IMG/VR virus record: IMGVR_UViG_3300000229_000002
Span: 1-35,571 of that record
Length of the DNA: 35,571 nt
Reading direction: 5' to 3' (one strand)
Source: a virus
The first letter of the stretch is position 1; the number at the start of each line of letters is the position of its first letter. The translations under genes and the position numbers were made by a program. Positions 1 to 35,571 of the stretch are shown piece after piece. The notes below the pieces were generated by a model. The model was not told where the DNA came from, did not search any database, and was given only the letters and a program-made list of their open reading frames with translations.

Positions 1-225
1 AGAAAGAGAATGAAAGAGAAAGAGAATGAAAGAGAATGATAGAGAATTAGAACTAACCCTAATGAAAAATGAATGGAGGGGGAGGGCTGTTACAAATTAC
101 AAATTACAATACAAGTTACAATACAAATTACAATACAAGTTACATGTTACATGTTACAAATTACGAATTACAAATACAATGTTACAAATTACAAATTACA
201 AACAACTAACAACTAACAACTAACA
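1..225. repeat. Left-end low-complexity tandem repeats
   Basis: Three blocks are visible. Positions 1-53 are purine-only-like repeats of AGAAAGAGAATGAAAGAG type. Positions about 89-200 are built from TTAC words, including three consecutive 12-bp units TTACAATACAAR. Positions about 200-222 hold three 7-bp units ACTAACA. A reading frame runs through the block (26-223), but its translation (repeated YKLQ) simply mirrors the 12-bp unit, so I do not call it a gene. The block ends at the ribosome binding site of the gene at 241. It could be a genome terminus, an origin-like unwinding element, or an assembly-edge artefact. The sequence alone does not decide. Confidence 0.75.
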
Positions 226-240
226 AAAAGGAGCGGGGAA

Positions 241-579
241 ATGAAAGAGAGAGTGAGAGTGATAGAGAGAGAGGGGAATAGAGTGGTAGTGAAAGTCCTA
301 GGGTCAGCTCAGATGGAAAGGAAGATAGAAGGGCTGAAGGAAAAGGGAGTAGCTACTCATGCCGCGCTGAGAGAGCTAGCGGAAATCGTTAACGAGCAAG
401 GAAGAGAACGAGAGGTTATGAGAGTGATAGATGCCGTGGTAGTGAGATCACAGAGGGAAGAAGGAGATTATTATGAAGTGAGCCTAGGGCTGATGGAAGG
501 GGGAGAGCATCTAGAGGATGAGCAGATAGAGTATGTGCTTAGTTGGGCGCTAGGGAGGTTTGAGAGGAGGGTGAGGTGA
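241..579 (+). CDS. Hypothetical protein, 112 aa
   Basis: I do not recognise this protein. The start is set by AAGGAG eight bases before the ATG. It is highly charged, rich in Glu, Arg and Val, with no signal peptide, membrane segment or cysteine. The N-terminal ~30 residues alternate charged and hydrophobic residues like a beta strand pair; the middle (about residues 30-60) looks helical. The coding strand is almost free of C in its first 60 bases, and arginine is mostly AGA/AGG. It is the first real gene after the left-end repeats, so an early role is likely by position only. Confidence 0.7.
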   Translation: MKERVRVIEREGNRVVVKVLGSAQMERKIEGLKEKGVATHAALRELAEIVNEQGREREVMRVIDAVVVRSQREEGDYYEVSLGLMEGGEHLEDEQIEYVLSWALGRFERRVR

Positions 580-615
580 TGACCAACGAGAGGTGATGAC
601 CAACGAGGTGATGAC
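573..615 (+). repeat. Direct repeats of GAGGTGATGACCAAC
   Basis: A 15-bp unit occurs at 573-587 and 590-604, and its first 11 bases recur at 605-615. The first copy contains the stop codon of the upstream gene. The repeats fill the short gap before the gene at 680 and contain several GGTGATG strings that mimic a ribosome binding site next to ATG. They may be duplicated translation-start debris or a binding array. Confidence 0.7.
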
Positions 616-644
616 GGGTAGCGGGATCGAGATGATGGTAGCTA

Positions 645-659
645 GGTAAATTTTTAACC
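645..659. promoter_or_regulatory. Dispersed 15-bp element, copy 1
   Basis: GGTAAATTTTTAACC, followed by ATAG. It lies 20 bases upstream of the ATG at 680, just before that gene's GGAGG. In consensus orientation (GGTTAA first) it points to the minus strand. Confidence 0.65.
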
Positions 660-679
660 ATAGATGGGAGGATAAGGTA

Positions 680-1756
680 ATGGCTGACGACAGCAAGGAG
701 CTAATGGCAGAGAGGAGCACTGTGGCATCGGTGAGGATAGATCTAGTGAAGATTGCGCTCTGGGTTGAGTGGTTAGAGGGGCAGAGAGCTTTGCCGAGAT
801 CTATCAATCAGGCTGTGAGCACAATGGTGGAGTATGTAGTTGACTCGTTGGTGGAGAATAAGATGATAAGAGGAGGAACAGTGAGGCTCAATGATGCCGT
901 GAGGTACTTAGAAGAAAGAGGGCTTATGCAAAGGAGGATGTACGGAGCGGCCGGGCACAAGCTGCAGACCTTCAGGACGTTTGAGCTCTTGAGGGAAGAT
1001 GAATGTGATCCTGAGCACTATCCTGGGTTTGCCGGAGAATATAGGAAGTTTCACGGAACAGATGGGCAGATGACTCTGCCGCTGCAGAGAGTGACCGAGG
1101 AAAGGCACGGCGGGCAGCCGCTGACGGTGAAAGGAGTAGATGAGAATAAGCCTTATAGGCTTAGGACATACGCGGAGAGGAAGATAGAGAAGCTTAGTGA
1201 AGAGGATATAGGGAAGCTGAAGGAGCTATGGATAGCTATGACTGACGCGGAAAAGGCCGTGTTCCAAAGTACTCCGTATCCGAATGAGATGGATAGAATC
1301 GAAGCGTTTATGAGGTTCTATCCGAGATTTAGGGGAGATTATCCATCGGAGTATGTAGATGCCGACGCAGAGGTGTATCGTAGCGAGGAGTATCTCAAAT
1401 GGGCAGATGAATACCTAGCCAAGAAAGATGCATTCATCTGGGCCATGAGCGGACTGATCCCAGAATCAGTTGCGGTGAGAGAAAGACTCGAAGTGGATGA
1501 GGAAGGAGTGGTAACTAATGTGGTGCGAGGAGGATATGATGTGAGTCAGGAGCTGATCGATGAGGTTAGGAGGAAAGAAGAGAAACAGAAAGAGCTAGCG
1601 AGGCTGGCGAAGGAGCAGAAGAAGATAATGAAAGAGATGGTCAGGGAAGAGCTAAGGAAAAGGGATGCGGAATCGGAGCTACTGGAACGAGATGAGGGGA
1701 TGAACGAGGAGCTCTCGAAAATTCTAGAAATGCTCAATCCTATGGTTAAAAATTAA
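680..1756 (+). CDS. Hypothetical early protein, 358 aa
   Basis: I do not recognise this protein. The start has GGAGG nine bases upstream. The first ~120 residues are mixed alpha/beta in character. Residues about 175-260 are rich in Tyr, Phe, Pro and acids. From about residue 285 to the end it is a long, highly charged Lys/Glu stretch that should form a coiled coil. The last codons (Met-Val-Lys-Asn-stop) are spelled by copy 2 of the dispersed element, so the element has set the C-terminus. Codon use is purine-heavy, like the gene before it and unlike genes after 1973. Position suggests an early function; nothing more can be said. Confidence 0.75.
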   Translation: MADDSKELMAERSTVASVRIDLVKIALWVEWLEGQRALPRSINQAVSTMVEYVVDSLVENKMIRGGTVRLNDAVRYLEERGLMQRRMYGAAGHKLQTFRTFELLREDECDPEHYPGFAGEYRKFHGTDGQMTLPLQRVTEERHGGQPLTVKGVDENKPYRLRTYAERKIEKLSEEDIGKLKELWIAMTDAEKAVFQSTPYPNEMDRIEAFMRFYPRFRGDYPSEYVDADAEVYRSEEYLKWADEYLAKKDAFIWAMSGLIPESVAVRERLEVDEEGVVTNVVRGGYDVSQELIDEVRRKEEKQKELARLAKEQKKIMKEMVREELRKRDAESELLERDEGMNEELSKILEMLNPMVKN

Positions 1757-1758
1757 CC
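1744..1758. promoter_or_regulatory. Dispersed 15-bp element, copy 2
   Basis: GGTTAAAAATTAACC, a perfect palindrome around a central A and the most symmetric copy. It contains the stop codon of the upstream gene and lies 94 bp before the -35 box at 1852. Confidence 0.7.
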
Positions 1759-1780
1759 AACATGATGATCTGTCAACTTA

Positions 1781-1815
1781 GGGGTTTTCAATCTTGGGAA
1801 CCCGCTGAAAACCCC
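1781..1815. other. 10-bp inverted repeat upstream of early promoter
   Basis: GGGGTTTTCA (1781-1790) pairs with TGAAAACCCC (1806-1815), and a small GGGAACCC pairing lies in the loop. No T-run follows on either strand, so it is not a classic terminator. It ends 36 bp before the -35 box at 1852, a place where an operator or an upstream mRNA 3' end would be reasonable. Confidence 0.55.
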
Positions 1816-1851
1816 TAACCCATTGAAATTATTGGGAAAACGGGAATTCCC

Positions 1852-1879
1852 TTGACAATTGGCCAGGATATGTTATAAT
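1852..1879 (+). promoter_or_regulatory. Consensus sigma70-type promoter
   Basis: TTGACA at 1852-1857 and TATAAT at 1874-1879 with a 16-bp spacer, a near-perfect housekeeping bacterial promoter. It should start an mRNA near 1886 that leads into the tiny genes at 1973-2874. It implies use of host RNA polymerase for early transcription. Confidence 0.85.
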
Positions 1880-1901
1880 AGATATGTTCAATAGTTTGGG
1901 C

Positions 1902-1956
1902 CCCAGCGGGGTGCCGCTGGGTAACACCTAAGCCTTGCAGGTGGGAGGTTAAACCT
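1902..1956 (+). promoter_or_regulatory. Structured 5' leader with three hairpins
   Basis: Within the predicted leader there is a perfect 8-bp stem, CCCAGCGG (1902-1909) with CCGCTGGG (1914-1921), four-base loop. CACCT/AGGTG (1925-1929, 1939-1943) and AGGTT/AACCT (1946-1950, 1952-1956) can also pair. The leader ends at the GGAGG before the ATG at 1973. It matches no riboswitch class I know. It may protect the mRNA 5' end or tune translation. Confidence 0.5.
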
Positions 1957-1972
1957 AGCAGATGGAGGTAAT

Positions 1973-2146
1973 ATGATGTACGTGATGGAACTAGCCCGGG
2001 AAGTTGCCGGGCTAGCCCGGTCCCGGCAATGGGACGAGTTCAGTTTGAGACTCGGCTTCCATTGCCCGGACGAATCAAAGGGCGAGTTGGTGATACGTGT
2101 GGACGTCGCCTGGGCCTTGATACTTTGGGCCGTATGGGGAGATTGA
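1973..2146 (+). CDS. Small hypothetical protein, 57 aa
   Basis: This gene begins with tandem ATG codons after GGAGG and is the first gene behind the sigma70 promoter. The start reads MMYVMELAREVAGLARSRQW, and the protein ends in a hydrophobic, tryptophan-rich stretch (VAWALILWAVWGD). That tail could be a short membrane or interaction segment. A longer overlapping frame exists from 2029, but this frame has the better ribosome binding site and keeps an ordered reading into the next gene (3-base gap). Its first codons lie in nested inverted repeats (1991-2031). Function unknown. Confidence 0.7.
   Translation: MMYVMELAREVAGLARSRQWDEFSLRLGFHCPDESKGELVIRVDVAWALILWAVWGD
1991..2031 (+). other. Nested inverted repeats in start of small gene
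   Basis: CTAGCCCGG (1991-1999) pairs with CCGGGCTAG (2007-2015). The second arm can alternatively pair with the next CCCGG (GCCGGGCTAGCCCGGTC region), and TTGCCGGG can pair with CCCGGCAA further on. Mutually exclusive hairpins this close to a start codon could modulate translation. Selection on the protein alone could also explain them. Confidence 0.45.
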
Positions 2147-2148
2147 GA

Positions 2149-2325
2149 ATGAGAATCACTTTAAGGCGGAGGGCATGCTCTGCATGTCCCTTCCTAGGGC
2201 TCGATAGTGGCTGGTTCTGCCAAGTAACGGACAGGAAGATCGAGAGCTTGCAGCGCGAGCTCCCGGAGCAATGTCCTTTACTGAGAGGACCTATAGTTAT
2301 TCAACTTCCTAGTAGGGAGGAATAG
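2149..2325 (+). CDS. Small Cys-rich protein, 58 aa (possible zinc knuckle)
   Basis: The chosen ATG (2149) follows GGGGAG directly after the stop of the previous gene. An in-frame ATG at 2029 exists but lies inside the better-supported gene at 1973. Four cysteines are spaced like a metal site: CSACPF near residue 10, WFCQ near residue 23 and EQCPLL near residue 45. The pattern CxxC...C...CPLL resembles another 53-residue protein in this window (11976-12137), which also ends its cysteine set in CPLL. Zinc binding is an inference from spacing. Function unknown. Confidence 0.65.
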   Translation: MRITLRRRACSACPFLGLDSGWFCQVTDRKIESLQRELPEQCPLLRGPIVIQLPSREE

Positions 2326-2327
2326 CA

Positions 2328-2504
2328 ATGTTTAGATGTAGATATGTACAGAGCAAGAGGCCACCGGAGAAGTTCTGTTTTAACCAGTTGGCCTTGAGAC
2401 TGCTTCTCGATACAATGGAGAAGCAAAAACAAGAAGCCCTAGCGCTAGCAAAGCGCAGAGGCTTAGTAAAAGAGGAAAGAAAAAGTGGACATAAAGAGAT
2501 TTAA
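2328..2504 (+). CDS. Small basic protein, 58 aa
   Basis: GGAGG lies seven bases before the ATG, and the start is two bases after the previous stop, so it belongs to the same tightly packed operon. The protein has a cysteine pair-like start (MFRCRYVQ, then KFCFNQ), followed by a Lys/Arg/Glu-rich helix to the end. It overlaps the next gene (GTG start at 2485) by 20 bases. I do not recognise it. The basic helix suggests nucleic-acid or protein contact, but that is only a guess. Confidence 0.65.
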   Translation: MFRCRYVQSKRPPEKFCFNQLALRLLLDTMEKQKQEALALAKRRGLVKEERKSGHKEI

Positions 2505-2874
2505 TGAAGAATGGGAGACAATGTCTCTCGCGGTAAGGCTGGAGATGCGGAAGGAACTAGAGGTCAAGCGAGCCTTGCTCGCCAAGGAGCTCCGGGGCCT
2601 TCACGAGGAAATTCTTCCCGTTGAAACTGAGCTAAAGAGGCTCATGGGTCTCTACGAGGAGGCCTATAAGAAGTATCAAGAAACGGATAGGAAACTATCC
2701 GTTGCAGATGGAAGGTATAAGATAGTCGCTCCTGTTAAAGGAGCGAGCTATAGACCAAAAAAGACTACAAAGAAGGAGGAGGAATCGCTAGCTCAGATCC
2801 TCATGAAGATGAGCCCTGAGCAACTTCTAGAGTTCGTTATGGCGCAGGCTACGAAGTCTGTGGTAAAAAATTAA
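2485..2874 (+). CDS. Coiled-coil hypothetical protein, 129 aa (GTG start)
   Basis: The start codon is GTG at 2485, preceded by GAGGAAAG. Residues about 5-75 form an almost uninterrupted charged helix (Lys, Glu, Leu heptad-like), and a short basic linker (RPKKTTKKEEE) follows. The C-terminal helix begins MSPEQLLEFVMAQA, a pattern shared with the C-termini of the proteins at 3020 and 10288. The final Val-Lys-Asn-stop is written by copy 3 of the dispersed element. Function unknown; probably an oligomeric early protein. Confidence 0.75.
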   Translation: MDIKRFNEEWETMSLAVRLEMRKELEVKRALLAKELRGLHEEILPVETELKRLMGLYEEAYKKYQETDRKLSVADGRYKIVAPVKGASYRPKKTTKKEEESLAQILMKMSPEQLLEFVMAQATKSVVKN

Positions 2875-2876
2875 CG
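2862..2876. promoter_or_regulatory. Dispersed 15-bp element, copy 3
   Basis: GGTAAAAAATTAACG, followed by TAG. It spans the stop codon of the gene at 2485 and lies 72 bp before the -35 box at 2948. Copy 2 stands in a similar place before the other promoter. Confidence 0.65.
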
Positions 2877-2947
2877 TAGGGGGCAATCATAGCTTGGTTT
2901 GATAGGTTGTCGTCTGTTAGGGTGTGTATTTGGCACCAAATAATGCA

Positions 2948-2976
2948 TTGACAACTAACTAAAACTAAGGTATGAT
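2948..2976 (+). promoter_or_regulatory. Consensus sigma70-type promoter
   Basis: TTGACA at 2948-2953, a 17-bp spacer, and TATGAT at 2971-2976. It drives the single gene at 3020, which has its own terminator at 3391, so this is a monocistronic unit inside the left arm. Confidence 0.85.
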
Positions 2977-3019
2977 CTATCCAATAATCAATTAATTCTA
3001 CTTTAAAAAGGAGAACGGT

Positions 3020-3379
3020 ATGAAAGAGATGACCATTGCGACTAGGGCAATGAAGGTGAACAAGGACGCAACTATCACCGTCCAAACTCCTGAAACTCTG
3101 GAAGAGGCAGTCCAGGTTTACGGAGGGCCGGCGGTCTTGACGAACGCGATTCGAAACTGGATCGTAACCGTGCAGGCCGGCGTTCGGCGCGGCCTCGAGA
3201 AGGGGAAAACCGAGACTGAGTTGAAGGAAATTTTTAAGGATGCTAAGATGGGCGCCGTTACATTGATCGGCAGAGGGATTGTTGATCCTATCCAGGCAGC
3301 CCTGGCGAAATCAGCCACGATGACTCCCACGGAATTGCAGGAGTTCATCAAGAAACTGCAGGCACAGGCTAAAAAGTAA
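3020..3379 (+). CDS. Independently transcribed early protein, 119 aa
   Basis: I do not recognise the function. AAAGGAGA lies just before the ATG. The protein is mostly helical and rich in Ala, Thr and Lys. A motif TPETLEEAVQVYGGPAVLTN begins near residue 22, followed by basic helices. The C-terminus MTPTELQEFIKKLQAQ resembles the C-termini of the proteins at 2485 and 10288. It is the only gene in the window with both a consensus promoter immediately upstream and a clear rho-independent terminator immediately downstream, so it is probably made early and in quantity. Host takeover, defence inhibition or DNA coating are all possible; nothing in the sequence chooses between them. Confidence 0.8.
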   Translation: MKEMTIATRAMKVNKDATITVQTPETLEEAVQVYGGPAVLTNAIRNWIVTVQAGVRRGLEKGKTETELKEIFKDAKMGAVTLIGRGIVDPIQAALAKSATMTPTELQEFIKKLQAQAKK

Positions 3380-3390
3380 CTTAAACATTT

Positions 3391-3421
3391 GAGGACGGGA
3401 TCATTTCCCGTCCTCTTTTTT
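3391..3421 (+). terminator. Rho-independent terminator
   Basis: GAGGACGGGA (3391-3400) pairs with TCCCGTCCTC (3406-3415) around a five-base loop, and six T follow. It ends the transcript of the 119-residue gene 12 bases after its stop. It is the clearest classical terminator in the window. Confidence 0.9.
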
Positions 3422-3460
3422 GACATCTAAAAGACGCCAAATGACGCCTAAAGGAGTATA

Positions 3461-4300
3461 ATGAGTAGAAAGGGAATCATGCTCTGCTACCCGCTTGAGG
3501 AAAGAAGGATCCTCAGATGGACTCCTCCCTACCTATGCCAGCCGAAACTGGACGGCGTGAGATGCAGAGCAATAAAACATGGAGAGGGATATATCCTTCT
3601 CTCATCAGAAGAGAATGTTATATTCCTTCCTCACATCTCGGACGCCCTAAACCAGCTTCCGATGAGTGAGCCATACGGCTATCACGAGTTCGACGGTGAA
3701 CTCTATGTCCACGGATGGCCGATAGAGAAAATAAACTCCGTTGTCTCTCGCACTGTCAATCCTTCTCCAGATGCTGAAAGGATACAGTTTCACATCTTTG
3801 ACATAGCCGATGAAAAACAGCCACAATATCTTCGGCTATATAACCTCCTGCAACTCTCCCTTCACGATCCCCTTGTAGTTTGCCCGCATGCTTTATGCAA
3901 TAATATGCGGGAAATAATGAAGACCTATGATATCTTCGTGCAACAAGGATATGAAGGTATCATAGTGCGCCACTTTGCCGCGGGGTACGCTAGAAAGAGA
4001 TCAACGTTTGTTCTGAAGTTTAAGCCAAAAAAGGAGGACATATATCTTATTACATCGTGGAAAGAGGAAGAAACCGTGGACGGAGTTCCTAAGAGAACCC
4101 TTGGGGCGTTGGTATGCTGGGACGGCACTAACCATTTTAGCGTTGGTTCTGGGCTTACTGATGGAGATCGCAAGAACCTGTGGGAGATGAGAGAGGATCT
4201 CCCAGGGAAGTTCGCACGCGTTCAATATCAGCAGATAACAGCAACGAATAAGGTGCCACGATTTCCTATATTCGTGAGCATAGTGGATAAGGAGAAATAA
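3461..4300 (+). CDS. ATP-dependent DNA ligase, 279 aa
   Basis: Joins nicks in duplex DNA using ATP, here presumably for phage replication and repair. The adenylation motif is KLDGVR at residues 29-34, with Lys29 as the expected nucleophile. Later nucleotidyltransferase motifs follow in order: FDGEL near residue 78, FHIFDI near 109, YEGIIVRH near 165, and VLKFKPKK near 183. A C-terminal OB-like region of ~80 residues follows. At 279 residues it is a minimal ligase of the phage or Lig D/E type, without extra DNA-binding domains. The start has AAAGGAG upstream. The stop codon abuts the ATG of the HIRAN gene, so the two are translationally coupled. Confidence 0.92.
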   Translation: MSRKGIMLCYPLEERRILRWTPPYLCQPKLDGVRCRAIKHGEGYILLSSEENVIFLPHISDALNQLPMSEPYGYHEFDGELYVHGWPIEKINSVVSRTVNPSPDAERIQFHIFDIADEKQPQYLRLYNLLQLSLHDPLVVCPHALCNNMREIMKTYDIFVQQGYEGIIVRHFAAGYARKRSTFVLKFKPKKEDIYLITSWKEEETVDGVPKRTLGALVCWDGTNHFSVGSGLTDGDRKNLWEMREDLPGKFARVQYQQITATNKVPRFPIFVSIVDKEK

Positions 4301-4642
4301 ATGAAGTATGAATTCTACGTAGCTGGACTAAGGTATCACGACTATGCAAAGGTCCTTCCTTTCATTGAGAAGGGAGATGAAGTTCGCCTTTCTCTTGATC
4401 CTGACAACAAGTACGATCGTTATGCCGTAAAGATCGCGTACTTGCGTGGAGGAAAGCTCTATACACTCGGCTACGTGCCGATGAGAAAGGATCTCTCAAG
4501 AAAAATCTCTAGAGACCTCAATGCTGCTCTCAGCGACCGTGATCGACCGAACGATCATCCCTTCTTCGGGGTGATAACTTACCACGGTACTGAGGTTCCT
4601 TCTCATGAGGCGCTGAAGGTGGAGGTATCCTTCGATGAGTAG
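4301..4642 (+). CDS. HIRAN-domain protein, 113 aa
   Basis: Residues about 7-70 fit the HIRAN domain: VAGLRYHDY, then a GDEVRLSLDPDNKYDRYAVK core with the typical D-P-x-N-x-Y-D-x-x-A-V pattern, then LGYVP. HIRAN domains are known from HLTF/Rad5 helicases, where they bind 3' DNA ends at stalled forks, and from stand-alone bacterial and phage proteins. Here the domain is the whole protein, directly after DNA ligase with no gap. I infer a DNA-end-binding role in replication or repair. It overlaps the next gene by eight bases. Confidence 0.82.
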   Translation: MKYEFYVAGLRYHDYAKVLPFIEKGDEVRLSLDPDNKYDRYAVKIAYLRGGKLYTLGYVPMRKDLSRKISRDLNAALSDRDRPNDHPFFGVITYHGTEVPSHEALKVEVSFDE

Positions 4643-4988
4643 AGAACTCAGATGTGCTCGGTGCGGCATGATACTCTATCCAACTCCCAAGGCTGTTCCC
4701 CAGCTAGGGAAAGTGATAGACATCGTTGCTCCCCATGAATGCGGGGAGCCTGTAGACTTCACCGTCCCTACACCTGAGGATATGAGGACTAAGCAGATGG
4801 CTATCGCCGCAGCTGAAGGCCTCCCCTTTGGTAAAAAATTAACAGAGATACGAGAAGCCCACGCAAGGGCTTTCTCTGATGCTCTGAATACAGGGGATCA
4901 GCGACAAGGGAGGGAAGAGTTAGTAAAATCCTCTGCACCTCGGGGTATCCTCGATGCCCTGAAAACCAGCGAGGAAATGGAGGGATAG
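4635..4988 (+). CDS. Zinc-ribbon-like hypothetical protein, 117 aa
   Basis: The N-terminus has CARCGM (Cys7, Cys10) and, ~27 residues later, HECGEP, so a zinc-ribbon-like site with three cysteines and a histidine is plausible. The rest is an acidic-basic mixed helical tail with no motif I know. Copy 4 of the dispersed element lies inside it, written as Gly-Lys-Lys-Leu-Thr near residue 66. The overlap with the HIRAN gene suggests joint translation with the ligase-HIRAN pair. Function unknown. Confidence 0.75.
   Translation: MSRELRCARCGMILYPTPKAVPQLGKVIDIVAPHECGEPVDFTVPTPEDMRTKQMAIAAAEGLPFGKKLTEIREAHARAFSDALNTGDQRQGREELVKSSAPRGILDALKTSEEMEG
4830..4844. promoter_or_regulatory. Dispersed 15-bp element, copy 4
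   Basis: GGTAAAAAATTAACA, wholly inside the coding sequence of the zinc-ribbon gene. It differs from copy 3 only in the last base. Confidence 0.55.
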
Positions 4989-4992
4989 ATAG

Positions 4993-5313
4993 ATGGCTAA
5001 AGTGTGGATAGTCAACAAATCGTATCACGACTTCGAGCCAGCCGAGTCCTTTGGGGAGATTAAGTTTCTGTCTGACGGCCTAATGAACAGGTATGGCGTA
5101 AACTATATGGCCAGAAGATTCGAGGAATTGCTGAAAGATTCCGCGCCTGATGACTACATGGTGCCTTGTTCGCTGAACATCATGAACATAGTGGCTGCCG
5201 CCATACTCGTTAACAAGCACAGCAGGTTGAACCTTTTGATCTTCAAAAAGGGCTCGTACGTAGAAAGGAGTATATCCTTTGATAAAAGAGCATCCGACTT
5301 GGCAGATAAATGA
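4993..5313 (+). CDS. Conserved-looking phage protein, 106 aa
   Basis: I recognise the general pattern from uncharacterised phage proteins but not a function. VWIVNKSYHDFEPAESFGEI opens the protein; a central SAPDDYMV with hydrophobic strand-helix SLNIMNIVAAAILV follows; LNLLIFKKG closes a likely alpha/beta fold. No catalytic motif is visible. It starts five bases after the upstream stop and overlaps the nuclease gene by 35 bases. Confidence 0.75.
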   Translation: MAKVWIVNKSYHDFEPAESFGEIKFLSDGLMNRYGVNYMARRFEELLKDSAPDDYMVPCSLNIMNIVAAAILVNKHSRLNLLIFKKGSYVERSISFDKRASDLADK

Positions 5314-6250
5314 TGCTAGCAAGCTCAGTGTAATGAGCACCTGCTGGCGGAAGGACTTCTACGAAAACATTCTGGGATGGAGATCTGAAACTCCATCACA
5401 GGATGCACACTTCGGAGAAGCATGGCACAAGGCCCGGGAGCATATGCTCCTGAACGGCTACGAAGATGTCCATGGAGCCTATGAGGCGTTCATGGAATGC
5501 TATAGGCAAAGGTTTGACCCTAGCACAGATGAACTCTATCGGCCCAAAGATCCCAATGGGGCCCTTAATGCGATCCTCGAGTTCTCCCGGACCTATCCGA
5601 GAGATCTTCTGGACAATCAGCTTCTCTATGCAGAAATAAGTGGATCGATCCCTGTGGATGAGAAAAGAGTTCTCTACTTCAGAATGGACTCGATTCTCAG
5701 ATCCCTTAGCACAGGAAAGATCTTCTCCTGGGATCATAAGTCGACAAAGAGGTTCTCTAGACAATGGGAGAATGACTTTGCACTCTCATGGCAGTCAGGA
5801 ACTTACACTCACTGCCTGTATTCTATGTTTCCTATAGAGGATGTAATAGGAATCGAGTTCTGTGGCACGGCATTCGAGTACCTCTCGAAGGGCAGCAAGC
5901 TACGATCTGCCGGCTACCATGCTTCATTCAAGCGTGTGCCTGCGTGGAAGAGGAAGGACCAAATGCAGGTCTGGCTGTGGAACGTACTTGACATTCTCGA
6001 CCGGAGAGAAATGGAGTTAGATAGACTCTCTCGCTGTAAAGAGAGCGACAAGATCATGATGGCCTTTCCAATGAGACCTACGAGTTGCTCGAAGTATTGG
6101 GGATGTATCTTCCACGACTTCTGCTGCTCGTGGGAGAATCCTCTTCAGCACTGCTGGGAACCTCCTATCGGATTCAAGATAGAATTCTGGAATCCGACAG
6201 AAATTAAGACCACTAACAAGATGGACCTGGAGTGGAAAGATGAGCTCTAG
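5279..6250 (+). CDS. PD-(D/E)XK nuclease, Cas4/RecB-like, 323 aa
   Basis: Likely a single-strand exonuclease of the RecB/Cas4 superfamily used in phage recombination or end processing. The start is TTG at 5279, supported by AAAGGAG; it keeps a conserved-looking N-terminus (NDASKLSVMSTCWRKDFYEN) that an internal ATG would cut. GEAWHKAREHM near residue 46 fits motif I. FRMDSIL followed by FSWDHKST (about residues 138-155) gives the D...D/E-x-K core, with Lys in HKST. A C-terminal cysteine cluster (CSKYWGC, then FCCSW and QHC) could hold an iron-sulfur cluster as in Cas4 and AddB. The gene sits in the replication-recombination block before the RecA-like ATPase. Confidence 0.8.
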   Translation: MIKEHPTWQINDASKLSVMSTCWRKDFYENILGWRSETPSQDAHFGEAWHKAREHMLLNGYEDVHGAYEAFMECYRQRFDPSTDELYRPKDPNGALNAILEFSRTYPRDLLDNQLLYAEISGSIPVDEKRVLYFRMDSILRSLSTGKIFSWDHKSTKRFSRQWENDFALSWQSGTYTHCLYSMFPIEDVIGIEFCGTAFEYLSKGSKLRSAGYHASFKRVPAWKRKDQMQVWLWNVLDILDRREMELDRLSRCKESDKIMMAFPMRPTSCSKYWGCIFHDFCCSWENPLQHCWEPPIGFKIEFWNPTEIKTTNKMDLEWKDEL

Positions 6251-6599
6251 ACCTACAAACAACCCAGGCGAAACCCACCGCATTAAGGTGGGGTGCGGCT
6301 GGTTATACATCACTATCTGTGACAGTGAGTATAAGGAAGTATTCCTTAAGCTAGGCAAGACAGGAGGATGTCCTGCGGCGTTTCTCCAAGCCGTAGGTAT
6401 GCTCTTCTCTAAGGCCTGGAGAGCCGGAGTTTCCTTAGAATCTATGGTTAAAAATTTACGAAGCATTGGCTGCCCCTACCCTAGCTGGCATGAAGGAGTT
6501 CAGATCCTTAGCTGCGTAGACGGCATAGCTCATGTACTTAAATCTTATTGCAAGGAGGAAAATAAAGATGACGATGCTCACGAAAGTGGACAGGGTTGA
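6240..6599 (+). CDS. Stand-alone TSCPD-domain protein, 119 aa
   Basis: The TSCPD domain is normally the C-terminal zinc-associated part of B12-dependent ribonucleotide reductase (NrdJ). Here GCGWLYITICDSEYKEVF, LGKTGGCPAAFLQAVGML, a basic-hydrophobic helix, GCPYP, and finally ILSCVDGIAHVL match that domain through its whole length, with conserved cysteines. No reductase catalytic domain is in the window. The protein may act as a separate regulator or electron-transfer partner for a host or split reductase. Copy 5 of the dispersed element lies inside the gene, written as Met-Val-Lys-Asn-Leu. It overlaps the preceding and following genes. Confidence 0.8.
   Translation: MSSRPTNNPGETHRIKVGCGWLYITICDSEYKEVFLKLGKTGGCPAAFLQAVGMLFSKAWRAGVSLESMVKNLRSIGCPYPSWHEGVQILSCVDGIAHVLKSYCKEENKDDDAHESGQG
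6446..6460. promoter_or_regulatory. Dispersed 15-bp element, copy 5
   Basis: GGTTAAAAATTTACG with CTAT before it, inside the TSCPD gene. It is a near-consensus copy despite lying in coding sequence. Confidence 0.65.
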
Positions 6600-6786
6600 A
6601 CTGGCAGTATGGATAGATAAACTAGAAGCTGCTATGTCTGCTGCATCAGCAGCTATAACAAACTTCTTCGCTGAGGAAGATAAAGAAGGCCGCCATAGAC
6701 TCTTGGAAGTAATGATGCACTCAAACGTCTTATGGGCAGAGCGCCCTATCGTTATCGAATCACTACTCACGGGGGAGGAGGAATGA
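6568..6786 (+). CDS. Small hypothetical protein, 72 aa
   Basis: The ATG at 6568 is chosen because AAGGAGG sits at a good distance upstream; in-frame codons back to 6532 lie inside the TSCPD gene. The protein is helical with an alanine-rich core (EAAMSAASAAITNFF) and an acidic C-terminus. No motif is recognised. Its stop overlaps the start of the ATPase gene (ATGA), so the two are coupled. Confidence 0.7.
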   Translation: MTMLTKVDRVELAVWIDKLEAAMSAASAAITNFFAEEDKEGRHRLLEVMMHSNVLWAERPIVIESLLTGEEE

Positions 6787-7658
6787 GTTACGATGTCCTT
6801 AATGATGTCAAGAAAGTCCGAGATTATTATGAGAGCGATCCGCTTCAGAAGCGATACTCCGCTCTCATTACAGGCGAAAGCGGGGCAGGCAAGACCTATC
6901 TCATCAGGACCTGCCGTCTCCCAGTTCACATTGACTCATTCGATCCGGGCGGAACAAAAGGGCTAAGGAAAGAGATTGCAGCCGGGAAGATAATCGCAGA
7001 CACAAGATGGGAGAATGAAAACCCTCTTGCCCCGGATCGCTTCGTCGAGTGGAAAAAAGAGTTTGAATACAGGATTAGGGTAGGCTACTTTGAGCACTTC
7101 GGAACATACGTGCTTGACTCAGCAACGTCGTGGGGCGACGCTGTTATGAACCAGCAACTCGATGCTGCCGGCCGTGCTGGCGAGGCGCCCAGGTTTACAA
7201 AAGATTATACACCGCAGAAGATAGCCATGATAAACGCTATCAAGCGCATGATGAACCTCCCATGTGACTTTATCCTCATCGGACATCTAAAGATGATAGA
7301 AGAGATCAGAGGAACTACTAAGGACGGAGAGCCTATAAAGACTATCAAGTATCGCTTTCTAACTACCGGTCAGGCCTCTGTAACTATCCCTATGCAGTTC
7401 GATGAGCTATATGTACTGAAGGGAAAGGACTCCTCAACTGGAGTTAAACGGGTACTCCTAACCGACGCTCAGGGACAGTATCAAGCTAGGTCTCGACTCA
7501 AAGCTGATGGAAAGCTAGCAGTCGAGGAGGAGCCTGACATTAAGGCTATCTTGAAAAAGATAGGCTTAAGGTGGGAGGATAAACCCTCCCTAAATATTCC
7601 AAGTGCAAAGGAGGAACCAAGGCAGCAAGCGGCAAATGGCAAAGTAAGTAAACATTAA
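6783..7658 (+). CDS. RecA-like P-loop ATPase (Sak4/AAA_24 type), 291 aa
   Basis: Probable phage recombination ATPase. Walker A is GESGAGKT at residues 31-38, and a Walker B-like hydrophobic strand ending in Asp (TYVLDSATSW) lies near residue 117. IGHLKMIEE (near 180) and a late arginine-rich region fit the RecA-core organisation seen in the phage AAA_24 and Sak4 families. The start at 6783 follows GGAGGAGG and overlaps the previous stop; an upstream in-frame ATG at 6732 lies within the preceding gene. The next gene looks like a ssDNA-binding partner, which matches the usual pairing of Sak4-like proteins with an SSB. Confidence 0.82.
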   Translation: MSYDVLNDVKKVRDYYESDPLQKRYSALITGESGAGKTYLIRTCRLPVHIDSFDPGGTKGLRKEIAAGKIIADTRWENENPLAPDRFVEWKKEFEYRIRVGYFEHFGTYVLDSATSWGDAVMNQQLDAAGRAGEAPRFTKDYTPQKIAMINAIKRMMNLPCDFILIGHLKMIEEIRGTTKDGEPIKTIKYRFLTTGQASVTIPMQFDELYVLKGKDSSTGVKRVLLTDAQGQYQARSRLKADGKLAVEEEPDIKAILKKIGLRWEDKPSLNIPSAKEEPRQQAANGKVSKH

Positions 7659-7683
7659 CATCTAACAAATAAAGGAGAGCATC

Positions 7684-8106
7684 ATGGCCTTAGTAGACTA
7701 CTCTGAACTGGAGCAGGAGATCTTGGATGCGCAGGAACCTACTGTCCTTCCAAAGGGAACGGAAGTACAAGTTCGGATCATTCAGGTCAGAACAGGAACA
7801 AGTGAAAAGAACGGTGCTGACTATATCATGCCTATCTATGAAGTCCTCGGGACCGGCATGGAGATGGTAAAGGAAGTCAGCGACTTCATGTGGATTCTTG
7901 ACAAGGAGGCTCTTACGGCCAAAGAATACGCTCGGGCCTTGGATCAGTTTAAGAGATTCTCCATGTGCTTCGGCGTCGATCTCACTCGGCCTATCGACTT
8001 CGACGAAGACCTCGTGGGGCTTCAGGGCTGGGTTATCTTAGGGTTGCGGAAGAGCGACGAATATGGTGAGCAGAACACCGTATCGAAGTACATTCTTCCT
8101 CGATAA
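7684..8106 (+). CDS. Probable ssDNA-binding/recombination partner protein, 140 aa
   Basis: The protein looks like the small beta-rich proteins (DUF669-like or SSB-like) found next to phage RecA-like ATPases. It opens with MALVDYSELEQEILDAQEPT, has a strand EVQVRIIQVRTG and a compact C-terminal strand pair (GLQGWVILGLRKSDEYGEQN). I see no canonical OB-fold signature strong enough to name it SSB. Evidence is mostly context and fold-like pattern. The start has AAAGGAGAG upstream, and the intergenic gap of 25 bases suggests one operon with the ATPase. Confidence 0.65.
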   Translation: MALVDYSELEQEILDAQEPTVLPKGTEVQVRIIQVRTGTSEKNGADYIMPIYEVLGTGMEMVKEVSDFMWILDKEALTAKEYARALDQFKRFSMCFGVDLTRPIDFDEDLVGLQGWVILGLRKSDEYGEQNTVSKYILPR

Positions 8107-8109
8107 CTA

Positions 8110-8124
8110 CGTAAAATTTTAACC
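8110..8124. promoter_or_regulatory. Dispersed 15-bp element, copy 6
   Basis: CGTAAAATTTTAACC, flanked by CTA and ATAG. It is identical to copy 11 when reverse-complemented. It lies between genes, directly before a strong hairpin. Confidence 0.7.
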
Positions 8125-8128
8125 ATAG

Positions 8129-8151
8129 GGGACGTGAGCAACTCACGTCCC
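8129..8151 (+). other. Strong 10-bp hairpin before gene at 8165
   Basis: GGGACGTGAG (8129-8138) and CTCACGTCCC (8142-8151) form a perfect stem with a three-base loop. No T-run follows on the plus strand. On the minus strand the stem is followed by the A/T-rich dispersed element, an arrangement also seen after the major capsid gene. It may stabilise or attenuate the mRNA. Confidence 0.65.
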
Positions 8152-8164
8152 TGAGGGAGATCTC

Positions 8165-8509
8165 ATGACAGACGATCAATTTCAGAAGGTTTGTAGGAAT
8201 CTATTCACGCATCGGATGAACATCATGAACGCTAAGGGGAAATCTAGGCTGGCCGGAACTCAAGACAGACTAATCATGTTCAAGAGATTGGCTGCCCTTG
8301 AGCAAAGGCCTCCTCAGGAGGTATGTATTTCCTTATGCGCCAAGCACTTTTCCGACCTCATAAATATATCTCAAGGAAAAGCCACAGCAGACCTGGGCTG
8401 CATCGTTGAATTAATCTCAGACATCCAGAACTATCTAGATCTGCTAAATGCTCTCTGGCAAGAACTAGCTAACAACCAAGGAGAACCTAATGGAGTCTGT
8501 TCAATCTGA
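8165..8509 (+). CDS. Hypothetical protein, 114 aa
   Basis: I recognise only a loose resemblance to uncharacterised phage proteins with a KH..S motif followed by a long helix ending in LNALW. A basic N-terminal half (residues 1-45) is followed by two helices. Residues CISLCAKHFSDLI (near 54-66) might form an active or metal site, but this is not established. The start has GGGAG upstream, and its end overlaps the dCMP deaminase start by 20 bases. Confidence 0.75.
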   Translation: MTDDQFQKVCRNLFTHRMNIMNAKGKSRLAGTQDRLIMFKRLAALEQRPPQEVCISLCAKHFSDLINISQGKATADLGCIVELISDIQNYLDLLNALWQELANNQGEPNGVCSI

Positions 8510-8948
8510 CAGATGGGACTCTTATTTTCTTTCTATCTGCGAGGCAGTAGCATCTAAGTCTCCCTGCCTGTCTCATCAGACAGGAGCCATTTTAGTGAGA
8601 GACAAATCTATCGTCTCCACCGGCTATAATGGTCCTTCTAGAGGCTTTCCTCACTGCCAAGATGAATGCCGCAGAAAGCGACTAGGCTATGAATCAGAAG
8701 AAAGATTGGACCTCTGCCCTGCGGTGCATGCAGAGATCAATTGCATAGCAAACGCTGCTCGCAACGGAGTGGTAACCGTAAACACCATACTGTACATGAA
8801 CTATATTATTCCCTGCAAAGATTGCATGATAGTTCTAGTCAACGCAGGGATCAGAGAGATAGTAGTCACGACAACCAAACTATACCATGGCATGTCTGAG
8901 GCAATAGCCAGGTACGGCAATATCTCAATAAGGAGCTTTCGCTCATGA
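8490..8948 (+). CDS. dCMP deaminase, 152 aa
   Basis: Converts dCMP to dUMP, feeding thymidylate synthesis during phage DNA replication. The zinc-dependent cytidine deaminase signature is complete: HAEINC with His80 and Glu82, and PCKDC with Cys109 and Cys112. The TGYNGPSRGFPHC segment (about residues 44-56) is typical of the dCMP deaminase/ComEB branch, and extra Cys/His residues (Cys26, His55, Cys60, Cys76) may hold a structural zinc. Length is normal for the family. No thymidylate synthase is in the window, so the host or another locus must supply that step. Its 3' end overlaps the epimerase-like gene by four bases. Confidence 0.93.
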   Translation: MESVQSDRWDSYFLSICEAVASKSPCLSHQTGAILVRDKSIVSTGYNGPSRGFPHCQDECRRKRLGYESEERLDLCPAVHAEINCIANAARNGVVTVNTILYMNYIIPCKDCMIVLVNAGIREIVVTTTKLYHGMSEAIARYGNISIRSFRS

Positions 8949-10057
8949 AAAGAGTTCTCATTTTAGGGATGGATGGCTATATTGGTTGGGCTCTTGCTAA
9001 TGAGTTAGCAGACAAAGGCTACTATGTATATGGAGCGGATAACTTCTGGCGAAGAGACGTAGCTGAGTCCCTTGTTCCTATTCCACTAAGGGAACGAGTG
9101 AACAAGCTGCCCATCTGTACATGCTGGCTGCAGAGCAATCCAACTGTTCTGCATGATCTCTTGTCTCAATCGCCGGATGCTATTGTACACTTAGCCGAAC
9201 AGCCCTCAGCTCCGTACTCTATGACTCACGACGGAGCCATCTACACTCAACGAAACAATGTGTTAGGAACATTGAATCTCTTGTTCCTAATGAAAAAACA
9301 CTGCCCGGAGGCTCATCTAATAAAGTTAGGAACAATGGGAGAGTATGGGACTCCCGATTGTACAATCCCTGAAGGGACAATTCCAAGCTCATGTCCTGAC
9401 ACTAAGTACCTCTCCTGTCCTATGCAGGGTCTAATGTTCCCTCGGGCTGGTAATTCCTTCTATCATCTATCGAAGGTGTTTGATTCTTTCAACATCAAGT
9501 TCGCCTGTGATACTTGGGGATTGCGAGCAACAGACATCATGCAGGGGATTGTCTTTGGCCTGGCTCACGGGACTCGCTTCGACTACGATGATGAATTTGG
9601 CACAGTTGTAAATCGTTTCTGTGCTCAAGCTCTTGCCGAAGTACCTCTCACAGTGTATGGCTCAGGTGAGCAGACAAGAGGATTTCTGCCTCTAACCGAC
9701 TCCATTAAGTGTATTCAACTAGCTATAGATAACCCTCCTGTAATGGGAGAATATCGGACCTTTAATCAACTAGCCTCTCTAATGTCAGTAAACGACTGTG
9801 CTGAGTTGATAACTGAGACAGCAAGGGATCTGGGAATAACGACTGAAACAGATCATATCTCCAATCCTCGCACTGAGAGAGAACATCACCTCTATACAGT
9901 AGAGGTTGATAATCTTCAAAGGCTAGGTTATTCCCCTAACCTTGACTTTGGGAAAGTCATCTACGACACCTTAGCAACTCTTCTTCCATTTAAATCTTCC
10001 ATTAACAAAGACTTAATCTATCCCCATATATTCTGGAGGCATCCTTATGTTAGGTGA
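8945..10057 (+). CDS. UDP-sulfoquinovose-synthase-like sugar-nucleotide enzyme, 370 aa
   Basis: An extended short-chain dehydrogenase that binds NAD and a nucleotide sugar. The N-terminus RVLILGMDGYIGWAL carries a Rossmann motif in the form G-x-D-G-Y-x-G seen in SQD1 (UDP-sulfoquinovose synthase) rather than the common G-A-x-G-F-I-G. More SQD1-like blocks follow in order: EQPSAPYSM, YTQRNNVLGTLN, KLGTMGEYGTP with Thr130, and FYHLSK with Tyr173 and Lys177 as the expected catalytic pair, then WGLRATD. Plant SQD1 has Arg where this protein has Pro in EQxSAPYSM (recalled, not checked), so sulfite use is uncertain. Probable role: altering host surface glycolipid or glycan. It sits between dCMP deaminase and small replication genes, overlapping both. 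Confidence 0.85.
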   Translation: MKRVLILGMDGYIGWALANELADKGYYVYGADNFWRRDVAESLVPIPLRERVNKLPICTCWLQSNPTVLHDLLSQSPDAIVHLAEQPSAPYSMTHDGAIYTQRNNVLGTLNLLFLMKKHCPEAHLIKLGTMGEYGTPDCTIPEGTIPSSCPDTKYLSCPMQGLMFPRAGNSFYHLSKVFDSFNIKFACDTWGLRATDIMQGIVFGLAHGTRFDYDDEFGTVVNRFCAQALAEVPLTVYGSGEQTRGFLPLTDSIKCIQLAIDNPPVMGEYRTFNQLASLMSVNDCAELITETARDLGITTETDHISNPRTEREHHLYTVEVDNLQRLGYSPNLDFGKVIYDTLATLLPFKSSINKDLIYPHIFWRHPYVR

Positions 10058-10304
10058 TTACAGACCCAGGTTCTCCTTCGACATTACGGAGGAACAGCAG
10101 GAGCGAGCGTTTAGGCTCCTAAACCTCCACGGCATGCGAAGAGCTATTATGTCTCTTCTCCTCGACGAGGTCCTTGATCTCATCGAAGAGCACGGCCTTG
10201 TTATTGTAGGTATTCTTATAGAAAGAGCTGCCAGACCACGGGATATAATCCCTGCGTTGAAGGAAGCTCAGATGAGAGGATCCAACGATGGCGACAATAG
10301 ATGA
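10047..10304 (+). CDS. Hypothetical protein, 85 aa
   Basis: Not recognised. The N-terminus (MLGDYRPRFSFDITEEQQER) leads into helices with DEVLDLIEEHGLVIVGILIE, a regular amphipathic pattern, then a basic end. It starts 11 bases inside the preceding gene with GGAGG upstream and overlaps the next gene by 17 bases. Small proteins of this shape are common in phage replication operons. Confidence 0.75.
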   Translation: MLGDYRPRFSFDITEEQQERAFRLLNLHGMRRAIMSLLLDEVLDLIEEHGLVIVGILIERAARPRDIIPALKEAQMRGSNDGDNR

Positions 10305-10503
10305 TTTCGACTTGCAGTCTATCACTAACATATCTCAGGACGAAGCATTAGAGCTTCTTCGCCAACTTAGGCTAGCTCGCAGAACATCTACTAAATTAAC
10401 CAAGATACGAGCACAGGCAAAGGCAAAGAAAGAGGCGAAAGATCCTACAAAAAATCTAACACCAGAACAAGCAGCTGAGCTGCTCAAAATGCTAGGAGGT
10501 TGA
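10288..10503 (+). CDS. Small basic helical protein, 71 aa
   Basis: Not recognised. It has an acidic N-terminal helix, a basic Lys/Arg/Ala-rich middle and a C-terminal helix LTPEQAAELLKMLGG. That last pattern resembles the C-termini of the early proteins at 2485 and 3020. Coding overlaps the preceding gene and ends three bases before the methyltransferase start. Confidence 0.72.
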   Translation: MATIDDFDLQSITNISQDEALELLRQLRLARRTSTKLTKIRAQAKAKKEAKDPTKNLTPEQAAELLKMLGG

Positions 10504-10506
10504 CCA

Positions 10507-11841
10507 ATGACTATTGATGTCGGTGTAGTGGCTAAAGTCCCTACTACCTCTATTATCTGTGAAGGCCGTACACGTCAAGATCTTGGTGACTTAGACGGTC
10601 AAGAACTGTCTATGCGTAAGATAGGCATGGCTCAGCCTTTGGCTGCCATGGATCTAGGCAACGGCCTATATAAACTCCTTGCCGGCGGCCGACGCTTAGC
10701 AATTCTTCAGCGCACTGGCACACCAGAGGTAACGATAAGAATATACCCACCTACTCTATCCCCGCTTGAGCAGAAGGCCGTTGAGTTAGCCGAGAATTTC
10801 TGGCGGAAAGACATGGAGTTTCATGAGTACGATAAACTCATAAAGGAAATCCATGACTTAGAGGTCGAGATCCACGGCAGAAAAATGTCCACAGCTCCTG
10901 ATGCTCCCGGCTGGACTCAGGACAAAACAGCTGAGCTCATGGGCATTAGTAGGCCAGGAGTAACCAATGCACTAAAGCGAGCAGCTGTTAGAGAGGTCTT
11001 ACCCGATGTATTTGCGTCTTGTAAAACACAGAAGGACGCAAACAAGATCCTTGACAAACTAACCGAATCAGCAATTAAGGAAGCGATTGCCAAGAAGATA
11101 GAACAATCTATGCCAACGGGCTCTGCTATCCAACGACTATCTCAGGCTTACATTCTCGAGGACTTCTTCACCGGAGTGGCTAAGATCCCTGATGCCTCAG
11201 TACATATGGTAGAGATAGATCCTCCTTATGGAATCGACCTGCCGTCGATAAAGAACCAAAGTGGACCTACTGGATCGTCTTACCTCGGTGATTATAACGA
11301 GATACCAGCAGAAAACTACGTAGCATTCATATCCAAAGTATTAGCCGAGTGCTATCGAGTAATGACCGAGCACTCGTGGCTAGTCTGCTGGTTCGGTCCG
11401 GAACCTTGGGCTGAGGTATTCTATCAGCTCATCACGGCCGTAGGATTCAAGACCACACGGCTAACGGGCTTTTGGCCTAAGGGATCTGGACAGGCAAAGA
11501 ATCCTACTATTAGGTTAGCTAACTCAGAGGAACGCTTCTATTACGCCTCAAAGGGATTGCCGGCCCTCGCTAAACCTGGACGCACTAACGAGTTTCGATA
11601 TGCTCCTATGCCAGCCCAGAAGAAGATTCATCCTACAGAACGCCCAGTAGAGTTAATGAAGGACATTTACTCTACCTTTACTTGGGAAGGATCTCGTTTG
11701 ATGATCCCTTTTCTTGGCTCAGGCTCAGGACTCATAGCTGCAAACGAACTAAACATTAGCGCCTTCGGATTCGAGCTTTCCAGCGCCTATAGAGACGCAT
11801 TCTTGCTCAAGGTCAATGCTCTATACGGGATTGAACTATGA
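10507..11841 (+). CDS. ParB-like/DNA methyltransferase fusion, 444 aa
   Basis: Two domains are visible. Residues about 1-200 look like a ParB/Srx nuclease-fold domain (AGGRRLAIL near residue 71) with a helix-turn-helix (TAELMGISRPGVTNALKRA near 135-155). Residues about 210-444 are an S-adenosylmethionine-dependent amino-methyltransferase of the beta class: catalytic DPPYG at 238-242 comes before the cofactor loop PFLGSGSG at 401-408, and a late FGFE strand follows. No restriction enzyme is adjacent. It probably modifies phage DNA to evade host restriction, or marks sites for replication or packaging. GGAGG precedes the ATG. Its stop overlaps the start of the 38-residue membrane protein. Confidence 0.9.
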   Translation: MTIDVGVVAKVPTTSIICEGRTRQDLGDLDGQELSMRKIGMAQPLAAMDLGNGLYKLLAGGRRLAILQRTGTPEVTIRIYPPTLSPLEQKAVELAENFWRKDMEFHEYDKLIKEIHDLEVEIHGRKMSTAPDAPGWTQDKTAELMGISRPGVTNALKRAAVREVLPDVFASCKTQKDANKILDKLTESAIKEAIAKKIEQSMPTGSAIQRLSQAYILEDFFTGVAKIPDASVHMVEIDPPYGIDLPSIKNQSGPTGSSYLGDYNEIPAENYVAFISKVLAECYRVMTEHSWLVCWFGPEPWAEVFYQLITAVGFKTTRLTGFWPKGSGQAKNPTIRLANSEERFYYASKGLPALAKPGRTNEFRYAPMPAQKKIHPTERPVELMKDIYSTFTWEGSRLMIPFLGSGSGLIAANELNISAFGFELSSAYRDAFLLKVNALYGIEL

Positions 11842-11954
11842 CATACTTTATTGCATCTCTACCTCTCCTACTCAAATTACTACTTATAGCCATTATCTAT
11901 GTAGCCATCTTCATCATCCTCTTTGGATGTCCCGATGATGACTACTTTGGTTAA
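11838..11954 (+). CDS. Small transmembrane protein, 38 aa
   Basis: The ATG overlaps the stop of the methyltransferase gene (ATGA). After MTYFIASLP the protein is one hydrophobic helix of ~20 residues (LLLKLLLIAIIYVAIFIILF), then GCPDDDYFG. This is a single-pass membrane protein with an acidic tail, possibly a holin-like or membrane-anchoring protein, but no lysis gene lies beside it. Its last Gly-stop is written by copy 7 of the dispersed element. No separate ribosome binding site is strong, so expression probably depends on coupling. Confidence 0.65.
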   Translation: MTYFIASLPLLLKLLLIAIIYVAIFIILFGCPDDDYFG

Positions 11955-11963
11955 ATTTTTACG
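11949..11963. promoter_or_regulatory. Dispersed 15-bp element, copy 7
   Basis: GGTTAAATTTTTACG. It includes the stop codon of the 38-residue gene, and its last bases ACG run into the GGAG ribosome binding site of the next gene (ATG at 11976). Confidence 0.7.
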
Positions 11964-11975
11964 GAGATATTTTCA

Positions 11976-12137
11976 ATGACCTGTAAATACTGGCAAGCTT
12001 CGTTCAGAAAGAATCCTCACATACAAGTGAAAGGGCAACCTCAAATGCTATGTCTGCACTCCGGACAGCTTTCCACGAAGTGCATCAAAGATGCCAAGGG
12101 AGATTGCCCTTTACTCCTTGAATGTAAGGAAGGCTAA
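11976..12137 (+). CDS. Small Cys-rich protein, 53 aa
   Basis: ACGGAG sits 12 bases before the ATG, and the stop is immediately followed by the ATG of the polymerase gene. Five cysteines occur in the pattern C3, C28, C37, C45 and C51 (approximate), including MTCKYW, MLCLHS and GDCPLLLEC. A zinc or disulfide-stabilised fold is likely. The CPLL ending of the cysteine series recurs in the 58-residue protein at 2149. Position before the polymerase suggests an accessory replication role, by inference only. Confidence 0.65.
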   Translation: MTCKYWQASFRKNPHIQVKGQPQMLCLHSGQLSTKCIKDAKGDCPLLLECKEG

Positions 12138-14636
12138 ATGCGCAATACATACGTTCCTCCCCGCGGAAATCCTGCTGCTCGAATAGCCATAGTTGGTGAA
12201 CAGCCTGGTTATACCGAGATTCGTTGGAGACCTCCAACACCTTTTGTCGGCCCGGCCGGCGCAGTCCTTGACTCCTGTCTCCAACTCGCAGGAATTATCA
12301 GGAGCGAGTGTTGGCTAACAAACGTGATTAAGGATCTTGATAAACCTCTTGCCGCCTACATAAACATGGATAGTTCTACCATCACTCCTGATGGTCAAGA
12401 ATATATCAAACAGCTCAGGGACGAACTTAGCAAACTCAAGCCCAAGGTCGCCGTAGCCCTTGGCAACGTACCATTGCTGGCTTTATGTTCTCGCACAGGC
12501 ATTACTAAGTGGAGAGGCTCTATCCTCGAGTCCACCCTAGTCCCCGGGCTGAAGGTTATTCCATCTATCCATCCAGCAACGGTTATTCCTCCTAAAAGTG
12601 TCTTTAGCAACAAACCTCTAATCACATTCGATCTCAAACGAGCTCTAGAAGAATCTCAATTCCCTGAGATTCGCAGAATAAATCGCAAGATAGAGATCAA
12701 GCCCTCATTTGAAAAGGTTATTGCTACTCTCAAATGGCTCCATACACGAGGGCTTGAGGGTAACATTCTCGACTTCGATATCGAAGTGATCAATGAAGAA
12801 CTAGACTGCTTTGCATTTGCATGGTCTCCTTATGAATCAATCTGCATTCCACTACGTTATCAAGGAGACTACTTTCCCATCGAGCAGGAACTAGAAATCA
12901 TGAGGTGGGTAGCAACGATCTTGGAAGATCCTCAGATTGCTATCCGGGGCGCCAATATTATCTTTGACCTCCAGTTCATGATGAAGAAGTATGGCATCTG
13001 CACGCACGGAGAAATCCACTGCACGCAGATAGCACAGAAAATCCTGACTCCTGACTATCCTGCAGGCCTTGACTTTGTAACAACTCTTCACACCGACATT
13101 CCTTATTACAAAGCTGACGGCAAGAAATGGATGAAGACAGGAGTAGGCTCCTGGGAGACCTGGTGGACCTATAATGGTATGGATACTATCTCAACTGCCG
13201 ATGCTCATCCTAAGCAAATCGAGGATCTAAAAGTCCAGGGTAATATGGAAACCTACGAGCGTCAGCGAAAGATAATTCCTCCTCTACTATACATGGCTCA
13301 CAAGGGGATTAGAGTCGACGTCCAAGGAATCATTAAGCAGAAAGAAAAGGAAGTCCTCGAGTGTGAACAACTCACCGAGCAATTCAAGAGCATCGTGGGC
13401 TACGACATTAATCCTAACTCGCCGCAACAGATAGCTGATTACTTCTATAAAAAACTAGGGAATTCTCCTTACAAGAAACGCACGCAATCAGGTTGGACCG
13501 TGACTACTGATGTAGATGCTATCAAGCGTCTAGCACGCAAAGGAATAGAGGCCGCTAAGGTCCTCCTTCGCATACGAAAGCTTGCTAAGCGTATTGGGAC
13601 TTATCTGAACATAAGGAAAATTGACCCTGACGGACGCTACAGATCATCTTATAAACCCGTAGGTGCTGAAACAGGGCGTTTATCATCTGGGGAGACCATC
13701 TTTGGCACTGGCGGAAATCAGCAGAATTGGCCGCACGACCTCCTACAATATTTTCTATTCGACGAAGGCTATGTAGGCTATTCCTTCGACCTAAGTCAAG
13801 CTGAGAATCGCATAGTAGCTTATGTCGGTGGAGTAGTGCAGATGATAGAGGCCTTCGAGAATAACATCTACTATGATCTACATCGACTTACGGCTGCCCT
13901 TATATTCAACAAACCGCTTAATGAAATATCTGATAAACCTGGTTCCTCTGATCTTGGTGACGGAGAGCATAGTGAACGAGATTGGGGTAAACGAGGAAAT
14001 CATTCTCTTAACTATGACCTCGGTTATAAGTCGTTTGCCATCAAGTTCGAAATGCCTGAGACCGAAGCAAAGTGGATAGTAGACCAATATCATCGGGTAT
14101 ATCCTGGCGTCAGGCAGAACTATCACTCTATGATAATCAATCAGCTCCGCACTACTCGCACGCTGGAGAACTGCTATGGCCGCAAAAGACTCTTCATGGG
14201 GCCGGTAGTTCCCAATCCTCCATCGGTGCCTCTAGCAGCCTGTCATCAGACTTACAAAGATGGCTATGCTCAGATTCCTCAATCTACAGTCGCTGATAAG
14301 ACCAACGAGGATGGAGTAGAATATATCTACTATAACCAAGATCCTCTATTCCATCCTGTTGAACTCCTAACCCAAATGCATGATAGCATAGTCTTTCAAA
14401 TACCTACGACCGTTCCCTGGATAGACCATGCTAAGATCCTCACCCTCATCAAGCAATCGCTGGAGAAAACCATAACTTGGCACGGAACTCCTGTGCCTAT
14501 TCCAGCTGACTTAGTCATAGGAATCAATATGTTCAAAGATCAATCTAAGGAAATAAAGGCGAAGTCATTTCCATCTAATCTCAATCAACTCGCGCAGATC
14601 CTGGCTACTTACTATGACGAACTCAAGCGAAAATAG
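12138..14636 (+). CDS. Uracil-DNA glycosylase-like/family A DNA polymerase fusion, 832 aa
   Basis: The phage replicative polymerase with an N-terminal UDG-superfamily domain, an arrangement known from SPO1-type phage polymerases. UDG-like motifs are GEQPG (20-24), PFVGPAG (35-41) and SIHPAT (His145). A DEDDy 3'-5' exonuclease follows: DFDIE with Asp214/Glu216, GANIIFDLQF near 280, and YNGMD near 345. Polymerase motif A is FDLSQAENR with Asp551, motif B is RDWGKRGNHSLNYDLGY with Arg614 and Lys618, and motif C is MHDS with His748-Asp749. All catalytic carboxylates expected for polymerase and exonuclease are visible, so both should be active. The UDG domain may be active or a uracil sensor; I see no clear iron-sulfur cysteine set. 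The start abuts the upstream stop. Confidence 0.93.
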   Translation: MRNTYVPPRGNPAARIAIVGEQPGYTEIRWRPPTPFVGPAGAVLDSCLQLAGIIRSECWLTNVIKDLDKPLAAYINMDSSTITPDGQEYIKQLRDELSKLKPKVAVALGNVPLLALCSRTGITKWRGSILESTLVPGLKVIPSIHPATVIPPKSVFSNKPLITFDLKRALEESQFPEIRRINRKIEIKPSFEKVIATLKWLHTRGLEGNILDFDIEVINEELDCFAFAWSPYESICIPLRYQGDYFPIEQELEIMRWVATILEDPQIAIRGANIIFDLQFMMKKYGICTHGEIHCTQIAQKILTPDYPAGLDFVTTLHTDIPYYKADGKKWMKTGVGSWETWWTYNGMDTISTADAHPKQIEDLKVQGNMETYERQRKIIPPLLYMAHKGIRVDVQGIIKQKEKEVLECEQLTEQFKSIVGYDINPNSPQQIADYFYKKLGNSPYKKRTQSGWTVTTDVDAIKRLARKGIEAAKVLLRIRKLAKRIGTYLNIRKIDPDGRYRSSYKPVGAETGRLSSGETIFGTGGNQQNWPHDLLQYFLFDEGYVGYSFDLSQAENRIVAYVGGVVQMIEAFENNIYYDLHRLTAALIFNKPLNEISDKPGSSDLGDGEHSERDWGKRGNHSLNYDLGYKSFAIKFEMPETEAKWIVDQYHRVYPGVRQNYHSMIINQLRTTRTLENCYGRKRLFMGPVVPNPPSVPLAACHQTYKDGYAQIPQSTVADKTNEDGVEYIYYNQDPLFHPVELLTQMHDSIVFQIPTTVPWIDHAKILTLIKQSLEKTITWHGTPVPIPADLVIGINMFKDQSKEIKAKSFPSNLNQLAQILATYYDELKRK

Positions 14637-15837
14637 ACGATTAGACAACTGGATCCAGGGATTCATAGACTACACCGACAACAACGAGGCTCCGTACCTG
14701 TTCAAGAAGTGGACTGCTATCTCATGTGTAGCGGCCGCGCTCCAACGAAAGTGTCGCCTCGAGTGGGGAGTAGGACTTACGTGGTACCCTAACATGTACA
14801 TAGTCCTAGTCGGTCCTCCTTCTGCCCGCAAGGGAACTGCGATGGGACCTGGGCTAGAGTTATTAGAGGCAATAGGGACTATTAAGCTAGCAGCGAATGC
14901 TACTAGTATCCAAGCTCTAATAAAAAGATTAAAGGAAACTAATCACAACGACGTTGATCTAGAGACAGGAGACATGGTCTTTCACTCTAGCCTAACTGTC
15001 TTTTCTAAAGAATTCACTGTGTTCCTTGGCTATCAGAACAATCCGATGATAGCTGCCCTGTGTGATTGGTTCGATTGCGATAGACGATGGAAGTATGAGA
15101 CTATATCTCGGCAAACGGAAGAGATCATTGGAGTCTGGGTGAATCTATTCGGAGCAACTACTCCTGATCTCATTCGCATGAGTATGCCAATCGAGATGAT
15201 AGGCGGAGGTCTGACAAGCAGAACCATCTATGTCGTGGAAGGAAAGAAGGGAAAAAGCGTGGCCTGTCCTGTAATAACAGACAGAGAGCTCCAACTAAAG
15301 AACGATCTAATATATGATCTGGAAAAAATAGCTTTGCTATCTGGAAACTACAAATACACAGATAACTTCGTCGACAAGTGGACAGAGTTCTATCACATGA
15401 ACGATAACTTTCCTCCTGACCTGGGAAAGAACTTTGATGGATACTTAGGCCGCCGAGCTCTTCATGTTATGAAGTTAGCCATGATCTCATGTGCCGCGAG
15501 AAACAAGTCAGTTGGTCAAAATTTAACCATAGATTCAAGAGACCTTACCTGGGCCATCTCCACGATTGAGGAAGTAGAGATAAACATGAGATATGTATTC
15601 AAGGGCGTTGGCAGAAATCCCTACGCCGACGTAATGCATCAGGCCCTTACCTGGCTCTGTAGCTTAGAAAGATCTGAGATCTCACTAAGGGAATTCTACA
15701 TTCGTTACCAGGATGATCTGGATAGATTGACCCTAGACCGACTCATTCAATCGCTAGAGATAGCAGGAAAGATAAAGAGATCCTACAGGCCAGGGCAGCC
15801 TGAATCACTTCTGATCCTCTCTTCGGAGCTTACCTAA
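14614..15837 (+). CDS. P-loop replication ATPase (DUF3987/helicase-like), 407 aa
   Basis: Probably the replicative helicase or helicase-like ATPase of the phage. Walker A is written GPPSARKGT (67-75), a variant in which Arg replaces the usual Gly before Lys; similar variants occur in phage DUF3987-type ATPases. A conserved WTAISCVAAALQRKCRLEWG block precedes it, and a hydrophobic-acidic strand (SLTVFSKEF) near 130 may be Walker B. A C-terminal helical domain follows. It starts 23 bases inside the polymerase gene without a strong ribosome binding site, so translational coupling is likely. Its last 33 bases overlap head-on with the end of the 1908-residue virion gene. Copy 8 of the dispersed element lies within it. 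Confidence 0.78.
   Translation: MTNSSENRRLDNWIQGFIDYTDNNEAPYLFKKWTAISCVAAALQRKCRLEWGVGLTWYPNMYIVLVGPPSARKGTAMGPGLELLEAIGTIKLAANATSIQALIKRLKETNHNDVDLETGDMVFHSSLTVFSKEFTVFLGYQNNPMIAALCDWFDCDRRWKYETISRQTEEIIGVWVNLFGATTPDLIRMSMPIEMIGGGLTSRTIYVVEGKKGKSVACPVITDRELQLKNDLIYDLEKIALLSGNYKYTDNFVDKWTEFYHMNDNFPPDLGKNFDGYLGRRALHVMKLAMISCAARNKSVGQNLTIDSRDLTWAISTIEEVEINMRYVFKGVGRNPYADVMHQALTWLCSLERSEISLREFYIRYQDDLDRLTLDRLIQSLEIAGKIKRSYRPGQPESLLILSSELT
15514..15528. promoter_or_regulatory. Dispersed 15-bp element, copy 8
   Basis: GGTCAAAATTTAACC, followed by ATAG, inside the P-loop ATPase gene and written as Gly-Gln-Asn-Leu-Thr. It differs from copy 9 at one end base only. Confidence 0.6.
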
Positions 15838-18800
15838 CTCTTCGAAGAATCCCTCGCCTATGAAATCAGCAACCATCAATCTACCTAGTTCCTTATTAAG
15901 ACTCTTCCGTTCCTCGGGAGAAGCTTCTGTCTTATATCGCTCGTGGAAGTCTGCAGCTTTAAGCTTATCACTCTTGCCGAGCATTTCCTTCCACACATCT
16001 CTATGCTTCATTGTCTCTATCATACTCAACTTAATAGTATCATTTAGGAACCTATCTAAGGCCTCGGGATCCTCCTTACCGACCTTGGCGTAGAAATCTT
16101 TAAGCTTCTCTCTAACATCTCCGCCTCTTGCTTTCTCTTCCATAATTAGATTGAACTCATCTCGGCGAAGATAATTCTTCTCATCCTCCCTGGCCTCCTG
16201 CCTCCATCTAGCTTCATCGCCCATCTGACGATAAGCCGCAGGCATAGTTAGACCAAACCATCTATTAAATCCGGGAACACTAGTTATCACTTCCTGCCAT
16301 GTACGATCGAGGAGTTTCTTAGGCAATGAGCTTAGTAATCCTTCGTAAGCTCTACTAAACACCCAGATAAACTCATTGTTTCTAGGTATTATCTCAGAAG
16401 AAGCTCCTTCGAGTCTTTTGGGAGAGAGCCCTGTTATTCCTCCTATGTGCTTAGCAAGCTGCGATACATTAGGATCATACATTCCTTCTACTTTGCTCAT
16501 AGGAAACCAAAAGGACTTTCCTCCTAACTCCTTAAATATAGCATCATTCTTCCAGGATGAGTGGTTAGTAACGTAACTAACAACGCCTGCTATGGCTGGA
16601 GGTAATGTCATTCGAACAGCGGTGCTCTGCGTTAATGAACCTGCTATGGCCTCATAGTTGGGACGTATAGTAGTCATCCCAGTTTCGTACATGAGCTTAT
16701 GAGTAAGCCCGGAGAATAAGTTATAGAAGAACATAGGCCCGCCAGCACCAGGAATCTTCATATACCATGAGCGTTCTTGCCCCTTCGAGCCTATGAAATT
16801 TAGATAGTTTGGAAAGAAAGGAATAACGGCATTCCTCCTTCTTTTATCATCAGGAATCTCACTCCATGCTTTAGGATCATAGAGTAAACTCAAGGCAGTA
16901 ATTCCAACGGCAGCAGCTCCTATATTAGCAACTCTTATTGCGAAGTCCTTCGGTCTCTCTACCGGAGCTCTCCAGAAGGTCCTGTCGGCGACGTAGTTAG
17001 CTCCTAGGAAGACAATAAATCTATCTAATGCCCTAGTCAGCCATCCTGTCTGTCCATACGGCATGTTTTCTCTAGCTACATGAGTAGCCAGTCGAAGAAT
17101 CTCTGACTCTGGCCTGGCTAACTCTTTCTTCCACAATTCCTCTCTAGTGATTCCTAGCTCTCCTGCCTTCTGCTCAACCACTCTATCCATAATAGCCATG
17201 CGGACTAATAACTCCATATTCTTTCCGTGAGCAGATAGAATATCGAGTACCTTAGCTCCCTTCCCAGGCCTGTGCGTTAGACCTGTAATGTGCGACTGAC
17301 GTTGAGTTATGAAAGACATCAGGCCTCCGTACTTCCCATAAGCATCAAGCATAGGCCCTGCGTGCCATAGGTCAGAAGCTACATTTGCAAAGTTGTTTTT
17401 TAGCTCAGCAAGATACTTGGGAAAGAACGGACTATATATAGCTTCTGCCTTAGCCTGAGTTCCCAGCTCATTTTTATTCTTGAATATTCTAGGGGAAAAG
17501 AACGTATGCATGACGTCAATAGGGAAGCCTGCCATCGTAGCCCAAACTGCTGAAGATCCGACAACAAGAGCCCTAACCAGATCAACTGCAAGCAACTTTG
17601 TAGCCCAAAGAAACCTATTACTCATATCATGGCCAACGGTATTCACTTGATGCGCGAAATCAGGATGCAGCCAAATAGGCTGACGGCTTGGATAGTTTGT
17701 CTCTGCACTCTCCACGCCCTCAAGGGTCCAGACGCTATCTCTTATCCATCCCTTAGGCCTCTTGCCTCCTAGACCCTTATGCCAGACCATACCGTTATCT
17801 GGGAATTCAGTTGCAAAGTTCATCATGGCCTGTTTAGCCCTTTGATTAGCTGCCCGACCAGCTAGACGTCGTGCTACTTCATTATAGACTATCCTCTGAT
17901 CTACCTCAGCTAGTTCCGCTCCTCCTCCTTTAAGCGGATCGATCCCAGAATCAAAATTAGTGGTCTTTATGCCTCCTACCTTATTCTTCGTGATACTATC
18001 ATATATATCCGCGTAGGTGTCCAGATACTTCATTTTAGAATAATCATGACTTTTCAGTGCCTTAGCTTCCTCAGTACTTATTATTCCAGTCTCAGCAAGA
18101 AACTTATCTATCCAATGCCTGACGTGATCGAACATTAGATTACTACGTTCTTTGATTATCTTAAACTCCTCATCGGACAAATTATGTAGCTCTTTGAACC
18201 GTGCCACGTTTGCTATTGTATCTTCTAGCTTGATTTTATTAGGAGCCTTCCACTTAGGCTTGTAGTTCCAGATGTCTATGAATCTCATATACATATGATA
18301 GCGATCTAACATTTTGGCTAAGTTGTCACTAAGACCCCTATACACCTCTCGTTCCATCTGACGATATAATGCTTCACCGTATCTAGGGCCTCCCGGTATA
18401 GACCAGATAGTTGCTACCAACTTCTGCCCAGCTTCTCCAAAGTGCTTTAACAGAGTCTTATAGACCCCTCCTGCTTGATCATGAATCATCTCGCTGACGA
18501 ATTTCTTCTGAGAATTCCACCACTTAGAAAAGCTTCTTTCCTTAAAGGCCTCCATCTGATCATAGCGACGATCAGTGCGTTCTGCTCCTTTTAGCGCTAG
18601 AGCCGCTTCAGGCTGTAACGTAGGGTCTTTGAATCTCTTCCTATACTCCTGAGTCCACTTACCAGAAGCATCCATTGCTCTCTTTATTGAGTCCAATCTG
18701 GCGGCTCTTCTAGTCTCGAATGTCTGTAGGTTATCCCACTTTCTTGTATTAGAATTAAGGCCCAAGACACTCCACGAATATTTTCCGTTAGGAAGCTTTT

Positions 18801-21531
18801 GTCCTCTTGATAACTTAAAGTCCTCATGCGATGAGGGGGCTCCTTCCTCAATGCCAAAGAGAGTTCTAAAGGCCTTGCCTATCTGATGAATAGGAAGACC
18901 ACTGTATAGCTCGATTCCTCCTCCTTCTTCTTTCATTATATAGTCAATTATTTCTTTGTCGCTAAGCTCATCTAATGACTTTCCATAGTACTTCTCTATA
19001 GCAGTCTGAGTAAGTGTTTCCTCCGTAACCTTGGCTTCCTCCTCAGCTTTTTTCCAAGATTCCTCAAGAGGAGCTCCCATCTCAGCTTCCTCTATTTCCT
19101 CTACTCCTTCTACTTCCTTCACCTCTCCTGTTCCTTCCACTTCTGCTTTCGGTTCAGGCGGCGTGGGTTTTTGTTCAATTCTTTCGTTAATATTTGACGG
19201 AGTGGGTTCCACTACTTCTACTTTTGCTTTCCCCTTTCTTCTTATCCTCCTAGCCCACTCAGCACTTTGCTTAGTAATTTTCCCTATTAGCTCTACTTCA
19301 GTCTTAGACCCTAGCATATCGAGCATCGCTCTCTCGTTTGCAGGATCTTCCACTCTCGCTGCTATCTCACTCAGCAAATTTCTGACCGCAGCAATAGGAA
19401 CATCATTATCTCCATCCAACCACCTATTCACATTATTAAGAGCCTCAGCATGAAGGGTTACGAGATCTCTGGGAGGTCTTTCCTCAAACGCTTTCGCGTG
19501 AGTCAGAGTTACATTTGGATCTTCTTCCCTAAAGTAGCTCATATGTGGATCTGTTTCAGGCAAAGTTCTCTTAGGTGGAGTCTTGATAACTTTAGGTTTA
19601 GGCGCAGGTTTAGGCTCAGGTTCAGGTTCAACCTCAGGCTCCTTAGGTTCCTCAACCTCCTTCCTTTTAGCATCTCTAGCCCTAGCTCGTTCAACAGCGG
19701 AAAGAGGCTTGGTCTCAACCTCAACCTTCTTTTCCTCGGCCTTAGCCTCCTCGGCTTTAGCTTCCTCGACCTCAGCCTCTTCAGCCTTGGCCTCTAGTTC
19801 CTCAGTTCTCTTAACCTCCGCTTCCCCTACTACCTGCACATTATCTACAATCGGCTTAGTAGGCTCGAATTTTTCTACTACTATTTTAGTCGCTTCTGCC
19901 TCAACGTCTTTGGCAGCATTTAATACCTCAAGTTTCCTCCAGGCCTCGTCCATGTTAGGCCCACGAGAATACCTAAGGTATCTCTGTATCTTGCCTCCTA
20001 ACGCATGTATACTTTTCTCTAGGCCTCTCACTCCGCCTCGATGAAACTTAGCCATTACAAAGAGACCAGTTGCCTCGCCGAGGAATCTCAGAAACCCCTC
20101 TGCATTAGGTGAGGGATACGGAGATTTATGCATCTCATCTGCAAGACCTTGAAACCAAGCATTGGTCATAGTCAAGGGCAGCATTACTGCCTCACCGACG
20201 GCTTCCGAAGGACCTCCCTCAACAGACTCTAGTCCCATAAGTCCACGTAAGTAATTAGCTGCTTCTCTAGGGGAGTTCAGAACCCTCTTCATCACCTGCT
20301 TACCAGGCTCTGTGAACTCCGCTAGCTCCTGGAACTTATCCTTCATTATGTTGTAAGCGTCTAATACAGATGTCTCCCCTTTGGCCATCTTTATCCAAAT
20401 ATTAGGACGAAGGTGCTCTATAGCTACACTGGTAGCTCCTATCAGTCCTAGACCAAAGGTACCTATGTCCCAACCTAGTTCGGCCGCCCCAACCACAGCG
20501 CTGTAGGGATCCCTCAAGATCCTAGTAACGTCTTTACCTAAGCCTTCTAATCTACCTAGTGCTTGAGTCCATGTAGTATTAGGTCTAGGACCTACAATAG
20601 GCTGTCCTTCTTCGTCTAGACGATTCCCTAACTCATCATATCCTCCTGGGGCCGGCAGCCCAGGCAAAGGATAGCCTGGCACACTCTGCATTAATCCTAA
20701 GAGACTCTCATGATATTGAGTAGTGAGATTCTTCAAAGGCGGCGGCGGTTTCTTACCCATAGAAATAGCTGATTCAGTAGGCAACTCTGCCGGTTGGGCT
20801 AAAGGATCCTGTCCATAGAGAATATTAGCATAGTCTGAATCTGATGCCGGCGTACGTAACTCTTTGGCGGGAGTGGGAGCAAGAGCAGGAGCAGGCATAG
20901 GAACATTAAGTCCGAGGCTCTCCCTTACTGCCTTAGTTACAGCATCTTCTTCCTCAACAGCTCCTTGAGCAACAGGCCCTGCTTGATTTCCAAGACTTTC
21001 CCTCACCGCCTTGGTTATGTCGTCGTCTTCGTCTGCAACTCTATTTGGCACCTCAGCAGCATGCGCTGCAGATGGAGACAGTATGCCCAGTAAATCGTTA
21101 CCTAGATTATTAAGAATGCCCTTCACATATTTCTGGGTCTCAGCAAAAGGAGGAATACCTTTATGCTTGCGTACATTCTTCGGACCTGCGTTGTATGCTG
21201 CTAAAGCTAAGGCTCTATCCCCCTTAAATTGTGTGAGCATATCTTTGTAATACTTCACACCTCCAAAGATACTCTCTCGAGGATCAAAAGGATTCTTTAC
21301 TCCAAGAGCCTTAGCTGTCTCAGGCATTAGTTGCATGAGCCCTTTGGCTCCTTTAGGCGAAGTCGCTCCAACATTACCTCCACTTTCACGTTGAAGAATC
21401 TGTTGTAGCACAGGGAGCTCACTAGGAATCCCATGAAACTCAGCAGCCTCTCTGAGCAAATTACTATTATTCTCCGAACGCTCCATCGACTTCATCATTT
21501 CCTGTACTGCTATACTTATATCATTGTCCAA
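15805..21531 (-). CDS. Giant virion/ejection protein with N-terminal lytic transglycosylase domain, 1908 aa
   Basis: Likely delivered with the DNA to cut peptidoglycan and help form a channel, like the transglycosylase-bearing internal protein gp16 of T7 in role. Residues about 35-150 are an SLT domain: LQRESGG with catalytic Glu49, GAKGLMQLMPETA, and ALAAYNAGP. Then come two copies of a DDxITKAVRESLG motif (N-terminal residues 2-11 look like a third), hydrophobic segments near 345-370, a long Glu/Ala/Lys/Pro-rich linker (~570-840), and a ~1050-residue C-terminal region with hydrophobic stretches near 1305-1335 and 1535. The start is TTG at 21531, with GGAG at proper spacing and 11 bases of overlap with the upstream gene. 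The C-terminal coding end overlaps the opposing left arm. Confidence 0.85.
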   Translation of the reverse strand: MDNDISIAVQEMMKSMERSENNSNLLREAAEFHGIPSELPVLQQILQRESGGNVGATSPKGAKGLMQLMPETAKALGVKNPFDPRESIFGGVKYYKDMLTQFKGDRALALAAYNAGPKNVRKHKGIPPFAETQKYVKGILNNLGNDLLGILSPSAAHAAEVPNRVADEDDDITKAVRESLGNQAGPVAQGAVEEEDAVTKAVRESLGLNVPMPAPALAPTPAKELRTPASDSDYANILYGQDPLAQPAELPTESAISMGKKPPPPLKNLTTQYHESLLGLMQSVPGYPLPGLPAPGGYDELGNRLDEEGQPIVGPRPNTTWTQALGRLEGLGKDVTRILRDPYSAVVGAAELGWDIGTFGLGLIGATSVAIEHLRPNIWIKMAKGETSVLDAYNIMKDKFQELAEFTEPGKQVMKRVLNSPREAANYLRGLMGLESVEGGPSEAVGEAVMLPLTMTNAWFQGLADEMHKSPYPSPNAEGFLRFLGEATGLFVMAKFHRGGVRGLEKSIHALGGKIQRYLRYSRGPNMDEAWRKLEVLNAAKDVEAEATKIVVEKFEPTKPIVDNVQVVGEAEVKRTEELEAKAEEAEVEEAKAEEAKAEEKKVEVETKPLSAVERARARDAKRKEVEEPKEPEVEPEPEPKPAPKPKVIKTPPKRTLPETDPHMSYFREEDPNVTLTHAKAFEERPPRDLVTLHAEALNNVNRWLDGDNDVPIAAVRNLLSEIAARVEDPANERAMLDMLGSKTEVELIGKITKQSAEWARRIRRKGKAKVEVVEPTPSNINERIEQKPTPPEPKAEVEGTGEVKEVEGVEEIEEAEMGAPLEESWKKAEEEAKVTEETLTQTAIEKYYGKSLDELSDKEIIDYIMKEEGGGIELYSGLPIHQIGKAFRTLFGIEEGAPSSHEDFKLSRGQKLPNGKYSWSVLGLNSNTRKWDNLQTFETRRAARLDSIKRAMDASGKWTQEYRKRFKDPTLQPEAALALKGAERTDRRYDQMEAFKERSFSKWWNSQKKFVSEMIHDQAGGVYKTLLKHFGEAGQKLVATIWSIPGGPRYGEALYRQMEREVYRGLSDNLAKMLDRYHMYMRFIDIWNYKPKWKAPNKIKLEDTIANVARFKELHNLSDEEFKIIKERSNLMFDHVRHWIDKFLAETGIISTEEAKALKSHDYSKMKYLDTYADIYDSITKNKVGGIKTTNFDSGIDPLKGGGAELAEVDQRIVYNEVARRLAGRAANQRAKQAMMNFATEFPDNGMVWHKGLGGKRPKGWIRDSVWTLEGVESAETNYPSRQPIWLHPDFAHQVNTVGHDMSNRFLWATKLLAVDLVRALVVGSSAVWATMAGFPIDVMHTFFSPRIFKNKNELGTQAKAEAIYSPFFPKYLAELKNNFANVASDLWHAGPMLDAYGKYGGLMSFITQRQSHITGLTHRPGKGAKVLDILSAHGKNMELLVRMAIMDRVVEQKAGELGITREELWKKELARPESEILRLATHVARENMPYGQTGWLTRALDRFIVFLGANYVADRTFWRAPVERPKDFAIRVANIGAAAVGITALSLLYDPKAWSEIPDDKRRRNAVIPFFPNYLNFIGSKGQERSWYMKIPGAGGPMFFYNLFSGLTHKLMYETGMTTIRPNYEAIAGSLTQSTAVRMTLPPAIAGVVSYVTNHSSWKNDAIFKELGGKSFWFPMSKVEGMYDPNVSQLAKHIGGITGLSPKRLEGASSEIIPRNNEFIWVFSRAYEGLLSSLPKKLLDRTWQEVITSVPGFNRWFGLTMPAAYRQMGDEARWRQEAREDEKNYLRRDEFNLIMEEKARGGDVREKLKDFYAKVGKEDPEALDRFLNDTIKLSMIETMKHRDVWKEMLGKSDKLKAADFHERYKTEASPEERKSLNKELGRLMVADFIGEGFFEELGKLRREDQK

Positions 21532-22726
21532 GATTCAACTCCTGCTGTTCCCCAAGGGGATTGATAAACTTCCATTTGAACAACTTAGCCTTAGGATCCC
21601 ATATAGGTCCGCTGACCTTCTTTCCTCCAAGCTGTATCGCAGCGGCTTCAAACTTATTGAGCCTGTGTTTGGCTACCCAGAAGTTGTATTCTGGAGAACC
21701 AGGTAGATGGCCCTGTATAAGAAGGGGCTTTAGCTCATCCTTCGTAGGATTGAGTGTATTTAGCCATTTCGTAGTCGTTAGATCGCTCCAGTTCTTGATG
21801 GTTAGCTCTTGCTTCTGTTGAATGGCCCGCTCGCCAAGATTGAGTGCTCCAGCCTTCTGATACTCTACTAGCTTATTCCAAAATGCAGGATCCTTCATAG
21901 CCCTATCAATCAACTGCATCGTCGAATTAGAAGTCATAGTCTTTGCAAATTCCTCAGGAGAGATTATCTGCTGGCCGGTCTGCTTACGTAAGTACATAGC
22001 ATAAGAATAAGCCTTCATACTACCAGGCAACTTTCCCCATTGATCAAGAGATAGCTGTCCTACGCCAGGCAATTCGACAGGCATTAAGGTGTCCTTGGCT
22101 GCCTGAGTGCCCTTGGCTGCCTGAGTTCCCTTTGCTATATTGACCAACGCCTCCCAATATGCGTTTTGATAAAGATCACGCACTCTCTTTCGTTCCAGGT
22201 CGGAGCCAGTCAGGCCTAGAGTTATAGCTTCGTTAATATCTTTCGGGGTTAGGCCTGCCAGGCTAAGATCGTTAAAATTGCCAGGCAGGCCAGCGGAAGG
22301 GTTTACGATACCTTGTTGACCTCCTACCTGAGAAGTATCCTGAGAAGGCTGCATGGCCTGTGCGATTTCGGTGCCAAAGGCTCCTGCAGGCCCAGTGAGT
22401 GTCATATTACTCCCGTCACTCCTTATCGAGGTACCAGTTTTTCCAAGAAAGGAGGCAAGAGCGCCCTTTCCAAAACTCCCTAGTCCCTGTGGCTGTGTCT
22501 GTCCTTGTGTCTGTGCAGTGCTATCAGGCTTACCTCCTAGACCAAGTAGCCTTTGTATTAATGCTAATTGATTTCTAGAAGAGATCCCTTGCACAGCTGC
22601 TCCACCGAGGGCCTGTGCGACAGGATTACCATATTCCTTTCCCATCGCACCGCCTGCTGATCCCATCAGATGTAGAACATCAGGGTTAGATAGGAACTTA
22701 TCAAGACCTTCAATACCGAAGTCCAT
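21521..22726 (-). CDS. Probable internal virion protein, 401 aa
   Basis: Not recognised as a named family. The N-terminal half is Gly/Ala/Gln-rich with low-complexity TQTQGQTQPQG, and contains a small tandem repeat (GTQAAK twice, about residues 200-213). The C-terminal half is helical and charged. Position, between the giant transglycosylase protein and the glycine-zipper protein, points to a second ejection or internal core protein. GGAGGTG precedes the ATG, and copy 9 of the dispersed element sits just before that ribosome binding site. Confidence 0.75.
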   Translation of the reverse strand: MDFGIEGLDKFLSNPDVLHLMGSAGGAMGKEYGNPVAQALGGAAVQGISSRNQLALIQRLLGLGGKPDSTAQTQGQTQPQGLGSFGKGALASFLGKTGTSIRSDGSNMTLTGPAGAFGTEIAQAMQPSQDTSQVGGQQGIVNPSAGLPGNFNDLSLAGLTPKDINEAITLGLTGSDLERKRVRDLYQNAYWEALVNIAKGTQAAKGTQAAKDTLMPVELPGVGQLSLDQWGKLPGSMKAYSYAMYLRKQTGQQIISPEEFAKTMTSNSTMQLIDRAMKDPAFWNKLVEYQKAGALNLGERAIQQKQELTIKNWSDLTTTKWLNTLNPTKDELKPLLIQGHLPGSPEYNFWVAKHRLNKFEAAAIQLGGKKVSGPIWDPKAKLFKWKFINPLGEQQELNLGQ

Positions 22727-22736
22727 GAAACACCTC

Positions 22737-22751
22737 CGTCAAAATTTAACC
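22737..22751. promoter_or_regulatory. Dispersed 15-bp element, copy 9
   Basis: CGTCAAAATTTAACC, followed by ATAG. On the minus strand it ends directly at the GGAGG ribosome binding site of the 401-residue gene. Confidence 0.7.
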
Positions 22752-22756
22752 ATAGT

Positions 22757-23737
22757 TTAACTAAGAAGTCCTGAGGCAAACCCTAGCACTCCACCTACAA
22801 CAGCTCCCACAGGACCGCCTGCCAGACCTCCAGCTGCTGCGCCGGAGAGAGCTCCACCGATCATGGAACCAACTCGTGACCCTGTTCGCAATCCCTCTCC
22901 TTGATTAACAGCCGTGCCGGCGATAGAGCCTAGCACATTGCTACCAAACTTAAATACCTCTAAATCCCACAGGCCGTCTACTTCTACGATCTTCAGATTA
23001 ACATCAGCTTCTTCTTTCTTAGCTACAATCTTCAAACGATTGGCCTCGATCGTTAGGGCAGAGAGCTGATACTGATATTGTAATTTTAACTTGATGACAG
23101 CTAGTGCAGTCTCAGAAAACATGCTAGTGTGCATACCAGCAGCAAACTTCGCCTGCTGTAATCGAAGCTCTCCTGCGACTTTAGCCGTTTGATCGACTAC
23201 CGCTTTGTCTATAATACTCTTCCCAATAGGAAACGCTGAGCTTACTACAGCTCCTATATCACGCATCCCAGCTTCGAACTTAGGTATCTGATTAACTGTA
23301 ACTGCACTAACCAAGTCAGCATTAGCCTGATTCGTAAGGTCAGTTATTACATCGTCAAAATCAGCTATCGCATCAGCCACTCGACTGTCGTCGAGGATGC
23401 TAGTTACTAATGTATCTAATCCTGTGCCTTGGCTAAGTAGATCTACTAAATCATCTAGATCGCCAGATGCTGTCAGGATAGCAGCAACTTCCACATCTGG
23501 ATCATACGCAGTCTCTGCTGCATACGGCGAGTTTCCAAATGCTGCATTCATAGCATCGACCACGGATAAGGTAGGTGTATCAGTCCCGTTGTGATCTAAG
23601 ACTTGGCCATGAAAGGTTTTCATATAACCCGGATAATCAACTTTACCAGACGAACCTCCACCGCCGCCGGAAGAACCACCTCCGCCCATCAAAGGGAACT
23701 TTGCCAGATACTTATCAAATGGTTCAGAGAATCTCAT
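22757..23737 (-). CDS. Virion protein with C-terminal glycine zipper, 326 aa
   Basis: The N-terminus has a glycine-serine run (GGGGSSGGGGGSSGK) near residue 18. The middle is helical, with alternating Val/Ala/Asp and a long charged helix near 200-250. The last ~45 residues are a Gly/Ala-rich hydrophobic segment (GGALSGAAAGGLAGGPVGAV) typical of glycine-zipper membrane-inserting helices. Such segments fit a protein that forms part of an ejection channel. The start overlaps the stop of the GNAT-like gene (ATGA). Role inferred from segment type and neighbours. Confidence 0.78.
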   Translation of the reverse strand: MRFSEPFDKYLAKFPLMGGGGSSGGGGGSSGKVDYPGYMKTFHGQVLDHNGTDTPTLSVVDAMNAAFGNSPYAAETAYDPDVEVAAILTASGDLDDLVDLLSQGTGLDTLVTSILDDSRVADAIADFDDVITDLTNQANADLVSAVTVNQIPKFEAGMRDIGAVVSSAFPIGKSIIDKAVVDQTAKVAGELRLQQAKFAAGMHTSMFSETALAVIKLKLQYQYQLSALTIEANRLKIVAKKEEADVNLKIVEVDGLWDLEVFKFGSNVLGSIAGTAVNQGEGLRTGSRVGSMIGGALSGAAAGGLAGGPVGAVVGGVLGFASGLLS

Positions 23738-24186
23738 GACTCATCATCCTCCGTAATAGGGATAGAGACAAACGAAGAAACGTTCCCTCCGAATTGAAGC
23801 ACTTTGTCGATTATTAACTTATTATCCGTGTAGCCGACTATGGCTCTACATCTGTTCTTAGCTCCCCATTTAGCTAATGCTACCAGGCCGTGCCTCCAGG
23901 TCTTATGACTAACGTCAGTACCGTAGAGAGAATAGATCAAGAGATTCCTAATCCCCATTACGTCATCTCTTATTATCTCTGTTATCACTACACCTTCAAA
24001 CACTCGCTCATTAGCTCTTTTCTCATATGCTATCCAACACTGTGCTTTCCCGCTAAGTAGGGAGGATAAGAGCTGATTAGAATCATAGATTCTTCTATCT
24101 ACAGAAGGAGGAATAGATTCCTCGAACGCGTATCTGACATAGTCCCAGAGAGTAGCTATCTGATCAGGCAGTAGCTGAGTAATCAT
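23734..24186 (-). CDS. GNAT-like virion-cluster protein, 150 aa
   Basis: The pattern of an N-terminal helix, a central beta strand pair (CWIAYEKRAN, VFEGVVITEIIRDD) and a later WRHGLVALAKWGAKNRCRAI helix, then a strand pair, looks like an N-acetyltransferase fold. Similar GNAT-like proteins (Gp13/DUF2833 type) occur in the tail region of T7-like phages, where they have no proven enzymatic role. The acetyl-CoA loop is weak here, so activity is doubtful. Both ends overlap neighbours by four bases. Confidence 0.6.
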   Translation of the reverse strand: MITQLLPDQIATLWDYVRYAFEESIPPSVDRRIYDSNQLLSSLLSGKAQCWIAYEKRANERVFEGVVITEIIRDDVMGIRNLLIYSLYGTDVSHKTWRHGLVALAKWGAKNRCRAIVGYTDNKLIIDKVLQFGGNVSSFVSIPITEDDES

Positions 24187-25565
24187 CCTATTTGACCCCT
24201 CGGCGGCGGAGCATAGATTCCACGGATAGATCGTAGATCCGTCATCTTGTATCGAACTTTTATATAACTAACTACAGTATCCGAAGTCACTCCGGTGATC
24301 TTTAATCTTAACTTAAACACCGTGCCAGCGATGATCAGATTGACTATTCCTTGAGCATTCTCACTGACCCAAACTGTTGTGCCAGAATTATCCTTATCCA
24401 TTATCCAGTCTATGGCTACCAACGCTTCATCATAATTAGTGATTCCTAATTCTACCACGAAGATAGTTTTACTTCCTCTAAAACCAAAGTCTATATGCTC
24501 TGTGACTAAATAAGGATCCCTTCCATCATCTGTATCAGGAATCATGTACTGTGAGTTCTCACTATACCATATAGAAGAAGGATGCTGGAAGACCTCGGTC
24601 AGTCCATAAGGTGAATAGAGAAAAGTAATAGTCCCGTTGCTAACATAGAAATCCCTCGCAGATTGGTTATAGCTAACTATTATATCCTTGCCAGCTAATC
24701 TAGAAATATATTCCTTATAGCCCAAAACGTTTACGCCCTTGTTAGTTACTTCACAGAGCTCGTAATTAGAATTAACGAATAGATGGTGTAGGATACTTCC
24801 ACTGACTGCTCCTTTGTTGACTATTCCTACCTCATAGAGTTCCTTGAATCCAAAAGTGGCAGCAGGATCAGCAACAGGAACCATGCCTGTTATACCTTCG
24901 CTTCCGTAAACTATTACCAGATCACCGAGCCTTTTGACGTGTTGCACTATGCCGCCGAAAGGATCACGCCTAAAGCCTGCTGTGTTCTTCTCATCTGGCG
25001 TGAAGTCGAGTTCACCTATCTTCGACCAGATGATGTAGTGTTCATCGCAATCGTACCAGGAACTAGTTACTCCGCCTCCTACTGCCTGTCCCTTGAAGTT
25101 ACATATAGTTCCCATCAAAGGAACCTTTGTTTGTGCGAGGGCTAGTACCCAAGTATCTGTTAAAGTGTCTCTATATATGGTAACCTTTCCATTTACCATA
25201 AGAGCATATTCACCAAAGTCAGCTAGCTCAACACGGGAACCTTGGCCGTAGGCTACGAAGTCCAGGTGATGTAATAGTACTATCGTATCATGGTCTTTGC
25301 TTACCTGATAGATCCTATCTTCGGCGAGGGATAGATCCCTAACTACTAATATGTTATACTTTTCATCAGCTAAGAATTGAGGAAAGGGCCAAGCAGTAGA
25401 AATGTCTAAGATCAATGGATTAGAGAGCAAATCATAGCCCTCGAGCCAGAGCTTTCCACATCTAAAGCCAAGGCATTCTGTCAGAGCCTGAGCACCAATG
25501 GGAACTTTCTCGGCTCCTAAGCCATTCTTTAGCATCTCAGCTATTGATAATTCTAATTCCCTCAT
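24183..25565 (-). CDS. Probable tail nozzle/beta-propeller tail protein, 460 aa
   Basis: A long beta-rich protein with repeated strand-turn blocks (YNILVVRDLSLAEDRIYQV, GGIVQHVKRLGDLVIVYGSE, TEHIDFGFRGSKTIFVVELG), which fits propeller-type nozzle or DNA-stabilising tail proteins of short-tailed phages. No named motif decides between tubular protein B and P22 gp10-like types. Gene order, after the adaptor and before the ejection proteins, supports a tail nozzle. The ATG overlaps the stop of the 45-residue basic protein. Confidence 0.72.
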   Translation of the reverse strand: MRELELSIAEMLKNGLGAEKVPIGAQALTECLGFRCGKLWLEGYDLLSNPLILDISTAWPFPQFLADEKYNILVVRDLSLAEDRIYQVSKDHDTIVLLHHLDFVAYGQGSRVELADFGEYALMVNGKVTIYRDTLTDTWVLALAQTKVPLMGTICNFKGQAVGGGVTSSWYDCDEHYIIWSKIGELDFTPDEKNTAGFRRDPFGGIVQHVKRLGDLVIVYGSEGITGMVPVADPAATFGFKELYEVGIVNKGAVSGSILHHLFVNSNYELCEVTNKGVNVLGYKEYISRLAGKDIIVSYNQSARDFYVSNGTITFLYSPYGLTEVFQHPSSIWYSENSQYMIPDTDDGRDPYLVTEHIDFGFRGSKTIFVVELGITNYDEALVAIDWIMDKDNSGTTVWVSENAQGIVNLIIAGTVFKLRLKITGVTSDTVVSYIKVRYKMTDLRSIRGIYAPPPRGQIG

Positions 25566-25699
25566 TTCTTTTTCTTTCCTCTCTTAGGCTCCCATCCAAG
25601 ATTTCTCAGAGCTCCATAAACATAAGCATCGAAATGCTTACCCCTAAGTCCTTTTTTCCTAGCTGACTTCTGTAGTTGGCGCTCTAGTTTCTTCGGCAT
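25562..25699 (-). CDS. Small very basic protein, 45 aa
   Basis: A clear small gene with GAGGAGG before the ATG. It is rich in Lys and Arg at both ends (MPKKLERQLQKSARKKG, then KRGKKKK) with a conserved-looking core HFDAYVYGALRNLGW. I recall short phage proteins with a similar DAYVYG core but know no function. It overlaps the upstream gene by 41 bases and the tail gene by four, so it is packed into the virion operon and may bind DNA or the acidic inner surface of the virion. Confidence 0.75.
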   Translation of the reverse strand: MPKKLERQLQKSARKKGLRGKHFDAYVYGALRNLGWEPKRGKKKK

Positions 25700-26174
25700 C
25701 GGCTGTTACCTCCTCGAGTGCTAATTTCTTTACGTCGATGATAGATATATCAGGAACCCATAAGAAGGCAATCCAGATATTACCGACCCTAGGTTCTTCG
25801 GCCACGGCATTCCTGAACTTTATCTCGACTCTATCCTTAGCCTTAGTGATAAAGTCAAGAATAGTTGCTACCGATTGTTTTTTAAGAGTGATAGATCTGG
25901 TCATCTTATCCAGGCCGGAAGAGATAGTTGTATCTACTACCACTCCGCTTTTAGGAAGCGTCTCCACATGAACATAAAGATCAGATATCTTTCCTTTCCC
26001 GGCAAACATAAACCTTATAGGTATATCAGGATCATCTATGAATGCCGACATGGGAATAGGAGATATCAATCCCTGCTTGTTTACTTGATAAGGTAATCTA
26101 AGGCGACTAAGAATAACATCAATAGATGAAATCTGGTCCTCTATAGTATCACCTTTTACCAATCTCCGTTTCAT
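25659..26174 (-). CDS. Hypothetical structural-cluster protein, 171 aa
   Basis: Not recognised. It starts with a basic stretch, then has beta-rich segments (IRFMFAGKGKISDLYVHVET, RNAVAEEPRVGNIWIAFLWV) of the kind seen in small tail or head-completion proteins. The C-terminal tail ETRAPTTEVS resembles the Thr/Pro/Ala tracts of other virion proteins here. GGAGGGG precedes the ATG. It lies between the adaptor and the 45-residue basic protein. Confidence 0.72.
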   Translation of the reverse strand: MKRRLVKGDTIEDQISSIDVILSRLRLPYQVNKQGLISPIPMSAFIDDPDIPIRFMFAGKGKISDLYVHVETLPKSGVVVDTTISSGLDKMTRSITLKKQSVATILDFITKAKDRVEIKFRNAVAEEPRVGNIWIAFLWVPDISIIDVKKLALEEVTADAEETRAPTTEVS

Positions 26175-26175
26175 G

Positions 26176-26898
26176 TTACCCCTCCATTTGATCTACTTCG
26201 GCAATTAGTTCTTCCACTAAATCGAAACCTATAGTAGCTATGTCTCTGGAAATAACTGCTTCCCAGTCATTGACTCCTTGAGTATTTCTATTGATCACCT
26301 CTACATACCTCATTGCAGCCATTATTAGTAACATAGGATGAGCTACTGACCAATAGTTCTCATCCGTGTCTGCGTCCAACGACGTGTTGTAGAACAATCC
26401 TACTATTTCAACCGATAGCAATTCATCGGCAGGAGGAGCTATCAAGATTGAGTTGAATAGATGAGCATCTCCAGTTGGGATATCTACAAAGCCGATGAAG
26501 GACTCTATATCTCCGACTTCAGCATCCTCAGGAATGTACCGAGTGAGGGTAGGAGCATAATAGAGTGGATCACCAGTATCACGCTCAGATGGCATTTCGC
26601 TCATGTATTCAGATCTGAGGTCCTGTAGTCTTTTCTTTTCCAGTTGCCAGCGCTCAGTGGTAGAGGAAACCCATACTTCCTTTATTGCCCTGCAGTATTC
26701 GAACTGTACTCCCCAAAGGCCTGCCTGGAGCCAGACGAAACGAGAGGCCCAGGATTTCTGATTTTCATCTAAACGATCTAGATACCTCGATCCCTCGTTG
26801 ATGTAGAAGTTAGCTCCATTGTCTGAGCCGTCTAGATTAACCAAGTCATGCCGGCCAGAAATAGTACGAAACTGCTGACGAATTTGGAGAAGGTTCAT
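26176..26898 (-). CDS. Head-tail adaptor protein, 240 aa
   Basis: Joins the portal to the short tail. The opening pattern (FRTISGRHDLVNLDGSDNGA, then FYINEGSRYLDRL) is typical of phage adaptor or tubular A-type proteins, and the later helices with LLIMAAMRYVEVINRN agree. Length is in the usual range. It follows the capsid group and precedes the tail genes, as expected. GGTGG serves as ribosome binding site. Confidence 0.8.
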   Translation of the reverse strand: MNLLQIRQQFRTISGRHDLVNLDGSDNGANFYINEGSRYLDRLDENQKSWASRFVWLQAGLWGVQFEYCRAIKEVWVSSTTERWQLEKKRLQDLRSEYMSEMPSERDTGDPLYYAPTLTRYIPEDAEVGDIESFIGFVDIPTGDAHLFNSILIAPPADELLSVEIVGLFYNTSLDADTDENYWSVAHPMLLIMAAMRYVEVINRNTQGVNDWEAVISRDIATIGFDLVEELIAEVDQMEG

Positions 26899-26899
26899 A

Positions 26900-27277
26900 T
26901 TACCACCCTGATTTATTCATAGCCTTGATTTGTCTTTGCATATCTTGCTTAGATATAAAGTCTCTCATCGCTCCATAAGATTTATAATTCTTTCCAAACC
27001 ATTCAGCTTCAGCTGGAGTCATCTCAAGATACTCATTATTTTTCCTAGCATACTCATATGCTGAGTTTCGATCTAACAATTCTAGTTTACCAGCCCTATG
27101 AATTATATGAGGATATACTATAGCTTTATTTCCCTCAGTAACATGAGACGTCTTATGTGTCCCATATGCATCAGGGCCTAATTCCATAGTAGGATAATTA
27201 CTCGGATTAATAATTCTTTGCACAAAGTCCTTATTTTTATTAGCCTCAAGCAATTCAGCTAGCCATTCAGGGCTCAT
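26900..27277 (-). CDS. Small virion-cluster protein, 125 aa
   Basis: The ATG at 27277 is chosen because ACGGAG stands just upstream; a longer reading frame to 27424 would run backwards through the dispersed element and hairpin into the capsid gene. The protein has NPSNYPTMELGPDAYGTHKT and TPAEAEWFGKNYK, a pattern I recall from unnamed phage proteins near capsid genes. The ribosome binding site directly joins copy 10 of the element. Function unknown. Confidence 0.78.
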   Translation of the reverse strand: MSPEWLAELLEANKNKDFVQRIINPSNYPTMELGPDAYGTHKTSHVTEGNKAIVYPHIIHRAGKLELLDRNSAYEYARKNNEYLEMTPAEAEWFGKNYKSYGAMRDFISKQDMQRQIKAMNKSGW

Positions 27278-27286
27278 TTCAATCTC

Positions 27287-27301
27287 CGTAAAATTTGAAC
27301 C
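27287..27301. promoter_or_regulatory. Dispersed 15-bp element, copy 10
   Basis: CGTAAAATTTGAACC, followed by ATAG. On the minus strand it follows the capsid hairpin and runs into the GGAG of the 125-residue gene. Confidence 0.65.
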
Positions 27302-27335
27302 ATAGGGCAGGCAAAGGAGGAAACCTGCCCTATGG
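27300..27335 (-). terminator. Hairpin after major capsid gene (terminator or processing site)
   Basis: CCATAGGGCAGG (27300-27311) pairs perfectly over 12 bp with CCTGCCCTATGG (27324-27335). On the minus strand it starts 13 bases after the capsid stop and is followed by TTCAAATTTT, which is U-rich enough for a partial terminator. The loop on the mRNA carries CCUCC, complementary to a ribosome binding site. It would let capsid mRNA outnumber downstream tail mRNA. Confidence 0.6.
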
Positions 27336-27348
27336 GTTAGGTGTTTAA

Positions 27349-28641
27349 CTACGGAAGTACACTGTCCAACCCCACACCGTTGAGAACAGCATCTTTGACA
27401 GCATGATGATACTCGAGGCCACACTCAGTCAGCCATTCCTCTTCCGTTCCATCGACTCGACGAGAGTTATTGCCCTCTCCAACGGTCTTCCCACTCTCGC
27501 CGTAGAACGTAGTATCATCAACATAGCGATACTCGAGGTCCTTAGGCTCAAACAAGACCATCATGTTTCGAGTGGTAGAATCGAAAGAGAACAGAGGATG
27601 AGTTTTGAGATTAACCGTTCCAAAAGGAGTGACGATCTTTCTCACGTCCATGCCGTAGACATTCGGCACAGCCTCGATGTTGTACTGGCTGCCCGCCTGC
27701 ACCATACGCTGGATGCCCAGGAGTGCACCCGATCCACAGACAGCCAGGCGCTCAGAGCCACCATAACGGAAGATCTGCTCCAGCATAGTAGTCAGCCAGG
27801 TCTCACCACTGGTAAGCCAGGTATCACCGGCATAGGTAGTATTAACGGTAAAGTCATCACAGTTGGCCGTAGCATTAGTACGGATAAAGGGAATGAGACC
27901 CATAGTAGTACGTTCAGGCTTCCCATTGTCTCCGATGTTCTCCGTCCTAATCCCCCACCAGAAGGCGAGCTCTACCTCGATCCCATGCATCTCGAGAGCC
28001 TCTCGTTTGGCCTTCTGATAGTCGTCACCGGTACGGAGTTTGGTCTTCCGCGCCGTGCGAGTGATAGCCAGGGATGTACGGAAGATCTGAGTGTAATTGT
28101 AGTGAGAAGTCGGATTGAGTGCCACAGGATCAGGCATCACTCCGCCCTCGGGATTCACGTTCCCCATGATGAGGTAGTTGTCGCAATCGCTGAGGTCATG
28201 GGCAGTACTATTATCGTCGTCCTCCAGGAGTTTGACGGCCAAGACCCCGACAGTTCCAATAGTTACATTGGTAACTTTGCCAACGACATCTACAGTCCAG
28301 TCACTGGCATCACGGAGAAGAATCTGATGCCCGATACGAATACGGGCAGCATTAGAGGCAGAAATCACTACGTACAAGGTTTGACCAGCGGTGCCGCCGG
28401 ATGTGTAAGCAGTCAGTAAGTCAGGAGTAGTGAATACTCCAGTTACAGTACCTTGAGCCGTAGTGAATGTGTAAGTCCACCAGTTGAACTGTGGATCATC
28501 TACAGATTTGGAGCTCATAAGGGCACTCAATGCCGTAAGGGGCATCATGCCGTTGGGGTACAGATACATAATCTGTTGCCGCCAATTAGTTGGCCGCTGA
28601 TCAGTTACCCAGTCGCCAGTACCTCGCATTCCAAGAAACAT
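27349..28641 (-). CDS. Major capsid protein, 430 aa
   Basis: Builds the head shell, most likely with an HK97-type fold. Evidence is position (scaffold and decoration-like genes just before, adaptor after), length, and sequence character: an N-terminal arm followed by alternating beta segments, LAITRTARKTKLRTGDDY then a long helix KREALEMHGIEVELAFWWG, and later GTVNLKTHPLF. The pattern resembles phage capsid proteins of the DUF5309 type, which I cannot verify here. CGGAGGT precedes the ATG, with copy 11 of the dispersed element abutting it. A strong hairpin follows the stop, consistent with high expression. Confidence 0.82.
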   Translation of the reverse strand: MFLGMRGTGDWVTDQRPTNWRQQIMYLYPNGMMPLTALSALMSSKSVDDPQFNWWTYTFTTAQGTVTGVFTTPDLLTAYTSGGTAGQTLYVVISASNAARIRIGHQILLRDASDWTVDVVGKVTNVTIGTVGVLAVKLLEDDDNSTAHDLSDCDNYLIMGNVNPEGGVMPDPVALNPTSHYNYTQIFRTSLAITRTARKTKLRTGDDYQKAKREALEMHGIEVELAFWWGIRTENIGDNGKPERTTMGLIPFIRTNATANCDDFTVNTTYAGDTWLTSGETWLTTMLEQIFRYGGSERLAVCGSGALLGIQRMVQAGSQYNIEAVPNVYGMDVRKIVTPFGTVNLKTHPLFSFDSTTRNMMVLFEPKDLEYRYVDDTTFYGESGKTVGEGNNSRRVDGTEEEWLTECGLEYHHAVKDAVLNGVGLDSVLP

Positions 28642-28654
28642 GGTTTATACCTCC

Positions 28655-28669
28655 GGTTAAAATTTTACG
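28655..28669. promoter_or_regulatory. Dispersed 15-bp element, copy 11
   Basis: GGTTAAAATTTTACG, followed by TAG. On the minus strand it ends at the CGGAGG ribosome binding site of the major capsid gene. Identical to copy 6 in reverse complement. Confidence 0.72.
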
Positions 28670-28672
28670 TAG

Positions 28673-29068
28673 TTATGGAGCAGTAGTCGGATTTTCAGTC
28701 TCAGGAACTCTAGTATGAGGAGTTCCAGGCCAAAACTCAGGCACCGCAATCCAACGTAATCCATCACTGTATATCAGCACACCGTCACAAGGACGATTGA
28801 GTACAACATCAGCCTTCCAACACTCACTGTCACTGTTATTATCGCTGATAGTGACAGTATTTACCACATCAGCATCACGAGCGGTAATGCTGTAAAATCG
28901 ACCTTTGGCCTCAGCCACAGGAGGAAGTGTGATAGTGATGGCTCCAGTAACATTGTTCGCACTCGGACGCACTACATAGTCACGAGTGCTCATAGTGTAA
29001 TTAGCAATGGGATCGTGATACTTATCCACTACTTGCTGATCGTGTTGACGTGCCTTATCTTCCAACAT
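28673..29068 (-). CDS. Probable head decoration protein, 131 aa
   Basis: The ATG at 29068 is preferred because GGAGG lies upstream; an in-frame start seven codons earlier would overlap the scaffold gene. The protein is beta-rich (NVTGAITITLPPVAEAKGRF, YSITARDADVVNTVTI) and ends in a proline-threonine tail ENPTTAP. Its place between scaffold and capsid and its size fit a decoration or cement protein. No enzymatic motif is seen. Confidence 0.7.
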   Translation of the reverse strand: MLEDKARQHDQQVVDKYHDPIANYTMSTRDYVVRPSANNVTGAITITLPPVAEAKGRFYSITARDADVVNTVTISDNNSDSECWKADVVLNRPCDGVLIYSDGLRWIAVPEFWPGTPHTRVPETENPTTAP

Positions 29069-29072
29069 GAGT

Positions 29073-29804
29073 TTAATCCTCCAAAGCATTCATGGCCGCA
29101 ATCTCAGCCATTATGCCAGATAATTTTGGTGGTTCCTTAGGACCGCTCTTTCTCCTAGTTCCACCAGGGAGAGAAGGAGTCCGAGCCGGAGTCTTAGCCA
29201 CTTTTTGGAGCTTCAGAGCACTACGTACTCTGTCTCCAAGTTGATCGAATAGTTCCTGTACCGGCCTGTCTAGGTTCTCCGCCGCAAAGGCTTCATAGAT
29301 ATCTGCGACCTTAGCCGCATGCGCCTTGAGGTCAGGATTGTCTGCGTAGAATTGCCTAGTAGCCTCAGTCAGCGCAATATATGTACTAACGTTATTCCTC
29401 ACCACATCAGGGAGTTTCCTGAAAACATCCTCAACTGCATGGCTCCGAGCAGTCCTTACGCCTGCCTCATAGACTGCATTGAGAATCTTGTTCAGCTTTT
29501 CTTTAGTTAAATTATCTTCTAAATCCTCATCCTCGATTCCAGCTACGAAGTCCTGAGGCTCAATAGGAGCATCAGTACTAGGAGCCTCGGTAGCAGGCTT
29601 CTTCTTATTCGCCTCGTCTAACTTTCTCTCCAGCTCAAGTAAGCGCTGGGTTAAGGTATCATAAAGATCAATAGGTGTTTCGGTAGTAGGACCCTCAGTT
29701 GAAGGACTAGAGGTTCCAGGAGTCTCCGTCGATGGAGCAGTGGTTCCGCTGTCCACGGGTTCTAGCTTATTCATTTCCTTGATTTCATCAGCTAATCCGC
29801 TCAT
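29073..29804 (-). CDS. Capsid scaffold protein, 243 aa
   Basis: Guides shell assembly and leaves before DNA packaging. It is acidic and mostly helical, with a Thr/Pro/Ser tract (PSTETPGTSSPSTEGPTTET) near residues 24-45, a coiled-coil segment (LLELERKLDEANKKK) and a basic C-terminal part. The first and last ~15 residues carry the same motif: SGLADEIKEMNKLE at the start and SGIMAEIAAMNALE at the end. Such terminal motifs could be capsid contacts. AAGGAGG precedes the ATG, and it lies directly before the decoration and capsid genes. Confidence 0.8.
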   Translation of the reverse strand: MSGLADEIKEMNKLEPVDSGTTAPSTETPGTSSPSTEGPTTETPIDLYDTLTQRLLELERKLDEANKKKPATEAPSTDAPIEPQDFVAGIEDEDLEDNLTKEKLNKILNAVYEAGVRTARSHAVEDVFRKLPDVVRNNVSTYIALTEATRQFYADNPDLKAHAAKVADIYEAFAAENLDRPVQELFDQLGDRVRSALKLQKVAKTPARTPSLPGGTRRKSGPKEPPKLSGIMAEIAAMNALED

Positions 29805-29815
29805 AAATCCTCCTT

Positions 29816-35571: not shown

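Follow-up and report, generated by a model that had tools for sequence, protein, structure and literature searches.

A phage-encoded gene at positions 8945-10057 (plus strand) of the IMG/VR virus record IMGVR_UViG_3300000229_000002 is predicted, on the basis of sequence, profile, tree and structure model, to specify an NAD-dependent nucleotide-sugar enzyme of 370 amino acids that falls in a widespread subfamily of the SQD1 family, referred to here as P101 (Pro at position 101, SQD1 numbering). Since related phages pair this SQD1-like gene with a glycosyltransferase (GT) of a protein-glycosylating type, an unusual sugar is probably put on protein. We infer substrate, product and acceptor, and consider the chances about even that a modified UDP-sugar, perhaps derived from UDP-HexNAc, is made for phage-directed protein O-glycosylation. 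The P101 subfamily, the fixed slot of the phage gene and its partner GT are new here. The whole record of 35,571 nt (35.6 kb) was analyzed and is called the window below.

Assignment to the SQD1 family

The window encodes a terminase (large subunit, TerL, at 33070-34608 on the minus strand, profile match), a portal, a major head protein and a DNA-replication module, and its source is a virus of bacteria. The reading frame of the SQD1-like gene has zero internal stops. It is preceded by an AAGGAG ribosome-binding site (8930-8935, plus strand, read directly) located 9 nt 5' of the ATG, and it overlaps the upstream dCMP deaminase gene by 4 nt and the downstream ORF, which starts at 10047, by 11 nt. 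The earlier note had read four SQD1-type blocks in this protein, and all of them were found in the claimed order on the plus strand, namely GMDGYIGW with the GxxGxxG NAD-binding turn (residues 8-15, 8966-8989), EQPSAPYSM (residues 85-93, 9197-9223, from the sequence alignment), GTMGEYGTP (residues 129-137, 9329-9355, aligned with SQD1 and Agl3) and YHLSK (residues 173-177, 9461-9475). The SDR triad Thr145/Tyr182/Lys186 of SQD1 is present as Thr130, Tyr173 and Lys177, the last two being the predicted catalytic residues of YHLSK, alongside the GxxGxxG motif in the form GMDGYIG. The third block also contains Met131, as well as Glu133 and Tyr134. This Glu-Tyr pair of the MGEYG segment corresponds to Glu147 and Tyr148 of Agl3, which have a role in dehydration (PMC4388408).

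Pfam placed the protein in the general Epimerase family only. The NCBI equivalog model for UDP-sulfoquinovose synthase, NF041015, matched it with 374.7 bits (E 4.8e-112), which is below the model's cut-off of 575 bits, while the galE profile gave 36 bits (E 2.9e-9) against a cut-off of 262. In a phmmer search of the PDB the top match was SQD1 (1qrr, E 1.8e-86, residues 1-366), and the first non-SQD1 entry followed at 6e-12; the similarity greatly exceeds what chance would give. A structure prediction had been proposed in the earlier note as a check; the AlphaFold model, built from 42 sequences with two plasmid rows left out of the input, had a pLDDT of 92.0 and a pTM of 0.92, and among solved structures it was closest to SQD1 (E 9.1e-44, TM 0.93; next family 1.7e-22). 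The protein is thus predicted to be an SQD1-family enzyme of the extended-SDR type. Profile, PDB sequence and structure-model matches agree with the original view of a phage-encoded member of this family as opposed to a common epimerase, and the profile scores and structure-model matches exclude another epimerase family as its home.

Residue 101 and the phylogeny of the family

The codon at 9203-9205 specifies Pro87 of the window protein, which aligns with Arg101 of SQD1 and Agl3. In an alignment of 229 sequences with an assigned group, the groups being defined by residue 101 itself, this position carries Arg, or in one case Lys, throughout the 46 sequences of two Arg groups (20 SQD1/SqdB-like and 26 Sulfolobales-like), and 182 of the 183 sequences outside them have Pro. 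Because of that definition, the weight of the comparison rests on the absence of any other column that tracks residue 101. Column 101 is the sole non-conservative column separating the two clades with characterized UDP-sulfoquinovose synthases from the rest; a search for other specificity columns yielded only Leu/Ile172, a conservative change. Agl3, in which the block reads EQRSAP according to the printed primers, is inactive as the R101A mutant (PMC4388408), so that the mechanism of P101 enzymes would not simply be that of Agl3. Every other residue mutated in the Agl3 work is retained in the window protein.

In the tree, Arg101 occurs at two places, around SQD1/SqdB and around the Sulfolobales, both nested among Pro proteins and corresponding to two changes. 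A single clade of all Arg enzymes was rejected (AU p 0.0024, tree with column 101 masked). The window protein lies on the archaeal side, apart from both Arg clades and within a phage-only clade (97% SH-aLRT). The phylogeny proposed in the earlier note therefore placed it in the SQD1 family and in no clade with a characterized member. The suggestion that the Arg-to-Pro change may matter was supported by the alignment and by the Agl3 mutant.

It was also found that phage locus L078 (7791-9206) carries Arg101 and falls on the SQD1 side of the tree, the single exception among phages; a class-III aminotransferase gene follows its SQD1-like gene and a large phage DNA polymerase is encoded further on. 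For a true UDP-sulfoquinovose synthase of phages, L078 is the more promising candidate.

With regard to distribution, no close relatives were found among 50,697 sequenced phages, only distant epimerases with 22-24% identity, while relatives are encoded at 117 IMG/VR candidate loci. In genomes of bacteria and archaea, 440 candidate stretches matched the P101-type pattern, and P101 SQD1-like genes occur in Nitrososphaerota, Alphaproteobacteria, Acidobacteriota and others. As the pattern used for the genome collection included Pro101, its 80 cellular loci are uninformative on P101 frequency, which can be read from the Thermoproteota and Alphaproteobacteria samples. Close phage homologues are under purifying selection, with dN/dS of 0.07-0.22 in pairs other than the window gene and its nearest (partial) relative, L239, for which synonymous sites are saturated.

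No assayed P101 member was found in the literature. A true UDP-sulfoquinovose synthase, acting on UDP-glucose and sulfite despite Pro101 and supplying sulfoquinovose to a glycan, protein or lipid, is conceivable but appears unlikely. SQD1 and Agl3 are the nearest characterized enzymes, and all Agl3 residues mutated apart from Arg101 are kept. Moreover, thaumarchaeal Pro101 proteins (L199, L202 and L128) exceed the NF041015 cut-off, with 618.7 bits in an archaeal P101 example. The nearest host-assigned relative is the Desulfofustis phage MD01, whose module lacks the SQD1-like gene; sulfate reducers produce sulfite. However, the one residue that sets the proven clades apart non-conservatively is essential in Agl3, and NF041015 gives the window protein 375 bits where its cut-off is 575. 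Furthermore, one acidobacterial genome (G006) keeps a copy of each type, Arg101 and Pro101 (L170, L174), which speaks for different functions. For the UDP-sulfoquinovose synthase name given to the three thaumarchaeal proteins, no supporting assay was found. No sulfolipid synthase gene was found next to the window gene. Membership of the SQD1 family, as read in the earlier note, is thus supported, whereas the description as a UDP-sulfoquinovose-synthase-like sulfolipid enzyme is not supported in that form, given the missing Arg101, the score below the equivalog cut-off and the place in a phage-only clade. In view of the residue and the score, the name UDP-sulfoquinovose synthase should be withheld from the window protein.

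A fixed slot in the replication module

In about 45 phage contigs the SQD1-like gene was found at the same place of the DNA-replication module, after genes for a ligase, a PD-(D/E)XK nuclease, Sak4, a 140-aa protein and dCMP deaminase, and before those for an 85-aa protein, a ParB-methyltransferase, PolA, a primase and, on the opposite strand, a large virion protein. In the window, on the plus strand, the Sak4-like ATPase is encoded at 6732-7658 (profile match), the 140-aa conserved ORF, in an SSB-like position of the module, at 7684-8106 (conserved neighborhood), and the dCMP deaminase, the direct upstream neighbor, at 8490-8948 (profile match). The slot ends with c4, an 85-aa conserved ORF at 10047-10304 (conserved neighborhood), and a fusion of a ParB-like domain with a DNA methyltransferase, the downstream border of the conserved module, at 10507-11841 (profile match). 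This fusion is conserved across the lineage. Elsewhere in the window, 12138-14636 encodes a DNA polymerase of family A whose N-terminal domain is of the uracil-DNA-glycosylase type, and 15805-21531 a virion protein of 1908 aa with a lytic transglycosylase domain at its N terminus; a short ORF of repeated YKLQ units at the left contig end (26-223) resembles simple repeat sequence.

Sak4 served as the lineage marker for a scan that was blind to the SQD1-like gene and in which loci with a complete slot were counted. The gene was present in 20 and absent from 24 such loci. Where it is absent, the dCMP deaminase gene mostly abuts c4 (-4 to -11 nt) with clean junctions. The Sak4 tree requires at least 12 switches between presence and absence, and starred branches force 6 of these. 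Given the fixed slot and the repeated switches, the SQD1-like gene is an accessory gene, gained and lost at a single site. A functional tie to the dCMP deaminase was ruled out, since the latter is retained in phages without the SQD1-like gene.

The partner glycosyltransferase of related phages

One GT family was found in all 17 lineage carriers of at least 42 kb, with the membership of divergent GTs checked, and in none of the five non-carriers of at least 42 kb from the SQD1-blind scan, one of which has an unrelated 704-aa GT; such records are complete-looking by length only. In mapped relatives the GT gene is located between the TerS-like and TerL genes. The window stops past TerL; the interval between TerL and TerS, which carries the GT in relatives, is missing from it, and no GT was found in the window itself. 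Perfect mutual dependence of the two genes was rejected, as the GT occurs without the SQD1-like gene in records G621, G631 and G632, and the dependence is therefore one-way. Independent contrasts all pointed in the same direction (5/5, and 3/3 on starred branches); their small number precludes significance, with p 0.25 for the starred branches and about 0.06 at best for the full set.

The modeled GT (pLDDT 88.8) is predicted to have the GT-A catalytic fold of polypeptide GalNAc-transferases (GT27), with a Z of 26.5 and an rmsd of 3.2 over 279 residues aligned with GalNAc-T2, and a Z of 19.8 for the next family. The DxH metal motif, D97-S98-H99 (DSH), is invariant in 26 sequences. With about 335 aa the protein comprises the catalytic part only; the C-terminal ricin-type lectin domain is absent, and according to the alignment WGGGD stands in place of WGGE, the glutamate being absent. 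Polypeptide GalNAc-transferases use UDP-HexNAc and act on Ser/Thr of polypeptides. Additional genes accompany the GT in single relatives: a sulfotransferase-like ORF (PF03567, 24.9 bits) directly 5' of the GalNAc-transferase-like gene in L231 (884-1495, record G603), and a second, unrelated NAD-epimerase adjoining the GT in L324 (5424-6200). In still other relatives, the region between TerS and TerL holds a second GT.

Genomic context in other phages and in cells

Outside this lineage, the SQD1-like gene keeps different company. It is found directly 3' of the major capsid gene in another phage branch (L029, L061, L064), and in further phage lineages (L004, L066, L053) it adjoins GTs between capsid and tail genes. 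Locus L005 belongs to a phage contig that also encodes a terminase and a portal. Its SQD1-like protein is closely related to the window enzyme (55-59% identity), and the neighboring genes encode a NeuB-like synthase, a NeuC UDP-GlcNAc 2-epimerase (237.7 bits, cut-off 235.9) and a cytidylyltransferase. Together with the SQD1-like gene (6544-11375), this set amounts to a sialic-acid-like cassette in a phage.

Among 64 cellular P101 genes, 18 have a NeuB-like neighbor, 14 a NeuC and 16 a cytidylyltransferase, and in Thalassospira all three types of gene are adjacent to the SQD1-like gene. In an unbiased alphaproteobacterial sample, some stretches of which had an SQD1-like gene that escaped ORF calling, Neu genes were near 3 of 10 P101 and 0 of 10 R101 genes, a difference that is suggestive only. 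From the Neu-type neighbors it would follow that UDP-HexNAc is a likely substrate. Taken as a whole, the genomic context favors protein glycans over lipid.

In line with the original proposal, the sugar might instead be placed on the host surface, on polysaccharide or lipid, where it would block superinfection or alter receptors. Many cellular P101 genes do lie within surface-polysaccharide clusters, and the TerS-TerL stretch of some relatives holds the further GTs, sulfotransferase-like ORF and epimerase mentioned above, in one case beside a beta-helix protein. We nevertheless find this proposal improbable, as the GT fold indicates polypeptide acceptors, no flippase, Wzx/Wzy-type or GtrA-type gene is named in the window, and other lineages keep the SQD1-like gene in head-tail operons. 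It is very improbable that the enzyme is a plain 4-epimerase or 4,6-dehydratase leaving C6 of a UDP-sugar unsubstituted: the extended-SDR fold is common to epimerases, but the SQD1-specific blocks, including the MGEYG segment, are retained and epimerase similarity is marginal. Finally, a role in phage DNA modification, to which only the place in the replication module near dCMP deaminase and methyltransferase genes would lend itself, can practically be dismissed, since both of these genes persist in phages without the SQD1-like gene, no hydroxymethylase or base-glucosyltransferase is named in the window, and elsewhere the gene sits beside capsid genes.

Proposed function

For phage-directed protein O-glycosylation, the retained residues and the parallel with Agl3 suggest the following course. 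Bound NAD+ would oxidize C4 of a UDP-hexose, which may be UDP-HexNAc instead of UDP-glucose. Dehydration across C5-C6 would come next, followed by re-reduction of either the 5,6-ene itself or the sugar substituted at C6. The phage GT would transfer the resulting sugar to Ser/Thr residues, most likely in a virion protein; the GT of the window phage would lie in the unassembled TerL-TerS stretch. Virion proteins appear to be the likeliest acceptor in view of the place of the gene in other lineages and of virion glycosylation in mycobacteriophages.

A bolder extension, which we regard as improbable, is that P101 enzymes form a separate catalytic subfamily converting UDP-HexNAc to an amino sugar modified at C6, either sulfonated or with a 5,6 double bond. 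In cells this sugar would serve sialic-acid-like synthesis and in phages a virion-decorating mucin-type O-glycosyltransferase, Arg101 having been gained twice, each time with UDP-sulfoquinovose synthesis. The SQD1 branch in question is common in bacteria, archaea and phages and is partly annotated as UDP-sulfoquinovose synthase, without the residue that marks the proven clades. If another sugar is made, many annotations and inferences on sulfolipid and sulfoquinovose would be wrong, and residue 101 would be a testable specificity switch. The pairing of the SQD1-like enzyme with a GalNAc-transferase-like protein would, for its part, constitute a self-made protein O-glycosylation system of the phage.

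Comparison with known systems

The window protein resembles Arabidopsis SQD1 (1qrr, 1i24) and bacterial SqdB in fold, NAD motif, catalytic Thr/Tyr/Lys and MGEYG segment. It differs from them in having Pro in place of Arg101, about 40% identity, a position in a different clade and no sulfolipid synthase alongside. With the cellular P101 genes it shares Pro101 and all other active-site residues, although those are cellular and many of them reside in NeuB/NeuC/cytidylyltransferase operons. A putative UDP-sulfoquinovose synthase has been reported earlier in a virus of the Cariaco Basin (PMC7785012); that virus is Mu-like, and the available part of the report neither discusses residue 101 nor describes a partner GT.

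The partner GT is similar to the GT27 polypeptide GalNAc-transferases in its predicted catalytic fold (Z 26.5 over 279 residues) and in the DxH motif, and differs from them in its low identity (less than 20%), the lack of a lectin domain and WGGG-D for WGGE. Phage-encoded GTs, as proposed here, are known to modify capsid and tail proteins of mycobacteriophages (Freeman et al., 2023, cited in PMC12363180), and the accessible portion of the citing article draws no link to an SQD1-like gene. Agl3, the UDP-sulfoquinovose synthase of protein N-glycosylation in Sulfolobus acidocaldarius (PMC4388408), lies on the same side of the tree as the phage enzyme. It requires Arg101 where the phage protein has Pro, but its role in protein glycans makes it the closest functional parallel to the phage enzyme.
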